DNA from: Pedobacter sp. Leaf170
Lineage (GTDB): Bacteria; Bacteroidota; Bacteroidia; Sphingobacteriales; Sphingobacteriaceae
Direction: 5' to 3'
Assembly: GCF_920984665.1 (NCBI RefSeq)
Contig: NZ_CAKLBP010000001.1
Coordinates: 710,858 to 774,857, forward strand
Length of the DNA: 64,000 nt
Shown: in pieces, positions 1-64,000 of the stretch
Numbering within the stretch: position 1 is the stretch's first letter
Layout: each line of letters starts with the position of its first letter
Translations under genes and position numbers: made by a program
Notes under the pieces: model-generated
Databases searched by the model: none
What the model was told of the DNA's origin: nothing
Seen by the model: the letters and a program-made list of their open reading frames with translations, nothing else

Positions 1-140
1 TTTGGCCAAGCATTTACTCCATCGCCTGGATTATTATACCTTATATTATAGGTGATAATATTTATTGGTGTGGTGCTTTTTTGAGCAAAAACTGGTACAG
101 ATAACAATGCACAGATTGCAATGGCTATTAAGTTTTTCAT
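1..140 (-). CDS. Endonuclease/exonuclease/phosphatase family protein, N-terminal part only
   Basis: The reverse strand starts with ATG at 140 and stays open to the window edge, so only about 46 residues are visible. They begin with a typical Sec signal peptide (MKNLIAIAICALLSVPVFAQ), followed by INIITYNIRYNNPGDG. The TYNIRY-N stretch is the usual first strand of secreted EEP-fold (DNase I-like) nucleases or phosphatases in Bacteroidota. The substrate cannot be told from this fragment. The protein should be exported. Family assignment rests on this one motif. Confidence 0.72.
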   Translation of the reverse strand, partial: MKNLIAIAICALLSVPVFAQKSTTPINIITYNIRYNNPGDGVNAWP

Positions 141-206
141 GCTGCCAAATTACAAAATTGTTAACTGCCTGTTGTTCATTTTATGTTAAGTAACAATTGT
201 TTTATC

Positions 207-905
207 TTAAATAATGCCTTCATCGCGATAGCTGTAATAGCCATTATCTGTAAAAATTAGATGGTCAACAATAGGAATACTGAGCAAATTACCCGAAGCA
301 ACCATATTTAGGGTAAGTTTATTGTCGCTATCGCTTGGTTTTAAATTCCCTGATGGATGATTATGCGCCATAACAATATAGGCTGCATTTTGCTCTAGTG
401 CAACTTTGAAGATAATTTTCGGGTCGGCAACAGTACCAGCTTGCCCACCTTTACTAATTAATTGTTTGCCAGTAATTTTATTTGCCCGATTGAGCAACAA
501 AATCCAAAACTCTTCATGGTTTAAATGTGCAAAAGTTTGGTAGAGATATTTGTAAACATCACTTGAGGTAGAAACTTTCACAATATCTTCGATGGCAGTT
601 TCTCTTCTGCGCAAACCTAATTCGAGTGCGGCAACAATCGAAATTGCCTTCGCCTCTCCTATCCCTTTAAATTTAGAAAGTTCGGCAATGGAGGCCTGCC
701 CTAACTTAGTGAGATTATTATTAAAAGAATTAAGAATTCGTTTACTCAAATCTACCGCACTTTCGTTTTTATTACCCGAACCAATTAGTATTGCGATAAG
801 TTCTGCATCGGTTAAATGCCTTCGCCCATTAAGTAATAATTTTTCTCTTGGCCTGTCTTCCTCGGCCCAAAGTTTAATTCCTAATTTCTGCTCGTAGTTT
901 TCCAT
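207..905 (-). CDS. radC: RadC family protein (JAB/MPN domain)
   Basis: The 232-residue product has a helix-hairpin-helix-like N-terminal half (KFKGIGEAKA near residues 78-87) and a C-terminal JAB/MPN metallo-fold with the motif HNHPSGNLKPSDSD (H181, H183, D194), the metal ligands of the RadC family. Length matches typical RadC of 220-230 residues. Older annotation calls it a DNA repair protein, but the biochemical role is not settled. It lies downstream of rpsT on the same strand, separated by a strong terminator, so it is probably transcribed separately. Confidence 0.95.
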   Translation of the reverse strand: MENYEQKLGIKLWAEEDRPREKLLLNGRRHLTDAELIAILIGSGNKNESAVDLSKRILNSFNNNLTKLGQASIAELSKFKGIGEAKAISIVAALELGLRRRETAIEDIVKVSTSSDVYKYLYQTFAHLNHEEFWILLLNRANKITGKQLISKGGQAGTVADPKIIFKVALEQNAAYIVMAHNHPSGNLKPSDSDNKLTLNMVASGNLLSIPIVDHLIFTDNGYYSYRDEGII

Positions 906-921
906 AATTTTTTACCCAAAA

Positions 922-956
922 AAAAGGCATCCCAACTTGCGGTTGGGATGCCTTTT
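922..956 (-). terminator. Rho-independent terminator of rpsT
   Basis: An 11-bp perfect stem (GGCATCCCAAC / GTTGGGATGCC) with a 5-nt loop is flanked by A-rich and T-rich runs. Read on the minus strand it follows the rpsT stop codon by about 20 nt and ends in a T run. Confidence 0.9.
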
Positions 957-978
957 ACTAATATCGTAAAAAATTAGC

Positions 979-1233
979 TTATTTTAAACCGTTAACGAAT
1001 TTCGTTAATTTTGATTTATTGTTAGCTGCTTTGTTTTTGTGAATAACGTTTTTCTTCGCTAAACGATCTAACATAGAAATTACTTTAGGCAACAAATCTG
1101 ATGCAGATTTTTTATCTTCAGATGCACGTAATCTCTTAATAAAAGTACGTGTAGTTTTTGCCTGATATCTGTTACGTAAACGTTTTGTAGCGTTTGCTCT
1201 AATTCTTTTTAATGAAGATTTATGATTTGCCAT
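979..1233 (-). CDS. rpsT: 30S ribosomal protein S20
   Basis: The 84-residue, very basic protein begins MANHKSSLKRIRANATKRLRN, the signature start of bacterial S20, which binds 16S rRNA early in small-subunit assembly. The C-terminal half keeps the helical lysine-rich pattern (KKNVIHKNKAANNKSKL). It is a single-gene unit: an exact Bacteroidota promoter lies about 50 bp upstream and a terminator directly follows. Confidence 0.98.
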   Translation of the reverse strand: MANHKSSLKRIRANATKRLRNRYQAKTTRTFIKRLRASEDKKSASDLLPKVISMLDRLAKKNVIHKNKAANNKSKLTKFVNGLK

Positions 1234-1283
1234 TGTAATTAGCCTTTATTTTTTTCTTTAATCGTTTCCTATAATTCGGGTTG

Positions 1284-1315
1284 CAAATATAGGATTTATG
1301 TTTTTAAATTACAAA
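1284..1315 (-). promoter_or_regulatory. Bacteroidota-type promoter of rpsT
   Basis: On the minus strand TTTG (1312-1315) is separated by 20 bp from TATATTTG (1284-1291). This matches the -33 TTTG / -7 TAnnTTTG consensus known for Bacteroidota sigma factor. It sits 50 bp ahead of the rpsT start. Confidence 0.85.
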
Positions 1316-1444
1316 ACACTTTAAACTTTTTTATTTTATTTTTTTATCCCCTTATTATTGGCACAAAAATACTCATAATTTTTAATTCTATATACTGTAA
1401 ATCACATTATTGAATTGTTTTCTATTAAACCTGCCTAAAAATGC

Positions 1445-1452
1445 TATTTTTG
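1445..1452 (+). promoter_or_regulatory. -7 element ahead of purN
   Basis: TATTTTTG matches TAnnTTTG exactly and lies 17 nt ahead of the GTG start of purN, so the leader would be only about 10 nt long. I see no well-spaced -33 element. Confidence 0.6.
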
Positions 1453-1469
1453 GACAAAACGACTTTTGA

Positions 1470-2048
1470 GTGAAAAAACGAATAGCCATATTTGCTTCAG
1501 GTTCGGGCTCTAACGCCCAAAAACTAATGGAGCATTTTAAAAGAAGCACCGATACGGAAATTTCATTAGTTTTAACGAATAATGCAGATGCTTATGTTTT
1601 GCAGCGGGCGGATAATTTTGAAATCCCCAGCCATGTATTTGATAAACATGAATTTTATAAAACAGATGAAGTAATCGATTTATTAAAAAATCTCGACATA
1701 GACCTTATTGTTTTAGCTGGCTTTCTTTGGCTAATCCCTAAAAATTTAATTGCCGCTTATACAGGCAGAATTGTAAACATTCACCCGTCTATTTTACCAA
1801 AATTTGGCGGCAAAGGCATGTATGGCGATAACGTTCATAATGCAGTTATCGCCGCAGGCGAAACAGAAGGCGGAATTACCATTCATTATGTTAATGAAAA
1901 TTACGATGAAGGTGAATACATTTACCAGGCCCGTTATAAAATTGATAAAGCTGATAACCTGGAAATGATAAAGTTTAAGGGTCAACAGCTTGAGCATTTA
2001 CATTACCCAAGAATTGTAGAGAGCATTGTAAAAAAGATTAAAAAGTAA
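1470..2048 (+). CDS. purN: Phosphoribosylglycinamide formyltransferase (GAR transformylase)
   Basis: The protein (192 residues) transfers a formyl group from 10-formyl-THF to GAR in purine synthesis. It has the N-terminal nucleotide-loop FASGSGSNAQ and the folate-site region NIHPSILPKFGGKGMYG, containing the catalytic N-x-HPS signature, plus GITIHYVNENYDEG. The start is GTG at 1470, directly before KKRIAIFASG, with no earlier in-frame alternative that fits. The next gene, purH, acts later in the same pathway but has its own promoter 230 bp downstream. Confidence 0.96.
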   Translation: MKKRIAIFASGSGSNAQKLMEHFKRSTDTEISLVLTNNADAYVLQRADNFEIPSHVFDKHEFYKTDEVIDLLKNLDIDLIVLAGFLWLIPKNLIAAYTGRIVNIHPSILPKFGGKGMYGDNVHNAVIAAGETEGGITIHYVNENYDEGEYIYQARYKIDKADNLEMIKFKGQQLEHLHYPRIVESIVKKIKK

Positions 2049-2279
2049 GTTAATTTAGTTTGTATACTTATCTATTTTAATTTTCTTAGCGATGACTTGC
2101 ATTTATAATAAGCTATCGCAGATTACAATTATGCAGGCAATAAATCGGCTAACAAAACATCTACAATATTTTAAATCAGTATTAAATTGTGATAAGGGAT
2201 AAAAATTAAGCTACAACTATCCATAATAAGATAATGTATTTTTTACTCCTTAATCGTATAAAAAAACATTCTGTTTTAC

Positions 2280-2287
2280 TACCTTTG
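2280..2287 (+). promoter_or_regulatory. -7 element of purH; decides the purH start
   Basis: TACCTTTG is an exact TAnnTTTG match 21 nt before the ATG at 2309. An in-frame ATG at 2234 lies upstream of this promoter, so it would not be in the transcript; this supports 2309 as the start. Confidence 0.7.
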
Positions 2288-2308
2288 CGGCTCAAAATTT
2301 ATAGTAAA

Positions 2309-3835
2309 ATGAGTCAACCCATTAAAATCAAAAACGCTTTAATTTCAGTATATTATAAGGATGGTTTAGCGCCATTAGTTGAGTTGCTTGCTAAGCAAGG
2401 TGTTCAATTATTTTCTACAGGTGGCACTGAGCAATTCATTAAAGATTTAAACCTACCGGTTACAGCGGTTGAAGATTTAACGGGTTACCCTTCTATTTTA
2501 GGTGGTAGAGTTAAAACCTTGCATCCAAAAGTATTTGGCGGCATTTTAAATCGTAGAGGTTTAGAAGGCGATAAACAACAAATTGCCGAATATGAAATTC
2601 CGGAAATTGATTTGGTAATAGTTGATTTATACCCATTTGAAGAAACGGTTAAAGCTGGTGGAACAGCAGAAGAAATCATTGAAAAAATTGACATAGGTGG
2701 AATTTCTCTAATACGAGCAGCGGCTAAAAACTTTAACGATGTAGTAATTATTGCATCTAAAAACGATTACCCGACTTTGCAGGCTCAATTAGAAGCCCAG
2801 GATGGCGAAACAACTTTAGCTCAGCGTAAAGCCTTTGCTAAAACAGCTTTCCACACTTCTTCTCATTACGATACCGCAATTTTTAACTATTTCAATCAGG
2901 AAGAACCACTTGATGTTTTTAAACAAAGCGTAACTGAGGCGAAAACTTTACGTTATGGCGAAAACCCTCATCAAGGTGGTGTTTTTTATGGCGATTTAGA
3001 TGCCATGTTTACAAAGTTGAACGGAAAAGAACTTTCATACAATAACTTGGTAGATGTTGATGCGGCGGTTGCGCTGATTGATGAATTTGAGGAACCAACT
3101 TTTGCAATTTTAAAACATACAAACGCATGTGGTATTGCCTCTCGCTCTACTGTAAAACAAGCATGGCTTGATGCACTGGCCTGCGACCCGGTTTCTGCTT
3201 TCGGTGGTGTGTTAATTACCAACCGCGAGGTTGATTTGGCAACCGCTGAAGAAATTAATAATTTATTTTTCGAAGTTTTAATTGCACCATCATATCAACC
3301 AGAAGCAATTGAGTTATTCAGTAAAAAGAAAAACCGCGTTATTTTACAACGTAATGAGGTTGAACTTAGCAAAAAACAATTCAAAACTTTATTAAATGGT
3401 GTAATTGAGCAGGATAAAGATTTAATTATCGAAGGTCCGGAGCAAATGACAACCGTTACGGATAAAGCACCTACTGAACAAGAATTGAAAGATTTATTTT
3501 TCGCAAATAAAATTGTAAAACACACAAAATCTAACACTATTGTTCTGGTTAAGGATGACGTTTTAATTGCAAGTGGCGTTGGTCAAACCAGTCGTGTTGA
3601 TGCTTTAAGACAAGCGATAGAAAAAGCAGCTTCATTTGGCTTTAGCATTAAAGGCGCTTCGATGGCATCGGATGCATTTTTCCCTTTCCCTGATTGTGTT
3701 GAAATTGCTGCTGAAGCAGGTATTACTGCAGTTTTACAACCTGGTGGCTCTATTAAAGATGCAGATTCTGTTGCGAAAGCAAATGAAAAAGGTATTGCAA
3801 TGGTAACCACAGGCGTTAGACACTTTAAACACTAA
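2309..3835 (+). CDS. purH: Bifunctional AICAR transformylase / IMP cyclohydrolase
   Basis: The 508-residue protein catalyses the last two steps of IMP synthesis. The N-terminal cyclohydrolase (MGS-like) domain shows LFSTGGTEQFIKD and GGRVKTLHPKVFGGIL; the C-terminal transformylase half shows LRYGENPHQGG, LKHTNACGIA, DPVSAFGG and SDAFFPFPDCVE. I chose ATG 2309 (MSQPIKIKNALISVYYKDG) over the longer open frame from 2234 because the usual N-terminus starts here and a -7 promoter element lies between the two. It forms a purine pair with purN upstream and precedes the rod-shape operon. Confidence 0.97.
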   Translation: MSQPIKIKNALISVYYKDGLAPLVELLAKQGVQLFSTGGTEQFIKDLNLPVTAVEDLTGYPSILGGRVKTLHPKVFGGILNRRGLEGDKQQIAEYEIPEIDLVIVDLYPFEETVKAGGTAEEIIEKIDIGGISLIRAAAKNFNDVVIIASKNDYPTLQAQLEAQDGETTLAQRKAFAKTAFHTSSHYDTAIFNYFNQEEPLDVFKQSVTEAKTLRYGENPHQGGVFYGDLDAMFTKLNGKELSYNNLVDVDAAVALIDEFEEPTFAILKHTNACGIASRSTVKQAWLDALACDPVSAFGGVLITNREVDLATAEEINNLFFEVLIAPSYQPEAIELFSKKKNRVILQRNEVELSKKQFKTLLNGVIEQDKDLIIEGPEQMTTVTDKAPTEQELKDLFFANKIVKHTKSNTIVLVKDDVLIASGVGQTSRVDALRQAIEKAASFGFSIKGASMASDAFFPFPDCVEIAAEAGITAVLQPGGSIKDADSVAKANEKGIAMVTTGVRHFKH

Positions 3836-4286
3836 TCGGAAAGAATAAAGTTAAAAGCTGAAAGTTTAGCTTAAAATGACTGTCATCCTGAGTTTGTCGA
3901 AGGACAATAGTTAGAAGTTTAATAAAGGGTTAAAACTTAAAGGCCTAAGGGTTACATGCTCCTCATTACGGAGGCACAATAGTTTTTATAGAAGCGTAGG
4001 AATTTTTGCAACGGCAAACCCGAGTAAAATAGACCCGATTGCAGTGGAAATATTTTTTGATTTGCAGGTCTTCCATAAGTTCAGCCTGACTAACACAAAA
4101 AGATTGGAACAAAAAGCGGGACTGGTTTAACCTAAGAATTACCGCTTTTGATTTTCAATAAATATTTTAATTGCAACAAAATCAATTAAATGAAGAATGA
4201 AAATAAAACATAAAACAATAAAAATCCTATTTTTACATTAGGAATAGTATAGATTTAAACAAAATTAAAATAAAGACACCTTTTAC
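3836..4286. repeat. Gene-free repeat block between purH and mreB
   Basis: No convincing gene lies here. At 3883-3905 is GTCATCCTGAGTTTGTCGAA, a member of a repeat seen again inverted at 43861-43920. Around 4033-4058 is CCCGATTGCAGTGGAAATA followed by a T run, and about 4105-4130 GATTGGAACAAAAAGCGGG. The same pair of boxes recurs, reshuffled, near 38990-39150. This looks like a dispersed intergenic element with two conserved boxes and a variable middle. The mreB promoter must lie in its last 100 bp. Confidence 0.65.
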
Positions 4287-5309
4287 ATGGGATTATTTAA
4301 CTGGTTTACGCAAGAAGTTGCCATTGATTTAGGCACTGCGAATACCCTGATTATACATAACGACAAAGTTGTGGTAGATGAGCCATCTATTGTAGCTTTT
4401 GATCGTACTACAAATAAAGTAATTGCAATTGGCCGTCAGGCGATGCAAATGGAGGGTAAAACCCACGATAATATTAAAACCGTTCGCCCATTAAAAGATG
4501 GTGTTATTGCCGATTTCAACGCTGCTGAAGCAATGATTAAAGGTATGATTAGAATGTTGAACGGTGGTAAAGGCTGGATGTTTCCATCATTACGAATGGT
4601 AATATGTATTCCATCGGGTATAACCGAAGTTGAGAAACGTGCCGTACGTGACTCTGCAGAAATTGCCGGTGCTAAAGAAGTTTACTTAATACATGAGCCG
4701 ATGGCTGCTGCAGTTGGTATTGGTATTGATGTAGAAGAACCGATGGGTAATATGATTATTGATATCGGTGGTGGGACAACTGAAATTGCAGTTATCGCTT
4801 TATCTGGTATTGTTTGCGATCAATCTATCCGCGTTGCGGGAGATAACTTCGACTCCGATATTGTAAACTACATCCGTCGTCAGCATAATATTATGATTGG
4901 TGACCGTACCGCTGAGAAAATTAAAATTGAAGTTGGTGCAGCGCTACCTGAATTGCAAGATGCGCCTTCTGATTTCGCGGTTCAAGGTCGAGATTTAATG
5001 ACGGGCGTACCTAAGCAAATTACGGTTTCTTATACTGAAATTGCGCACTGTTTAGATAAATCGATTTCGAAGATTGAAGAAGCAATTTTAAAAGCTTTAG
5101 AAATTACTCCTCCGGAATTATCGGCAGATATTTACCAAACCGGCATATATTTAACCGGTGGTGGTGCATTATTAAGAGGCTTAGATAAACGCGTTGCCGC
5201 AAAAACTAAATTACCTGTTCACGTTGCAGAAGATCCACTTCGTGCTGTAGTACGTGGTACTGGTATTGCCCTTAAAAATATTGGTGGTTATAAATTCTTA
5301 ATGCAGTAA
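4287..5309 (+). CDS. mreB: Rod shape-determining protein MreB (bacterial actin)
   Basis: The 340-residue actin homologue forms membrane-bound filaments that guide lateral wall synthesis. Actin-fold motifs are visible: phosphate-1 AIDLGTANTLI at 12-22, phosphate-2 IIDIGGGTTEIAVI near 158-171, and the adenosine loop YLTGGGALLRGLD near 289. Length is standard. It is the first gene of mreB-mreC-mreD-mrdA-rodA, with a 73-bp gap to mreC that holds a 12-bp inverted repeat. Confidence 0.98.
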   Translation: MGLFNWFTQEVAIDLGTANTLIIHNDKVVVDEPSIVAFDRTTNKVIAIGRQAMQMEGKTHDNIKTVRPLKDGVIADFNAAEAMIKGMIRMLNGGKGWMFPSLRMVICIPSGITEVEKRAVRDSAEIAGAKEVYLIHEPMAAAVGIGIDVEEPMGNMIIDIGGGTTEIAVIALSGIVCDQSIRVAGDNFDSDIVNYIRRQHNIMIGDRTAEKIKIEVGAALPELQDAPSDFAVQGRDLMTGVPKQITVSYTEIAHCLDKSISKIEEAILKALEITPPELSADIYQTGIYLTGGGALLRGLDKRVAAKTKLPVHVAEDPLRAVVRGTGIALKNIGGYKFLMQ

Positions 5310-5318
5310 TCAGGTTTT

Positions 5319-5359
5319 ACGTTGTAAGTTTTGCGTTCTACGTTATCAACTTACAACGT
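5319..5359. repeat. 12-bp inverted repeat between mreB and mreC
   Basis: ACGTTGTAAGTT (5319-5330) and AACTTACAACGT (5348-5359) are perfect inverted copies around a 17-nt loop. The stem has no T run after it, so it may act as an mRNA processing or stability hairpin rather than a terminator; it would let mreB exceed the downstream genes in amount. Confidence 0.6.
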
Positions 5360-5382
5360 ATTACCTTTAACTTATAACATAA

Positions 5383-6219
5383 ATGCGTAACCTTTGGACT
5401 TTCATAAGCAGATATAACGCATTCTTCCTGTTCATTATTTTTTTTGTTATAGGGATTTACCTTACCATTAAAAATAATGCTTATCCACGCAGTGTAACCT
5501 TAAATTCATCTAACGAAGTTGTTGGAAATGCTTATGAGCAATTAAATGTGCTTAAAAGATACCTAAACCTTGGAATGGTAAATGATAGTCTTGCCGCTGA
5601 AAACGCAAAATTAAAATCGCAATTATTGGCTCTAACAACTATCGATTCTGCAAAAGATGTGAAGGTTAACGATACGCTTACCAACCAGCAATACACTTAC
5701 CTTGCAGCAAAGGTTGTTAAAAACTCCATCACACTTAGAAATAACGTAATGACTATTAATAAAGGTTCAGTAGATGGTATTGAAACTGGAATGGCAGTTA
5801 TTTCTCCCCAAAAAGGTGTAGTCGGATTTATCAGAGATGTTTCATTGCATTTAGCAACCATTCAATCCTTATTGCATAAAGACACTAAAATTAGTGTAAC
5901 CATTAAAAAAAGTAATGCATTGGGCTCTTTGGTTTGGGGCGATAATAACTTCGACATCAGGAAAGCATTTATTAAAGAAGTGCCAAACCATATTAAGATG
6001 AACGTTGGTGATACAATAGTTACATCGGGTTTTGGAAAATTTCCGGCTGGTGTTCCTGTTGGTAGATTAAGTAAAACCGGTGTGGCAACTAATGATAATT
6101 TTTTATCGGGCGAACTGAGCTTATTTAACGATTTTGGTACATTACAGTATGTTTACGTTATTAAAAACAAATTGGCAAAAGAACAAGAAATTTTAGAAAA
6201 CCCTGTTACTCCGAAATGA
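5383..6219 (+). CDS. mreC: Rod shape-determining protein MreC
   Basis: The protein has 278 residues: one N-terminal membrane helix (about residues 13-28, FFLFIIFFVIGIYLTI), a short coiled coil (about 62-85) and a periplasmic two-barrel region with the recurring MreC phrases KGSVDGIETGMAVISPQKGVVG and GDTIVTSGFGKFPAGVPVGRL. It links MreB filaments to periplasmic PBP2. Its stop overlaps the mreD start by four bases (ATGA), so translation is probably coupled. Confidence 0.94.
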   Translation: MRNLWTFISRYNAFFLFIIFFVIGIYLTIKNNAYPRSVTLNSSNEVVGNAYEQLNVLKRYLNLGMVNDSLAAENAKLKSQLLALTTIDSAKDVKVNDTLTNQQYTYLAAKVVKNSITLRNNVMTINKGSVDGIETGMAVISPQKGVVGFIRDVSLHLATIQSLLHKDTKISVTIKKSNALGSLVWGDNNFDIRKAFIKEVPNHIKMNVGDTIVTSGFGKFPAGVPVGRLSKTGVATNDNFLSGELSLFNDFGTLQYVYVIKNKLAKEQEILENPVTPK

Positions 6220-6731
6220 ACAGCAGATTAATTATAGTAAACCTAATCAGGTGGTTCATCCTTTTATTTGTGCAGATATTTCTGCTTAAAAACATGGGCT
6301 TTTATGATTTATCTACGCCTTTTATTTACGTTTTGTTTATTCTTTTGCTGCCATTTGGCATCCCGAACATATTGTTGTATGCCTTAGCTTTTGCCACAGG
6401 TTTAACACTCGATGCTTTTTATGACACCATGGGCGTACATGCAACAGCTTGTACGGTAATGGCTTTTGTTAGAATATCTTTTATTTCAATCAGTTTAAAC
6501 CGCGACGCTATTGACGATCCGGAACCATCACTAAGCTATATGGGCTTTCAATGGTTTGCGTTATATGCCTTTCTTTGTGTAGTATCGCACCATTTGGTTT
6601 TATTCTTTTTAGAAACATTTAAGCTAACTGAAATTAACTACACATTAATGAGATGCGGCTTAAGTTGTATATTTACGCTACTCATTATTTTACTTGTAGA
6701 GTTTATTTTCTATAAAAGAACATCTCGCTAA
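6216..6731 (+). CDS. mreD: Rod shape-determining protein MreD
   Basis: The 171-residue protein is strongly hydrophobic with about five membrane helices and no catalytic motif, as expected for MreD. Identification rests on size, topology and position between mreC and mrdA; the sequence itself is poorly conserved in the family. It overlaps mreC by four bases and mrdA by one base (TAATG). Confidence 0.9.
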   Translation: MNSRLIIVNLIRWFILLFVQIFLLKNMGFYDLSTPFIYVLFILLLPFGIPNILLYALAFATGLTLDAFYDTMGVHATACTVMAFVRISFISISLNRDAIDDPEPSLSYMGFQWFALYAFLCVVSHHLVLFFLETFKLTEINYTLMRCGLSCIFTLLIILLVEFIFYKRTSR

Positions 6732-8716
6732 TGGAGCAATTATTTAACAGGAAGTATATTATTCAAGGCTTATTTATTGTAGTTGCCCTAATTCTTCTGG
6801 CAAAGCTTTTTTATATACAAATTGTTAGTGATAAAGCATTCGTTTCGGCAGAAAGTAATGTATTAAAGAAAAAGTTTAAATACCCGGCTCGTGGTGCAAT
6901 TCTGGATAGAACTGGTAAAGTTATCGTACAAAACGAGCCTGTTTACGATTTAATGGTTATACCTAATGAAGTTAAAGCTTTTGATACACTTGCACTTGCT
7001 AATGCATTAGAAATTTCGCTTGCAGATGCCCGCAAATTTATGCGCAAAGCGAGGGCGAAATCGCCATACCAGGCTACGCCTTTTGTAAAGCAAATCTCTG
7101 TTCAAAGTTATGCTCGTTTGCAAGAAATTATGTACCGCTTTCCGGGCTTTTCTACGCAAGACAGAACCATTCGCCACTATCCTGATAGCGTAGGCGGACA
7201 ATTATTTGGTTATGTAAAAGAGGTTAGTCAATTAGATATTGAAAAATCAGAAAACTATTACCGCTCTGGAGATTACATTGGAAAAAGTGGCTTAGAACGT
7301 TCTTACGAAGAGGTTTTGAGAGGAGAAAGAGGTGTTGTAAATACGATTTATGACGTTCATAATACACCTCAAGGCAGTTATGCTGATGGTAAATATGATA
7401 TTAATGCCATAGCTGGAGAACGTTTAATTTCAGGAATCGACATTCAGGTGCAAAAGCTTGGCGAAGAGTTAATGCAAAATAAAGTGGGTGCTATCGTTGC
7501 CATTGAGCCATCATCCGGTGAAATTATATCGATGGTAAGTAGCCCGGGTTACGACCCAAACTTATTAGTTGGTAAAGATCAAGGAAATCATTATATGGAT
7601 TTAATTGGTAATCCATATCGACCATCGCTTGTGCGACCAATTCAAGGTTATTATCCTCCGGGTTCTGCTTTTAAACCCATTGATGCTTTAATTGGTTTGC
7701 AGGAAGGTGTTATCGACCCAAATACTACATTCTTTTGTCCACATTATTATCAGGCAGGAAATAGAAAAATTAAATGTGAGCACTTTGATGGTTCAATAAG
7801 TTTAAGGCGAGGTATTGCCAGATCTTGTAATACCTATTTCTGTTATGTTTTTCAAAAACTGATAACTAAAAATGGGATGAAAAATCAGCGTCAAACTTAT
7901 CAGGAATGGCGGGATAAAGTGTCTAAATTCGGTTTTGGTGTTAAATTGGATATAGATTTACCTTTTGAAAAGAAGGGATATTTCTACAACAGCGACCATT
8001 ACGATAAACTTTATGGCAAAAGATGGGGCTACACTAACGTGATTTCTCAGGCTATTGGCCAGGGAGAAATTACAGCTACCCCACTTCAAATTGCCAATGC
8101 AATGGCTGTAATTGCTAATCGTGGATATTACATAAAGCCGCACTTAATTAAAGCCATAGGCGATAGAATTAAAAAAGAATATGTTGAGAAAAACTACGTT
8201 GGCGTAGATGCAAAACATTTTGAACCGGTTATAGATGGAATGCAGGATGCAGTAAATACTTCGTGGGGTACGGCAGTACTTTCTCGCATACCAAATATTT
8301 TAATGTGTGGTAAAACCGGAACAGTGCAAAACTCAAGAGGAAAAAATCACTCTGTATTTATTGGTTTTGCGCCTCGTGATAATCCTAAAATTGCCATTGC
8401 TGTAATTGTAGAAAATGCTGGTTATGGCAGTACATACGCTGCTCCAATAGCGAGTTATATGGTAGAAAAATATATCACCAGACAGGTTTCCGGTGCAAGG
8501 GCTAATCAGGTAGAATGGATGAAAAGCCAGAATTTACTACCATTGATAATTGATAAATCAAAGAAACCTAAATTAACCAAAGCCGATAGTCTTTCTATTA
8601 AAAAGGCCGATTCTGCCAAAAGGATTCAAGATAGTATTCGCATAAAATCAGCTTCATCAAAAGAAGTGATTTCGGTACAATTAAATAAAAAAACAAAAAT
8701 AAATACCAATAAATAA
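6731..8716 (+). CDS. mrdA: Penicillin-binding protein 2 (peptidoglycan transpeptidase)
   Basis: A 661-residue class B PBP that cross-links peptidoglycan during elongation. One membrane helix (about residues 10-30) is followed by the dimerisation region (YPARGAILDRTG) and the transpeptidase domain with all three motifs: SxxK at S312-K315 (GSAFKP), SxN at S365-N367 (SCN) and KTGT at 528-531. The last 60 residues are a lysine/serine-rich tail. It overlaps mreD and rodA by one base each, so the five genes form one translationally coupled unit. Confidence 0.97.
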   Translation: MEQLFNRKYIIQGLFIVVALILLAKLFYIQIVSDKAFVSAESNVLKKKFKYPARGAILDRTGKVIVQNEPVYDLMVIPNEVKAFDTLALANALEISLADARKFMRKARAKSPYQATPFVKQISVQSYARLQEIMYRFPGFSTQDRTIRHYPDSVGGQLFGYVKEVSQLDIEKSENYYRSGDYIGKSGLERSYEEVLRGERGVVNTIYDVHNTPQGSYADGKYDINAIAGERLISGIDIQVQKLGEELMQNKVGAIVAIEPSSGEIISMVSSPGYDPNLLVGKDQGNHYMDLIGNPYRPSLVRPIQGYYPPGSAFKPIDALIGLQEGVIDPNTTFFCPHYYQAGNRKIKCEHFDGSISLRRGIARSCNTYFCYVFQKLITKNGMKNQRQTYQEWRDKVSKFGFGVKLDIDLPFEKKGYFYNSDHYDKLYGKRWGYTNVISQAIGQGEITATPLQIANAMAVIANRGYYIKPHLIKAIGDRIKKEYVEKNYVGVDAKHFEPVIDGMQDAVNTSWGTAVLSRIPNILMCGKTGTVQNSRGKNHSVFIGFAPRDNPKIAIAVIVENAGYGSTYAAPIASYMVEKYITRQVSGARANQVEWMKSQNLLPLIIDKSKKPKLTKADSLSIKKADSAKRIQDSIRIKSASSKEVISVQLNKKTKINTNK

Positions 8717-9978
8717 TGCAACAGCAGGGCAATCGCTTCTTTTTTAATGTAGATTGGATATCGGTGTTAATCTACATCTGCTTGTGCGCAATCGGCTTTG
8801 TAAATATTTATGCATCTATACCGCATCCAGAAAATTCTTCTGCCTTTGATTTTGGAAGCAGTTATGGTAAGCAACTGATTTACATCATAACCGGTTTAAT
8901 ATTAGGTTTATCTATTCTACTTTTTGATGGCAGATTGTTTAATGTTTTTTCTCCATTTGTATATGGAGGCACATTATTATTGCTAGTTGTTGTTTTGTTT
9001 GTAGGAAGAAATGTAGGAGGAAACCAAGCCTGGATACCATTAGGCTCTTTCAGGTTACAACCTTCAGAATTTGCAAAGTTTGGAACAGCACTATTTTTAG
9101 CGAGATATGTAAGCTCATTTAATCCAAAATTCAGAGATTTTAAATCGATATTTTTTGCTGCAATAATTGTTTTAGCACCTCTGGCCTTAATTATGCTTCA
9201 GCCAGATACCGGTTCGGCACTTGTATTTTTAGCCTTTATGTTTCCACTGTATCGCGAAGGTTTGTCTGGTTATTTTCTATTAATATTTTTAGGAATGATT
9301 GTACTTTTCGTGGCCGACTTTTTGGTTCCAAGTGCAATATTAATTGGAATTATAATCGCCGTTGCCGGATTATTTATTTATGCTAATAAGCGAAAACAAA
9401 CCATAATTATAACTACAGTTATGGTTACCGTGATTGCAATAGCCTACCTGTTTTTGGTAAAAGTTGCCTTCAATAATATTTTGGCACCGCATCAGCGTAC
9501 TCGTATTGAGCTAATGCTCGGATTAAAAACAGATAATAAAGGTGCCGGGTATAATGTAATTCAATCGCAAATTGCTATTGGCTCCGGACAAGCAACCGGA
9601 AGGGGCTTTTTGCAAGGTACGCAAACAAAATATGGCTATGTGCCCGCTCAAAGTACAGATTTTATCTTCTCTACAGTTGGTGAAGAATGGGGATTTGTTG
9701 GCTGTTTTGTTATTATTGGCTTGTTTATTTTTTTATTATTGAGGTTAATAAATCTTGCCGAGCGACAGCGCTCTACTTTCTCCAGGGTTTACGGATATAG
9801 TGTTGCTTGCATTCTATTTTTCCACGTATTTATTAATATTGGTATGACGATTGGAATAATCCCCGTAATTGGCATTCCATTACCTTTTATAAGCTATGGA
9901 GGTTCTTCTCTGTGGAGTTTTACAATCTTACTTTTTATTTTTCTTAAGCTGGATTCGAACAGAATGGGATTTATTTAA
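8716..9978 (+). CDS. rodA: Peptidoglycan glycosyltransferase RodA (SEDS family)
   Basis: The 420-residue polytopic protein polymerises lipid II glycan strands together with PBP2. About ten membrane helices are present, with the SEDS phrases LGSFRLQPSEFAKFG, LQPDTGSALVF, GYVPAQSTDFIFSTVGEEWG and the C-terminal GIPLPFISYGGSSLW. Length agrees with Bacteroidota RodA, slightly longer than in E. coli. It is the last gene of the mre operon; a small stem (9996-10019) follows. Confidence 0.96.
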   Translation: MQQQGNRFFFNVDWISVLIYICLCAIGFVNIYASIPHPENSSAFDFGSSYGKQLIYIITGLILGLSILLFDGRLFNVFSPFVYGGTLLLLVVVLFVGRNVGGNQAWIPLGSFRLQPSEFAKFGTALFLARYVSSFNPKFRDFKSIFFAAIIVLAPLALIMLQPDTGSALVFLAFMFPLYREGLSGYFLLIFLGMIVLFVADFLVPSAILIGIIIAVAGLFIYANKRKQTIIITTVMVTVIAIAYLFLVKVAFNNILAPHQRTRIELMLGLKTDNKGAGYNVIQSQIAIGSGQATGRGFLQGTQTKYGYVPAQSTDFIFSTVGEEWGFVGCFVIIGLFIFLLLRLINLAERQRSTFSRVYGYSVACILFFHVFINIGMTIGIIPVIGIPLPFISYGGSSLWSFTILLFIFLKLDSNRMGFI

Positions 9979-9995
9979 TCTGTTATGAGTTTTCT

Positions 9996-10019
9996 ACTTA
10001 TAAATTAACTGTTATAAGT
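9996..10019. terminator. Weak hairpin after rodA
   Basis: ACTTATAA and TTATAAGT form an 8-bp AT-rich stem with an 8-nt loop 18 nt after the rodA stop. Only a short T run follows, so termination would be inefficient. Confidence 0.35.
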
Positions 10020-10128
10020 TGCCTTTTGTGATGCTCTACCCAGGATAATGTTGGATTATAATTATTTTTACTGCATTTTTTATAGTTAATGCTCTACTCC
10101 TAAACGGGTCCAAAACAGACAACTGAAC

Positions 10129-11277
10129 CTAACTAAACCTTCTGTTTAACAATTCATAAAACTGATCTACCGTTGCTTGCTTTGCAGCCCAATTATTTTT
10201 GCCGGCATAGTTATTCTGTAAAAAACTATCAGCTGATTCAAAATTTGGCATTTTATTTACGATATCAATAGCTTCAGAATAAGCAAGGTTGTAGCCTCCA
10301 AATAAATCCTTAATAAATAAAAGCTTTTCGTTTAAGTTTATAGCCTGTTTCAAATCCAAAACTGGTGCCTTTGCTGGTTCTGCTTGCTGATTTGTTTTTG
10401 CCAAAAGATCATTCAATGTAGGTGTTTTTACTTCCTCAACTGGTTTAGGTTTTACCGGAACCGCTTGCGGAAAGAATGCAGGCTTTTCTTCAACTGCCGG
10501 AGAAATGATTGAATCGTCAAACAATTCTACTGGCTTAAATGCTTCAATTGGTTTTTCTACATGCGGTTCTTCTGCTACAGTTTCAATTTCTGGAGGTGTT
10601 TCAACAGGTTCATCATGTGGCATTAAGAAAGGTTCAGGACCAACCTCATCCTCATCTCCACCAGTAGGCTCATCAACTTGTTGCTCATCTTTTTCATGAA
10701 TACGTTTCTTTTGCGCTAAAATCTCTTCTTCAGCTCTGCTTAATGGTCTGTCGAAAATCTCATCTGTCGATTTTTGTTCATAATCAAATTTATCATCAGA
10801 ACTATGATTATTCAAAACAAACTCAAAAGTATTCTCTTCATTATCAGGCTTAAAGAAATTCTGACTTAAAATTTCATCAGCCTTTTCTTCATGAATTTTC
10901 TCCTCATCAATAATTTCCTGCTCAGGTTGAATATCTACACGTTCTTCTTCTTCCTCAGCAGTAATAACTTCAGGTAACTCAGCAGGGTCAAAACATTCCT
11001 CAGCTTCTTTATAGCTTTTTACGTCAGGCAGAATTATCGTATTTTGCTCATTTAAAAGAAGTGACGAATCTGTTTCAATAAAAGTAGGAGAAGGCTCAGT
11101 GTGGTTTAGCTTTTTTATAATTCGAACATGGTCGGCCAAAAAATCGGCATTAGCTAAGAAAAGTTCAACCTCAAGTTCATTTAGCTTTTCAGGATTTTGG
11201 CCTAAAAATTCGTACTGTTCATTAAGTTCTGCTAAAATGCTTCCTATCTTTCTGAATATATCTTGTTGATTCATCAT
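10129..11277 (-). CDS. Conserved acidic protein of unknown function
   Basis: I do not recognise a named family. The 382-residue product starts MMNQQDIFRKIGSILAELNEQYEFL, has a long Glu/Asp/Pro-rich, probably disordered middle (about residues 70-300) and a compact C-terminal block of about 75 residues beginning LNEKLLFIKDLFGGYNLAYS and ending in YELLNRRFS. No signal peptide or membrane helix is seen, so it is probably cytoplasmic. The C-terminal block resembles proteins I recall only from Bacteroidota. It has its own promoter at 11325-11332. Confidence 0.85.
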   Translation of the reverse strand: MMNQQDIFRKIGSILAELNEQYEFLGQNPEKLNELEVELFLANADFLADHVRIIKKLNHTEPSPTFIETDSSLLLNEQNTIILPDVKSYKEAEECFDPAELPEVITAEEEEERVDIQPEQEIIDEEKIHEEKADEILSQNFFKPDNEENTFEFVLNNHSSDDKFDYEQKSTDEIFDRPLSRAEEEILAQKKRIHEKDEQQVDEPTGGDEDEVGPEPFLMPHDEPVETPPEIETVAEEPHVEKPIEAFKPVELFDDSIISPAVEEKPAFFPQAVPVKPKPVEEVKTPTLNDLLAKTNQQAEPAKAPVLDLKQAINLNEKLLFIKDLFGGYNLAYSEAIDIVNKMPNFESADSFLQNNYAGKNNWAAKQATVDQFYELLNRRFS

Positions 11278-11324
11278 AAACTATAAACGATTTTTTAACT
11301 GATTTATGTTTGTAACTAAACGTT

Positions 11325-11332
11325 CAAAAATA
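11325..11332 (-). promoter_or_regulatory. -7 element ahead of the acidic protein gene
   Basis: On the minus strand TATTTTTG matches TAnnTTTG, 48 nt before the ATG at 11277. Confidence 0.5.
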
Positions 11333-11417
11333 ACACTTAATTAATGATAACGAAGCGTTATATTTAAAAATCAAGCATTAGAAAGAAACACAACCAGATT
11401 TCGAATTTGTTTTATAT

Positions 11418-11681
11418 TTATTTATAAGAATTATTTTCATGTGTTGCAGAAATAGCATGTTCAACATTTTTTTCTAATGTTTTCTTCCCGTTATTCCAGG
11501 TTTGAGGTGATGCTAAATCTTCAATAATATGTTCGTACTGTATTGGTAGTTCTGGTAAAACATGCTCAAAATCTTTAAGGTCATTTACAAATTTAAACGA
11601 GTTCATGTCACCATATCCCCTAAGTTGTTTTACCTTCAACAATAAGTTATCTAAAGTCTGTAGTTTATCGCTATTCTCCAT
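11418..11681 (-). CDS. Small protein of unknown function
   Basis: An 87-residue product starting MENSDKLQTLDNLLLKVKQL, helical at the start and without signal peptide, membrane segment or known motif. The open frame extends upstream to 11744, but the longer N-terminus looks non-coding; I prefer the ATG at 11681. It is on the same strand as the preceding acidic protein, 137 bp ahead of it. Function cannot be inferred. Confidence 0.6.
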   Translation of the reverse strand: MENSDKLQTLDNLLLKVKQLRGYGDMNSFKFVNDLKDFEHVLPELPIQYEHIIEDLASPQTWNNGKKTLEKNVEHAISATHENNSYK

Positions 11682-11860
11682 AAATGGGCTTAAAATGTAA
11701 TATAAATCGATTAACGTTAGGCATTTTGTTGGCGATTTACGCAAATGATTAGTCCTTAGATTTTCAGAAATTTATTTTTTGAACGATTATTGCAACCATA
11801 TTACAAAAGCAATTTTCTGATTAATTGGCAACTGGCTTCTTATCGATTCAGATATTTTAA

Positions 11861-11868
11861 TAACTTTG
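11861..11868 (+). promoter_or_regulatory. -7 element ahead of tdk
   Basis: TAACTTTG matches TAnnTTTG exactly, 38 nt before the thymidine kinase ATG. Confidence 0.6.
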
Positions 11869-11906
11869 AAACTCATTTAAATAAATCTAAGCGCATATAT
11901 TAAACC

Positions 11907-12488
11907 ATGTTATTTAGCGAACAAAATTTTAGAAGAAGGGGCGAATTTTCGGGCAGTATTGAAGTTGTTTGCGGTTCGATGTTTTCAGGAAAAACGGAAG
12001 AATTGTTAAGAAGGTTAAAAAGAGCGCAGATTGCAAAATTAAACGTAGAAATTTTTAAACCACGAACGGATACACGCTACCACGATTCTGCAGTCGTATC
12101 TCATGATTTAAATTCAATCAATTCAACACCTGTAGATAATGCCTCGGCAATTTTGCTGCTTGGAACAAATACGCAAGTGGTTGGTATTGATGAAGCACAG
12201 TTTTTTGATGATGAACTGCCTGCTGTTTGTAATAAACTTGCAATGAGAGGAATAAGGGTTATTGTTGCCGGTTTAGATATGGATTTTACAGGTAAACCTT
12301 TCGGTCCAATGCCTGCATTGATGGCCATAGCAGAACATGTAACTAAAGTAAATGCGGTTTGTGTGTGCTGTGGAAATCCTGCACTTTATAGTTATAGAAC
12401 TGTTGAAGATGAATCGACTGTTTTACTCGGCGAAAAAGAGAGCTACGAACCACGCTGTAGAGCTTGTTACTATACAGATAAAAGCTAA
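11907..12488 (+). CDS. tdk: Thymidine kinase (type II)
   Basis: The 193-residue enzyme phosphorylates thymidine with ATP for salvage. It shows the P-loop [19 protein letters not shown] (about residues 22-40), the Walker B/catalytic region [12 protein letters not shown], the lasso domain with [13 protein letters not shown] and a second pair C-R-A-C near the C-terminus; these four cysteines hold the structural zinc of type II kinases. The following gene begins eight bases after the stop, so the two are probably co-transcribed. Confidence 0.96.
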
Positions 12489-12496
12489 GTACCCTT

Positions 12497-13300
12497 ATGC
12501 AATCTACACCGTTTAAAAATATTTCTATTTTAGGTTGTGGCTGGTTTGGTTTTGCATTTGCAAAAAAGCTGGTTGAATTAGGTTTTGCTGTAAAGGGCTC
12601 TACCACTACGAAAGAAAAGTTGGAGTTATTATCTGCTGAAAAGATTAAGCCTTATCTGGTAAATTTTACAGCAGAACATATAGAGGCAGCCGAAGATTTT
12701 TTTGAAGCTGATGCCTTATTCATCTGTATTCCACCGAAACGAAATTCTTTGGAATTAAATGATTACCCGAATAAAATTAAACTTATTCTCGAATCAGCGA
12801 AGCATAAAGTTAAAAATGTAATTTTGGTTAGTTCTACCAGCGTTTATGGCGATGAAAACAAAACCCTAAACGAAAATGATGATACACATCCAGATACAGA
12901 TTCAGGGAAAGTAGTTTTACAAGGCGAGCAGATTATTCGACATGTTTATCCATCCAATTTCACCATAATTCGTTTTGCGGGATTATTTGGCCCGGAGCGC
13001 AACCCAGGTAGATTTTTTGCAGGTAAAACTGCAGTGCCAAATGGTTTAGCACCAGTAAATTTAATTCATCAAGATGATGCAGTTGGTATTGCTTTGGCAA
13101 TTATACAAAAGCAAGCTTTCGGCAGAATTTACAATGCTTGTGCACCGCAGCACCCATCAAGAAAAACATTTTACACTAAGGCAGCTACAGATACAGGTTT
13201 ACAAATACCAGGATTTCTGGAAGAAAAAACCGATTGGAAAATTATCGAAAGTGTAAATGTTCCAAGATTTTTGAAATATGATTTCAAGGTTGGAATTTAA
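12497..13300 (+). CDS. NAD(P)-binding epimerase-like protein (extended SDR, YeeZ-type)
   Basis: The 267-residue protein begins with a Rossmann loop ILGCGWFGFAFAKKL, followed by LFICIPPKR, VILVSSTSVYGD and IIRFAGLFGPERNPG. GCGWxG with SSTSVYG matches the group annotated as NAD-dependent epimerase/dehydratase or YeeZ in E. coli. Substrate is unknown. The usual YxxxK pair is not clear: Y follows STSV but no lysine lies four residues on, so catalysis by the standard mechanism is doubtful. It is eight bases downstream of tdk. Confidence 0.82.
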   Translation: MQSTPFKNISILGCGWFGFAFAKKLVELGFAVKGSTTTKEKLELLSAEKIKPYLVNFTAEHIEAAEDFFEADALFICIPPKRNSLELNDYPNKIKLILESAKHKVKNVILVSSTSVYGDENKTLNENDDTHPDTDSGKVVLQGEQIIRHVYPSNFTIIRFAGLFGPERNPGRFFAGKTAVPNGLAPVNLIHQDDAVGIALAIIQKQAFGRIYNACAPQHPSRKTFYTKAATDTGLQIPGFLEEKTDWKIIESVNVPRFLKYDFKVGI

Positions 13301-13455
13301 TTAAACCGAAAAGACTACCAATCCAACTCCTGTTTTTTAACAAATTGTAGCGGCTTATTAAATATGGTTTACTGTTGTCTTGCAAACTCAAACTGCATTC
13401 AGGCATAAGCCTATAATTCCTAACAAAACAAAATAAAATTTGAAAGGGAAAAGTA

Positions 13456-16400
13456 TTAACTCAACAAACCGAGCAAGTCTTTTTTCGTTAAACCTTTGAA
13501 AAAACTACCATCGCTTTGAATTAAATTTTTAACCAAATCCTTTTTAACTGCCTGCAGTTTCATAATCTTTTCTTCAATAGTATCTGGACAAATTAAACGT
13601 ACAGCCATTACATTTTTATGTTGCCCGATGCGGTAAGCCCTATCAATAGCCTGGTTTTCTACTGCCGGATTCCACCATGGGTCTACTAAATATACATAAT
13701 CTGCCTCAGTTAAATTTAAACCAGTACCGCCGGCCTTTAAACTGATTAGAAATACCGGAATTGAACTATTCGACTGGAAATCCCTCACCACTTCTTCCCT
13801 ATTTTTTGTTTGCCCGGTTAAATATTGAAATTTAACACCCTTCTCAATCAATCTACGCTTGATTAAATCCAGCATACCTACAAATTGAGAAAAGATTAAT
13901 ATTTTATGGTTTTGAGCTTTGCCCTCAATTTGCTCAACCAGTACATCAATTTTCGAAGAAGCCTGGACGTAAGATTTACCATCAGCAAGTAAAGCTGCCG
14001 AGTTGCAAATCTGCCTTAAACGGGTAATACTTTTTAGCACATGCATAGAACTTTTTGGCAATTCATCTTCGGCTTTGCCTAAAATATAATCCTGAATTTC
14101 TTTTTTGTTTGCCTCGTAAACCTCTCTTTGCTCTGCACCCATTTCGCAATAAAGTACTATTTCCGTTTTGTCTGGAAGTTCTTTGGCAACCTGCTCTTTG
14201 GTTCGCCTTAAAATAAATGGTTTAATTTTATTTTGAAGTTCTTTAGCCCTTTTACTATCCTTAAACTGGTCTATCGGTGTAGAATATAAATCGGCAAACT
14301 GTTGTTTGCTACCAAATAAACCCGGACAAGCAAAGGATAACTGTCCGTATAAATCGAAAGTATTATTCTCTATCGGTGTGCCCGTAATGGCAACCTTATT
14401 TCTGGATTGCAACATTCTAACGGTTTTGTAGCGCTGCGATTCAGGGTTTTTAATATTTTGAGATTCATCCAGAAAGATATAATTAAAGCGAAAATCTTTA
14501 AGGAAACGAATATCAGAAAGTAATGTTCCGTATGATGTTAAAACAACTTCAAAATCATCAAAATCGGTTGTTACCCTGGTACGTTCATTGCCATAAATGG
14601 TTTTTACTTTGATAGATGGCGCAAACTTTTCAATCTCGGCTTTCCAGTTAAAAATTAAAGACGCAGGTACAATAACAAGATTTACATTTTCTTGTACTTT
14701 TTCTCGTTGTGATAAAATGAAAGCGATAATTTGTATGGTTTTACCCAAGCCCATATCATCTGCCAATATGGAACCGAAATTAAAATCATCAAGAAAATTT
14801 AACCAGTTTAAACCTTCATGCTGGTAAGGACGTAGTTTGGCATTAAGCTGTTTGGGAATTTCTACAGGTTGAATATGCTCTGGCCCGTTAAACTTTTCTT
14901 TTAATAGTTTTATTTCGTTTATTACATTTCCATCCAGCAATGCTTCTTCGTATAAATCATTTATCGAAGCAAATTTTATTTTTGGGGTCAGCAAAGCATC
15001 GTCGGTAATTTCGGCAGCATTAAAATAACTGGTAAATTTTTCAATCCATTCCTGTGGCAAAATACCCGTTGTACCATCATCCAGCGTAACAAATTTGCTT
15101 TTGTTACGTATTGATTTATGGAGGTATTTAAGTGCAACGTTTTGCTTTCCGAATTTAACTTTAACTTTGGTTTCAAACCAATCTGTTCCGCTTAAAACCT
15201 CAATATTTATATCTGGTTTATGCTCATTAAGTTTATTGTTTTTGAGTTGGTTGAAACCTAAAATATGAATATCCTTTTTTCGCCAGGTATCAAAAGCATC
15301 TAAAAACCAAAGCTCTTCTAAAAAACGTTTTCTGTGTAAATAATAAGAATCGTTGGTTTCCTGATCGTAAAAATATGGATGTTGCCTTATAATATCTGCC
15401 GTAAACTGAAGTTCTGCCTCTTCATCCCGATGCAAGGTAAAAACGTTACCAAATTTATCCTGCGCCTGAATTTTTTTCTTCGATAGAACCGGAATCTCCA
15501 TATTGCCGTACTTCATTACGGGAGTAATCAATATATAATCTTCAGATTCTGAAAGATAAACAAGCTTTTCGTTTTCCAAATCGAATCCTTTTTCTTCAAT
15601 TTGTTTTGGCGTTGCAGGTTTTAGGTATGAATAATCTACGTGTATATTTCCTTCTAAGGGGATGAGGATATTTCGCTGAAATTCTTCGTATTTATTTTTA
15701 TGAATAACCAGGCGATTACTTTGTTTAATAAAAAAATTAATTACCCTAACATAATGTGCTTTATGAATTAAGTATAGATGGTTATTAAGCTGCACAAAAT
15801 ATTGGTATTTAATGGCTAAAGCATCTAACTGATAATCGTTTCCGTTAATAAACAAACGCCCGGTAATTTCGAAAAAATCGTCTTTTTGATTAACCTGGAG
15901 CCGCAAATCCATTTCGAGTAAATGAAGATGGAAAGGCACTATTGATGAAGCCTGAAGGTTTGCAGAAAGTTTATCATCATGTAAATAAACCGGAATATTT
16001 AATGGATTTTTAGCAACAGCGGCCAGGGCTTCCAGCTCAATATCGATTTGCTCAGTAGCATAGTTTTGATGAAATCTGCTCAGTCCACCGAAATATTTGA
16101 GTGCTTCGCTTTGCTCCGTTTTAAAAATTAAATCAGCAGGATTTACCGCCTTAAACGGATTTTTAACTTTTCCGCTTTTTGTGATTTCGGTTTCAAATAA
16201 ATTTAAGGTTAGGTTGCCATAGTAGCGGTGCGGACTAAAAACAAGGATGAGATTGCCACTAACAGGCTTTAAATTTTTTGAAGCAAAATTATTCTTATCT
16301 GAAGGAAGTAAAACCGATTGTAAGTTTTGCTGCATTTCTGCACTAAAGCCTTGTAAAGCTTTATTTTTGGGTTTTATCTGCAGGCTTTCATTTTCAATTT

Positions 16401-16842
16401 TTAAATCGAAAAATTCATCCAGATTCGCTTCGTTTTCCAGGCCGTAATCTTCAGCAATTTTAACTAATTTTTGTTTACGCAAAACATCATCAAAGAAAAT
16501 GCGCAAATCATCAAACTTTAAAATATTATATAAAACCTGTGCCTGATGGCTGCAAAGTTTAGTTTTTGGTGTTTCGCACCTGCAGGTAAGTTTAACAGAA
16601 TATTCATTTTGCTGAACCAACACAATTAGAAAATCATTAGCGGTTGGCAAGCTAAAGGCTGCAAAATTCAACTCTATTTGTTCCGGCTTTATGTTGTAAA
16701 AACCCTTGGCATCGGTAAATATTTGCTGGTTTAAATGCTTTAAAATAAGGGTTTGACTGAGGTTTTTGAGGTTGAAATCTGATAAAACATAATCACAAAA
16801 ACTCGCTTCCCTTTCCTCACTTCCGATATTATTTTGCTGCAT
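13456..16842 (-). CDS. SWI2/SNF2-family DNA-dependent ATPase with SWIM zinc finger
   Basis: A 1,128-residue protein. Near residues 87-99 a SWIM-type zinc motif CxC-x7-CxH is present (CRCETPKTKLCSH). A long unknown middle follows. The SNF2 motor occupies the last 450 residues: Walker A DDMGLGKTIQ at about 694-703, DESQ box near 788, TGTPIEN, and the helicase C-terminal part with SLKAGGTGLNL and QAIDRAYRIGQ. SWIM-SNF2 proteins of this build are common in Bacteroidota and related to RapA/HepA-like remodelers; the target is unknown. It is transcribed alone. Confidence 0.93.
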   Translation of the reverse strand: MQQNNIGSEEREASFCDYVLSDFNLKNLSQTLILKHLNQQIFTDAKGFYNIKPEQIELNFAAFSLPTANDFLIVLVQQNEYSVKLTCRCETPKTKLCSHQAQVLYNILKFDDLRIFFDDVLRKQKLVKIAEDYGLENEANLDEFFDLKIENESLQIKPKNKALQGFSAEMQQNLQSVLLPSDKNNFASKNLKPVSGNLILVFSPHRYYGNLTLNLFETEITKSGKVKNPFKAVNPADLIFKTEQSEALKYFGGLSRFHQNYATEQIDIELEALAAVAKNPLNIPVYLHDDKLSANLQASSIVPFHLHLLEMDLRLQVNQKDDFFEITGRLFINGNDYQLDALAIKYQYFVQLNNHLYLIHKAHYVRVINFFIKQSNRLVIHKNKYEEFQRNILIPLEGNIHVDYSYLKPATPKQIEEKGFDLENEKLVYLSESEDYILITPVMKYGNMEIPVLSKKKIQAQDKFGNVFTLHRDEEAELQFTADIIRQHPYFYDQETNDSYYLHRKRFLEELWFLDAFDTWRKKDIHILGFNQLKNNKLNEHKPDINIEVLSGTDWFETKVKVKFGKQNVALKYLHKSIRNKSKFVTLDDGTTGILPQEWIEKFTSYFNAAEITDDALLTPKIKFASINDLYEEALLDGNVINEIKLLKEKFNGPEHIQPVEIPKQLNAKLRPYQHEGLNWLNFLDDFNFGSILADDMGLGKTIQIIAFILSQREKVQENVNLVIVPASLIFNWKAEIEKFAPSIKVKTIYGNERTRVTTDFDDFEVVLTSYGTLLSDIRFLKDFRFNYIFLDESQNIKNPESQRYKTVRMLQSRNKVAITGTPIENNTFDLYGQLSFACPGLFGSKQQFADLYSTPIDQFKDSKRAKELQNKIKPFILRRTKEQVAKELPDKTEIVLYCEMGAEQREVYEANKKEIQDYILGKAEDELPKSSMHVLKSITRLRQICNSAALLADGKSYVQASSKIDVLVEQIEGKAQNHKILIFSQFVGMLDLIKRRLIEKGVKFQYLTGQTKNREEVVRDFQSNSSIPVFLISLKAGGTGLNLTEADYVYLVDPWWNPAVENQAIDRAYRIGQHKNVMAVRLICPDTIEEKIMKLQAVKKDLVKNLIQSDGSFFKGLTKKDLLGLLS

Positions 16843-16965
16843 TTAATGGTTAAATATTAAGAAAATAAAAGTAAGATTTTTTAGCGCTTTATTAAAGCAT
16901 TAACCTTGGAAAGAAGTTTATTATGAATTTTTTGCCTATTCTATTTAAAGATAGATGCAAATAAA

Positions 16966-17014
16966 AAAACCAGAATTGATTTTAGCCTTTAAAGAGTAAA
17001 AATCAATTCTGGTT
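16966..17014 (-). terminator. Terminator of the MazG-like gene
   Basis: A long stem AACCAGAATTGATTTT / AAAATCAATTCTGGTT closes a loop of about 13 nt. On the minus strand it lies 45 nt after the stop of the MazG-like gene and is followed by a T run. Confidence 0.88.
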
Positions 17015-17058
17015 AAATATCTTAAACAGTAGATTAAGCTAGCACTGATAAAGGATTT

Positions 17059-17526
17059 TTAAACCAATAAGCTTTTTAAATCCGCTGGAGAATAATTTAT
17101 AGATTTTAAGGTTTTATCGTCTGCTTTTCTGAAAACCAAAAACAATCCATCAACTTCTTTATAGTAAGATTCTGTATTATCTTTATCCAAATAAAACTGA
17201 ATGGTCTGTTCGGCTTCTTCTACCGTTTTACAAGCCTTACTCATGTTAGAGCGATGTACTTCATCAAAAAGTGCTTTAAACCTATTACCTAAGCCAAACT
17301 CGTGGATTGCACCTGCCAAAACATACTGTAAATCGCAAAGTGCATCAGCAACTTCAACTAAATCATCATTATCTACAGCTTCCTGCAACTCCTTTAATTC
17401 TTCCGCTAAAAGCGATATCCTCAAATTAGCACGTTGTTTGGAAGGGATAACCGGTGTTTCTAAAATAGGATGTTTAAAGGTAGTATGAAATTCTGCAACC
17501 TGATTTAATGAATTCGTTTCCTGCAT
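17059..17526 (-). CDS. MazG/HisE-like nucleoside triphosphate pyrophosphohydrolase
   Basis: A 155-residue all-helical protein with the Mg-binding pattern of this superfamily: EExxE at E42-E43-E46 (LLAEELKELQEA) and ExxD at E58-D61 with D65 (VEVADALCDLQYVL). Such enzymes cleave NTPs or phosphoribosyl-ATP to monophosphates; the exact substrate is unknown. The C-terminal 50 residues (YYKEVDGLFLVFRKAD) are an extension also seen in Bacteroidota relatives annotated as NTP pyrophosphohydrolase family. It has its own promoter and terminator. Confidence 0.85.
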   Translation of the reverse strand: MQETNSLNQVAEFHTTFKHPILETPVIPSKQRANLRISLLAEELKELQEAVDNDDLVEVADALCDLQYVLAGAIHEFGLGNRFKALFDEVHRSNMSKACKTVEEAEQTIQFYLDKDNTESYYKEVDGLFLVFRKADDKTLKSINYSPADLKSLLV

Positions 17527-17554
17527 GGTAATTGTTTGGTTTAATTGTAGGCTG

Positions 17555-17562
17555 CAAACTTA
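17555..17562 (-). promoter_or_regulatory. -7 element ahead of the MazG-like gene
   Basis: The minus strand reads TAAGTTTG, an exact TAnnTTTG match, 29 nt before the ATG at 17526. It lies just beyond the end of the response-regulator gene, in the 52-bp gap. Confidence 0.55.
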
Positions 17563-17578
17563 AAAAATCTTTCTCACA

Positions 17579-18292
17579 TCACTTCCCTTCGCGTATAATT
17601 TTAAAAAATCCTTCGCGGTAAGTATCTCCTATCGGGATAGATTGGTCGTTAATGTAAAGTGCATTACCATCAACCATTTTTATTTTTTCGAGTGAAATAA
17701 TGTAAGATTTATGAACACGGTAAAATGGCGGTTGTGGCAATTGGGTTTCTAATTCTCTAAGTGATTGATAGGTCACGATTCTTTGGTTGGCGGTGTAAAC
17801 CGATACATAATTCTTTAATCCTTCTATGTAAAGAATTTCGTTATAGTTTACTTTGATAAACTTATTTTTGGTATCGCCTTTAATAAATATAAAATCGCTG
17901 GCAGCAGTTGGTGCATTTAAAATTTCTACCTGCGTAGGCGAAATAATTTGCTGTGCTTTTAACGATGCCTTGTAAAACCGCTCATAAGAAATCGGTTTAA
18001 GCAAATAATCAACCACATCAAACTCAAAACCATCAAGCGCATATTCTGGATAAGCAGTGGTTAGAATTACCTTGCATTTATCGCCACAAATTTTCATGAA
18101 CTGTATTCCTGTTAATTCTGGCATTTGAATGTCCAGAAACACCAGATCGACCAAACCATTTTGAACCATGTTTAAAGCCTCAAAAGCATTGGTTGTGGTG
18201 CCAACAAGCTCTAAAAAAGGTGTTTTAGAAATAAACGTAGCAATTATATCTGATGCATAAGATTCATCATCAACAGCAAGGCAGCGGATCAT
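17579..18292 (-). CDS. LytTR-type response regulator
   Basis: The 237-residue protein carries a receiver domain (acid pocket D8-D9, phospho-acceptor D54 in FLDIQMPE, K99 in YLLKPIS) and a C-terminal LytTR DNA-binding domain from about residue 133 (FIFIKGDTKNKFIKV, FYRVHKSYIISL). It begins two bases after the stop of the histidine kinase gene and is surely its partner. LytTR regulators bind direct repeats near promoters; the regulon is not visible here. AlgR/LytR family. Confidence 0.95.
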   Translation of the reverse strand: MIRCLAVDDESYASDIIATFISKTPFLELVGTTTNAFEALNMVQNGLVDLVFLDIQMPELTGIQFMKICGDKCKVILTTAYPEYALDGFEFDVVDYLLKPISYERFYKASLKAQQIISPTQVEILNAPTAASDFIFIKGDTKNKFIKVNYNEILYIEGLKNYVSVYTANQRIVTYQSLRELETQLPQPPFYRVHKSYIISLEKIKMVDGNALYINDQSIPIGDTYREGFFKIIREGK

Positions 18293-18294
18293 AG

Positions 18295-19302
18295 TTAAAG
18301 GTTTATAATTAATGTTGCTTTATAAGTATTTCCATTGTTCGCAATTAGCAAATCATGTTTATCAGGGTAAATTAAATCTAACCTACGATGAATATTTACT
18401 AACCCAATGCCGCTGGTATGATCTTTTTGCGCATGGCTGATTTTATTACTCACTTCAAAACTTAACCTTTTTTGATAAACTTTTAAACGCACTCTTATTG
18501 GATGTTTTTCATCATTTAACACACCATGCTTAAATGCATTTTCTAAAAAGGGAATCAACATTAAAGCTGCAATTTTTTGTTCCTCTATTCCTTCCGCTTT
18601 AAAATCTACATAAAAATTAGGTTCAAATCGCATGCGGAAGAGTTCAATGTAGCTTTCCAGGTAATCAACTTCTTTGCTTAAACTAACTTTGCCATCCGGA
18701 CTATCATTTAAAGTATAGCGCATTAAATCTGATAACCTAAGTACCGCATTAGCTAATTTATCTGAAACGGGAATCGCCAGCGAGTATACGTAATTTAAGG
18801 TATTGTATAAAAAATGTGGATTAATTTGCGATTTTAAAAAAGCTAATTCTGATTTTACCACCTCATCTTTCAGCTTTCTGTTTGCAATTTCAGTTCTAAA
18901 ATTTTGCTGTATCGCATAAACCGCAGCCGGAACAACAAGAAATGCAATGCTGTAATAAATATTATCGGATATATATTTTGAGACAGGTGTATCATCCGAA
19001 TAATTTTTCATACCGAACCATTCGAAATATAATATTTGCTCAATTAGATATCTCATGGAAATGAATATGGCAACTGTAAAAAGGATTCCGGCAATTAACT
19101 GAAATATCTTCTCACGCTTTAAAAAGCTGGGATAAAGCCACAAATAGCAAATATAAAATTCAACAATTTGTATAAAATTCATTGATATGTCAAATGCAGA
19201 TTGCCTTAACGTAACACCTTTGATTAGTGCTTCACCATAAAAATAAGCCAACACAGCTATCCAGCATATAAAGTGTATAACAATGGTTCTGATTTTTCTC
19301 AT
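18295..19302 (-). CDS. LytS/YehU-type sensor histidine kinase
   Basis: A 335-residue membrane kinase. Four hydrophobic helices fill residues 8-135 without a large extracytoplasmic domain. The His_kinase domain follows, with the phospho-acceptor H163 in LKSQINPHFLYNTLN and the ATPase part IPFLENAFKHGV and HTSGIGLVNIHRRLDLIY. It is transcribed together with the LytTR regulator two bases downstream. The stimulus is unknown; such short sensors often read membrane or peptide signals. Confidence 0.95.
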   Translation of the reverse strand: MRKIRTIVIHFICWIAVLAYFYGEALIKGVTLRQSAFDISMNFIQIVEFYICYLWLYPSFLKREKIFQLIAGILFTVAIFISMRYLIEQILYFEWFGMKNYSDDTPVSKYISDNIYYSIAFLVVPAAVYAIQQNFRTEIANRKLKDEVVKSELAFLKSQINPHFLYNTLNYVYSLAIPVSDKLANAVLRLSDLMRYTLNDSPDGKVSLSKEVDYLESYIELFRMRFEPNFYVDFKAEGIEEQKIAALMLIPFLENAFKHGVLNDEKHPIRVRLKVYQKRLSFEVSNKISHAQKDHTSGIGLVNIHRRLDLIYPDKHDLLIANNGNTYKATLIINL

Positions 19303-19393
19303 ATGGTAAAACTAGATAAAGTAATTCGCCTGATATATTTTGTTATGCAAAACGGCTCAAAAATTATCCCAACAGGTTGTTTACAACGATAAA

Positions 19394-19876
19394 CTATAGA
19401 ACCAGCAACATCCATACATTGCAGGCAAAGTGCCCAGAATTGCCTAAAGGACTAGCCAAATTTTTAAATCCAGCTTTCTCGTACATACCAATTGCTGTAT
19501 TTAATTCGGGGAAAGATTCAAGGTAAACTTCATTGTAGCCGAAGTGCTGAGCTGATTCAATACTTTTTTCCATCAGCATTTTTCCAATACCTTTACCTCT
19601 TGATGCTGCAGAGACATAAAATTTTACCAGTTCTACGCAACCATCAGGTAAACCATCGGTTGGGTAAATGCCACATCCACCTAAAATTACACCATCTTCT
19701 TCGGCGAGCCAATAAACTGAACCTTCTTTCTCAAATAACTCATAAAGTGAATCTGTTGTCGGGTCGGTATATACTGTGCCAGGTTTATCAATCTTAAATT
19801 CTCTAAAAATAACTCTAATTACTTCTGCAATAATCGGATTATCTTTTCGCTCTATTTTTCTGATGGTTATTGACAT
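19394..19876 (-). CDS. GNAT family N-acetyltransferase
   Basis: A 160-residue GNAT protein. The acetyl-CoA loop is visible as SAASRGKGIGKMLMEKSIE (about residues 88-106, pattern R/Q-x-x-G-x-G/A), preceded by the strand ELVKFYV and followed by YLESFPELNTAIGMYEKAGF, typical for this fold. The acceptor substrate is unknown. It is set apart from the neighbouring kinase gene by 91 bp and has its own -7 element. Confidence 0.9.
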   Translation of the reverse strand: MSITIRKIERKDNPIIAEVIRVIFREFKIDKPGTVYTDPTTDSLYELFEKEGSVYWLAEEDGVILGGCGIYPTDGLPDGCVELVKFYVSAASRGKGIGKMLMEKSIESAQHFGYNEVYLESFPELNTAIGMYEKAGFKNLASPLGNSGHFACNVWMLLVL

Positions 19877-19927
19877 TCTACAACAAATTTTGGGATATAA
19901 CGCTTTGACAACATTCTGTTAACAATA

Positions 19928-19935
19928 CAAAGGTA
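19928..19935 (-). promoter_or_regulatory. -7 element ahead of the GNAT gene
   Basis: The minus strand reads TACCTTTG, an exact TAnnTTTG match 51 nt before the GNAT ATG, in the divergent gap with the DUF47 gene. Confidence 0.5.
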
Positions 19936-19960
19936 CATTTACTTATATTTTATTTTATTT

Positions 19961-20602
19961 ATGAATCAGATTTTTAGTTTATTTATACCCAAAGACAGAA
20001 CATTCCAGCCGCTATTTGAAACAGGTGCAAAAAATTTGATTAATATTTCAGAAGCATTGGTTTTATATCTGCGCTCTAAAGACCAATCGGTTAAAGACAG
20101 GCTCTCTAAAGAAATAAAAAACATGGAAGCGGTTGGCGATAAGGCAACTAACACCATCTACGATGAGCTGAATAACAATTTTATTGTTCCGTTTGATAGA
20201 CAAGACGTACATGCATTGGCTACAAGTATCGATGATATAGCCGATGAAATCCTTTCCATCCTGACGAAAATTGAGCTTTATCAATTAATCGACTTCAAAG
20301 AGCCAATTGTAAAATTTGCAGAAATCATTTGTAAAATGTGCACTATTCTTTCAGTTTCCATTAATGAAATTAAGGATTTTAAGAACAAACAGATAATTAT
20401 CGATATCTGTACCGATATTAAACAATTAGAAAATAAAGCAGACAGGCTTTATGAACAATCAATTTCTATATTGTTCGAAAGTGAATTTGATGCAATCACG
20501 TTAATCAGGCAATCGGAGGTTTTGGCTCTATTTGAAAAAACAGCCGATAAATGCGGCGACTTAGCCATAACTATTGAAACAATTTTCCTTAAAAACGCCT
20601 AG
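19961..20602 (+). CDS. DUF47 (PhoU-like) phosphate transport accessory protein
   Basis: The 213-residue all-helical protein starts NQIFSLFIPKDRTFQPLFE and has the PhoU-like E/DxxxD metal-binding repeats (AVGDKATNTIYDELN, DIDDIADEILSILTKIELY read as TSIDDIADEI, and DKCGDLAITIE). DUF47 proteins usually accompany a Pit-type phosphate transporter gene; here none follows. The next gene is a small acidic protein, so this copy may act on a transporter encoded elsewhere. Confidence 0.9.
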   Translation: MNQIFSLFIPKDRTFQPLFETGAKNLINISEALVLYLRSKDQSVKDRLSKEIKNMEAVGDKATNTIYDELNNNFIVPFDRQDVHALATSIDDIADEILSILTKIELYQLIDFKEPIVKFAEIICKMCTILSVSINEIKDFKNKQIIIDICTDIKQLENKADRLYEQSISILFESEFDAITLIRQSEVLALFEKTADKCGDLAITIETIFLKNA

Positions 20603-20694
20603 TTTATACACTTTTCAAAATACTATTCTTTTAAATAGATTGTAAAATATCAAAACAAAAGACACGTAAAAACCTTTTGATATAAAAAGGTATT

Positions 20695-20991
20695 ATGGAA
20701 AATCAAGATAAAAACCAAAATCCAAAAGCTGAACAGGATCCTCAGTCTTTAGTAGAAACTATTATTCCTTCAACATCAACAGAAGAAAGTAAAACGACTG
20801 AAGTGAAACACAAAATCACTTTAGAAACGCCAAAAACAGGTGCTGATGATGAAAATGTAAATAAAGAGGATGAAAACGATGCTGCAAACAAGAATAGCGA
20901 GCCAGAAAGCGCTAAACAAGAAGTTGAATCGGCAGATAATAAAGATGTTGATGATGATGAAGGCGATAAGATAGAAACCGTTGCTCCATAA
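20695..20991 (+). CDS. Small highly acidic protein of unknown function
   Basis: A 98-residue product made almost only of D, E, K, N, Q, S and T, with no hydrophobic core, so probably disordered. It starts MENQDKNQNPKAEQDPQSL and ends DDDEGDKIETVAP. No family is recognised. Another disordered acidic protein (42995-43402) has similar composition. The open frame is preceded by an AT-rich 90-bp gap. Confidence 0.65.
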   Translation: MENQDKNQNPKAEQDPQSLVETIIPSTSTEESKTTEVKHKITLETPKTGADDENVNKEDENDAANKNSEPESAKQEVESADNKDVDDDEGDKIETVAP

Positions 20992-21055
20992 AGTATTTGG
21001 CGAGATAATTGTTATATCGCTAAAATAATCTTACTTACTTGGTATTATGACACAC

Positions 21056-21655
21056 ATGAAAAAAACACTATTTTTTTGCCTTCTAACCATTACGATTTTT
21101 GGTTGCGGCATTAATAAACAGGCTCAGCAAATTAAAGCTTTAGAAGCCTGTACCTACAAAATAAAGAATGTAAATTCAATTACTTTAGCCGGTACTGATT
21201 TAAGCAAGCTCCTTAACCAACAAGATTTTAATATTGCAAGCCTGCCTGGCGTTGCTTTAGGTTTATTGAGAAAAGATATTCCACTCAGAGCAAACCTTAA
21301 TCTTGAAATTACTAATCCATCTACAAACTTAGCTGCAATAAATCAGTTTGAATATAAAATATTGGTTAACAACACCGATTTAGCAGAAGGAATAGTAAAC
21401 CAGCCGGTTAGCATTCCGCAAGGTCAAACCGTTATGGTTCCTGTACAAATGGGAAGCAATATTTATGGATTAATATCAAGCGGAAATGTTTTAAGCGACA
21501 TTATTAAAGCAGCGCAAAAAGGCGCTAAAAACGATGATAAGCTTGGTTTATTGACGATAAAAATTAAGCCGACATTTATGATTGGCAACACACCAGTTAA
21601 ATATCCTGGCTACATTGCCATTAATAAAGACATTAGCAATAAAATATTATTGTAA
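21056..21655 (+). CDS. LEA-type-2-like lipoprotein
   Basis: About 199 residues from the ATG at 21056. The N-terminus is a lipoprotein signal (KKTLFFCLLTITIFGCGIN) with the acylated Cys in FGC. The remaining 170 residues form the beta-rich pattern of LEA14/WHy domains: NLNLEITNPSTNLAAINQF, TDLAEGIVNQPVSIPQG and VPVQMG. Such proteins are thought to protect envelope or stress-exposed components; the function here is unknown. An in-frame ATG at 21047 also exists. It is followed by a bidirectional terminator. Confidence 0.78.
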   Translation: MKKTLFFCLLTITIFGCGINKQAQQIKALEACTYKIKNVNSITLAGTDLSKLLNQQDFNIASLPGVALGLLRKDIPLRANLNLEITNPSTNLAAINQFEYKILVNNTDLAEGIVNQPVSIPQGQTVMVPVQMGSNIYGLISSGNVLSDIIKAAQKGAKNDDKLGLLTIKIKPTFMIGNTPVKYPGYIAINKDISNKILL

Positions 21656-21676
21656 AATAAAGTCACGTGTAGATGC

Positions 21677-21712
21677 AAAGCCTCCAAAATTTAAATAATT
21701 ATGGAGGCTTTT
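21677..21712. terminator. Bidirectional terminator between two convergent genes
   Basis: AAAGCCTCCA and TGGAGGCTTT pair in a 10-bp stem around a loop of about 15 nt, between the convergent LEA-like lipoprotein and S41 peptidase genes. A and T runs flank it on both sides. Confidence 0.85.
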
Positions 21713-21718
21713 GTATGC

Positions 21719-23317
21719 TTAAAACTTTTTAGACGGTTCTTTAACCATTCCTTTAAAGCCGCTCTGGTCTAATTGTTCAGAAACCAATTTAATTTCAGCT
21801 GATGATAACCTTTGTAAACTTGTTGTAGAATTTGCCCCTAGTGTAGCTGATTTAGCTGCCGTGGTTACAAAACTCCCGGTTCTTGCGTAAGTTAGCGCAA
21901 GGTTAAGTAAACTTTCACTTGCATCGCCCCAATCTTTCGTTAAGTCTTCGTAAGCTTCTTTATCTACCGCCAAACCCGAATAATAACCTCCAACACCTAA
22001 TTGGTTCTTTGTTTCAAATTCTGGAATATACATTTCAACCTTATCAATTTTAATAGGGAAAAAACCAACAGGCTTACCATAAGTTTGTGTACCTATTAAT
22101 TTTACATCCATAACCGGTTTCAAGCAATTAATGGTTAATTCGCTTGCGGATGCAGTTGCTTCGGTAACAATAAAATATACTCTGTTCAAATTTAATGAAC
22201 CTGATTTTGCAAAACGCTCAATGTTATCTGCAGAAGTTGATGAATAATCTAAATCGGCATAGGTTGCATATTTACCATTTACGCCTCCTGTAAAACTTTG
22301 TATTTTACCTTGCGCATCGAGGAGTGGTTGATGCGATATAACCGTTGCTTTCTTCTGCTCCTTAGTTAAGTTATTTAACCCTTGCAGGTATGAATTATAA
22401 TAAGAAGTATACATTACATTTCCATTCTGGCCAGATGGAGCCAGTATATCTATAATTTGAGTTGCAGTGCTCACATAACCGCCACCATTGTAGCGCAAAT
22501 CTACAATTACTTCTGTTACGCCTTGTGTTGCAAAATTTGCAAATGTTGAGTTTATTGCAGCTGTAACATTGTTTGTATAACTGTTAAATACTACATAACC
22601 TACTTTTTTTGTCCCAACGGTATAAACGTTTGTAAACAGAATTGGATTTAAAGTATAGGTAGATTTTGAAACTGTAACGCTTTTACTAACGCCAGCTAAA
22701 TCTGTAAAGGTTAAATTAATCGAAGCAGCAGTTCCAAATAATGCATCATTTAAAAAAGCCACATTACCTGAGCTGTAAGAGATATTTGTTCGACCATTTA
22801 TTGCGGTTATTCTGCATCCTCTTGTTAATCCCTGTGCACTGGCTGGCGAATTTGGATAAACATATTTAATGCGTAAATCTGGAATGGTGTTGTACAAAAC
22901 AGAAAAACCAAAATCATTTTCTGTACCATTTAAATCTGCCTTAAGTGCAGCGGTTTTTCCTGTTGCACCATAATCAAAAAATGAATATTTGGGAGAGGTG
23001 CTATTCGCAACATATTCATAAGGCAAACCTGTATCCGGATTTTTAGAATACTGCGTTATAGCGAACAGTTCAGTTTCATTACTACTAAAACTTCTTGGTT
23101 TAAATACTTCGTAAGTTGGCAACGAAGTATTCCAATAATAAAGTTCTTTAGCGTATAGAAAAATTGAATCTTTAGTAAGTTCATCCCGGGTACCTACCGG
23201 ATTTACGGGTGTGGGCGGTACAACATCTGGCGAAGTGCTGTTTTTTTTACAAGCAGAAACCAAAATAAGGCCAAACAACACTGTTGATACTAGTGGTTTG
23301 ATACAGAAATTTTTCAT
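21719..23317 (-). CDS. S41 family C-terminal processing peptidase, lipoprotein
   Basis: A 532-residue exported protease. The signal has a lipobox ending at Cys23 (GLILVSAC). A PDZ-like domain lies near residues 135-225 (VYPNSPASAQGLTRGCRITAING), followed by the tail-specific protease core: EVIVDLRYNGGGYVS near 270-283, the nucleophile region ATASASE at 387-393 and the paired lysine in GTQTYGKP (K415). It probably cleaves or trims proteins at the outer-membrane surface or in the periplasm. Two hundred residues longer than many CtpA relatives because of the N-terminal segment. Confidence 0.92.
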   Translation of the reverse strand: MKNFCIKPLVSTVLFGLILVSACKKNSTSPDVVPPTPVNPVGTRDELTKDSIFLYAKELYYWNTSLPTYEVFKPRSFSSNETELFAITQYSKNPDTGLPYEYVANSTSPKYSFFDYGATGKTAALKADLNGTENDFGFSVLYNTIPDLRIKYVYPNSPASAQGLTRGCRITAINGRTNISYSSGNVAFLNDALFGTAASINLTFTDLAGVSKSVTVSKSTYTLNPILFTNVYTVGTKKVGYVVFNSYTNNVTAAINSTFANFATQGVTEVIVDLRYNGGGYVSTATQIIDILAPSGQNGNVMYTSYYNSYLQGLNNLTKEQKKATVISHQPLLDAQGKIQSFTGGVNGKYATYADLDYSSTSADNIERFAKSGSLNLNRVYFIVTEATASASELTINCLKPVMDVKLIGTQTYGKPVGFFPIKIDKVEMYIPEFETKNQLGVGGYYSGLAVDKEAYEDLTKDWGDASESLLNLALTYARTGSFVTTAAKSATLGANSTTSLQRLSSAEIKLVSEQLDQSGFKGMVKEPSKKF

Positions 23318-23951
23318 AAAAAATTGATTTCCAAAGGGATTTAATATAAATACGAATAAATAGGAACAATAGTTTACCTAAATGAGCGATTTATTAAATA
23401 TACGCAATATTATACTTTTTAAGTATGCATATGTTTTGTAAAGTTTATTTCAAAAACACCAAAAAAGCCTCTCATTGCTGAAAGGCCTTTTCTGTAATAA
23501 TACAGGATGGGATGTTAAATTCTTCTATTTTTAGAACCGACTTATTTTAATAAGCCTTTATAAACATTAATTGCTTTATAAAAAAACTGATTGCTCAAAC
23601 AAAGTATTTTAAAAGTTATAATCTATTCAATCCTTATCTAAATAAACAGGTTCGAATTGAACGATTATAAAGAGCGCTATATTAATTTAATGATGTGAAT
23701 TTATTTAAAAGTAGCTTGTTAAAATAACAAAGTAGATGAAATGCCTGAAATAATCGATATACTTATTTCTGTAACTAATGGATAATTAAATATACAAAAA
23801 ATATTTGTTTTTAATACTAATCAAACGTTTGTTTTACAATTAGAAGTAAATTTTGCATTACAATTTCAACTCATATTTTTAAGCTTTACAACTTTAATGT
23901 TTATTATATTTATATAGATATTTAACTGGGAATAATAAAATTGGAGAAACT
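23318..23951. other. Gene-free AT-rich region with an orphan hairpin
   Basis: I see no gene in these 634 bases. At 23461-23494 is a terminator-like hairpin (AAAAGCCTCTCATTGCTGAAAGGCCTTTT) with no gene ending nearby on either strand. It closely resembles the terminator at 24418-24447 after the SRPBCC gene. A leftover terminator of a lost gene is one explanation. A TATATTTA box about 40 bp before the next ATG may be a -7 element. Confidence 0.5.
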
Positions 23952-24377
23952 ATGGAAAAATTACAATTCGTAAAACAGATTAAAGCAAGTCCGGAAAAGG
24001 TTTGGAACATCTTATTTGGAGAAAAAACTTACAGTTTATGGACCACTCCTTTTGCCGAAAACTCAACAGTTGATACTGATTGGCAAAAAGGCAGCAAGGC
24101 TATTTTTGGAGATGGAACAGGCAATGGCATGATTGCGAGAATTAAGGAAAATATCCGCAATGAATATTTATCTATAGAACATCTTGGCGAAATTAAAGAA
24201 GGTAAGGAAGATTACGACAATAATTGGAGTGGCACCTTAGAAAATTACACTTTAGAAGCCACTGATGGTGGAACACTTTTAAAAATAGACATGGGCGTAG
24301 AAGATGAATGGAAACCTTATTTTAACGAAACCTGGCCAAAAGCCTTAGATAAAGTTGCTGAATTAGCGGAAGCTTAG
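23952..24377 (+). CDS. SRPBCC (AHSA1-like) domain protein
   Basis: A 141-residue protein with the START-like fold signature of AHSA1 proteins: KLQFVKQIKASPEKVWNILF at the N-terminus, LWTTPFAENSTVDTDWQKG, and the C-terminal helix NETWPKALDKVAELAEA. These proteins bind small hydrophobic ligands or act in stress responses; the ligand is unknown. A Shine-Dalgarno-like GGAGA lies seven bases before the ATG, unusual in this AT-rich neighbourhood. It is a single gene with its own terminator. Confidence 0.88.
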   Translation: MEKLQFVKQIKASPEKVWNILFGEKTYSLWTTPFAENSTVDTDWQKGSKAIFGDGTGNGMIARIKENIRNEYLSIEHLGEIKEGKEDYDNNWSGTLENYTLEATDGGTLLKIDMGVEDEWKPYFNETWPKALDKVAELAEA

Positions 24378-24417
24378 ATGAGCCAAAAATAATGGTTGAT
24401 AAATTTGTTTTAAAACA

Positions 24418-24447
24418 AAAAGCCTTTCATTGCTGAAAGGCTTTTTA
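24418..24447 (+). terminator. Terminator after the SRPBCC gene and the first tRNA-Phe
   Basis: AAAAAGCCTTTCA and TGAAAGGCTTTTT form a strong stem with a 4-nt loop. On the plus strand it is 40 nt after the SRPBCC stop; on the minus strand it directly follows the 3' end of tRNA-Phe at 24453, so it may serve both. Confidence 0.9.
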
Positions 24448-24452
24448 GGAAG

Positions 24453-24525
24453 TGGTGCCACCTGGATTCGAACCAGGGACACAAGGATTTTCAGTCCTTT
24501 GCTCTACCGACTGAGCTATGGCACC
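24453..24525 (-). tRNA. tRNA-Phe (anticodon GAA), copy 1
   Basis: The 73-nt minus-strand sequence folds into a full cloverleaf: acceptor stem GGTGCCA/TGGCACC, D-arm GCTCAGTCGGTAGAGC, anticodon loop CTGAAAA with GAA, and T-arm with GGTTCGAATCC. The discriminator is A; CCA is not encoded. Identical in sequence to copy 2 downstream. Confidence 0.97.
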
Positions 24526-24540
24526 TCCCGTTTGGGATTG

Positions 24541-24570
24541 CAAATGTAATATTCTTTTTTTCAAATCCAA
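24541..24570 (-). promoter_or_regulatory. Promoter of tRNA-Phe copy 1
   Basis: On the minus strand TTG (24568-24570) lies 19 bp before TACATTTG (24541-24548), an exact TAnnTTTG match 16 bp from the mature tRNA 5' end. Confidence 0.75.
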
Positions 24571-24610
24571 GAATGCTTTTGCAAAAAATAACATTCTTTA
24601 ATTCAAAATA

Positions 24611-24640
24611 AAAAAGCCTTTTATTTCTAAAAGGCTTTTG
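24611..24640 (-). terminator. Terminator between the two tRNA-Phe genes
   Basis: AAAAAGCCTTTT and AAAAGGCTTTT form a stem directly after the 3' end of the second tRNA-Phe on the minus strand, so each tRNA is its own transcription unit. Confidence 0.8.
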
Positions 24641-24643
24641 AAG

Positions 24644-24716
24644 TGGTGCCACCTGGATTCGAACCAGGGACACAAGGATTTTCAGTCCTTTGCTCTACCG
24701 ACTGAGCTATGGCACC
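24644..24716 (-). tRNA. tRNA-Phe (anticodon GAA), copy 2
   Basis: A 73-nt cloverleaf identical to copy 1, with GAA anticodon, discriminator A and no encoded CCA. The immediate upstream 24 bases (GGGAG, AAACG, TTGCAATCCC region) also match copy 1, so promoter, leader and gene were duplicated together. Confidence 0.97.
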
Positions 24717-24731
24717 TCCCGTTTGGGATTG

Positions 24732-24761
24732 CAAATGTAGTGTTCTTTTTCCAAAAGCAAA
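24732..24761 (-). promoter_or_regulatory. Promoter of tRNA-Phe copy 2
   Basis: On the minus strand TTTG (24758-24761) is 18 bp from TACATTTG (24732-24739); the latter ends 16 bp before the mature 5' end, the same spacing as in copy 1. Confidence 0.8.
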
Positions 24762-24935
24762 ATTTTTTTTTCAAAAACAAGCTCGCTAGCTGATTATCAA
24801 TAAATTAATTTTTTTAAGCTTAAAATATATTTCGCTTTTAATAATTTAGAATAAATACAAACTGAAGTTTTTTTATGCATGCATAACAATTAATTTAAAT
24901 TAAATATCCTAATTTAGCGCAACAATCCTAACTAC

Positions 24936-26237
24936 ATGGTGAGCCAAATCTTATTTCTTGCACTTACTGTTGCTGCAATAGCCCTTTTTACGGTTAATAT
25001 GCGCAAAATTATCCGCAACATTCGTTTGGGTAAAGCTGTTGATCGAAATGATCAGCCACAAAAAAGATTGATGACCATGTTACGCGTAGCTTTTGGTCAG
25101 TCTAAAATGGTTGTAAAACCTATACCTGCATTTCTACACTTCTTCGTTTATATTGGTTTTGTTATCATCAATATAGAAGTATTAGAAATAATGATTGATG
25201 GCTTATTCGGCACACACAGAATTTTTCATGGTTTGGGCGGTTTATATAATTTCTTAATCGGTTCTTTCGAAATACTTGCCTTTACCGTTTGGTTAGCTTG
25301 TATCATCTTTTTTATCAGAAGAAATGTTTTAAACCTGAAACGCTTTAAAGGTGTTGAAATGACTAGTTGGCCAAAATCTGATGCCAATTACATTCTAATC
25401 ACAGAGGTTTTGTTAATGACGGCTTTTCTGTTGATGAATGCAGCAGATGCAAAATTGCAGTTGTTAGGTTACGACCATTATGTATCTGCAGGCTCATTTC
25501 CTATCAGTCAGTTTTTGGTAAATTTACTGCCAAATTCCACTCAATCTCTTGTAATGATTGAAAGAAGTACCTGGTGGTTTCACATCATCGGCATTTTGGC
25601 CTTTTTAAATTACTTACCATATTCAAAACACTTTCACATACTATTCGCATTCCCAAATACGTATTATTCAAATCTAAATCCAAAAGGAGAATTTACAAAC
25701 ATGGCTTCTGTTACCAATGAAGTTAAAGCCATGCTCGACCCTTCATTTGTTCCGGCAGAAACCGAAGCTGGTAAGTTCGGCGCTAAAGATGCTACCGATT
25801 TAAATTGGGTAAACCTGATGAATGCCTATACTTGTACAGAATGTGGCCGCTGTACCTCAGTTTGTCCGGCTAATATAACAGGCAAGTTATTGTCGCCACG
25901 CAAAATTATGATGGATACCCGCGACAGAATTACTGAAATCGGGAAGAATATTGATAAACACGGAGCAGAGCATCAGGATGGAAAATCTTTATTGGATGAT
26001 TATATTACCAGAGAAGAAATCTGGGCATGCACAAGTTGTAACGCATGTGTTCAGGCTTGCCCGGTAAACATCGATCCGCTACAAATTATTACTGAATTAA
26101 GGCGTTTTGCAGTGATGGAAGAATCTCAGGCACCAGGTAGCATTAATACAATGATGGGCAATATTGAAAACAATCAGGCACCCTGGAAATATTCTCCTGC
26201 TGACCGTTTTAATTGGGCAGAAGAAAATAATGGTTGA
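24936..26237 (+). CDS. Membrane-anchored iron-sulfur oxidoreductase subunit (HdrC/GlpC-like with membrane domain)
   Basis: A 433-residue protein. The N-terminal 240 residues form about five to six membrane helices resembling a b-type cytochrome anchor with several His (H68, H94, H98, H216). Two [4Fe-4S] motifs follow: CTECGRCTSVCP (C300, C303, C306, C310) and CTSCNACVQACP (C365, C368, C371, C375). The next gene encodes the CCG-domain partner. Together they resemble heterodisulfide-reductase-like or glycolate/lactate-oxidase-type electron carriers that pass electrons to quinone; donor unknown. Confidence 0.88.
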   Translation: MVSQILFLALTVAAIALFTVNMRKIIRNIRLGKAVDRNDQPQKRLMTMLRVAFGQSKMVVKPIPAFLHFFVYIGFVIINIEVLEIMIDGLFGTHRIFHGLGGLYNFLIGSFEILAFTVWLACIIFFIRRNVLNLKRFKGVEMTSWPKSDANYILITEVLLMTAFLLMNAADAKLQLLGYDHYVSAGSFPISQFLVNLLPNSTQSLVMIERSTWWFHIIGILAFLNYLPYSKHFHILFAFPNTYYSNLNPKGEFTNMASVTNEVKAMLDPSFVPAETEAGKFGAKDATDLNWVNLMNAYTCTECGRCTSVCPANITGKLLSPRKIMMDTRDRITEIGKNIDKHGAEHQDGKSLLDDYITREEIWACTSCNACVQACPVNIDPLQIITELRRFAVMEESQAPGSINTMMGNIENNQAPWKYSPADRFNWAEENNG

Positions 26238-26342
26238 GGTTGAAACCAAAGTTAAAGATTAAAGAAAACGCTTAATACGTTATTTTCATCACGTCTTGAT
26301 ACTTGATACCTAATACTTGATACTAAATAGAACAGACAAAAA

Positions 26343-27131
26343 ATGGAATTTAAAGTACCAACAATGGCCGAGTTAATGGCTGCAGGAGAAGAACCAGAAA
26401 TATTATTTTGGGTGGGTTGTGCCGGGAGTTATGATGAACGGGCACAAAAAATCACACGTGATATTTGCAAGATCCTTCATCATGTTGGTATAAAATATGC
26501 AGTTTTAGGTACCGAAGAAAGCTGTACAGGCGACCCTGCAAAAAGAGCTGGCAATGAGTTTTTATTCCAGATGCAGGCCATGACAAATATTGAGGTTTTG
26601 AATGCCTACAATATCAAAAAAATTGTAACGGGTTGCCCGCATTGTTTCAATACCATTAAAAATGAATATCCGGGTTTGGGTGGAACTTATGATGTTATTC
26701 ACCACACACAACTTATTCAGGATTTAATTAATGAAGGTAAATTAAAAGCTGAAGGCGGCGAAAGTTTCAAAGGCAAAAAAATTACTTATCATGATCCTTG
26801 CTATCTTGGCAGAGGAAACGGAATTTACGAAGCGCCCAGAAAAGCGCTTGAAGTTTTAGATGCACAGCTAGTAGAAATGAAACGTTGTAAAAGTAACGGT
26901 TTATGCTGCGGAGCAGGTGGTGCACAAATGTTTAAAGAACCAGAAAAAGGCAACAAAGACATTAATGTAGAGCGTATTGATGAAGCTTTGGAAACCAACC
27001 CACAAGTGATAGCTGCAGGTTGCCCATTCTGCATGACCATGTTAAGCGATGGAATCAAGTTAAAAGATAAAGAACAAGAGGTAAAAGTATTGGATATCGC
27101 TGAAATTACTGCAAGAGCAAACGGCTTATAA
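26343..27131 (+). CDS. CCG-domain iron-sulfur protein (HdrB/LutA-like)
   Basis: A 262-residue protein with two cysteine-rich CCG domains. The first shows CAGSYDERA, ESCTGDPAKRAGN and TGCPHCFNTI; the second shows TYHDPCYLGRGNG, GLCCGAGGAQMF and AAGCPFCMTML. Such domains bind unusual Fe-S clusters in HdrB, GlpC and LutA. It is the partner of the membrane Fe-S protein 105 bp upstream; the gap contains TACTTGATAC-type short repeats. Its end overlaps the end of the convergent next gene by six bases. Confidence 0.9.
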   Translation: MEFKVPTMAELMAAGEEPEILFWVGCAGSYDERAQKITRDICKILHHVGIKYAVLGTEESCTGDPAKRAGNEFLFQMQAMTNIEVLNAYNIKKIVTGCPHCFNTIKNEYPGLGGTYDVIHHTQLIQDLINEGKLKAEGGESFKGKKITYHDPCYLGRGNGIYEAPRKALEVLDAQLVEMKRCKSNGLCCGAGGAQMFKEPEKGNKDINVERIDEALETNPQVIAAGCPFCMTMLSDGIKLKDKEQEVKVLDIAEITARANGL

Positions 27132-27620
27132 TTTACTTTCCTTTAATTGAATAGTTTTGTTGGGCCCGATTCGGGTCAGGCTTTCTCTTATTTGATTTAA
27201 ATCCTCGGCTTCAATATTTTTTAATGGAATTACTATACTCGCTGCCATCGAATCAACATCTCCTGCCCTATCATTATAAGTCTGAACAATTACATCATCG
27301 CTTTTTGTTCGCAAATATAATTTACCGGCTGTTGATGTTCCCAAATAATCCAAATCTTTAAATTTGGCAAGTTTAAATGCAAAGTATTCTACCTTTCCAC
27401 TGTTAAAGTAACGCTTATATCTGCAAAAACCGTTGTTAGTAACATTTAGCTCGTACTTCTTTATCGTGCTACTTTCCTGCGCAAAATCATAGTGTTCTGT
27501 AAAGCTCTTTTGCAAATAATTTACGTATTCATCAACCGAATCTACTGATGAAAAAGCATATAAAAACATACATAGAATAGGAATACACAATAATCGCAAG
27601 CAGAATGTAAACTTTTTCAT
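27126..27620 (-). CDS. Exported protein of unknown function
   Basis: The 164-residue product starts with a signal peptide (KKFTFCLRLLCIPILCMFLYAFSS, cleavage near residue 26) and continues as a soluble mixed alpha/beta protein without a known motif. It looks periplasmic. Its 3' end overlaps the convergent CCG-domain gene by six bases, with no terminator between them. Function unknown. Confidence 0.75.
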   Translation of the reverse strand: MKKFTFCLRLLCIPILCMFLYAFSSVDSVDEYVNYLQKSFTEHYDFAQESSTIKKYELNVTNNGFCRYKRYFNSGKVEYFAFKLAKFKDLDYLGTSTAGKLYLRTKSDDVIVQTYNDRAGDVDSMAASIVIPLKNIEAEDLNQIRESLTRIGPNKTIQLKESKL

Positions 27621-27659
27621 AGGGGTAGCGTTTTGATGAAAGCAAGTTAATTAAATTGA

Positions 27660-27667
27660 TAAATTTG
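27660..27667 (+). promoter_or_regulatory. -7 element placed four bases before an ATG
   Basis: TAAATTTG matches TAnnTTTG exactly and ends four bases before the ATG at 27672. Transcription would start at or next to the ATG, giving a leaderless mRNA. Confidence 0.6.
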
Positions 27668-27671
27668 TAAT

Positions 27672-28151
27672 ATGATTTTTTCTCCACAATCAAGAGTTTG
27701 GATATACCAGAGCAACCGTAAATTAACATCGATTGAAGAAAGAGAAATTCTTCAAAAACTTGAGGCCTTTACCAGTCAGTGGAAAGCTCACGGCAACGAA
27801 TTAATGGCAAAAGCCGAAATTCGCTACGGTTATTTTATTATTTTAATTGTTGATGAAGCCCAGGCAGGTATTACAGGTTGCTCAATAGACAGCTCTGTAA
27901 GAATCATTAAAGATATTGAGCAAACCCATGGGATTGATTTGTTCAATCGTTTCAATATAGCTTACAAGCTTGATGATGTGGTGCACGTTCAAGGCAAAGA
28001 AGATTTTGAAACTTTGGTAAACATTAAAAATGTAACACCAGAAACAATTGTTTTTAATAACATGGTTCAATCCTTGCAAGAACTAGAAACTAAATGGGAA
28101 ATTCCCTTTAAAAACAGCTGGCATGCCCAGGTTTTTGCTCACCTACTTTAA
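27672..28151 (+). CDS. Conserved Bacteroidota protein of unknown function
   Basis: A 159-residue soluble protein starting MIFSPQSRVWIYQSNRKLTSIEE. I recall close relatives in Bacteroidota often labelled ABC transporter ATPase, but no Walker A, signature or Walker B motif is present here, so that label is not supported. Other recognisable stretches are TSQWKAHGNELMAK and GCSIDSSVRIIKDIE. A -7 element four bases ahead suggests a leaderless transcript. Confidence 0.85.
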   Translation: MIFSPQSRVWIYQSNRKLTSIEEREILQKLEAFTSQWKAHGNELMAKAEIRYGYFIILIVDEAQAGITGCSIDSSVRIIKDIEQTHGIDLFNRFNIAYKLDDVVHVQGKEDFETLVNIKNVTPETIVFNNMVQSLQELETKWEIPFKNSWHAQVFAHLL

Positions 28152-28284
28152 AAATAATTCTATTCAACTTCACAGATATTTCGTAAAAAACTAATCCTCA
28201 ATAAAATAAGAGGTTAATTTTATGTTAAATGCCAAAACAATTTGATTGGTTAAATCATTATATTGGTTAAATCAAACAATATCT

Positions 28285-30702
28285 ATGGCACGCTGGTTAA
28301 AAATCTCCCTAAAAATAGTTTCAGCAATATTTATTTTAATCATTTTAACCTGGTTGGCCAGTGCATTTTACATCAGCAGAAATAAGAAAGAAATCTTAAG
28401 TTCCATTTTAGGGAAACTAAATAAAAACTTAAATGGAGAAATTACCGCAACCGGTATGGAACCCACATTACTTAAGAGTTTTCCCGGCGTATCAGTTTCT
28501 TTAAATGGTGTTTTATTACGAGATAGTTTATACAATCAGCACAAACACGATTTATTAAAAGCACAGGATATTGATGTTTCTTTAAACGTGCTATCTTTAA
28601 TTGTAGGCGACGTAAACATTAATCAAATTGCCATCAATAATGCTTCCATTTACATTTATACCGATACTAACGGATATAGTAATACAAGTATTTTTAAAAG
28701 TAAAGCTACAAAAACAGAAAAAACTGATTCTAAAACACCAGATTTTGCGGTGCGAAAAATAGACTTAAACAAAGTAAACTTAGTAATTGAGAACAAGAAA
28801 AGATTTAAGCTGTTCAATTTCAATATCGACCAGGTTCAGGGCAGATTAAAATATCCTGATAGTGGCTGGACTGGTAAAATACGTTTACGAACAATGGTAA
28901 ATAGCTTTGCTTTTAATACGCGAAAAGGCAGTTTCTTGAAAGATAAAGTTTTAGATGGGACACTTTCTGCACATTATAGTCGCAAAGACGATGCAGTTAT
29001 ATTAGAGCCTGAAATATTGAAAATTGGGGAGCATCCTTTTAAAATTGGTGCAAGGATAGATTTAGCTAAAGCTGGCTTTAACATTAGCATTGCAGTTGAC
29101 CAAATCTTATTTAAAGATGTTGCTATGCTGCTTTCGCCAAATATTTCATCAAAACTTTTAAAATTTGGAATTGAAAAACCAATTGACATTAGAGGAAACA
29201 TAATTGATGATGGTTCTGGGAAATATGGCGATCCGTTAATAAAAGTGGGAATTAAAGTTCGGGATAATGTAGTTAGTATACCCGCCGGGCAATTAACGGC
29301 GGCAAATTTTGATGGTTCATTTACCAATCAAGATACCCTTGGCGGTATAATAGGTGACGAGAATTCTTCTATCAAGTTCCATAACTTAACCGCTAAATAT
29401 TTTAATGCACCTTTAAAAATAGACAGTTTTACTGTTAACAATTTAGCCAGACCTATTGCTACCGGATTGGTAACATCGCAATTTCCATTAACTAACCTAA
29501 ATAATTCTATAGGAACTAACGATTTTGAGTTTAAAAACGGAACAGCCGATGTAAAACTGTATTGCAAAGCAGATATTGATAATTTTCGGTTTACAAAGCC
29601 AGTTGTTTCTGGCGCCATAAAAATCGCTAATGCTGATATTCTTTACATCCCACGCAAACTCCATTTAATAAAAAGTGCGCTTAACATCAATTTCAATCAA
29701 AATAATTTAATAATAAATAATGGCCATTTTCAACTTGGTAAAAGTGAATTAAACGTTAATTGCAATATTGCTAATTTTGCAAATTTATATTATACCGACC
29801 CTGAGAAAATTGTGGTTAACCTGAGCATGTATAGCCCACAATTATATTTAAATGAGTTTTTACCTTTTTTAGGACCAAGAACTGTAAAGAAGAAAAGTAA
29901 ATCTACAGGCGGCATGAAAACGGCTTCTAAAGAATTAAGTAATGTTTTAGAGCTATCTAAAATGAATATTCAACTTAAAGTTGATAAAGCTATCTATGAT
30001 AAATTTACTGCCAAAAATTTAAATGCGGATGTTTCACTTAGAGGTTCGGGCATTTACTTCAATAAAATTAGTGTAGCGCATGCTGGTGGTTTACTAACTT
30101 TAGATGGAAACATTATTCAGGAAACAGGCTCAAATGTTTTTAAAATCAACTCAAAAATCAGCCACGTTAGCGTAAAGGATTTTTTCTATTCATTTGATAA
30201 CTTTGGCCAAAACACAATAACGAACAAAAACCTGCAAGGCTATCTATCATCCTTAGTAAATATTTCTGGCAGAATCTCTCACGCTGGAAAAATTCTTCCC
30301 CGTTCTATAAACGGAAAAGTGGCTTTCAATCTAAAAAATGCAGCTTTAGTTAATTTCGAACCAATGGTTAAAGTGGGCAAATTTGCTTTTGCTAACCGTA
30401 ATTTATCTGATGTAAGAATTAATAATTTAGATGGAACATTGATTGTGAAAGGTGATAAAGTAGAAATTAAGCCAATGCAAATTAATTCCAGTGCATTAAA
30501 CTTTAATGTAAAAGGCATATATGCGCTAAACACCGGAACAAATGTAGAGATGGATATTCCCTTAAGAAATCCAAAAGGCGACGAAAACTTAACCAATAAA
30601 GAGAAACGCGAAGCCAGAATGAAAGGAATAGTACTTCACCTAAAAGCTATAGACGATGAGAAAGGTGGAATAAAAATCAGATGGAATAAAGAGCACGATT
30701 AA
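28285..30702 (+). CDS. AsmA-family protein
   Basis: An 805-residue protein with one N-terminal membrane helix (about residues 8-30, IVSAIFILIILTWLASAFYI) and a long beta-rich region. The opening SGL pattern EITATGMEPTLLKSFPGVSVSLNGVLL and the repeat-like strands KIDLNKVNLVIENKKRFK are typical of AsmA/TamB-type bridge proteins, thought to move lipids between the membranes. I prefer ATG 28285 over the upstream TTG at 28246, since the helix starts right after it. It stands alone before the carbohydrate locus. Confidence 0.88.
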   Translation: MARWLKISLKIVSAIFILIILTWLASAFYISRNKKEILSSILGKLNKNLNGEITATGMEPTLLKSFPGVSVSLNGVLLRDSLYNQHKHDLLKAQDIDVSLNVLSLIVGDVNINQIAINNASIYIYTDTNGYSNTSIFKSKATKTEKTDSKTPDFAVRKIDLNKVNLVIENKKRFKLFNFNIDQVQGRLKYPDSGWTGKIRLRTMVNSFAFNTRKGSFLKDKVLDGTLSAHYSRKDDAVILEPEILKIGEHPFKIGARIDLAKAGFNISIAVDQILFKDVAMLLSPNISSKLLKFGIEKPIDIRGNIIDDGSGKYGDPLIKVGIKVRDNVVSIPAGQLTAANFDGSFTNQDTLGGIIGDENSSIKFHNLTAKYFNAPLKIDSFTVNNLARPIATGLVTSQFPLTNLNNSIGTNDFEFKNGTADVKLYCKADIDNFRFTKPVVSGAIKIANADILYIPRKLHLIKSALNINFNQNNLIINNGHFQLGKSELNVNCNIANFANLYYTDPEKIVVNLSMYSPQLYLNEFLPFLGPRTVKKKSKSTGGMKTASKELSNVLELSKMNIQLKVDKAIYDKFTAKNLNADVSLRGSGIYFNKISVAHAGGLLTLDGNIIQETGSNVFKINSKISHVSVKDFFYSFDNFGQNTITNKNLQGYLSSLVNISGRISHAGKILPRSINGKVAFNLKNAALVNFEPMVKVGKFAFANRNLSDVRINNLDGTLIVKGDKVEIKPMQINSSALNFNVKGIYALNTGTNVEMDIPLRNPKGDENLTNKEKREARMKGIVLHLKAIDDEKGGIKIRWNKEHD

Positions 30703-30768
30703 TCTTACATATTAAGTAACAATTGTAACACACCTTTTGGGAGTGCCATAGAGTTTTATAGAAAATAG

Positions 30769-30776
30769 TATATTTG
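30769..30776 (+). promoter_or_regulatory. -7 element ahead of the glycosidase-like lipoprotein
   Basis: TATATTTG matches TAnnTTTG exactly and ends 11 bases before the ATG at 30788. It probably drives the lipoprotein and the overlapping fusion gene. Confidence 0.6.
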
Positions 30777-30787
30777 ATCTAATCATT

Positions 30788-32095
30788 ATGCTCTCAAAAA
30801 ATCTATCCCAAATTCTCTCAATATTACTCTTATTTTCAGTCTACTCTTGTACTGATAAGAAAATAGCGAATTCCAAAATTTCTATCCAGGAAATTAATGG
30901 AAAGTTTAACTTATTAAAAAACGGAAAAGTTTTTAATATTAAAGGTGCCTCCGGTTACACAAATTTAGAAGAACTAAAAAAATCAGGTGGCAACTCCATT
31001 AGAATATGGGACACAACGCATGTGGACAAAATTCTAAATGAAGCAAACAAGCATGGCATTTCAGTTATAGTAGGTTTACCTATTCCGCCAAGTAAATATT
31101 TGGATTATTATAATAACGAAGCCAAGGTTGAGGCTGATTTTAAAAAAATTGAAGCATTGGTAAATCGCCTTAAAACCAACCCTGCTGTTTTGATGTGGTG
31201 TGTTGGTAACGAGCTGGTATTTCCAAACAAACCTAACTATTACCATTTCTATAAATCATTTAATCGTATTGTTGATATGATACACAAGGATGATCCCGAC
31301 CATCCGGTAACGACTACGATGGTTAACTTCCAAAAAAATGATATTGTTAATATCAAATTAAGAACGAATATTGATATCATTTCCTTTAATATCTTTAGTA
31401 GAATATCTGAACTAAAGGATGACTTAAAAAATTTCAGTTGGTTTTGGGATGGACCTTATTTGATAACAGAGTGGAGTATTGATGGACCATGGGATGGCCA
31501 TGTTGAAACTGCCTGGAAAGCCAAAATTGAGCCTACAAGTACCTCAAAAGCGAAGGCTTACATTGATAGGTATCAAAAGTATATGCCAACTAACGACCCA
31601 CGATTTTTGGGTTCGTTCATTTTCTATTGGGGTCAGAAGCAAGAGATTACCCATACCTGGTTTAGCTTATTTGATGAATTCGGAAATAAAACTGAAGCTG
31701 CTTATGCCGTAGAAGAATTATGGAAAGGGAAAAAACTAGCTTACACCGGACCGAAAATTACCGATATAAATTTATCAGATAAAAAAGCGATAAGCAATAT
31801 TTTGCTAAAGCCACAAGAAGCACAAAACGCCCGTATTAATGTTCCCGGAGATACAAGTAATTTAGAAATTAAGTGGGAAATATATCCAGAAGATTGGTTT
31901 AAGAAAAACAACGTAGATAATGTTGTGAGACCATCAAAAATTGGCGGTTTAATAATACGGCAATCTGGATTTAGTGTCAGGTTTAACGCACCGGGCATTG
32001 AAGGACCTTACAGATTGTTTGCAACTGTTTTTGATAAACAAGGAAATATAGCAACCGCAAATATTCCATTTTACGTAGTTGGTAATGAAAAATAA
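30788..32095 (+). CDS. Glycosidase-like lipoprotein (GH2/GH5-type TIM barrel)
   Basis: A 435-residue exported protein with a lipobox ending at Cys21 (LLLFSVYSC). A TIM-barrel glycosidase fold follows: FNIKGASGYTNLEEL, GGNSIRIWDT, VLMWCVGNELVF with the acid/base candidate E142, and GPYLITEWSIDGPWD with the nucleophile candidate E228. The last 100 residues form an Ig-like domain (LEIKWEIYPEDWF, GPYRLFATVFDKQGN). The substrate is unknown. The fusion gene downstream starts 11 bases before this stop and carries a paralogous but degenerate version of the same barrel. Confidence 0.82.
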   Translation: MLSKNLSQILSILLLFSVYSCTDKKIANSKISIQEINGKFNLLKNGKVFNIKGASGYTNLEELKKSGGNSIRIWDTTHVDKILNEANKHGISVIVGLPIPPSKYLDYYNNEAKVEADFKKIEALVNRLKTNPAVLMWCVGNELVFPNKPNYYHFYKSFNRIVDMIHKDDPDHPVTTTMVNFQKNDIVNIKLRTNIDIISFNIFSRISELKDDLKNFSWFWDGPYLITEWSIDGPWDGHVETAWKAKIEPTSTSKAKAYIDRYQKYMPTNDPRFLGSFIFYWGQKQEITHTWFSLFDEFGNKTEAAYAVEELWKGKKLAYTGPKITDINLSDKKAISNILLKPQEAQNARINVPGDTSNLEIKWEIYPEDWFKKNNVDNVVRPSKIGGLIIRQSGFSVRFNAPGIEGPYRLFATVFDKQGNIATANIPFYVVGNEK

Positions 32096-32249
32096 ACCCG
32101 AAACTATAATTGCACCCTCAAAATGGGAACTGTTCCGTTTACGCATTATTATCATAGCTGGGGTTTTCGTGATGTTGCTCTTTTTAAACGAGGTTTTTAA
32201 AGGCACAGCAGAATATCCGGTATTATATTACATGCTAACCATAACATAA
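32085..32249 (+). pseudogene. 5' fragment of the GT2 fusion gene, cut off by a frameshift
   Basis: The frame from ATG 32085 encodes 54 residues (KNKPETIIAPSKWELFRLR, then a membrane helix IIIIAGVFVMLLFLNEVF) and ends in TAA at 32247-32249. Removing one copy of the 5-bp tandem duplication ATAAC-ATAAC (32241-32250) joins it in frame to the GT2 reading frame, giving LTITIVYTCSR without a break. So this is almost surely the true N-terminus of the downstream gene, separated by a +5 slip. It overlaps the lipoprotein stop by 11 bases. Confidence 0.8.
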
Positions 32250-32254
32250 CCATC

Positions 32255-35200
32255 GTGTATACTTGCTCAAGGCTTATACACGAATGGATTCATTACTTTT
32301 ATATAACCGTACCAACTGATAAAACGTTAAGTAAAGTATATACTGTGGATGTTTTTACAACATTTTGTAAAGGCGAGCCTTATAAAATGATTGAGGAAAC
32401 ACTTCAGGCTATAGTAAATATCACCTACCCACATCAATCTTATTTATGTGATGAATCTGATGCCCCCTACTTGAAAGACTTATGCAGGCAATTAGGTGGT
32501 CATCATGTAACCAGAATAGAAAAAATTAATGCTAAAGCTGGAAATATTAATAACGCTTTACGTCAATCTAACGGAGAATTATGTGTGGTTTTAGATCCAG
32601 ACCACGTTCCACAACCTGATTTTCTTGATCCTATAGTTGGTCATTTTAGTGATGAGAAAGTGGGCTACGTACAAATTGTGCAGGCATATAAAAATTATGG
32701 CGAAAGTCTTGTTGCAAAAGGTGCAGCACAACAAACCTTTCAGTTTTATGGTCCGATTATGATGACCATGAATAAGTATGGAACTGTACTTGCAATTGGG
32801 GCTAACTGCACATTTAGGAGAACGGCTCTGGAATCAATTGGCGGTCATGCTGCTGGCTTAGCCGAAGATATGAATACCGCGATGCATTTGCATGCTAAAG
32901 GCTGGAAATCGTTATATGTGCCGCAAGTATTAGCCAGAGGTTTGGTGCCTTCAACAATGTCTGCCTATTATTCGCAACAGTTAAAATGGTCAAGAGGTGT
33001 TTTCGAACTTTTGGTAACCTCCTATCCAAAACTTTTTAAAAATTTTACTTGGCAACAAAAAATTCATTATGCAGTAATTCCATTATACTATTTATCCGGA
33101 TTAGTATTTCTGATGAATTTCTTGATTCCAATTCTGTCGTTAATATTTAATACCAGTCCGATAAATATCGATTTCCTCTATTTTATGCTCTATGCAGGAC
33201 CTCTGGCCCTATTATCCTTTCTCATCAGGCTTTTTGTGCAACGTTGGGTTATGGAAGAAGAAGAAAGAGGTTTCCATGTTGTAGGCGGCCTATTAATGAT
33301 TGGAACCTGGTGGATTTTTCTGATTGGATTATATTATACCATTTTAAGAAAAAAGGTTCCATATAACCCTACACCTAAAGATGGTAAGGAGGAGACCAGT
33401 TGGAGCATAAACATTCCAAATATTTCTATTATCGTTTTAACGATAGCGGCAATTATTTATGGTTTAAATTCAGATTGGAACCCATACAACTTAATAATGA
33501 GTGGATTTGGTCTCGTAAACTGCCTTATTCTTAGCTTTTCAATATTGGCGAGCAGGCAGGCTGGTTTTAGAAAGATAAAAGAAAGTAAGCCAGTTTTAAA
33601 TACCATAATGTCTGGCCTGTCTGAATTTAAGAAAAGGTTTTGGCTGACTAGAAGATTTTTATACAAGCAAATTAGGCGTTCGGCATTGTTAATAGCAACT
33701 TTGATTGCAGCTTGTATCGGATTTTGGTCTTTCAAAAATAACTTCATATCAGAAAAAGTGACCATCCCAAACTATAATAAAAATATTTTAATACCTGGAA
33801 TATTCCTACCAGATAATACAAATGGATTATCCTCTGTAAAGAAAATTAACGAACAAGAGAATAAATCAAAACTCAATTTTGGCATCGTATCCCTTTATCT
33901 TTCATGGGGCGATGCTGAAAAATGCAAAGTCCCTAGGCAACTTATCGATTCGATCTATCAAAAAAAATCGATTCCGATGATAACCTGGGAACCCTGGCAA
34001 AGTTTATTTAATAATTCATCTAATTTAAAAGCTGAAATAATTGAGCAGAAGATTTTTAAACGCATTTTAGAGCATAAATTTGATACTTATTTAGCTGACT
34101 TCGCAGCACAAATAAAAAATATCAACAAACCAATATTTATTCGCTTTGCGCATGAAACAGACAACCCACTATATCCATGGAGCGCAACAGGATCAAACAC
34201 GCCTGCTGAGTTTAAACAAGCTTGGGCGTACATACATCAATTTTTTGCTAAAGAAAATGTTAATAATGTAATTTGGGTTTGGAATCCGTGGAAAGCTGAA
34301 GCCATAGATGAATATTTTCCTGGCAACAATGTAGTAGATTGGATAGGTGTAACTAATCTGAACTATGGCACTTCTGATAAAAGTAGTTATTCTATGGAGC
34401 AACTTTATCTACCATTTCATCAAAACAAAATATTTAGAACAGGTTTACCTGTGATGCTTGCAGAAATGGGTTCTCTACATAAAGCTAAGCAAAGCGATTG
34501 GTTTAATCAGACTACACAAACGTTAAAAAATAAATTCCCGGAAATTAAGGCCTATATTTTATTCGATAGTTCAGTAGATATGAATTTACCTAATGGCTGG
34601 ACAGGCGATAAACTGAATTGGCAAATAGAAAATTTTAATAGTTTTACTGAGCTTACAAAGCTGGAAAATAAACGTAGTAACTGGATTTTGTTTAATTATA
34701 ATGTAGATAAACCACATCAAAATAGAATTACAACCAAAAACAACAAGAACCTTAAATTTTTAAATCAAATTAGAGGCATTAACTATAAAAAAAATCAAAA
34801 CTGGTTTAGTAATGGAATCGTATTAAAAAAGCGTGATATAATTGAAGATTTAACTGAAATCAAAAAAATTGGCTTTAATACAATTAAGTTTTATGGACTT
34901 ACCATTTACGACAAAACCATTTTAAAAGCCGCCGACGATAAAAATTTGAAAGTTGTTATGGGTTATTGGGTTCCTGAAAATGTAAGTTTTATAGGGGATA
35001 GCCTGGAAATGCAAAATTTAGCAGATGAGATTTTCAAAAGTATCAAAGAGCATAAAGATAATTCAAATATAATCATGTGGAATATTGCTAATAATCCAAT
35101 GAAATCTTTACGTTTTAAAAATTTTAAACCCGATTTATATACAGAACAACAAGCATATTTTGTTTGGTTAAACACGTTAATTAAAAGAATAAAAACCATT

Positions 35201-35863
35201 GATAGCAGGCCATTAAGTGCAGATATTTATGTTGATGAACATCTTGAAGAGGATTACAACAAATTTGCACAAGCAATAACTGATATAGATTGTATAGGAG
35301 TAGTTGAGGAGGAAAGACAAAAAATGGAAGAAAAACTTCCTGAAGTAGAATCATTTTTAAGCAGCATTACACTAGAATCTTACTTAGCAGATAAAAATAT
35401 CGCAACTGGTTTTTTCATCTCCAGATGGCAAGAAGAAAAAACGACAAACTTTATATCTTTTAATGGTTTAAAGGATAATACAGATAAATTTAAAGTTGAG
35501 GCCTATCAATTGGCAAATCAATTAACTAATGGTAATCAGAAAATTGAAATACCACTCACTAAAATATTGCTACCTGCAACCACTATGTGGCCGAAAAGCC
35601 AGGTTACATTTAATGCATTAATTTTTGAAAATGGTCAATGGAAATTATCTGATGAGAAAAGTATTTTAAAATTTAGATGGGAAATTATTAAGTACGACCA
35701 ATTTAAAAATCCTATAGAAGTTAAAGACGCTGGTACCGGCACTAATGGAAATATAACTGTACCAGATGATCCGGAAAATTATAGAATAAGACTATATGTA
35801 TATAACGATAAAATGGTGCGTATTGTAGATTCTCAATTAAACATACGCCTAAAACGTAAGTAG
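32255..35863 (+). CDS. Three-domain GT2 glycosyltransferase - GH26 glycosidase - degenerate glycosidase fusion (5' end frameshifted)
   Basis: The open frame encodes 1,202 residues. Residues 1-470 are a cellulose-synthase-like GT2: VVLDPDH (D114, D116), AED (204-205) and QQLKW (241-245) plus several membrane helices. Residues 475-800 resemble GH26: FIRFAHETDN with E634 as acid/base candidate and VMLAEMGS with E737 as nucleophile candidate. Residues 835-1202 repeat the barrel and Ig-like tail of the upstream lipoprotein, but its NE motif reads NN (MWNIANN). GH26 enzymes act on beta-mannans and related beta-glucans; polymer made and cut here is unknown. The GTG at 32255 is not the true start. 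Confidence 0.85.
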   Translation: MYTCSRLIHEWIHYFYITVPTDKTLSKVYTVDVFTTFCKGEPYKMIEETLQAIVNITYPHQSYLCDESDAPYLKDLCRQLGGHHVTRIEKINAKAGNINNALRQSNGELCVVLDPDHVPQPDFLDPIVGHFSDEKVGYVQIVQAYKNYGESLVAKGAAQQTFQFYGPIMMTMNKYGTVLAIGANCTFRRTALESIGGHAAGLAEDMNTAMHLHAKGWKSLYVPQVLARGLVPSTMSAYYSQQLKWSRGVFELLVTSYPKLFKNFTWQQKIHYAVIPLYYLSGLVFLMNFLIPILSLIFNTSPINIDFLYFMLYAGPLALLSFLIRLFVQRWVMEEEERGFHVVGGLLMIGTWWIFLIGLYYTILRKKVPYNPTPKDGKEETSWSINIPNISIIVLTIAAIIYGLNSDWNPYNLIMSGFGLVNCLILSFSILASRQAGFRKIKESKPVLNTIMSGLSEFKKRFWLTRRFLYKQIRRSALLIATLIAACIGFWSFKNNFISEKVTIPNYNKNILIPGIFLPDNTNGLSSVKKINEQENKSKLNFGIVSLYLSWGDAEKCKVPRQLIDSIYQKKSIPMITWEPWQSLFNNSSNLKAEIIEQKIFKRILEHKFDTYLADFAAQIKNINKPIFIRFAHETDNPLYPWSATGSNTPAEFKQAWAYIHQFFAKENVNNVIWVWNPWKAEAIDEYFPGNNVVDWIGVTNLNYGTSDKSSYSMEQLYLPFHQNKIFRTGLPVMLAEMGSLHKAKQSDWFNQTTQTLKNKFPEIKAYILFDSSVDMNLPNGWTGDKLNWQIENFNSFTELTKLENKRSNWILFNYNVDKPHQNRITTKNNKNLKFLNQIRGINYKKNQNWFSNGIVLKKRDIIEDLTEIKKIGFNTIKFYGLTIYDKTILKAADDKNLKVVMGYWVPENVSFIGDSLEMQNLADEIFKSIKEHKDNSNIIMWNIANNPMKSLRFKNFKPDLYTEQQAYFVWLNTLIKRIKTIDSRPLSADIYVDEHLEEDYNKFAQAITDIDCIGVVEEERQKMEEKLPEVESFLSSITLESYLADKNIATGFFISRWQEEKTTNFISFNGLKDNTDKFKVEAYQLANQLTNGNQKIEIPLTKILLPATTMWPKSQVTFNALIFENGQWKLSDEKSILKFRWEIIKYDQFKNPIEVKDAGTGTNGNITVPDDPENYRIRLYVYNDKMVRIVDSQLNIRLKRK

Positions 35864-35991
35864 CTTTAATTAGGGTTGAGTTTTTTTGATTAGATGTGAA
35901 TAGAATTATCTTCAAAACGAATTTTTTGCGGGCATGTAAAAGATGGGATTAACATTGCCTATAACTTCTAATTTGAAGTGTTCATTTTAAC

Positions 35992-36720
35992 TCAAAAATC
36001 TAATGGTCCAAGGCGCTTCATATTTCTTAATATTAGATATTGGCGGTGCCTGATGTAAGGCGTAGCATTTTTGGGTGTCCAACGACGTGGATTTGGGAAA
36101 CATGATGCAATTAATGCTGCCTGATTTCTACTGAGTTTTTGGCAGGATTTGTTATAATATTCTTGTGCAGCTGCCTCGGCTCCGTAAATACCATCACCCA
36201 TCTCAATCACATTTAAGTATACTTCTAAAATTCTTTCTTTACTCCAAAAAATCTCTATCAATAAAGTAAAATAAGCTTCAAAACCTTTTCTTATCCAAGA
36301 GCGACCAGGCCATAAAAACACATTTTTAGCTGTTTGCTGTGAAATTGTACTACCGCCTTTCACTTTTTTCCCTTTTGCATTACTCGCGAAAGCCTTTTCT
36401 ATTGATTTAAAATCGAAGCCAATGTGTTTCAAAAAAAGTTGATCTTCGGCAGAAACGGCGGCCCTTTTCATGTTATCAGAAATATCTTCAAACCTGACCC
36501 ATTTTTTCTCCAACTTAAAGGCTTTCCCATCAGCTTTACGTTCAATGTTGCGCAACACCATCAACAAAGTTATTGGCGTATTAATAAAACGAAGTGCAAG
36601 AACCCAGATAACCGAAACTAAAAGAAAATAAATAAAAACCTTTGTTGCTATATCAATTGATTTCTTTAACCAAGGTCTTTTAGTTGTAGTTCTTGATTTC
36701 GATTTTCGTTTTTTCGTCAT
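35992..36720 (-). CDS. mtgA: Monofunctional peptidoglycan glycosyltransferase
   Basis: A 242-residue GT51 enzyme that polymerises lipid II. A membrane helix (about residues 26-46) is followed by the catalytic motif AVSAEDQLFLKHIGFD with E92, then KGGSTISQQTAKNVFLWPGR, ILEVYLNVIEMGDGIYGAEAAA and AALIASCFPNPRRWTP, all standard GT51 motifs. There is no transpeptidase domain, so it is monofunctional. It is transcribed alone, divergently from the SDR gene. Confidence 0.95.
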   Translation of the reverse strand: MTKKRKSKSRTTTKRPWLKKSIDIATKVFIYFLLVSVIWVLALRFINTPITLLMVLRNIERKADGKAFKLEKKWVRFEDISDNMKRAAVSAEDQLFLKHIGFDFKSIEKAFASNAKGKKVKGGSTISQQTAKNVFLWPGRSWIRKGFEAYFTLLIEIFWSKERILEVYLNVIEMGDGIYGAEAAAQEYYNKSCQKLSRNQAALIASCFPNPRRWTPKNATPYIRHRQYLILRNMKRLGPLDF

Positions 36721-36847
36721 GCTGCAAAGTTAGCAAAAACTTGTTCGAGATGTAATTTCTATCCAATCGTTATTGACATTTCGATTATCAAAACTAATAA
36801 AGCTTAAACATATTTGTATTTCAATGGTTAATTCAGAAAAGGATATT

Positions 36848-37552
36848 ATGAGTCAGAAAATAGTTTTAATAACAGGCGGAAGCAAAGGCATAGGTTATGG
36901 AATTGCAGAATCGCTTTTAAAAAGTGGTTATAAAGTTGCCATTACAAGTAGAACAATAGATGGTGCAAATGAAGCTGCATCGAAATTGGTAGAATTTGGA
37001 GATATATTAGCTATAGAAGCAGATGTTAAAGATTTTGCTTCGCAGCAAGAAGCCGTAAATTTAATAGTTGAAAAGTGGGGAAGATTAGATGTGTTAATTG
37101 CTAATGCAGGTGTTGGACATTTTGCACCGATTGATGAAATTGGTATTGCAGAATGGAATGAGATTATTGATACTAATTTAACCGGCGTATTTTACAGCAT
37201 TAAAGCTACCGTTGAGGAGATAAAGAAAAACCAGGGTTACATATTTACCATTTCCAGCCTGGCCGGAACTAATTTCTTTGCTGGCGGTTCGGCATACAAT
37301 GCCAGTAAATTTGGCTTAACAGGTTTTACGCAATCTGTAATGCTCGATTTAAGAAAATACGGTGTTAAAGTAAGTACGATTATGCCGGGTTCTGTAGCTA
37401 GTCATTTTAATGAGCATAGCCCGAATGAGCAGGATGATGCATGGAAAATTCAACCTGAAGATATGGGTAAATTAGTGGTTGATTTACTTGCTATGCCAGC
37501 CAGAACACTACCGAGTAAAATTGAAATCAGGCCGACTACGCCTAAAGGATAG
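36848..37552 (+). CDS. Short-chain dehydrogenase/reductase
   Basis: From ATG 36848 the protein has 234 residues (MSQKIVLITGGSKGIGYGIAE). The cofactor loop TGGSKGIG, NAG in LIANAGVG, catalytic S near FTISSLAG and YNASK are all present, the classical SDR set. The preferred cofactor and substrate cannot be told. An open frame extends to 36773, but the 25 extra residues are not SDR-like. The closest usual label is SDR family oxidoreductase / 3-oxoacyl-ACP reductase-like. Confidence 0.9.
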   Translation: MSQKIVLITGGSKGIGYGIAESLLKSGYKVAITSRTIDGANEAASKLVEFGDILAIEADVKDFASQQEAVNLIVEKWGRLDVLIANAGVGHFAPIDEIGIAEWNEIIDTNLTGVFYSIKATVEEIKKNQGYIFTISSLAGTNFFAGGSAYNASKFGLTGFTQSVMLDLRKYGVKVSTIMPGSVASHFNEHSPNEQDDAWKIQPEDMGKLVVDLLAMPARTLPSKIEIRPTTPKG

Positions 37553-37640
37553 ATGGATGGAAAATGGATGATGTGAAAGGGAAGATGGAAAAGTCTCCAA
37601 TTTCTGTATCACCCACCTTACATTTCACATCTTCCATTAT

Positions 37641-37679
37641 AAAAAAAGTCCTTTCAAATTAATGAAAGGACTTTTTTTA
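37641..37679 (-). terminator. Terminator of the rpsF-rpsR-rplI operon
   Basis: AAAAAAAGTCCTTTCA and TGAAAGGACTTTTTTT form a 16-bp stem with a 6-nt loop, 17 nt after the rplI stop on the minus strand. The symmetrical A/T runs would also stop plus-strand transcription from the SDR gene. Confidence 0.92.
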
Positions 37680-37695
37680 TGTTTTAAAGAAATGC

Positions 37696-38139
37696 TTATT
37701 CGGCGATAACTTCGAAAGGAACCTGAACTTTCACTTCTTTGTGTAAGTTTAAGTTAGCAACGTATTCGCCAACAAATTTTGGTTCAGTTTCGAAAGTGAT
37801 ACGACGACGGTCAACATCAAAGCCTTGAGCTTTTAATGCTTCTGCAATTTGGATAGTGTTAACAGCACCAAATATTTTACCGCTTTCGCCAGCTTTAGCA
37901 CCGATAGAAAGTTTAACATCAGTTAAACGTTCAGCAATACCTTCAGCATCTTTCTTAATTTTATCTTGTTTAAAAGCAGCTTGCTTTAAGTTCTCAGCTA
38001 ATACTTTCTTTGAAGAAACGGTAGCTAAAGATGCAAATCCTTGCGGAATTAAATAGTTACGGCCATAACCTGGCTTTACTGTAACGATATCGTCTTTCTC
38101 GCCTAATGATTTAATATCTTGTTTTAAAATAATTTCCAT
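37696..38139 (-). CDS. rplI: 50S ribosomal protein L9
   Basis: The 147-residue protein has the L9 N-terminal domain MEIILKQDIKSLGEKDDIVTVKPGYGRNYLIPQGFA and the long connecting helix with the C-terminal domain (GAVNTIQIAEALKAQG). It binds 23S rRNA near the L1 stalk. It is the last gene of the operon, 11 bases after rpsR. Confidence 0.98.
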   Translation of the reverse strand: MEIILKQDIKSLGEKDDIVTVKPGYGRNYLIPQGFASLATVSSKKVLAENLKQAAFKQDKIKKDAEGIAERLTDVKLSIGAKAGESGKIFGAVNTIQIAEALKAQGFDVDRRRITFETEPKFVGEYVANLNLHKEVKVQVPFEVIAE

Positions 38140-38150
38140 ATCAAATCCTC

Positions 38151-38414
38151 CTATTTTAATTGGTCAGCAACGAAAGGTAACAAACCGATGTGGCGTGCAC
38201 GCTTAACAGCTTGTGCCACTTTGCGTTGAAATTTTAACGAAGTACCAGTTAAACGGCGTGGTAATAATTTACCTTGATCGTTAATAAATTTTAACAAAAA
38301 GTTTGCGTCTTTGTAATCAATGTATTTAATACCGTTTTTCCTGAAACGGCAATATTTTTTACGGTTATCCTCTACTTTAGGGGCAGTAACGTATTGAATT
38401 TGTTCTCTTGCCAT
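38151..38414 (-). CDS. rpsR: 30S ribosomal protein S18
   Basis: An 87-residue basic protein with the S18 core [29 protein letters not shown] and the final [16 protein letters not shown]. It binds the platform of the 30S subunit together with S6, whose gene overlaps it by one base (TAATG), consistent with coupled synthesis of the S6:S18 pair. Confidence 0.98.
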
Positions 38415-38770
38415 TACGCTGCAACCTCCTTAGTTTTTTTGTTGAACGCACCGCTGCGTTTTTTAGCGTTATAAGCAACTGCATGTTTATCTAACCTGAT
38501 GGTTAAGAAACGAAGCACACGCTCATCACGTTTTAATTGTAACTCTAATTTAGCAATCAAATCACCTGGAGCATTATACTCAGTTAAGTTGAAAAATCCG
38601 TTTGATTTTTTAGCGATCGGATACGCTAATTTTCTTAAACCCCAATTATCTTCGTGGATAATTTCGGCACCGCCATCAGTAAGAATAGCTTTGAATTTAG
38701 CCATAGCCTCTTTCGCAACTTCTTCTGATAACAACGGGGTTAGAACGATAACAGTTTCGTACTGATTCAT
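38414..38770 (-). CDS. rpsF: 30S ribosomal protein S6
   Basis: A 118-residue protein with the S6 fold: [41 protein letters not shown] and the C-terminal strand [13 protein letters not shown]. It is first in rpsF-rpsR-rplI, behind an exact promoter at 38819-38849. The leader of about 40 nt has a small CCCG/CGGG stem that might be the S6:S18 autoregulatory site (see findings). Confidence 0.98.
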
Positions 38771-38818
38771 TGTTATAAAATTTTTAATTTTTTAAGCCCG
38801 AGGTATATTACGGGGTTG

Positions 38819-38849
38819 CAAAAGTAACAATATAATTTTAATTTTCAAA
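38819..38849 (-). promoter_or_regulatory. Promoter of the rpsF operon
   Basis: On the minus strand TTTG (38846-38849) is 19 bp from TACTTTTG (38819-38826), an exact Bacteroidota promoter. The start of transcription would be near 38812, giving a leader of about 42 nt. Confidence 0.85.
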
Positions 38850-38929
38850 CGTTTAGCTAAAAATTCAGGTAAATTTAATGTTAGAAAAACTAAGCAATTA
38901 TCTGAAAATCAAAAGCATCAGTTCTTTTG

Positions 38930-39180
38930 ACTAAATCGGGTTTTGGATTGTTGCAATTTTTAAACAAAATGAACCAACTTTGCAAATGAGCCCCGATTGC
39001 AGTGAAAATACTTTTAAAAGATGTAGCAACCTTAAATCTGCTGCCATGCTGAGACACAGCCTGTACCAACACTTCGGTAGGCAGAATGACAGGAGCTTTT
39101 AAAAGATTGCCTGTCTGCGGTAGGCAGGTAACGAAAGCGGAACGGCAGTTACTTAAACGCACAGAAACCTGCGCTTCAAA
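38930..39180. repeat. Composite intergenic repeat between rpsF and the exported-protein gene
   Basis: The 488-bp gap 38771-39258 has no convincing gene. It contains GCCCCGATTGCAGTGAAAAT (about 38990), matching the box at 4033 upstream of mreB, then a TGCTGAGACACAGCCTG and CTTCGGTAGGCAGAATGACA stretch, a hairpin GCCTGTC/GGCAGG near 39110-39128, and CGAAAGCGGAACGG near 39132, corresponding to the second box of the 4,100 copy. The element looks like the same two-box repeat with extra material inserted in the middle. Confidence 0.6.
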
Positions 39181-39202
39181 AAAATATTCCTTCTGTTTTT
39201 AC

Positions 39203-39239
39203 CAAAAAAAGGGTCACCTAAAAAGATAACCCCTTTATA
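39203..39239 (-). terminator. Probable terminator of the exported-protein gene
   Basis: On the minus strand an AAAGGGG...CCCTTTTTTT hairpin with an imperfect stem and a long T run lies 20 nt after the stop at 39259. Confidence 0.55.
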
Positions 39240-39258
39240 ACAATTGTTATAAATTTAA

Positions 39259-39855
39259 TTAGCGAGATTCGATTGTTTTGGTAAATTGTTGTTTGTTAGT
39301 AGTTACAATAAAGGTTAATTCTTTCGATGGCGTGCTGCCCACGTTAAATTTCTTAGTCAATTTAGCTCTGTTTGTAAAAGTTTCTTTATAAAGTTGTTCG
39401 TTAAATTCATTAACAATTTCAACTTCGATTGGGCTTTTATCAGCATTATCTAAACTAAGCGTAACCATTGCACTGTCTTTTTCCAAAATCGGTTTAAAAA
39501 CCTCTGTAATTTTTGGTTCAGAAACTTCTGCTTTGTTGTTTACAATATTGATTTGGTATTGAGCCAATTGAGAACCTGTTGTTACGTTTAATGTATACTC
39601 ACCATCTGGTAATTCATTTAAATCGTAAGTTTTGGTAGATGCACCAGATGCATGGATACTTTCCTGATAGATTAATCTATTATCAACAGCATCGTTTATA
39701 GCAAGCTCTATATCCTTTGCTTCGTCTATATAAAAACGGATAGATTTATTGTTTTCTGCTTTAACTTTTAAACTAACAACTTCATCATTTGCTTTAACTC
39801 CCGGAGCAGCAAATATTGCCGCTACAACAAGGCTGATTTTTATTAAGTTTTTCAT
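39259..39855 (-). CDS. Exported beta-rich protein of unknown function
   Basis: A 198-residue protein with a signal peptide (KNLIKISLVVAAIFAAPGVKA, cleavage after residue 22) and two repeat-like Ig-type segments: KSIRFYIDEAKDIELAIND with LPDGEYTLNVTTG, and SAMVTLSLDNADKSPIEVEI with KELTFIVTTNKQ. The DGEYTLNV pattern resembles T9SS sorting-like beta-sandwich proteins of Bacteroidota, but it is not a clear sorting domain. Likely periplasmic. It is divergent from the AraC regulator. Confidence 0.75.
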   Translation of the reverse strand: MKNLIKISLVVAAIFAAPGVKANDEVVSLKVKAENNKSIRFYIDEAKDIELAINDAVDNRLIYQESIHASGASTKTYDLNELPDGEYTLNVTTGSQLAQYQINIVNNKAEVSEPKITEVFKPILEKDSAMVTLSLDNADKSPIEVEIVNEFNEQLYKETFTNRAKLTKKFNVGSTPSKELTFIVTTNKQQFTKTIESR

Positions 39856-40011
39856 GTATGTGAATTCTTTTAGATGAACAATTATTTAACACCACTAAAT
39901 TACTACTGTTAAGCATGCATAGTTGATTGTATATTTTCAAATATCTATGCTATTTTACCCTTGAATTATAAATTCATATACAAATTAAACAATCAACCAT
40001 AATTATTTTAG

Positions 40012-40019
40012 TATTTTTG
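40012..40019 (+). promoter_or_regulatory. -7 element six bases before the AraC start
   Basis: TATTTTTG matches TAnnTTTG exactly and ends six bases before the ATG-ATG at 40026. The transcript would have almost no 5' leader. Confidence 0.6.
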
Positions 40020-40025
40020 TTATAA

Positions 40026-40901
40026 ATGATGAAAAAAATTAAGCCAAGTTTTGAAGTTGTAGAGCCATCTTTTGGCAGCTCATTTTACTATTCTAAATAT
40101 GTAGAAAATGAGAACAACAAGGCGCATTTATGGCATTACCATCCAGAAATTGAAATGGTTTATGTTAATGGCGGCTCGGGCAAGCGGCAAATTGGTAGTC
40201 ACGTTTCTTATTACACAGATGGCGATTTGATTTTAATAGGGAGTAATTTACCGCATTGCGGATTTACAGATACCCAAACCGGAAATAAAACGGAGGTTGT
40301 TGTACAAATGAAACCCGATTTTTTAGGCGCTGAGTTTTTAAAGCTAAAGGAAACCAGAGGAATTGCTAATTTATTTGAAAAGGCTAAATATGGTGTAGCT
40401 TTTGGAAAGGATACAATGAAACTTGTTGGACCGGCTTTAGAAAAAATGCATAATGCATGGCCGCTTGAAAAACTATTGGCCTTACTCGGTATTTTGAGAG
40501 AACTTGAGCAGGCATCTGATTATAAACTTTTAAATGCACAAAATTTTTCGCTGGAGATGCAGGTGCAAGACAACGACCGGATAAACATGATTTTTAATTA
40601 TGTTAAGGATCATTTTTTGGAAGAAATTAGTTTAGAATACATTGCTGACATGTGTAGCATGACGGTCCCTTCCTTTTGTCGCTATTTTAAAAAGATTACC
40701 AAGAAAACATTTACGCGTTTTGTAAATGAGTACCGAATTGTACATGCATCTAAGCTTTTAGCAGAAAAACCAACAAGCATTGCAAATATTTGTTTTGAAA
40801 GCGGATTTAACAACTTCAGCCATTTTAATAAGCTTTTTAAAGAATTTACAGGGAAAAGTGCCTCGCAATATCGGCAAGAGCTAAAATCGGTGATTAAGTA
40901 G
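40026..40901 (+). CDS. AraC-family transcriptional regulator with cupin N-terminus
   Basis: A 291-residue protein. The N-terminal cupin-like sensing domain is seen as AHLWHYHPEIEMVYVNGGSGKRQIG and GDLILIGSNLPHCGF. The C-terminal AraC HTH pair covers about residues 185-290: LEYIADMCSMTVPSFCRYFKKITKKTF and IANICFESGFNNFSHFNKLFKEFTGKSASQYR. Such regulators often control sugar or stress genes; the target is not visible. It is divergent from the exported protein and followed by telomere-like repeats. Confidence 0.93.
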   Translation: MMKKIKPSFEVVEPSFGSSFYYSKYVENENNKAHLWHYHPEIEMVYVNGGSGKRQIGSHVSYYTDGDLILIGSNLPHCGFTDTQTGNKTEVVVQMKPDFLGAEFLKLKETRGIANLFEKAKYGVAFGKDTMKLVGPALEKMHNAWPLEKLLALLGILRELEQASDYKLLNAQNFSLEMQVQDNDRINMIFNYVKDHFLEEISLEYIADMCSMTVPSFCRYFKKITKKTFTRFVNEYRIVHASKLLAEKPTSIANICFESGFNNFSHFNKLFKEFTGKSASQYRQELKSVIK

Positions 40902-40902
40902 G

Positions 40903-40944
40903 TTTAGGGTTTAGGGTTTAGGGTTTAGGGTTTAGGGTTTAGGG
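40903..40944. repeat. Six tandem TTTAGGG repeats (plant-telomere-like)
   Basis: Six perfect 7-bp units TTTAGGG start two bases after the AraC stop codon. The sequence is the same as the plant telomere unit but is embedded in normal bacterial DNA, so it is a chance or slippage-made microsatellite. Confidence 0.95.
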
Positions 40945-41031
40945 AAAATTGTTTTATTGGTTAATTGTTTTATTGAAAGTTGTATTTTGGTTATTGATAA
41001 TTGCTGTTTCCTCATCTGATATTATTCTTTT

Positions 41032-41060
41032 CAACATTCCAACTTTACAACATTCCAACT
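41032..41060. repeat. Direct repeat CAACATTCCAACT upstream of dnaX
   Basis: Two 13-bp copies (41032-41044 and 41048-41060) lie directly before the dnaX start, 27 bp from the ATG. They may overlap its promoter; TATTTTCG at 41073-41080 is a one-mismatch -7 element. Confidence 0.7.
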
Positions 41061-41086
41061 CAACAAAAATTCCTATTTTCGTGCCG

Positions 41087-42925
41087 ATGGAAAATTTTAT
41101 AGTTTCTGCCCGTAAATATCGCCCGGCTACGTTCGAAACCGTAGTTGGACAATTGCATATTACAGGAACTTTAAAAAACGCCATTAAGAACAATCAATTA
41201 GCGCAGGCATTTTTATTCTGCGGTCCGCGTGGTGTTGGTAAAACAACTTGTGCACGTATTTTAGCTAAAACCATAAACTGTACAAACCCTACAGCCGAAA
41301 TGGAAGCTTGCGGCCAATGCGATAATTGCCAGTCTTTTCAAAACGGGCATTCCTTTAACGTTCATGAATTAGATGCAGCTTCAAACAACTCTGTTGATGA
41401 TATCCGAAGTTTAATTGAGCAGGTAAGGATACCGCCACAAGCCGGAAAGTATAAAATTTATATTATTGATGAGGTTCACATGTTATCTCAAAGTGCATTT
41501 AACGCATTTTTGAAAACTTTAGAAGAACCACCATCTTATGCGATATTTATTTTAGCCACTACAGAAAAGCACAAAATATTACCAACTATTTTATCGCGTT
41601 GCCAGATTTTTGATTTTAACCGCATCCAGGTTGATGATATTTCTGAGCATCTTGCTAAAATTGCCCAAAGGGAAAATATTGCTTATGAAACAGATGGTTT
41701 ACACATCATTGCTCAAAAAGCAGATGGCGGTTTACGTGATGCGCTTTCGATGTTTGACCAAATTGCCAGTTATGCAAATAAGAACATTACATATAAGTCA
41801 GTAATTGACAACCTGAATATTTTAGATTACGATTACTTTTTTAAACTAACATCCTATTTAACGGCTGCACAGGTTAGCCAAACGCTACTTTTATTTGATG
41901 AAATATTAAACAATGGCTTTGATGGAAACAATTTCATTAATGGCCTTGCAACCCATTTCCGTAATTTATTGGTTGGAAAAGATACCGCCACAATTAAATT
42001 ATTAGAGGTAAGCGAAAACATCCGACAGAAATACCTGGAGCAGTGTAAACAAACTGAATTATCATTTTTACTCACCGCATTGAACTTAGCCAATGCCTGC
42101 GATTTAAATTATAAAAATTCTAAAAATCAAAGGCTGCAAGTAGAGCTTGCACTGATAAAAATGTGCCACATACGGTCGGTAGTTCAACTCGCTCAACAGC
42201 CATTAAGCAATAATAATACAGCAACTGACGTAGATCAGGATAAAAAAAAAACTGATTTAAGTTCGGTTGAGAGTGAAAAGCTGAAAGTTGAAAATTCCAA
42301 TGAAGCAGAAAACTTAAAGCTAAAAGCGGAAAGTGAAATTCCGAAACCAATTAGTCAGGAATCTGTTTCTCCAATTGCAGTAGATAGGCCTAAAGAAGTA
42401 ACAAAAGCTAGTCCAACCCCTTCGGCAACATCAATCAGTATAAAAATTCCGAAAGCAAATGCTGCGAGCACACTCATTCCATCTTTAAATGATTTAGAAC
42501 GTGTTGCAAGTGGAGAAGACGATGGGAAATCTAAAACAGTTACCGGAGAAGCTCGTGAACCTTTTACTTTTGAAAGGCTTCTGGAAGTATGGAATGCTTA
42601 CATCCAAATTTTAAAGGCCAGCGATAAAATTAATTTATTTACCATTTTAAATAATTTTGCGCCTACGCTACTTAGTCCTGTTTTAATTGAAATAACGGTT
42701 GAGAGTAAAACACAAGAACAATTTGTAGTTCAGGAATCGGTAGAACTGATGAATTATCTACGAAAAGAATTACAAAATTTTGCTGTAGACATCTCATTCA
42801 AACAAATGGAACGGAAGCTTGAGAACAGGCTTTATGGAAACCGGGAGAAATATGATTATTTGCTCAACAAAAACCCGAAGCTTGAAGAATTAAGAAGGCG
42901 ATTTAATTTAGATGTAAATCCATAA
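41087..42925 (+). CDS. dnaX: DNA polymerase III subunit gamma/tau
   Basis: From ATG 41087 (MENFIVSARKYRPATFETVVGQ) the protein has 612 residues. The AAA+ clamp-loader core is plain: Walker A GPRGVGKTTCAR (46-57), zinc Cys at 65, 75, 78, 81 (CGQCDNC), IIDEVHML and the sensor region FILATTEKHKILPTILSRCQ. A disordered linker (about residues 370-500) precedes the tau C-terminal domain. The linker DNA contains AAGCTGAAAGTTGAAAATT, like intergenic repeats in this window. The longer open frame from 40949 is not used. Confidence 0.96.
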   Translation: MENFIVSARKYRPATFETVVGQLHITGTLKNAIKNNQLAQAFLFCGPRGVGKTTCARILAKTINCTNPTAEMEACGQCDNCQSFQNGHSFNVHELDAASNNSVDDIRSLIEQVRIPPQAGKYKIYIIDEVHMLSQSAFNAFLKTLEEPPSYAIFILATTEKHKILPTILSRCQIFDFNRIQVDDISEHLAKIAQRENIAYETDGLHIIAQKADGGLRDALSMFDQIASYANKNITYKSVIDNLNILDYDYFFKLTSYLTAAQVSQTLLLFDEILNNGFDGNNFINGLATHFRNLLVGKDTATIKLLEVSENIRQKYLEQCKQTELSFLLTALNLANACDLNYKNSKNQRLQVELALIKMCHIRSVVQLAQQPLSNNNTATDVDQDKKKTDLSSVESEKLKVENSNEAENLKLKAESEIPKPISQESVSPIAVDRPKEVTKASPTPSATSISIKIPKANAASTLIPSLNDLERVASGEDDGKSKTVTGEAREPFTFERLLEVWNAYIQILKASDKINLFTILNNFAPTLLSPVLIEITVESKTQEQFVVQESVELMNYLRKELQNFAVDISFKQMERKLENRLYGNREKYDYLLNKNPKLEELRRRFNLDVNP

Positions 42926-42965
42926 AAAAGCAGAATTAAAAAGAAATTAATTCTGCTTTTTTTTT
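42924..42965 (+). terminator. Terminator of dnaX
   Basis: AAAAAGCAGAATTA and TAATTCTGCTTTTT form a 14-bp stem right after the stop; a long T run follows. It may also serve the convergent acidic gene. Confidence 0.9.
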
Positions 42966-42994
42966 ACACTGCTATCAGTTAAAACAACTGAATC

Positions 42995-43402
42995 TTATTG
43001 TTCTGTAGCATCATTAATCGGATAGCCTTCTTCATCTAAATCATCCCTATCATCTTCAGGAGTGCGGGCCAAAATCTCATCCTCCGGACTAAGTTTTACA
43101 CTTTCGCCATTATCTACATGCATACCTAATTCTTCTAAATTATCATCTGCAATGTCTTTATTTCTGGCATATTCATCACCAACGTATGGATTTGCTTCAT
43201 CATAAGTAGAATCATCATCAACCGCTCCCGCAGCAACCGTTTCATAACCCATTGGGTGATCATAATCTTTATCTTCACCTTTTACATCAAGCTCATAGCT
43301 TTGTTTATGTTTATCGTAAGATAGATTTTCTTTGTTGATTTCGCTGTTTGTAGTGGTGCTGTGGATTTTATCCTGTGAACCTTTATTTTCGTTATCTGCC
43401 AT
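42995..43402 (-). CDS. Acidic protein of unknown function
   Basis: A 135-residue, very acidic, low-complexity product (NENKGSQDKIHSTTTNSEINK, SPEDEILARTPEDDRDDLDEEGYPINDATEQ). No signal, membrane segment or known family; it is probably disordered. Its composition resembles the protein at 20695-20991 and may reflect a Bacteroidota-specific group. Function unknown. Confidence 0.7.
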   Translation of the reverse strand: MADNENKGSQDKIHSTTTNSEINKENLSYDKHKQSYELDVKGEDKDYDHPMGYETVAAGAVDDDSTYDEANPYVGDEYARNKDIADDNLEELGMHVDNGESVKLSPEDEILARTPEDDRDDLDEEGYPINDATEQ

Positions 43403-43831
43403 GATGGTATCTCCTATTTAATTTTAATTATAACAACTGGGTTGGTGGATGGTTTTTGAATTTATTTAGGAATATAATATGTGATAATAAGAAATTATAT
43501 GCGTTTTTAGATATTCAAACAATGCAAAGATATTTTAAATTTCAGAAACCTAAGCGCTTTGACACACTCACCGTTACAAGTGGTGATTTCCTCCTGCAGA
43601 TACAATGGATTGTCGCAGATTTAGTAGTCGTCATTTCGACTGCAGCGAAGAAACCTTTAAATGCAACCTTAAATAAATATGTGGCTATTGGAAAAGCTCT
43701 ATCTCCTGAAAATTCAGGACTGTGCTCCAGGCGGACGGAAGAGCATTAATAGTGATTTTGGCAACACCGGAGAAACCCAAAAATGCACAGTGAAGCTAAT
43801 CTTTAATGTGATTACTTACAGTTTTTAGCAA
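43403..43831. other. Gene-free repeat region between two convergent genes
   Basis: No convincing gene lies here. An open frame at 43456-43749 exists but covers repeat-like sequence: GTCATTTCGACTGCAGCGAAG (about 43628-43648) is related to the GTCATCCTGAG-type repeats elsewhere in the window. I treat it as repeat-derived. Confidence 0.55.
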
Positions 43832-43941
43832 AATAAAAAGGCTGTATCATGTTAAACGTTGTCACGTTGAGCCTGTCGAAATGTTTACAATATTAAGCCC
43901 TTCGACAAGCTCAGGATGACATCAAATCAGTGATACAGCCT
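43832..43941 (-). terminator. Terminator of icd, with a repeat nested in its loop
   Basis: AGGCTGTATCA (43839-43849) and TGATACAGCCT (43931-43941) form a perfect 11-bp stem; on the minus strand a T run follows. The loop is about 80 bp long because a separate inverted repeat (43861-43920) lies inside it. Without that insert this would be an ordinary terminator 20 bp after the icd stop. Confidence 0.75.
43861..43920. repeat. Inverted repeat pair of the GTCATCCTGAG family
   Basis: GTCACGTTGAGCCTGTCGAA at the left and TTCGACAAGCTCAGGATGAC at the right are near-perfect inverted copies around a 20-bp centre. A single copy (GTCATCCTGAGTTTGTCGAA) lies at 3885 after purH. The layout resembles REP/BIME elements. 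Confidence 0.85.
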
Positions 43942-43961
43942 GTTATATAAGTTAGCTTTAC

Positions 43962-46184
<2,223 letters not shown>

Positions 46185-46462
46185 TTAATTTGATTTTTAC
46201 TAATTAATTAACAAGAAATCGGATTTTTTATAAAATCCAGAATTTTAAAATCGCCTAAAGATAAAATAAACAGATGAATTAAGGAACATTGTATTGTTAA
46301 TTATCCTCGGTTATTTAATTTCAAATCGTTAATGTTTACTTCAATAAAAGAATCAATTTTATAATAAAATGAGTTCGTTTTTGTTTAATTAACGCTGCAC
46401 AAACAACTCCTCAACTTATGTGTTCTTTTAGTGGTAAACGATTCTTCATCATTAAGAAAACT

Positions 46463-47794
46463 ATGAAAAAACAACTTTTATACACAACGCTTCTTTCCTC
46501 GGCAATATTTGCAAGTTGCCAATCTGGTTCTAAATCAAATTCGCAAAGCGATAGTTTGGAAAGCGACACAACAGCTAAAACCGCTGTCGCAGATTTAAAT
46601 CTTCCGGCACCGGATACTACTGCATCCAAAAATAAATTTAGCAAAGTTATTGGCTGGCCTGAAGGCAAAACCCCGATAGCGCCCGACGGTTTTGTGGTTA
46701 CAAAGTTCGCTTCGGGGATTAAGAGCCCAAGAAATATGATTATTACCCCAAATGGTGATGTTCTTGTGGTTTTAACAAATTCTGAAAGAAGCACTGCAGA
46801 AAAAATTGCAGGCGCTGTAACCGGCAAATCAAAATCAGAAGTTCCGGGTAAAAGTGCAAATACAATTATTCTTTATCGCGATGAAAATAAGGATGGAAAG
46901 CCTGAAACAACAACTACTTTTTTAGCGGGTTTAAATCAACCTTACGGGATGGCAATTATCGGCAACAGTTTTTACGTTGCCAATACAGATGGTTTATGGC
47001 AATACCCATATAAAACTGGCGATACAAAAATTTCAGGTCAGGGTAAAAAGATTTTAAGTTTACCTGCCGGAGGTTACAATAACCATTGGACCAGAAATTT
47101 GATAACTAATGCCGATAAAAGCAAAATATATGTAACCGTTGGTTCTGGTAGTAATGTTGGCGAAAATGGAATGGAGCATGAGGTTAGAAGAGCAAACATT
47201 TTGGAAATAAATCCGGATGGTACCGGGGAAAAAATTTATGCAAGCGGATTAAGAAATCCGGTTGGTGTAGATTGGGCTCCTGGCACAAATATGTTGTGGA
47301 CTGCAGTAAACGAAAGAGATGGTTTGGGTGATGATTTAGTGCCAGATTATATTACAAGCGTTAAAGAGGGAGGTTTTTATGGTTGGCCTTATGCCTACTT
47401 TGGTCAAAACGAAGACCCACGTTTAAAAGGCCAAAAACCTGAATTAGTGGAGAAAACAATTGTACCAGATGTTGCTGTTGGCTCACACACAGCATCATTA
47501 GGTTTAGCTTTTTATAAGGCAACTAAATTTCCTCAGAAATACCAACGAGGAGCATTTATCGGTCAGCACGGTTCATGGAATCGTTCGAAAATTTCGGGTT
47601 ATAAAGTTGCATTTGTTCCTTTTAAAAATGGCAAACCAACAGGCAAGCCTGAAGATTTTTTAACCGGCTTTATCGCTAATGAAGAAAAAGCTGAAGTTTA
47701 TGGAAGACCGGTTGGTGTAACGCTTACGCCTGATGGAGCACTACTGGTTGCTGATGATGTAAGTGGAGTGGTTTGGAGAGTTGCAGCTAAGTAA
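46463..47794 (+). CDS. PQQ-dependent sugar dehydrogenase-like lipoprotein
   Basis: From ATG 46463 the protein has 443 residues. The signal ends at the lipoprotein Cys19 (SSAIFASC). The rest is a soluble beta-propeller of the GSDH/L-sorbosone dehydrogenase family: GIKSPRNMIITPNGDVLV, NNHWTRNLI (H208), GLRNPVGVDW (R264, N265) and IGQHGSWNRS. In soluble PQQ glucose dehydrogenase the His and the RNP motif bind the cofactor. It should oxidise a sugar in the periplasm with PQQ. The next gene encodes a TonB receptor resembling the PQQ importer PqqU. Confidence 0.88.
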   Translation: MKKQLLYTTLLSSAIFASCQSGSKSNSQSDSLESDTTAKTAVADLNLPAPDTTASKNKFSKVIGWPEGKTPIAPDGFVVTKFASGIKSPRNMIITPNGDVLVVLTNSERSTAEKIAGAVTGKSKSEVPGKSANTIILYRDENKDGKPETTTTFLAGLNQPYGMAIIGNSFYVANTDGLWQYPYKTGDTKISGQGKKILSLPAGGYNNHWTRNLITNADKSKIYVTVGSGSNVGENGMEHEVRRANILEINPDGTGEKIYASGLRNPVGVDWAPGTNMLWTAVNERDGLGDDLVPDYITSVKEGGFYGWPYAYFGQNEDPRLKGQKPELVEKTIVPDVAVGSHTASLGLAFYKATKFPQKYQRGAFIGQHGSWNRSKISGYKVAFVPFKNGKPTGKPEDFLTGFIANEEKAEVYGRPVGVTLTPDGALLVADDVSGVVWRVAAK

Positions 47795-47814
47795 AAATCG
47801 AAATCAATAATTTT

Positions 47815-47852
47815 CAAAGCAGATTAAAATTGTAATTTTAGTCTGCTTTTTA
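47815..47852 (+). terminator. Terminator after the sugar dehydrogenase
   Basis: AGCAGATTAAAAT and ATTTTAGTCTGCT form a long stem with a 4-nt loop and one mismatch, followed by TTTTATTTT. The TonB receptor starts 28 bases later. Confidence 0.7.
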
Positions 47853-47879
47853 TTTTAATTAAATCTTAAACCCAGCCCT

Positions 47880-49928
47880 TTGAAATCACTTTTCTCAATA
47901 GCTTTTCTATTCATATCTTATTCTGCCATTGCCCAAATTTCAAAACCTGATACCGTTAAAAAATTAGATGAGGTTGTTGTAAAAGGATATTATAATAGTG
48001 AACAAATCATTCGTTCAGTTTCGGCAGTTAGCCTTTTAGATAGCAATCTGCTTCGTTACCAACCATCAGCTTCAATGGTAAGCGCTATTAACACAATTGC
48101 CGGGGTAAGAATGGAAGAGCGTTCGCCAGGTAGTTACCGTTTATCGCTTCGCGGAAGTTTACTACGTTCTCCTTTTGGTATCCGAAATATTAAAATTTAT
48201 ATTGATGATTTTCCTTTAACTGATGCAGGAGGCAATACTTATTTAAATTTAATTGATGCCAGTGCGATACAAAATCTCGAAGTTTACAAAGGGCCGGAAG
48301 CGAGTATTTTTGGTGCAAATACCGGGGGCGCAATCTTAATCAATAATCCAGAAATTACGAATAAAATTGAGGCATCCATTACTGCGGGCTCATTTGGTTT
48401 ATTTCATCAAACGTCAAACATTTCCCATCAATTTAAAAATTACAGTTTAAACTTTGTGCAAGGTTATCAGGAAAGCAATGGTTATCGCGAAAACAGCACT
48501 ATGAAACGTAAATATTTCCAAACCAATCATCAATGGAATTACAATAAATCGGGTGTTTTAAAAGCATTTATTTTTTATAGTGATTTAGCATATAAAACGC
48601 CGGGAGGCTTAACGCAGGCACAAATGGAATTAAATCCGCAGCAAGCCAGGCCAGCAACCCCAACCCTGCCAGGAGCGATTACACAACAAGCTGCAATATA
48701 TAATAAAACCATTTTTGGCGGATTATCAAATGTTTATCAATTAAATGAAAATTTCAAACACGTGGTTTCCATATTTACTTCCTATACTGATTTTAAAAAT
48801 CCATTTATTACAAATTTTGAAAAGAGGTATGAAAATACCCTTGGTTTAAGGACTTTTCTGGAGTATAAAAAATCGTTCAGCAATTTAACATGGAATAGCC
48901 AATTAGGTTTGGAAAGTTCATCTACAAAATCGCAAGTCAGAAATTTTAATAATAATGCAGGCATAACAGGCACAGCCCAAGCTTTTGATGATTTAAAAGC
49001 CTTTCAGGATTTTGGCTTTTTTAGAACTACATTCGATATCAATCGAAAATTGTTGATTGAATTAGCCACGAGTTTAAATTTTTATAAATATAAATATCAA
49101 AGCTTTTTCCCGGTTTCGACAGCACAAAGAGAAAGGAAATTTGCAGAACAGTTGATGCCCAAACTGGCAATTTCGTACTTAATTAATCAAAATTTTTCTG
49201 TAAGAAGTTCTGTTAGTAAGGGTTACGCCCCACCAACAATTGCCGAAGTACGTTCATCAGACAATAACATTAATAATGATTTACAGGCAGAAAATGGATG
49301 GAATTACGAAGTTGGCTTGCGTTACAAATCGCTGGACAATAGATTTTATGCAAACGCTAATGTTTATCAGTTTAAATTAAAAGATGCTATTGTTAGAAGG
49401 TTAAATTCTAACGACACTGAATATTTTGTAAATGCAGGTGGAACCAATCAAAAAGGAATTGAGATAGAAACGTCATTTTGGGTAATAAAAGAAAACACCG
49501 GACTTTTAAATGCTTTAGAAATTAGAAATAACTATACCTACAGCCATTATTATTTTGATGATTTTAGTAACGCGACAAATAATTTTTCGGGCAATAAGTT
49601 AACCGGCGTACCTGCAAACGTATTAGTAAGCAGTTTAAGTTTTCAGTTTAAAAGTGGTTTTTATTTGTTTGCGCAACATAACTACACATCATCTATACCG
49701 CTAAATGATGCGAACAGCGTTTTCTCAAAGCGTTATAATTTAATAGAAGCCAAAGCTGGTGTTAGTGCGCTTAAAATTGGCAAAACAAAACTGAACATTT
49801 TTACAGGGGTTAATAATCTACTAAATGAAAAGTATAGCTTAGGTAATGACTTAAATGCGGCTAATAACCGATACTTTAATCCGGCAGCATCAAGAAACTA
49901 CTACGTTGGTACAGCCATTAAACTATAA
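47880..49928 (+). CDS. TonB-dependent receptor, PqqU/YncD-like
   Basis: A 682-residue outer-membrane receptor with signal peptide (KSLFSIAFLFISYSAIAQ), plug domain (INTIAGVRMEERSPGSYRLS, SLRGSLLRSPFGIRNIKIYID, VYKGPEASIFGANTGGAIL) and beta-barrel ending NRYFNPAASRNYYVGTAIKL. The barrel phrase PGGLTQAQMELNPQQA (241-256) and the C-terminal RYF/YxPxxxRNY pattern match, as I recall it, E. coli YncD, identified as the PQQ importer PqqU. It starts with TTG and follows the PQQ-type dehydrogenase, so PQQ import is a plausible role. Siderophore transport remains possible. Confidence 0.85.
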   Translation: MKSLFSIAFLFISYSAIAQISKPDTVKKLDEVVVKGYYNSEQIIRSVSAVSLLDSNLLRYQPSASMVSAINTIAGVRMEERSPGSYRLSLRGSLLRSPFGIRNIKIYIDDFPLTDAGGNTYLNLIDASAIQNLEVYKGPEASIFGANTGGAILINNPEITNKIEASITAGSFGLFHQTSNISHQFKNYSLNFVQGYQESNGYRENSTMKRKYFQTNHQWNYNKSGVLKAFIFYSDLAYKTPGGLTQAQMELNPQQARPATPTLPGAITQQAAIYNKTIFGGLSNVYQLNENFKHVVSIFTSYTDFKNPFITNFEKRYENTLGLRTFLEYKKSFSNLTWNSQLGLESSSTKSQVRNFNNNAGITGTAQAFDDLKAFQDFGFFRTTFDINRKLLIELATSLNFYKYKYQSFFPVSTAQRERKFAEQLMPKLAISYLINQNFSVRSSVSKGYAPPTIAEVRSSDNNINNDLQAENGWNYEVGLRYKSLDNRFYANANVYQFKLKDAIVRRLNSNDTEYFVNAGGTNQKGIEIETSFWVIKENTGLLNALEIRNNYTYSHYYFDDFSNATNNFSGNKLTGVPANVLVSSLSFQFKSGFYLFAQHNYTSSIPLNDANSVFSKRYNLIEAKAGVSALKIGKTKLNIFTGVNNLLNEKYSLGNDLNAANNRYFNPAASRNYYVGTAIKL

Positions 49929-49959
49929 TGCCTTACTTGTTTTAACAAATAAGGCATTA
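49926..49959 (+). terminator. Hairpin after the TonB receptor gene
   Basis: TAATGCCTTA and TAAGGCATTA form a perfect 10-bp stem starting at the stop codon; a loop-internal TTGTT/AACAA may extend it. No T run follows, so it may be an mRNA 3' stabiliser. Confidence 0.5.
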
Positions 49960-50022
49960 CACATCAGAAAAATTTGTTTACATTTTTCATGGGATGTAGA
50001 GCTGATAGGATAGACGATTTAT

Positions 50023-50376
50023 TTAGTTTGTTTGGTTTGTAGTTTCGTTTTCTTTAAGATAAATTTCATTTACAACAATTTCTATTGAGTAACGCTTGCT
50101 TCCATCTTTTGCTTCGTAAAAATTATTGAGCAAACGTCCTTCAATACTTAAATGTGTACCCTTTTTTACCTTTTCTGCAGCTAATTCTGCTTTGGCGCCC
50201 CAAAAAGTTAGCGTAAACCATTGTGTTTTCTTAACCTCCTGTCCACCAGAAGTTTTGTAAGAATCATTAACAGCCAGTTGTACCTTTGCTAATTTTAGTG
50301 TACCAGATAAATTTTTAATTTCTGCATCTGCACCTGCAAATCCACTTAATTCTACTTTGTTTGTAATCGCATCCAT
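50023..50376 (-). CDS. ssb: Single-stranded DNA-binding protein (SSB paralogue)
   Basis: From the ATG at 50376 the product has 117 residues (MDAITNKVELSGFAGADAEIK). The OB-fold of SSB is seen in KVQLAVNDSYKTSGGQEVKKTQWFTLTFWGAKAELAAEKVKKGTHLSIEGRL as shorter blocks: KKTQWFTLTFWG, KKGTHLSIEGRL. It ends without a long acidic tail or the DDxPF tip of the main SSB, so this is probably an accessory copy. The open frame extends to 50448, but the upstream part is not SSB-like. Confidence 0.85.
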   Translation of the reverse strand: MDAITNKVELSGFAGADAEIKNLSGTLKLAKVQLAVNDSYKTSGGQEVKKTQWFTLTFWGAKAELAAEKVKKGTHLSIEGRLLNNFYEAKDGSKRYSIEIVVNEIYLKENETTNQTN

Positions 50377-50601
50377 AATATAAATATTTAGTTTCTTGAT
50401 AATTAAAGACCAATAGTGCAATTCACTACCGACAGAACAAAGTTGCATATAACCGAAAGGCTTACTCGGGTATTAAACATTTATAGTCGTTTATAAACGT
50501 TTAAAATCGGCTATGACACTGATTTAAAAGGATTTATTTTTTGTACCTTATATATTTTATTAATTTTATGCCGTCATCCCATAATTAACTTTAGAAAAAT
50601 T

Positions 50602-50949
50602 ATGGACCGTTTATGCCTCGATTGCGGTAACCCGGTTAAGGGTCGTGCCGATAAAAAATTTTGTGACGACTTATGTCGCAATAACTATAATAACCACCTA
50701 AAAGCTGAAGATAACGCGATTGTTAAAGCAGTAAATTTGATTTTGAAAAGAAATCGCTCAATCCTATCGAAATTTAATCCGGATGGAAAAGCTAAAATAA
50801 CCCGAAACAAGTTAATAAGTGCGGGATTTAATTTTAATTACCATACTTCAATACACCTTACACATAATGGAAACACTTATATTTTCTGTTATGAGTTTGG
50901 TTACCTTGCTATTGGAGAACTTGACATTTTAATTGTAAAAAAGGAATAG
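50602..50949 (+). CDS. Small zinc-ribbon protein of unknown function
   Basis: A 115-residue protein starting MDRLCLDCGNPVKGRADKKF with a CxxC (C5, C8) and CxxxC (C21, C25) zinc ribbon, then a longer C-terminal region (HTSIHLTHNGNTYIFCYEFGY). The N-terminus resembles DUF2116-type zinc ribbons. No function is known. TAACTTTA (50586-50593) eight bases ahead is a near-perfect -7 element. Confidence 0.78.
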   Translation: MDRLCLDCGNPVKGRADKKFCDDLCRNNYNNHLKAEDNAIVKAVNLILKRNRSILSKFNPDGKAKITRNKLISAGFNFNYHTSIHLTHNGNTYIFCYEFGYLAIGELDILIVKKE

Positions 50950-51049
50950 GTTTTGCCACACCGCATTTCTTGCCTGGATAATAACTTTTTTGCTTATCAG
51001 CAATAAGAATTAAATTTTAAGAATACATTAGCATAGTATTTAGGAATTC

Positions 51050-51463
51050 ATGGAGCAAAGCATTAAACCATCACCAACCGAGCAAGTTTCTGCATATATA
51101 GATAAACTTGAACCAAACGTGGCAGAAATTATTCAGGCCATTAGAAAGTTGATTTTATCTACAGATAAAGAAATTGCAGAACATATTAAGTGGAATAGCC
51201 CAAGTTTTTACTATACCGGTAAAATTAAAGACTTCGATGCGAAAGAATACAAAAGAGATATTGCAGTATTAAACCTAAATAAACAACGAATTATGCTTGT
51301 TTTGCCAACGGGCGATAGGATAACTGAAAGTTTGGATTTATTAGAAGGGAATTATAAAGATGGTAGAAGGATAATAAATTTTAAAGATTTAGATGATGTT
51401 TTATCTAAGGCTACAAAACTTCAAAAAGCAATAGAAAATTGGCTTCAAACAGTTGAGCAATAA
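51050..51463 (+). CDS. DUF1801 domain protein
   Basis: A 137-residue protein beginning MEQSIKPSPTEQVSAYIDKL with the DUF1801/YdhG-like pattern: HIKWNSPSFYYTGKIKDFD, VLNLNKQRIMLVLP and GRRIINFKDLDDV. Such proteins are small soluble proteins of unknown activity. It lies 100 bp after the zinc-ribbon gene and is followed by a terminator for the opposite-strand lipoprotein. Confidence 0.85.
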   Translation: MEQSIKPSPTEQVSAYIDKLEPNVAEIIQAIRKLILSTDKEIAEHIKWNSPSFYYTGKIKDFDAKEYKRDIAVLNLNKQRIMLVLPTGDRITESLDLLEGNYKDGRRIINFKDLDDVLSKATKLQKAIENWLQTVEQ

Positions 51464-51487
51464 AAAGGTCAAGTATATAAACTCGAC
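51463..51487 (-). terminator. Terminator of the lipoprotein gene
   Basis: On the minus strand GGTCGAGT and ACTTGACC form a stem with a 6-nt loop followed by TTTTTATT, 26 nt after the lipoprotein stop. Confidence 0.65.
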
Positions 51488-51512
51488 CCAATTATATTCT
51501 CTTAATATTCTT

Positions 51513-52292
51513 TTATTTAAATTCACTCAGCTCCACAACTCTGTCTGGATCGCTCACTTTTAAAAATGATGTTCCTTTTGCGTTTTTATACCAGGTGAAA
51601 TTATTATTGAAATTCGCCATATTCTCTGGAGCAAGCAAATCGCTTGAAGCCTTTAGATCTACAGATTCGCCAGTTTTATAATTCGTTTGATAAAGAGAAG
51701 TTTTTGTGGCAAATACAAATGTGGTTTTATCAGGCGAATATAAAATGAAACGACCTTGTATGCGCTCCGCATCATTTTGTCTTTTCAGCTGATAAACTCT
51801 ACCATTTATTATCGTTACTACGTAATCGTTATTAAGTAAAAAAATACTCAGCGTTAACTCTTCCAAACCCTTCGTTATTTTACTATCCATTGCGCCATTT
51901 GATGGGCGATCGAGTTTGGTAACTTCTGGTTGCCCGTTATGTAGCGAGATTATGTAAAAGGGAGAAACTAAACCTGAACTATCCGCAACCTGAACAATTG
52001 CCGCAGTTTTCTGAGTATTTAAAAATCTGGGTTGTAAAAAAATACTTGCAACTGGTTTTGGGTCGTTTTTAACTGAAATTACAGTGTCTTTGTATTTAAC
52101 ATTGTAGGTAATTGCATTTACATTAGATGAATCAACCTTTTTAAAAGTTAAAATATCTTTTTTGCTTTTAGGAGTAGTATTGAAATTCTCTTCTCCGGTA
52201 AAATTATTTGCAACTATTGTTTTTTCCAGCTTCGATTCACTACAAGAGAAAAAGCAAATTGAGATTAGTACGAATAAGTAAGTTACTTTCAT
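51513..52292 (-). CDS. Lipoprotein of unknown function
   Basis: A 259-residue exported protein with a lipoprotein signal (KVTYLFVLISICFFSCSES; Cys16 in FFSC). The mature part is beta-rich, with a possible repeated strand pattern (YVVTIINGRVYQLKRQND, RFILYSPDKTTFVFATKTSLYQT), which could be a small beta-propeller-like domain. No known family is recognised. Confidence 0.75.
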   Translation of the reverse strand: MKVTYLFVLISICFFSCSESKLEKTIVANNFTGEENFNTTPKSKKDILTFKKVDSSNVNAITYNVKYKDTVISVKNDPKPVASIFLQPRFLNTQKTAAIVQVADSSGLVSPFYIISLHNGQPEVTKLDRPSNGAMDSKITKGLEELTLSIFLLNNDYVVTIINGRVYQLKRQNDAERIQGRFILYSPDKTTFVFATKTSLYQTNYKTGESVDLKASSDLLAPENMANFNNNFTWYKNAKGTSFLKVSDPDRVVELSEFK

Positions 52293-52529
52293 AAAACAGA
52301 TGTCTTTTTTTTACTAATTTATAATCTTTATTTCCCAAATCAATAGTGATGGTTAAAGTATTACGTAAAAAAGTGCTCTAATTAAAAAATACATAAATAA
52401 AAGATAACATGGTTTGTAAGCAATTATTTAAGGTTTATGTAACGATTAAACATTCATTTTTAGGTATTTATTTAATGACAAAAAATTTGATTGTCATGAT
52501 TAAAAAACTTTTTGAAAACAGATATATCA

Positions 52530-52537
52530 TATTTTTG
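52530..52537 (+). promoter_or_regulatory. -7 element ahead of the VOC protein
   Basis: TATTTTTG matches TAnnTTTG exactly, 20 bases before the ATG at 52558. Confidence 0.6.
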
Positions 52538-52557
52538 CATTTTACATCAAAAAATAA

Positions 52558-52980
52558 ATGAAACAAAATTTGCAACACGTTGCCATTGTGGTAAATGATT
52601 ATGATGAAGCAATTGAATTTTATACTCAAAAATTAGATTTTGATTTAATTGAAGATACGCGTCTATCTGATACAAAACGTTGGGTTCTAATTAAACCAAA
52701 AGGTGACAGTGGAAGTTCAATATTGTTAGCAAAAGGCATAACCGAAGAACAAAAAAGCAGAATTGGCAATCAAACTGGTGGTAGGGTATTTCTATTTTTG
52801 AGCACTGATAACTTTGAAATAGATTATCAAAAGTTGGTTAATAATGGTGTCATAATTATAAGGGAACCAAGTATTGAAGAATATGGTAAAGTGGCAGTTT
52901 TTGCAGATTTATATGGTAATCTCTGGGATTTAATTGAATCAAAAAAATCTGAGCCTTACTTCTACTCTACCAGAATTTAA
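52558..52980 (+). CDS. VOC-superfamily (glyoxalase-like) protein
   Basis: A 140-residue protein with paired beta-alpha-beta-beta-beta modules: NLQHVAIVVNDYDEAIEFYTQ with metal-ligand candidate His7, and KVAVFADLYGNLWDLIE with Glu in LIE. This is the pattern of single-domain glyoxalase/bleomycin-resistance/dioxygenase (VOC) proteins. The reaction is unknown. Directly after its stop begins the remnant of a monooxygenase gene. Confidence 0.9.
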   Translation: MKQNLQHVAIVVNDYDEAIEFYTQKLDFDLIEDTRLSDTKRWVLIKPKGDSGSSILLAKGITEEQKSRIGNQTGGRVFLFLSTDNFEIDYQKLVNNGVIIIREPSIEEYGKVAVFADLYGNLWDLIESKKSEPYFYSTRI

Positions 52981-52982
52981 AA

Positions 52983-53236
52983 ATAAAAGATACAACAAGA
53001 ATAGAGTTTACAATTTCAGAACTAAAAAAATTAAAGGATTTAACCATTTTAGAAAGTGGAAATATTTTGTTCGAGATTAACAGACTAAAACAAACCCAAG
53101 TGTGATAGTTTTATGGGAATGTTTTAAGAACGAAGAAACTTTCAATAAAAATTTAAAATCTCAACATTTAAAATCATTTCTTAAACTTGATTTGGTAGAA
53201 TTTGAAAAAGGTTATTTAACAGATAATATTGATTAA
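52983..53236 (+). pseudogene. Remnant of a small antibiotic-biosynthesis-monooxygenase-like gene
   Basis: Frame one reads ...LTILESGNILFEINRLKQ and then hits TGA at 53103-53105. Adding one A in CAAACCCAAG (near 53093) joins it to LKQNPSVIVLWECFKNEETFN and on to LKSQHLKSFLKLDLVEFEKGYLTDNID, ending at 53236. The repaired sequence has the ABM-domain pattern (E-x-n-r...WE-x-f-x-n-E-E-x-f-x(4)-L-x-S-x-H). No start codon is found, so the N-terminus is also lost. It may be a gene decayed by a single-base deletion, or the base is a sequencing error. Confidence 0.6.
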
Positions 53237-53339
53237 TAAAAAACAACTGCCCACAATTAATCCTAATTTAAAGCTGACCAAAGTTTATGTAATATTTGCT
53301 TTGGTTTGGTTTTTGTGAAAGTTTTAAAAATTATCAATT

Positions 53340-53738
53340 ATGAAAAACCTACTTATCCTCGGGATTGCTTTATGCTTTTTTAGTTCATGTTTAGAAAAAG
53401 TTAATCCTGATACCTTAAAAAATACAAACTGGGAATTGACGAGCATAACCGGAATTACATTGCCTGCAAGTGGTACAGCGTCTTTAATATTTGGAGATAG
53501 CCTAAATGTGAGCGGAAAATCTTTTTGTAATAGTTATGGTGGCAAGGCAGAAATCAATGAAGATAAGGTTTCTTTAAAGAATCTCTTTAGTACAAAAATG
53601 TTCTGCCAGGACACTGATTCATCAGAAAGGGCTTATTTAAATGCCTTAAACGAAACCAATAATATAAAAATCGTTGATAATAAGCTTGAACTACTAAAAG
53701 ATGAAAAAACGCTGTTGGTTTTTACCAAAGTAAATTAA
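53340..53738 (+). CDS. META-domain (HslJ-like) lipoprotein
   Basis: A 132-residue lipoprotein (signal KNLLILGIALCFFSSCLEK, Cys17) with a META domain: LKNTNWELTSITG, ASLIFGDSLNVSGKSFCNSYGGKAEI as blocks GKSFCNSYGG and DKVSLKNLFSTKMFC, then a final LLVFTKV strand. The pair N-W-x-L and G-x-x-x-C-N-x-Y-G is typical of HslJ-like heat-shock or envelope-stress proteins. Role unknown. Confidence 0.88.
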   Translation: MKNLLILGIALCFFSSCLEKVNPDTLKNTNWELTSITGITLPASGTASLIFGDSLNVSGKSFCNSYGGKAEINEDKVSLKNLFSTKMFCQDTDSSERAYLNALNETNNIKIVDNKLELLKDEKTLLVFTKVN

Positions 53739-53750
53739 TATTCATATTTC

Positions 53751-53790
53751 AAAAAGCCCGATAGAAATTTTTAGTATTTTCGGGCTTTCT
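53751..53790 (+). terminator. Terminator after the META-domain lipoprotein
   Basis: AAAGCCCGA and TCGGGCTTT form the stem, with inner GAAAT/ATTTT pairing, 13 nt after the stop. T-rich on both sides. Confidence 0.8.
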
Positions 53791-53806
53791 GTTCCAAGCC
53801 TCTTAA

Positions 53807-54757
53807 ATGCCGATAGCAAAAATTAAAGAAGATTTAAAGTTCTTTTTCTCTACTTTGAGAAAGGCATTTAACGTATTTCAGGAAAACGATCCTTTGCGCT
53901 TAGCTGGCGCAACCGCATTTTTTACTAATTTTGCATTACCACCCATATTAATTATTTTAATTAGGCTTTTCGGTATGTTTACCGATAGAAGAACACTTGT
54001 TGCAAACATTTTTGACCGTCTGGCTAATATTTTAGATGAGAATAGTATTAAGCAAATCAGACTTACATTAAGAAACATCCGCGGCATAGACCAGGAATGG
54101 TATATCACTTTATTAAGTTTTGTATTTTTCTTTTTTGTGGCTACTACCCTATTTAACGTAATAAAAAATTCTTTAGAACAAATCTGGAGTATTGGCATGA
54201 GCAGTAAAAAAGGCATTGTTAATACCTTAAAATCCAGGGCTATATCGGTAACCATTATACTCTTGGCCGGTATTTTATTTTTTATAGGCTTACTGGCCGA
54301 CAGTATTCAGGCGGTTATAGGTTCCTACCTAAAAACCAATTCTCCATCATTTGAACTGATTGCAACATCTATAATTAACCAAATTGTATTTGTAATTATT
54401 GTTACCGCATGGTTTACAATTCTGTTTAGATTTTTAACTAATGGTCGCCCAACCTGGCGAGCCGCAATTTCTGGTGGATTATTAACCGGATGCCTGTTTA
54501 CAGCAGGAAAATATATTTTACGCATTTTGCTTCCGCTAAGTAATATCAGCAATATTTATGGTTCTGCAGGCTCTATAATTGTAATTATGCTGTTTGTATT
54601 TTACTCATCGCTAATATTCTATTTCGGAGCATCGTTTATAAAAGCCTTAAGTGTTGGCAGGGAAACACCAATTATTCCTAAAAATGGTGCATTTGCTTAC
54701 GAACTAACCGAGGTAGAAAACCAAATGATTGAGCACAAAAAAAGGACAGAAGTTTAA
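53807..54757 (+). CDS. YihY/BrkB family inner membrane protein
   Basis: A 316-residue membrane protein with about six helices. It starts MPIAKIKEDLKFFFSTLRKAF and has the YihY/UPF0761 core ENDPLRLAGATAFFTNFALPP, FNVIKNSLEQIW, NIYGSAGSIIVIMLFVFYSSLIFYFGASFIKA as blocks LSNISNIYGSAGS and YSSLIFYFGASF. BrkB was first linked to serum resistance, but the activity is unknown. The stop codon lies inside the loop of its own terminator. Confidence 0.93.
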   Translation: MPIAKIKEDLKFFFSTLRKAFNVFQENDPLRLAGATAFFTNFALPPILIILIRLFGMFTDRRTLVANIFDRLANILDENSIKQIRLTLRNIRGIDQEWYITLLSFVFFFFVATTLFNVIKNSLEQIWSIGMSSKKGIVNTLKSRAISVTIILLAGILFFIGLLADSIQAVIGSYLKTNSPSFELIATSIINQIVFVIIVTAWFTILFRFLTNGRPTWRAAISGGLLTGCLFTAGKYILRILLPLSNISNIYGSAGSIIVIMLFVFYSSLIFYFGASFIKALSVGRETPIIPKNGAFAYELTEVENQMIEHKKRTEV

Positions 54758-54772
54758 TTCTGTCCTTTTTTA
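54738..54772. terminator. Bidirectional terminator overlapping the BrkB stop codon
   Basis: AAAAGGACAGAA and TTCTGTCCTTTT form a 12-bp stem around GTTTAA, which contains the TAA stop of the BrkB gene. The convergent small gene ends at 54788, so one hairpin serves both. Confidence 0.9.
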
Positions 54773-54787
54773 CTTTTTTTAAATTAT

Positions 54788-55063
54788 TTATCCCACCGCA
54801 GGAATTTTTTCATATCCTTCCATTTCAAACACGGCAAGCTTATTAAGTAAGTTATAATGTAATGTTCCGAATAGATTTACCATTCCATCTTTGCTTCTGC
54901 CTTCCATCCAAACCGACTCTTTAACAATTTCAGTGTTTCTGTTTACCTGACTTTTGAAGATGTTATTTTCATCTTTAATAATCAAATCATTAACATCAAT
55001 CCTAAATTCATTCAAAAGCGAAATGAAACTTTGGCCTTTTAGTAATAGTTCCTTTAAATTCAT
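54788..55063 (-). CDS. Small protein of unknown function
   Basis: A 91-residue soluble protein starting MNLKELLLKGQSFISLLNEF. No signal, membrane segment or known motif. It is the first gene on the minus strand of a pair with the outer-membrane protein further upstream, but lies 75 bp apart and may be separate. Function unknown. Confidence 0.65.
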   Translation of the reverse strand: MNLKELLLKGQSFISLLNEFRIDVNDLIIKDENNIFKSQVNRNTEIVKESVWMEGRSKDGMVNLFGTLHYNLLNKLAVFEMEGYEKIPAVG

Positions 55064-55138
55064 GGTGATATATTTACAAGGTTAGGTTATTACTAAAACC
55101 ACACGATGTTAAATTGGTTTTAAGTTTATGTAAAATAA

Positions 55139-55729
55139 TTACAAAATTCGATATCCAACACCGATTGTAAATAAGTTAAGTTTGGTATCCGGGTAACCTG
55201 CCTTATTTATTTTAGATAAACCAAGTTCGTAGCGAGCATCGAAACTAAGTTTTTTAATGTCTAAACCCGCACCAAATTGCCATGCAATTGCCTGGTCTTT
55301 AAAGTTTGCTTTAAAAACATTTCCTGCTGCCTGCCCAAAGCTTTGATTTTCATCAAGGATTAAAGAAAAAGCAGGTCCTGTATTTATTCTTACACCCACG
55401 CCCGCAGCGCCAAATTTTGTTCCAATTAGTAAAGGAACATCTAAGCTGGTAAAACGAACTTCGTTAACTTCTCCCGTAGCATCACTTACCAAATTTGTTT
55501 TTTTGCCAGAAATATATATTTCTGGTTGAAAATGAAGACCACCCGCTCCAACCCTCGCCCACAAACCACCATAAAAGCCGGTTCTGTTAGTACTACTAAA
55601 GGTGTTTTCAGGATCAAATTTTGAAAAATTTGCGCCCGCCTTTACACCAAGTTGAAATGATGGTAAAACTTGCGCATTGGCAAAAAATCCTGCTAATGCG
55701 CAGGCCAGAGTTAAATAAATGGTCTTCAT
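55139..55729 (-). CDS. Outer-membrane beta-barrel protein (PorT/OmpW-like small barrel)
   Basis: A 196-residue protein with a signal peptide (KTIYLTLACALAGFFANAQ) and repeated short strands with aromatic and Gly pattern (FQLGVKAGANFSKFD, TGFYGGLWARVGAGGLHFQPEIYISG, FDARYELGLSKINK, LFTIGVGYRIL). The last aromatic-rich strand ending in L and the GVKAGANFS start are the marks of small eight-stranded Bacteroidota porin-like barrels. Ligand unknown. Confidence 0.88.
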   Translation of the reverse strand: MKTIYLTLACALAGFFANAQVLPSFQLGVKAGANFSKFDPENTFSSTNRTGFYGGLWARVGAGGLHFQPEIYISGKKTNLVSDATGEVNEVRFTSLDVPLLIGTKFGAAGVGVRINTGPAFSLILDENQSFGQAAGNVFKANFKDQAIAWQFGAGLDIKKLSFDARYELGLSKINKAGYPDTKLNLFTIGVGYRIL

Positions 55730-55755
55730 AACAATAGGGATAATTAAGTTATAAA

Positions 55756-56052
55756 TTAGTTGATAGCATCATTAATCGCTTGTTGCTCTTTTAAAGCTTC
55801 AACATTATTTTTATTTCCAAAATTCTGTGTTTTATCTGCAAAGTAATCCAAAATACCTGAAATGGTATCTAAGTTATCTGCTAAATTCTGATGAATATCT
55901 GGTAAATCTTTTTCCAGTCTGCTATCACTTAATTCGATATTATCAACCTCAATTTTAGCAATTTTTTGAATAAGCGCCTGTTGTGAGTTCTGCACATCCT
56001 CTAACTCACGCACTATCTTTTCCATTAATTCAAATTTTTCTAAAGTATTCAT
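55756..56052 (-). CDS. Small coiled-coil-like protein of unknown function
   Basis: From the ATG at 56052 the product has 98 residues (MNTLEKFELMEKIVRELEDVQ). It is rich in heptad-like Leu/Ile spacing (QNSQQALIQKIAKIEVDNIELSD), so probably helical. The open frame to 56094 adds an unlikely N-terminus. It lies 26 bp upstream of the barrel gene on the same strand and may be co-transcribed. Function unknown. Confidence 0.65.
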   Translation of the reverse strand: MNTLEKFELMEKIVRELEDVQNSQQALIQKIAKIEVDNIELSDSRLEKDLPDIHQNLADNLDTISGILDYFADKTQNFGNKNNVEALKEQQAINDAIN

Positions 56053-56177
56053 AAGTTTTTGTTTTAAATGATTAATTAGTAGATAATAAACCAACTTGTG
56101 CGTTTTTTGTTTTTTTTAAGGATAAAAGTTTGGAATTATAAAAAACAACTAATACTTTAGTTTAAAATTCCAGCCAT

Positions 56178-57326
56178 ATGAAAAAGTTAATTATCCTTCT
56201 ACTATTCGCTTTATCAATATCAGTTTCTGCGCAAAATCAAACCTTTGATAAGGAAAAGCTTTTTGAGTTATACCAGTTGCAAAAATATAGTGAAGCAGCA
56301 GATTATCTGAGTAAAATTTACGGTGATGATACTAAAGATTTAAAAGCGCTTAGTCAAATTGGTTATTGCTACATGATGGCCGGTAAAACAGCTGATGCAG
56401 AGAAATTTTACGCCAAAGCAAATCAGTTACAGCCAGAAAATTTATCAATATTATTTAATCTGGCAAGTATCGCAGCCAAAAGAGGAAATAATAATAAGGC
56501 AAACACACTATATGAGCAAATTATTAAAATTGATAGTAATAGCTTTTCGGCATATAAACAACTTGCAAACCTGCAAACTGAACCTTTGAGTGTGAGAAAG
56601 ATTAATTACCTGAGAAAGGCCAATAAACTAAACCCAACAGATGCAGATGTAGTTTTTGATTTGGCCGAGCTTTACATGAAATCAAATCTATTTTCTATGG
56701 CAAAGACCATATTAGAACCTGCACTCAAAGTAGATTCGACTAATATACAATTGCTTAAAATAAAATTACCTATTGCGCTGTCGCAATCGCAGCTTGATGA
56801 GGCCTTGGCCACCGGACAAAAATTGCTTGCACTAGGCGACAGCTCATCGTTCGTAATGAATAATTTGGGTAAAGTTTATTACATGAAAAAAGAATTTCAG
56901 AAAGGGCTGGATTGCTTTAAAAAAGTGAGTAAACTAGCTGATGAAGATAGTAATGAAGGACTTTATTACAATATGGCGCTTTGCTACAGAGGATTAAAAG
57001 ATTACAACAACGCTGCTGTATACTTTACCAAAGCCATTAATGCAGGAATTTCGAAGAAAACATTATTGTACTATACCAAATTAGGTGAAAGCTATGAGCA
57101 AAGCGAAAAGTTTGAAAGCGCTGCTGCAGCATATAGAAAAGGTGCATTTTTTGACAATGAAGGTAGTATGCTTTATATTTTAGCGCAGATTTATGATATG
57201 AAGTTAAACCAGAAAACAAATGCGATAAATACCTATGTACAAGTTTTAAAGGTATTGCCAAATACCGAAGGCAATAAATCTGTTTTCGATTTTATAAATA
57301 AAAGGATGGAAATTTTAAAAAAGTAG
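56178..57326 (+). CDS. TPR-repeat exported protein
   Basis: A 382-residue protein with a signal peptide (KKLIILLLFALSISVSAQ) and about nine TPR-like helix pairs (ALSQIGYCYMMAGKTADAEKFYAKA, SILFNLASIAAKRGNNNKANTLYEQI, FVMNNLGKVYYMKKEFQKGLDCFKKV, GLYYNMALCYRGLKDYNNAAVYF). TPR proteins are scaffolds; the partner is unknown. Its stop codon directly abuts the stop of the convergent DUF4268 gene, with no terminator between. Confidence 0.9.
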   Translation: MKKLIILLLFALSISVSAQNQTFDKEKLFELYQLQKYSEAADYLSKIYGDDTKDLKALSQIGYCYMMAGKTADAEKFYAKANQLQPENLSILFNLASIAAKRGNNNKANTLYEQIIKIDSNSFSAYKQLANLQTEPLSVRKINYLRKANKLNPTDADVVFDLAELYMKSNLFSMAKTILEPALKVDSTNIQLLKIKLPIALSQSQLDEALATGQKLLALGDSSSFVMNNLGKVYYMKKEFQKGLDCFKKVSKLADEDSNEGLYYNMALCYRGLKDYNNAAVYFTKAINAGISKKTLLYYTKLGESYEQSEKFESAAAAYRKGAFFDNEGSMLYILAQIYDMKLNQKTNAINTYVQVLKVLPNTEGNKSVFDFINKRMEILKK

Positions 57327-57788
57327 TTAGTTTAAATCTTCAAAAACCGGCTTAACATTATCCCAAAATTCATCAAGTGCTACTATTCTTGGTTTAAAGA
57401 ATGATATTAAATCTGGCCATTGGCTTTGGTTAAAAACGCTAATGCCTTTAAGGGTAATTATAATTTGGCTTATGGTTTTACCGTATTCATCTGTATAATC
57501 TTGTATCCATTCCCACTCTTCATTCATGGTACTGGTAAACATTCCTTTAAATTCTTCAAACTGATTAAAGATTAAATGCCTTATTCCAATATCTGAATGG
57601 GTAAGTTGGATTGAAATACTTGCTTTCTTATTATCGGCATCCATTTTAAAAAAAATATTTTTTACGCCAGTTTTATAATTTATCCAATGTACTGTAGAGC
57701 CACTGGCAGATGGAACAGGTTTCATGTACTGGCCAAAACTTATCCAAAATTGCTGACGTAAACGTGCAGCCTCTTCCTTACTGTACAT
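57327..57788 (-). CDS. DUF4268 domain protein
   Basis: A 153-residue soluble protein starting MYSKEEAARLRQQFWISFGQYM. Its core (WINYKTGVKNIFFKMDADNKKASISIQLTHSDI as blocks NYKTGVKNIFFKM and KKASISIQLTH) matches what I recall of DUF4268, found in Bacteroidota next to or within restriction/toxin-like or unrelated genes. Function unknown. It is the last gene of the ltaE-accC-ribE run, five bases after ribE. Confidence 0.82.
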   Translation of the reverse strand: MYSKEEAARLRQQFWISFGQYMKPVPSASGSTVHWINYKTGVKNIFFKMDADNKKASISIQLTHSDIGIRHLIFNQFEEFKGMFTSTMNEEWEWIQDYTDEYGKTISQIIITLKGISVFNQSQWPDLISFFKPRIVALDEFWDNVKPVFEDLN

Positions 57789-57792
57789 ACAA

Positions 57793-58380
57793 TTATTTAT
57801 TACCTATCAAGCGGGCAACATATTTACCAATAATATCAAATTCTAAATTTACGGTATCGCCAACCTCAACTTCGTGTAAATTGGTGTGCTCAAATGTATA
57901 AGGAATAATAAAAACAGAAAATTCATCGCTTTGCGAATTTACAACAGTTAGGCTGATGCCATTAACACAAACAGAACCTTTTTCTACAGTAACATTGCCA
58001 TTCGCTGCATCGTACTTAAATCTGTATTCCCAGCTTCCATCCAACGTTTCTCTTTTTATGCAAGTTGCAGTTTGATCTACATGCCCCTGAACAATATGGC
58101 CATCCAACCTGCCATTCATTTGCATGCAACGCTCCAAATTTACTTTACTGCCAACTTTTAAACTACCTAAACTGGTTTTACTCAAGGTTTCATCAATCGC
58201 CGTTACGGTATGCGTATCATTGCTTAATGCCACAACTGTAAGGCAAACACCATTGTGGGCCACACTTTGGTCTATTTTTAATTCGTGGCTAATTGCCGAT
58301 GCAATGGTAAAATGGATATTTGTATGCGCTTTTTTAATGGCTTTTATTTCGCCAAGGGTTTCTATAATTCCGGTAAACAT
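57793..58380 (-). CDS. ribE: Riboflavin synthase, alpha chain
   Basis: A 195-residue enzyme that makes riboflavin from two lumazine molecules. It has the two lumazine-binding repeats: MFTGIIETLGEI plus NGVCLTVVAL and SLGSLKVGSKVNLERCMQ plus GHIVQGHVDQTA; and VCVNGISLTVVNS plus VGDTVNLEFDIIGKYVARL in the second. Length is standard. It lies 10 bases after the biotin carboxylase gene, in the ltaE run. Confidence 0.96.
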   Translation of the reverse strand: MFTGIIETLGEIKAIKKAHTNIHFTIASAISHELKIDQSVAHNGVCLTVVALSNDTHTVTAIDETLSKTSLGSLKVGSKVNLERCMQMNGRLDGHIVQGHVDQTATCIKRETLDGSWEYRFKYDAANGNVTVEKGSVCVNGISLTVVNSQSDEFSVFIIPYTFEHTNLHEVEVGDTVNLEFDIIGKYVARLIGNK

Positions 58381-58389
58381 GGTAAAGGA

Positions 58390-59904
58390 TTAATATTTTA
58401 ATCTGTTTTTTCTCCAATCTGATGATTTTTTAACTGCTGATGAATTTGTTAATTTTCCATCTTTCTGATTGAAAAGTTTTGTTGCAATTAAAGCCGCAAT
58501 TAATGCTTCGGTTTCATCCTGACTTTTTAAGCTATCGGCATTAAAATATTTGCCAACAAAGTGAGTGTCGAATTTCCCTGATTTAAACGCTTCGTGCTGC
58601 ATTACAAATTTACCAAAACCAAGCGTGGTTTCTATCCCGGTAATCTCATATTCTTCAATTGCCCTAACCATTCTGTTAATTGCCTCTTCCCTATCTTTAC
58701 CAAAGGTGATGAGTTTTGCAATCATTGGGTCGTAATAAATCGGGATTTCCATACCCTGTTCAAAGCCATCATCAACCCTTACACCGTTTCCTTTAGGAAT
58801 TTTATAAGTTTCCAGTGTACCAATATCCGGCAGGAAATTATTGTTCGGGTCTTCGGCATAAACCCTTAATTCTACGGCGTGTCCGTTAATTTTTAAATCT
58901 TCCTGGGCAAAAGATAAAGCTTCGCCCCGGGCAACTTTTATTTGCTCTTTAACTAAATCTATTCCTGTAATTAATTCCGTAACCGGATGTTCAACTTGTA
59001 AGCGGGTGTTCATTTCCAGGAAGAAAAAATCGAGATTCTCATCTAGAATAAATTCAACAGTACCTGCTCCGGTGTAATTTACAGAACGGGCAACATCCAC
59101 TGCACACTTGCCCATAAGCGCTCTAATTTCTGGTGTTAACACCGATGATGGTGCTTCTTCAACAACTTTTTGATGGCGACGCTGAACCGAACATTCGCGT
59201 TCAAACAAATGAACAATATTGCCATAATTATCGCCCAAAACCTGAATTTCGATATGCCTTGGTGAAGTAACGTAACGCTCGATAAAAACCGAACCGTCGC
59301 CAAAAGCAGAAGTCGCCTCGCTCACCGCAAGTTTCATCTGCTCTTCAAAATCCTCTACCTTTTCTACAATCCGCATTCCCTTTCCACCGCCACCTGCAGC
59401 CGCTTTTATCAAAATCGGAAACCCGACTTCAACAGCTCGTTCTTTAGCTTCATTTACATTTTTTATAGCCTCTTCCGTTCCGGGAACCATCGGGATATTG
59501 TACTTTAAAGCTGCGGCTTTTGCTGATAGTTTATTGCCCATTGTTTCCATTGCCTGTGGCGATGGACCAACTAAAATTAAACCCGCATCGGCAACCATCT
59601 GCGCAAAACCTGCATTTTCCGAGAGAAAGCCGTAACCTGGATGAATAGCCTCAGCACCTGTTTTCTTACAGGCATTGATGATGTTTTCACCTAAAAGATA
59701 ACTTTGATTAGAGGGCGCCGGACCAATGCAAATGGCTTCATCAGCATAACGAACATGCAGGGCATTTCTATCAACTTCCGAAAAAACAGCAACCGTTTTA
59801 ATACCCATTTCTCTTGCCGACCGCATAATCCGGAGTGCAATCTCTCCACGGTTTGCAACAAGTAATTTAGAAATCTGACGAAAATTTAATTGTTTATCTG
59901 GCAT
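58390..59904 (-). CDS. accC: Biotin carboxylase (acyl-CoA carboxylase subunit)
   Basis: From the ATG at 59904 (MPDKQLNFRQISKLLVANRGE) the protein has 504 residues. It carboxylates the biotin of a carrier protein. Visible motifs are KLLVANRGEIALRIMR, IHPGYGFLSENA, the ATP-grasp loop AAAGGGGKGMRIV, the catalytic block ERECSVQRRHQKVVEEAPS and FLEMNTRLQVEHPVTE. The 50 extra residues at the C-terminus, beyond E. coli AccC, are seen in acyl/propionyl-CoA carboxylase relatives. Carrier and transferase genes are not nearby, so the acyl substrate is open. The open frame to 59979 would overlap the ltaE end. Confidence 0.93.
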   Translation of the reverse strand: MPDKQLNFRQISKLLVANRGEIALRIMRSAREMGIKTVAVFSEVDRNALHVRYADEAICIGPAPSNQSYLLGENIINACKKTGAEAIHPGYGFLSENAGFAQMVADAGLILVGPSPQAMETMGNKLSAKAAALKYNIPMVPGTEEAIKNVNEAKERAVEVGFPILIKAAAGGGGKGMRIVEKVEDFEEQMKLAVSEATSAFGDGSVFIERYVTSPRHIEIQVLGDNYGNIVHLFERECSVQRRHQKVVEEAPSSVLTPEIRALMGKCAVDVARSVNYTGAGTVEFILDENLDFFFLEMNTRLQVEHPVTELITGIDLVKEQIKVARGEALSFAQEDLKINGHAVELRVYAEDPNNNFLPDIGTLETYKIPKGNGVRVDDGFEQGMEIPIYYDPMIAKLITFGKDREEAINRMVRAIEEYEITGIETTLGFGKFVMQHEAFKSGKFDTHFVGKYFNADSLKSQDETEALIAALIATKLFNQKDGKLTNSSAVKKSSDWRKNRLKY

Positions 59905-59941
59905 TTGGTTAGTAATAAATAAGCTTAAAATACAATTTGCT

Positions 59942-60967
59942 TTAAAACAAATGTAATATAATTTCGATTGCTCTATCAACCATTTCGGGGCTAATATCCA
60001 AATGCGTTACAAACCTGATGGTACTTTTGCTGGTTGTAGCACACAGCAAACCCTTATTTTTAAATTGCTCTACAACTTTAACTGCCGTTCCGTTTTCAAC
60101 TTCAAAAATTACAATATTGGTTTCAACCGGCATTATCGATTTTACGTATGGTGTTCTGGCTAATGCAGCGGCTAAATCTTTGGCATGTTTATGGTCGTCT
60201 TTTAATCGTTCAACATGATTATCTAAAGCATATATGCCTGCTGCGGCTAAAAACCCAGCCTGCCTCATGCCACCGCCAAAAGCTTTTCTAATTTTTCGGG
60301 CTTTTTTAGTGGTTTCTTTACTCGCTAACAAAACTGAACCAACAGGAGCACCCAAACCCTTTGATAAACAAACCGATATGCCGTCAAAATATTTGCCATA
60401 ATCATGCGCTTTATCGCCGGTAGCGGTTAGCGCATTAAATATTCTGGCGCCATCTAAATGCAGTTTTAAACCCTTAATATTACATAAGTGATGAATTGGT
60501 GCTATCTGATTAAGGTTGTAACAGCTTCCACCACCTTTATTTACTGTATTTTCGAGCACCAATAAGGATGAGTTTGGATAGTGAATATTATCTTCATTAA
60601 TTTCTGGCTCAATCAGCTCGGGCGTTAAAATACCTCGTGTTCCATTCAATAACCTTACAGATGCAGCCGAATGAAATGCAATACCACCAATTTCATAACG
60701 ATATACGTGTGCTGTTTGGTCGCAAATTACCTCATCCATGGGCTGAGTAAAACATTTAATGGCAATTTGATTGGTCATTGTTCCGGATGGGCAAAACAAA
60801 CCAGCTTCCATGTTAAACATTGCAGCAAGTTTTGTTTCCAAATGGTGTACAGTTTCATCTTCACCAAAAACATCATCGCCAACTTTTGCCTGCATCATGG
60901 CTTCTAACATTCCGGCTGTTGGTTTTGTAACGGTATCACTCCTGAAATCGATAATTTTATTAGTCAT
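59942..60967 (-). CDS. ltaE: Low-specificity L-threonine aldolase
   Basis: A 341-residue PLP enzyme that splits threonine into glycine and acetaldehyde. It has FRSDTVTKPTAGMLEAM at the start, GDDVFGEDETVHHLE, the Asp of HLDGARIFNA (D172) and the PLP lysine K203 in CLSKGLGAPVGSVL. Length matches. It is the first gene of a four-gene run with accC, ribE and DUF4268, with gaps of 37, 9 and 4 bases. The promoter could not be located with confidence. Confidence 0.95.
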   Translation of the reverse strand: MTNKIIDFRSDTVTKPTAGMLEAMMQAKVGDDVFGEDETVHHLETKLAAMFNMEAGLFCPSGTMTNQIAIKCFTQPMDEVICDQTAHVYRYEIGGIAFHSAASVRLLNGTRGILTPELIEPEINEDNIHYPNSSLLVLENTVNKGGGSCYNLNQIAPIHHLCNIKGLKLHLDGARIFNALTATGDKAHDYGKYFDGISVCLSKGLGAPVGSVLLASKETTKKARKIRKAFGGGMRQAGFLAAAGIYALDNHVERLKDDHKHAKDLAAALARTPYVKSIMPVETNIVIFEVENGTAVKVVEQFKNKGLLCATTSKSTIRFVTHLDISPEMVDRAIEIILHLF

Positions 60968-61064
60968 TATGCTAAAAATTTGTAAAATATTTATTTCAAC
61001 TTAAAAAAGACCAATGCCTTTTCGGGTATAATTTTAAGGTTTTAATGCAATTAAACGGCATCTA

Positions 61065-61085
61065 TAGTGTATTTTTTACACACTT
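61065..61085. promoter_or_regulatory. Operator-like site upstream of the amino-sugar kinase
   Basis: TAGTGTA-TTTTT-TACACACT matches, apart from the five central bases, the site at 63075-63095. It is an imperfect inverted repeat (AGTGT-N9-ACACT) and lies about 100 bp before the kinase start. I infer that the Nudix-like regulator binds here. Confidence 0.65.
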
Positions 61086-61186
61086 AAATTTAAACAACAA
61101 TAAATTGTTAAAAAATTATTAAAAAAAAAGATACAAAATATAAGACTTTTTATACTTTTATCGTGCTAAAACCAAAAATAAATAAA

Positions 61187-62047
61187 ATGATAGTAATTGC
61201 AGACGGTGGATCAACCAAAACAAATTGGTGCTTGATTAACGAGGCCGGCAGAAAAATTTACTTTAATACCGAAGGTTACAATCCATATTTTTCAAAAGGA
61301 GAATATATTGTAAAATCATTAAGAGAATCTCTTCCGGACCACTTAGAAAGAGAAAAATTAACCGCGGTATATTACTATGGAGCTGGTTGCTCTACACCGG
61401 CTAACAAAAAAATTGTTGCCGATGCTATGCAACAAGTTTTTACAAATGCAGAAATATTTGTTGGCCACGATTTACTTGCGTCTTGCAGGGCTTTACTTGG
61501 AAACGAGCCGGGTTTTGCTGCAATTTTAGGCACAGGAACAAATTCTTGCCTTTACGATGGAAATGACATCACCTTAAACATCGATTCTTTAGGTTATTTC
61601 TTAGGCGATGAAGGAAGCGGTTCTTACATTGGTAAAAGAATTTTAAGCGATTACATGAAAGGCTACATGCCAAAAGGTTTGAGAGAAGCTTTTTATGATA
61701 ATTATGCTTTAACAAACGAAGATATTTTTGATAATATTTACAACAAGCCATTGCCAAACCGTTTTTGTGCAAGTTTTAGTAAATTTTTATACGATTTTAA
61801 AGATAGTTATGAAGACTATACTTATAAGACCATCGACTATGCTTTCACGGCATTTTTCGAGGCTTTAGTAATTCATTACCCTAACTACAAAGACCATAAA
61901 TTAAACTGTGTAGGCTCTGTAGGGTATAGTTTCCGAGATATTTTGAGCATTGTTGCCGACCGCTACGAAATGGGCGTTGGTAAAATTATCCGTTCTCCGA
62001 TAGATGATTTAGTTCACTATCATTTAGAACTTGCTCCAAAGGCTTAG
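61187..62047 (+). CDS. N-acetylglucosamine kinase-like protein (BadF/BadG family)
   Basis: A 286-residue ASKHA-fold kinase. It begins MIVIADGGSTKTNWCLI (phosphate-1 DGGSTKT) and has GAILGTGTNSCLYDG-like blocks (LGTGTNSCLYDG, GDEGSGSYIGKR). Bacteroidota proteins of this group are usually called N-acetylglucosamine kinase or BadF/BadG/BcrA/BcrD ATPase. The sugar is an inference. A GTG start at 61163 is possible, but the ATG fits the family start. The operator-like site at 61065 links it to pfkA and the Nudix regulator. Confidence 0.85.
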   Translation: MIVIADGGSTKTNWCLINEAGRKIYFNTEGYNPYFSKGEYIVKSLRESLPDHLEREKLTAVYYYGAGCSTPANKKIVADAMQQVFTNAEIFVGHDLLASCRALLGNEPGFAAILGTGTNSCLYDGNDITLNIDSLGYFLGDEGSGSYIGKRILSDYMKGYMPKGLREAFYDNYALTNEDIFDNIYNKPLPNRFCASFSKFLYDFKDSYEDYTYKTIDYAFTAFFEALVIHYPNYKDHKLNCVGSVGYSFRDILSIVADRYEMGVGKIIRSPIDDLVHYHLELAPKA

Positions 62048-62068
62048 TTTAGAGTTTAAAGGGGAAAG

Positions 62069-62179
62069 TACAAAGTTTAGAGTACAAAGCTTAGAGTACA
62101 AAGTTTAGAGTATAAAGTTTAGAGTACAAAGTATAGAGTACAAAGTATAGAGTTTAAGATTTAGAGTACAAAGTTTAAG
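62069..62179. repeat. Eight tandem 14-bp repeats (TACAAAGTTTAGAG)
   Basis: Eight units of 13-14 bp with consensus TACAAAGTTTAGAG run without gap from 62069 to 62179; units 2, 4, 5, 6 and 7 differ by one to four bases. It lies between the kinase stop and a terminator. It appears non-coding and is the kind of minisatellite expected to vary in copy number. Confidence 0.9.
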
Positions 62180-62191
62180 TTCTACCAAAAT

Positions 62192-62231
62192 AAAAAAGGT
62201 TCAGTTTGAAATTTCAAACTGAACCTTTTTT
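62192..62231. terminator. Perfect 40-bp palindromic terminator
   Basis: The sequence AAAAAAGGTTCAGTTTGAAA is followed directly by its exact reverse complement, so there is no unpaired loop apart from forced bending. It serves the kinase gene on the plus strand and the Nudix regulator on the minus strand. Confidence 0.95.
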
Positions 62232-62288
62232 GCTAATAATCTATTAGATCAACACTTTCGACTTCCAACTTTTTACTTTCTACTTTTC

Positions 62289-62312
62289 ACTTTCCACTTT
62301 CCACTTTCCACT
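62289..62312. repeat. ACTTTCC short tandem repeat at the regulator stop codon
   Basis: Three ACTTTCC units plus a partial unit end exactly at the stop codon of the Nudix regulator (minus strand GGAAAGT). Similar AAAGT-type runs are scattered in the region from 62258. Slippage here could change the length of the gap but not the protein. Confidence 0.8.
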
Positions 62313-63001
62313 TAAAAAGATATTTCCTTACCGAAAAGTTTAGCGTATTTACGTTTATCAAATCGGTATAATGTAGCAGCTCTGTAAGAAACGCCTTTTT
62401 GTTTTTCATCAAGTTCTTTCAATACACCGAAACTTACAATCTTCTTTCTAAAATTTCTCTTATCCAGTTTTTTGCCAAGCACTAGCTCATAAACATGCTG
62501 TAATTGAGTGAGTGTGAATTTCTCTGGAAGCAATTCAAAAGCAATTGGCTGGTGCTTAATTCTTCGTTTTATTTTCTCTAAGCCCTTATCGTATATCTTC
62601 TGATGGTCGAAAGCCAATTTTGGTAAGGCCGTAATTGGCAACCAATTAGCCTGTTTTGCGTAATTACTTACCGGGCGTAAATCTTTATCACCTCCTAAAC
62701 GTATCAGCGCATAATAAGCTAAGGTGATAACCCTTCCCTGCGGGTGTCTACCAGGATCGCCGAAAGCATAGTATTGTTCCATGTATATGCCACGCAAACC
62801 TGTTAATTCGTATAAAATTCGAGAAGCAGATTGATCTAAACTTTCATCAGGACCAACAATATTTCCTGGCAGCGCCCACCAATCTTTAAAAGGTTCTTCA
62901 TTCCTTTCGATGAGTAAGATTTTTAATTCCTTTCCATCGAATCCAAACAGCACACAGTCGATGGAAAAAACGGAATCTAAATGAGGTAAAATTTGTTCCA
63001 A
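62312..63001 (-). CDS. Nudix-domain transcriptional regulator (NrtR/AraR-like)
   Basis: A 229-residue protein with an N-terminal Nudix domain and a C-terminal winged-helix region (about residues 140-229, FTLTQLQHVYELVLGKKLDKRNFRKK). In the Nudix box (about 46-68) the catalytic REUxEE reads R-I-L-Y-E-L, so hydrolysis is probably lost. GDPGRHPQGRVITLAYYAL is the typical ligand-binding stretch of NrtR-like regulators. Nudix regulators of this kind control NAD or sugar genes (AraR in Bacteroides). It is divergent from pfkA across a TAGTGTA-type operator, so autoregulation and control of pfkA are likely. Confidence 0.9.
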   Translation of the reverse strand: MEQILPHLDSVFSIDCVLFGFDGKELKILLIERNEEPFKDWWALPGNIVGPDESLDQSASRILYELTGLRGIYMEQYYAFGDPGRHPQGRVITLAYYALIRLGGDKDLRPVSNYAKQANWLPITALPKLAFDHQKIYDKGLEKIKRRIKHQPIAFELLPEKFTLTQLQHVYELVLGKKLDKRNFRKKIVSFGVLKELDEKQKGVSYRAATLYRFDKRKYAKLFGKEISF

Positions 63002-63074
63002 GGTAAAATTTAGTTAATTTAAGCGTTAAAGGTATGACTTTCAATATTAAGTAAAAAAAATAAAATAAATTACT

Positions 63075-63095
63075 TAGTGTAGAAAATACACACTA
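63075..63095. promoter_or_regulatory. Operator-like palindrome between the Nudix regulator and pfkA
   Basis: TAGTGTA-GAAAA-TACACACTA has perfect outer arms TAGTGT / ACACTA spaced by 9. It matches the site at 61065-61085 ahead of the sugar kinase and touches the -7 element of pfkA, so a bound repressor would block RNA polymerase. Confidence 0.75.
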
Positions 63096-63101
63096 TATTC
63101 G
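63094..63101 (+). promoter_or_regulatory. -7 element of pfkA
   Basis: TATATTCG matches TAnnTTTG with one mismatch and ends ten bases before the pfkA ATG. Its first two bases overlap the operator. Confidence 0.5.
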
Positions 63102-63111
63102 TAACACGAAG

Positions 63112-64000
63112 ATGAAACCAAATATTAAAAACATAGCCGTACTTACATCTGGAGGTGATGCTCCAGGTATGAATGCTGCAATTAGAGCGGTTGTACGTAC
63201 AGGAATTTACCATGGCATTAACATGTTTGGTGTTATGCAAGGCTATCAAGGTTTAATAAATAACAACATTAAACCAATGGATGCACGCTCTGTAAGTAAT
63301 ATTTTACATTTAGGCGGAACCATTCTTAAAACAGCAAGATGTTTAGAGTTTAAGACAGACGAAGGTCAGCAGATTGCATTCGATAATTTAAAAGCTAACG
63401 ATATCGACGCTTTAGTTGTTATTGGTGGCGATGGAACCTTTACCGGCGCTAAACGTTTCGGCGAAAAATTTGGCGTTAAAGTAATTGGCATTCCGGGCAC
63501 AATTGATAATGATTTAAGTGGCTCTGATTTTACTTTAGGTTACGATACCGCAATAAACACAGTTGTAGAAGCAATTGATAAAATCAGAGATACTGCCGAT
63601 GCCCACGATAGATTGTTCTTTATCGAAGTAATGGGTAGGGATTCTGGTTGTATTGCTTTAAGAAGCTCTATAGCAAGTGGTGCCGAAGCCGTTTTATTAC
63701 CGGAAGTAGAAACCAGCGTTGAAGACCTTATTCAGAAATTAGCATTGGGAGCCGCAACTAAAAAATCATCGAGTATTGTTATTGTAGCCGAAGGACACAA
63801 ACAAGGTGGCGCTTATGATATTGCAAAGCGTGTTAAAGAAACATTTGACCACTATGATACCAAGGTTACGATTTTAGGTCACCTTCAAAGAGGTGGAAGC
63901 CCAAATAGTTTCGACCGTATTTTGGGTAGTAGATTGGGCTACGCAGCGGTTAATGCACTAATTGCCGGAGAAAGCGCAAAAATGGTTGGCTTAAATGGTA
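63112..64000 (+). CDS. pfkA: 6-phosphofructokinase, C-terminus beyond the window
   Basis: The open frame from ATG 63112 continues past the window end (296 codons visible of about 320-330). It shows the PfkA motifs AVLTSGGDAPGMNAAIRAVVR, GGDGTFTGAKRF, the catalytic block PGTIDNDL with D in TID-x-D, VMGRDSGCIALRS and LGHLQRGGSP. It commits fructose-6-phosphate to glycolysis with ATP. The upstream palindrome and divergent Nudix regulator suggest transcriptional control not usual for this gene. Confidence 0.96.
   Translation, partial: MKPNIKNIAVLTSGGDAPGMNAAIRAVVRTGIYHGINMFGVMQGYQGLINNNIKPMDARSVSNILHLGGTILKTARCLEFKTDEGQQIAFDNLKANDIDALVVIGGDGTFTGAKRFGEKFGVKVIGIPGTIDNDLSGSDFTLGYDTAINTVVEAIDKIRDTADAHDRLFFIEVMGRDSGCIALRSSIASGAEAVLLPEVETSVEDLIQKLALGAATKKSSSIVIVAEGHKQGGAYDIAKRVKETFDHYDTKVTILGHLQRGGSPNSFDRILGSRLGYAAVNALIAGESAKMVGLNG

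Follow-up and report, generated by a model that had tools for sequence, protein, structure and literature searches.

What reads two matching palindromes in Pedobacter sp. Leaf170, one before an amino-sugar kinase gene and one in the gap between pfkA and a divergent Nudix-type gene, and how far does its control reach? To our knowledge, the transcriptional balance between glycolysis and gluconeogenesis in Bacteroidota is poorly known. The window (the whole 64,000-nucleotide stretch that was analysed) carries both sites as the initial annotation described them, identical apart from the five central bases and the final one, and the BadF-type kinase, the Nudix/winged-helix protein and pfkA lie where it had placed them (Table 1). 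Beyond the window, pfkA is followed by a second BadF-type kinase gene and then by gapA, an operon seen in locus L046. The initial annotation's further proposals of a Nudix-family regulator, a shared operator, specific control of pfkA and a link to an amino-sugar kinase find inferential support in the sequence, the last of them from the PDB relatives of both BadF-type kinases. Those of the window kinase are an N-acetylglucosamine kinase (8oqk, 2.5e-59) and PG1100 (1zbs, 1.1e-64), and those of the kinase in the pfkA operon are an 'ATPase' (8oqw) and a 'putative novel MurNAc kinase' (8ow9), both at about 1e-42; against NCBIfam NagK, the window kinase scores 27.5 bits, far under the cut-off of 370. 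In Sphingobacteriaceae, the Nudix/winged-helix protein is probably a dual-acting regulator of central-carbon genes across the genome, working through TAGTGTA-N5-TACACTA.

Table 1. Coordinates of the palindromic sites, predicted promoter elements and genes in the window
Feature	Position	Strand	Sequence	Remarks
Operator 1	61065-61085 (19-bp core 61065-61083)	.	TAGTGTATTTTTTACACACTT	Gap between the divergent threonine-aldolase-like and amino-sugar kinase genes
Candidate -7 box of the window kinase gene	61153-61160	+	TACTTTTA	5/6 consensus match only; 79 bp from the centre of operator 1
BadF-type amino-sugar kinase, N-acetylglucosamine kinase-like	61187-62047	+		PF01869, PDB relatives
NrtR-family Nudix/winged-helix regulator	62312-63001	-		TTG start as listed; predicted operator binder
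Operator 2	63075-63095 (19-bp core 63075-63093)	.	TAGTGTAGAAAATACACACTA	Divergent regulator/pfkA gap
Predicted pfkA -7 box	63094-63101	+	TATATTCG	Abuts the operator 2 core; 10 bp from the operator centre
pfkA	63112-64000, cut by window end	+		TIGR02482 3.7e-124

Within the window, the exact pattern occurs at operators 1 and 2 and nowhere else. When up to three mismatches are allowed there are three matches, compared with a shuffle mean of 1.24, and the window by itself is weak evidence because 17 of 100 shuffles reach three. Genome-wide, exact GTGTA-N5-TACAC is found 15 times, compared with once for the backward-read control and about 1.7 expected under a trinucleotide model built from 232 kb of the same genome; the two window sites, which are 2 of these 15, look like real operators. 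The 19-bp symmetric pattern with up to three mismatches is not commoner across the genome than its backward control (214 vs 264), and therefore only close matches are informative. The asymmetric half TACACACT, taken as the consensus in the initial annotation, was dropped for the symmetric form, which fits the wider site set better, because the other sites are symmetric and the right edge of the pfkA operator, whose outer bases run into the predicted -7 box, is shared with that box. Random occurrence and a lack of conservation in relatives had been named as outcomes that would speak against the proposed regulon; close matches instead exceed the controls genome-wide and are kept in related genomes.

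In this genome, matching sites lie upstream of pfkA-kinase-gapA, eno, pyk, pckA and fbaA. All 30 genome sites with up to two mismatches were inspected, and five glycolysis or gluconeogenesis genes lie downstream of them, with a rough chance probability of 2e-7 on the assumption that such genes make up 12 of 2800 transcription units; no NAD gene was recognised beside any of the 30. Sites at gltB and lpxD were observed in this genome only. A close amt site was present in 2 of 28 searched genomes (G170 and G004) in addition to this genome and is thus not conserved; the 30 amt loci fetched also comprised duplicate copies and more remote amt genes. The pfkA operator core shows no mismatch in any of the 78 named loci having pfkA, and at most one in 18 of 19 further fetched loci where pfkA is divergent; the kinase operator is less well conserved (at most one core mismatch in 40 of the 79 named loci that carry the kinase gene). 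Among 23 regulator-bearing genomes of the family, searched with up to two mismatches against permuted-palindrome controls, a site was found at eno in 18 (null mean 0.12, maximum 2), at pyk in 16 (null mean 0.06, maximum 2) and at pckA in 9 of the 16 that have this gene (null mean 0.03, maximum 1). Glycolysis and gluconeogenesis thus both have genes with an operator (pfkA, eno, pyk and pckA), as under a Cra-type global regulator. The fba site, present in 4 of 23 genomes, is within the null (maximum 6) and not conserved, and fbaA was rejected as a family-wide target but retained as a Pedobacter target. A close eno site is absent in G005, G007 and G020, and in G005 the regulator gene lies beside gapA with no site in the gap between them. 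The regulator-pfkA-gapA arrangement with its operator also occurs in another family (L124).

At the pfkA and eno promoters and at most of those of pyk, the operator either overlaps the predicted -7 box or comes after it; all such boxes are consensus matches rather than mapped starts, and rows from the same genus are interdependent. The pfkA box has the same offset to the operator in 93 of 95 loci (the script broke ties towards +10) and is TATATTCG itself in 85 of 95; 6 of the 26 pyk rows fit neither the overlapping nor the downstream position. At pckA, the operator is positioned 56-58 bp upstream of the predicted -7 box in 15 of 17 rows, and in G016 the distance is 46 bp, about one helical turn less. 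Its standard deviation over 16 rows is 2.8 to the -7 box vs 11.7 to the ATG; with one row per genus it is 3.6 vs a permuted mean of 17.4, and none of 20,000 permutations was as small. These positions would agree with repressed glycolytic and activated gluconeogenic genes, from which we infer a Cra-like logic. A plain repressor at every site including pckA, where control would act by looping or the site would be neutral, is a possible though unlikely alternative: the characterised NrtR family members in the available portion of PMC4666351 are repressors, and the word 'activator' is absent from that text, but the pckA operator keeps its spacing to the -7 box while its distance to the ATG varies, and the exception in G016 differs by about one turn of the helix.

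The protein itself bears on the signal that such a dual-acting regulator might sense. Its Pfam matches are PF21906 NrtR_WHD (9.1e-29), PF19368 AraR_C (8e-16) and PF00293 (9.5e-13), of which PF00293 and PF21906 exceed their cut-offs and give a Nudix-like N-terminal domain and an NrtR winged helix at the C terminus, as in the NrtR family; there is no LacI domain among these matches, so it does not belong to the Cra/FruR protein family. The closest PDB structure is the arabinose regulator AraR (5bs6, 1.3e-53). The Nudix box is degenerate, as had been noted, with RILYELTGL in place of the expected REUXEEXGU (motif as quoted in PMC4666351): among 102 regulator sequences, all have Ile or Val instead of the first Glu of REU, and 96 have Leu instead of the second Glu of EE. 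The AraR residues that hydrogen-bond arabinose (Arg34, Arg86 and His131) are kept in 102/102, Phe36 is replaced by Glu35 in 91/102, and Gly48 by Asn or Tyr; in L124, which comes from another family, the Arg34 position is Gln. A sensor of ADP-ribose or NAD that couples glycolysis to NAD state is improbable on these grounds. Classical family members do sense these ligands (PMC4666351, in the portion available), and the regulator matches NrtR_WHD and NCBIfam NtrR; however, its score against the NtrR equivalog NF050029 is 149.2 bits and does not reach the cut-off of 400, the arabinose-binding Arg, Arg and His are invariant, and Gln88 and Leu66, each in 96/102, stand where SoNrtR contacts ADP-ribose through Arg98 and Lys76 (taken from the same paper).

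The DNA-reading side of the protein would connect it to the sites. The operators described here share their geometry with GTGT-N7-ACAC, the operator in the AraR crystal (PMC4666351), and the AraR reading helix DKRNFRK and the DNA contacts Lys179, Arg180, Asn181, Lys184 and Arg205 are kept in 102/102 sequences; the wing contact Lys204 is Tyr, Phe or His. Of 80 named loci, 78 have the regulator gene divergent from pfkA; it is not clustered with arabinose genes, and a search for its own -7 box, bearing on autoregulation, gave scattered offsets in 64 of the 80 loci examined. It is decidedly improbable that a different transcription factor, whether an NrtR paralogue or an unrelated protein, acts at the sites and that the neighbouring gene is a bystander. 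The same motif occurs at NAD genes (L117, L119 and L135) and xylose genes (L121 and L129) beside other NrtR relatives elsewhere in the phylum, and paralogues could therefore share sites. On the other hand, the sites are also present where a genome encodes just one NrtR winged-helix protein (G061, G021, G004 and G016, with the pfkA site in G061, G004 and G016), five of the six AraR contacts with GTGT-N7-ACAC are invariant here, and the two paralogues in the Leaf170 genome have altered recognition helices (DNRNFIR and NRGNFYR vs DKRNFRK). The initial annotation had expected sites and regulator to co-occur, and they mostly do, with exceptions among the regulator-less genomes, which are a partly clean negative control. 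G022 and G024 agree: in G022, one of the two most complete genomes without an NrtR winged-helix match, the pfkA site is altered, and eno, pyk and fba all lack a close site. Four others disagree, since no NrtR protein was found in G033 and G080, yet the pfkA site persists in both and the pyk site in G033, and near-sites persist at pyk and pckA in G069 (87% complete) and G079 (60% complete); missing contigs or a distant homologue could account for all four. A local regulon with the window kinase and pfkA as sole targets, as two near-identical neighbouring sites had suggested to the initial annotation, is highly improbable because the operator recurs upstream of eno, pyk, pckA and fbaA in other parts of the genome, and other genera share it at eno, pyk and pckA.

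In the mechanism that we propose for a dual-acting Nudix-derived regulator, the protein would bind TAGTGTA-N5-TACACTA (GTGT-N7-ACAC) as a presumed dimer, in the manner of AraR. It would block transcription of pfkA-kinase-gapA and pyk from operators overlapping the -7 box, and that of eno and many pyk promoters outside Pedobacter from operators just downstream of it, and would activate pckA from the fixed position 56-58 bp upstream. A sugar or sugar phosphate signalling glycolytic flux may be held in the dead Nudix pocket and free the regulator from DNA, so that plentiful sugar would switch glycolysis on and pckA off, and scarce sugar the reverse. A perfect operator also lies upstream of a putative small RNA located after gapA. 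A known RNA was rejected as its identity, as the 1201 bases searched gave no Rfam match up to E 1, and a partial literature search found no published description of it. The fullest version of the proposal, in which a dead Nudix protein senses a sugar phosphate, acts according to operator position alone as a repressor of pfkA-kinase-gapA, eno and pyk and as an activator of pckA, and also drives this gapA-linked small RNA in Pedobacter, is put forward tentatively. If true, the small RNA would extend control beyond transcription, and an equivalent of Cra would have arisen independently in a repressor family.

In soil Pedobacter, the core sugar-burning and sugar-making genes thus appear to be under one Nudix-derived protein acting through a short palindrome. 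We know of no NrtR-family activator, and one would be new. In the literature examined, as far as the available text of these papers extends, Bacteroidota NrtR-type proteins are linked to arabinose and xylose and not to the core pathway (PMC4666351, PMC3878776), and a partial literature search found no published report of an NrtR/Nudix regulator of glycolysis. If true, this would be glycolysis control of a kind so far unreported for NrtR-family regulators, in which a Nudix enzyme fold came to sense the flux of central metabolism, with a defined operator and a short, testable list of targets in Pedobacter strains that are harmless and can be cultured. The operator would be a ready handle for expression tools in the Pedobacter group.

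Cra/FruR of enteric bacteria is a LacI-family protein with fructose-1-phosphate as its effector, and its fold and operator are unrelated to those of the regulator described here. The position of its operator sets the sign of control, as is proposed here. The likeness is one of logic only, with a single regulator over glycolysis and gluconeogenesis (PMC11157272, in the part available). HexR and CceR of Proteobacteria are likewise global central-carbon regulators found by comparative genomics, but belong to the RpiR and LacI families and to other phyla (PMC5507952, available part). XylR (Bacteroides BT0791) is an NrtR-family sugar regulator of Bacteroidetes, as is the protein proposed here, although its control is specific to the xylose pathway in the accessible text of PMC3878776. 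NrtR of NAD metabolism has the domains PF00293 and PF21906 in common with the regulator, in which the ADP-ribose contacts are missing. AraR of Bacteroides thetaiotaomicron (BT0354, NrtR family, PDB 5bs6) has the same fold, domain order and DNA-reading helix, as well as the same operator geometry, Arg/Arg/His pocket residues and dead Nudix box (PMC4666351, available part). Unlike AraR, the regulator described here adjoins pfkA rather than arabinose genes, targets glycolysis and gluconeogenesis, has replacements at the pocket residues Phe36 and Gly48 and the wing residue Lys204, and has at pckA an operator whose position suggests activation.

The regulator encoded between the two operators of the window clearly belongs to the NrtR family: a Nudix domain whose box has lost two catalytic glutamates is followed by an NrtR winged helix (PF00293, PF21906, PF19368), and the closest solved structure is AraR of Bacteroides (5bs6, 1.3e-53). 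The AraR report describes a crystal in which the DNA contains GTGT-N7-ACAC and GTGT is read by residues 178-184, DKRNFRK, together with the wing (PMC4666351). This heptapeptide (residues 180-186 of the window regulator) is kept in all 102 family sequences, comprising the window protein, those of 20 genomes of other genera or species, that of G016 and those of 80 named loci. Among the wing contacts of AraR, Arg205 is kept and Lys204 is replaced by Tyr, Phe or His; the operator found here, GTGT-A-N5-T-ACAC, has the same spacing as in the crystal. The arabinose-binding Arg, Arg and His of the AraR pocket are kept in 102/102 sequences, the ADP-ribose contacts of SoNrtR are replaced (Gln88 and Leu66, each in 96/102), and Phe36 of AraR corresponds to Glu35 in the regulator (91/102). 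These residues suggest a sugar-like effector and not ADP-ribose.

The initial annotation had proposed a local regulon in which an amino-sugar kinase gene and pfkA share a palindrome under this protein. Its two sites are correctly positioned, and the only bases at which they disagree are the five in the centre and the final one. The pattern matches within the window (three with ≤3 mismatches, against a shuffle mean of 1.24) are by themselves weak statistical evidence. Extended to the whole genome, as had been proposed, the search revealed an excess of exact cores: GTGTA-N5-TACAC occurs 15 times (two within genes, L372 and L375), compared with one occurrence of the same pattern read backwards and 1.7 expected from a trinucleotide model built on 232 kb of this genome. 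Looser matches are uninformative, because the symmetric 19-mer with ≤3 mismatches gives 214 matches versus 264 for the backward control. Inspection of all 30 sites with ≤2 mismatches to TAGTGTA-N5-TACACTA placed five upstream of glycolysis or gluconeogenesis genes named by NCBIfam (pfkA, pyk, pckA, fbaA and eno), with a chance of 2e-7 if, as assumed, 12 of 2800 transcription units belong to the pathway. The pfkA operon also holds a second BadF kinase and gapA. Of the remaining sites, some lie in front of the window kinase and a putative small RNA, others in front of amt, gltB, lpxD and several SusC-like genes; at least nine of the 30 lie within predicted genes and are probably chance matches. 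Exact-core operators stand before SusC-like genes at three loci (L384, L385 and L055), one of them adjoining a LacI-type regulator and a beta-phosphoglucomutase-like gene, and the regulon may extend to glycan uptake.

Coordinates of the features in the window and in L046, the locus that carries the pfkA region beyond it
Feature	Position	Strand	Remark
Operator	61065-61085		before window kinase
BadF-type kinase (window kinase)	61187-62047	+	
Tandem-like units	62040-62170		
Nudix/winged-helix regulator	62312-63001	-	
Operator	63075-63095		regulator/pfkA gap
pfkA	from 63112	+	cut by window end
Second BadF-type kinase	L046:6962-7804		between pfkA and gapA, just past window end
Operator after gapA	L046:9172-9190		outside window
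Putative small RNA with own perfect operator	L046:9172-9382 (G000:C1)		~2.3 kb beyond window end

The regulator was found in 195/201 genomes of the Sphingobacteriaceae (E ≤ 1e-30). At 20 loci of other genomes, the core of the pfkA gap operator has no mismatch in 16, one in two and two in one (L115); the remaining locus (L100) has neither pfkA beside the regulator nor an operator. Conservation in relatives, which the initial annotation had named as a test, was borne out at the 80 named loci (Pedobacter, Daejeonella and Hufsiella for the most part): 78 of them have pfkA, and an exact core stands at 78/78 of these. Upstream regions of eno, pyk, pckA and fba were compared in 23 regulator-bearing genomes against about 200 permuted palindromes, with G244, the second pckA of G001 and six regulator-less genomes set apart. 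Sites with ≤2 mismatches were found for eno in 18/23 (null mean 0.12, maximum 2), pyk in 16/23 (0.06, 2) and pckA in 9/16 (0.03, 1); at ≤3 mismatches the counts were 20 for eno, 22 for pyk, 13 for pckA and 6 for fba. As a family-wide target, fba was rejected because its 4/23 compares with a null maximum of 6 (mean 0.10), and amt was likewise rejected, a close site standing before it in the own genome and in 2 of 28 genomes searched. Outside the family, the divergent cluster of regulator, pfkA, gapA and kinase recurs together with an operator in one of the relatives examined, L124 (family f7, ~50-55% identity). Others adjoin NAD genes (L117, L119, L135), xylose genes (L121, L129), arabinose-type operons (L123, L125) or SusC genes, and several carry the same motif. 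TAGTGTA-N5-TACACTA-like operators occur at all five NAD- and xylose-linked relatives, in genomes of the phylum Bacteroidota, and the motif is therefore common to several NrtR subfamilies.

The own genome encodes three NrtR winged-helix proteins, and the two paralogues (L133, L416) have DNRNFIR and NRGNFYR where the regulator has DKRNFRK. No matching operator lies close to either, apart from a core site ~6 kb from the second. One paralogue adjoins SDR, fumarylacetoacetase-type and amidohydrolase genes, the other threonine biosynthesis genes. Genomes with a single NrtR winged-helix protein carry sites at pfkA, eno, pyk and pckA (G061), at eno, pyk and pckA (G021), at pfkA, eno and pckA (G004) and, within 3 mismatches, at pfkA, eno, pyk, fba and pckA (G016). 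No such protein was found in six genomes. In G022 (99% complete), eno, pyk and fba lack a close site and pfkA shows no more than a pattern with 4 mismatches; in G024 (85% complete), eno, pyk, pckA and pfkA are all without a site. Against a coupling of regulator and sites, G033 retains those at pfkA and pyk, G080 that at pfkA, and G069 and G079 those at pyk and weaker ones at pckA. The missing regulator in these four may reflect assembly gaps, a reading that is not assured since G033 is rated 99% complete.

The Bacteroidetes -7 consensus is TAnnTTTG. Its best match defined the predicted promoter, and offsets give the distance of the initial T of that match from the centre of the operator. For pfkA the box lies at +10 in 93/95 loci (ties broken towards +10) and reads TATATTCG in 85/95. 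For pyk it lies at +8 in 7/26 rows (Pedobacter, G002 and G018), at -29 to -33 in 13/26 and at neither position in 6/26; for eno (21 rows) it lies at -30 to -32 in 16, -42 in two, -25 or -27 in two and is absent in one. At pfkA, eno and most pyk genes the operator thus overlaps or directly follows the predicted promoter, a repressor's position. For pckA (17 rows) the box lies at +56 to +58 in 15 and +46 in G016, with none in G244, and the operator is at a fixed distance upstream of the predicted promoter, an activator's position. Across 16 rows the operator-to-box distance has an SD of 2.8 versus 11.7 for the distance to the ATG; when each genus contributes a single row (10 rows), it is 3.6, a value reached in 0/20000 permutations. 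From these predicted promoters we infer a dual role, in which the regulator would repress pfkA, eno and pyk and activate pckA.

The amino-sugar link of the initial annotation stands, through the PDB relatives of both kinases. The closest function-named entries are N-acetylglucosamine kinases for the window kinase (2.5e-59) and an 'ATPase' and a 'putative novel MurNAc kinase' for the pfkA-operon kinase (~1e-42), which matches GlcNAc kinases at 4e-31. The operon kinase is found in 17/20 loci of other genomes, the exceptions being L099 and L115, without the kinase, and L100, without pfkA; the window kinase operator (core mismatch ≤1) is found in 40/79 named loci. The operon kinase is the better conserved half of the link. 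Tandem-like GAGTACAAAGTTTA units were seen by eye downstream of the window kinase gene.

At 364 bp downstream of gapA stands an operator that is a perfect palindrome, with TATATTTG at +23 from its centre and then a terminator-like hairpin. The 20-mer CAGGTTTATATTTGGTTAGA is identical in 58/80 named loci, of which 57 have it no more than 1.2 kb downstream of gapA (≤200 bp in 19), the outlier being L286 at 2.3 kb; an operator with ≤1 mismatch occurs within 900 bp of gapA in 38/80 named loci and the own genome. Among 25 aligned sequences, 10/18 predicted pairs had both partners changed; every one of these belongs to the terminator stem, which encloses a conserved GGAT loop. An Rfam search of the post-gapA region (1201 bases, up to E 1) gave no match. 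We propose that the putative transcript acts by base pairing, with the invariant UUAUAUUUGGUUAGA as its seed.

Cra is a global carbon regulator of enterics. HexR and CceR are described as such for Proteobacteria (PMC5507952), and AraR and XylR of Bacteroides as NrtR-type sugar regulators (PMC4666351; PMC3878776). A literature search of partial coverage recognised no NrtR or Nudix regulator of glycolysis. Compared with these systems, what is new here is the regulon and, likely, the dual action of an NrtR-family regulator.
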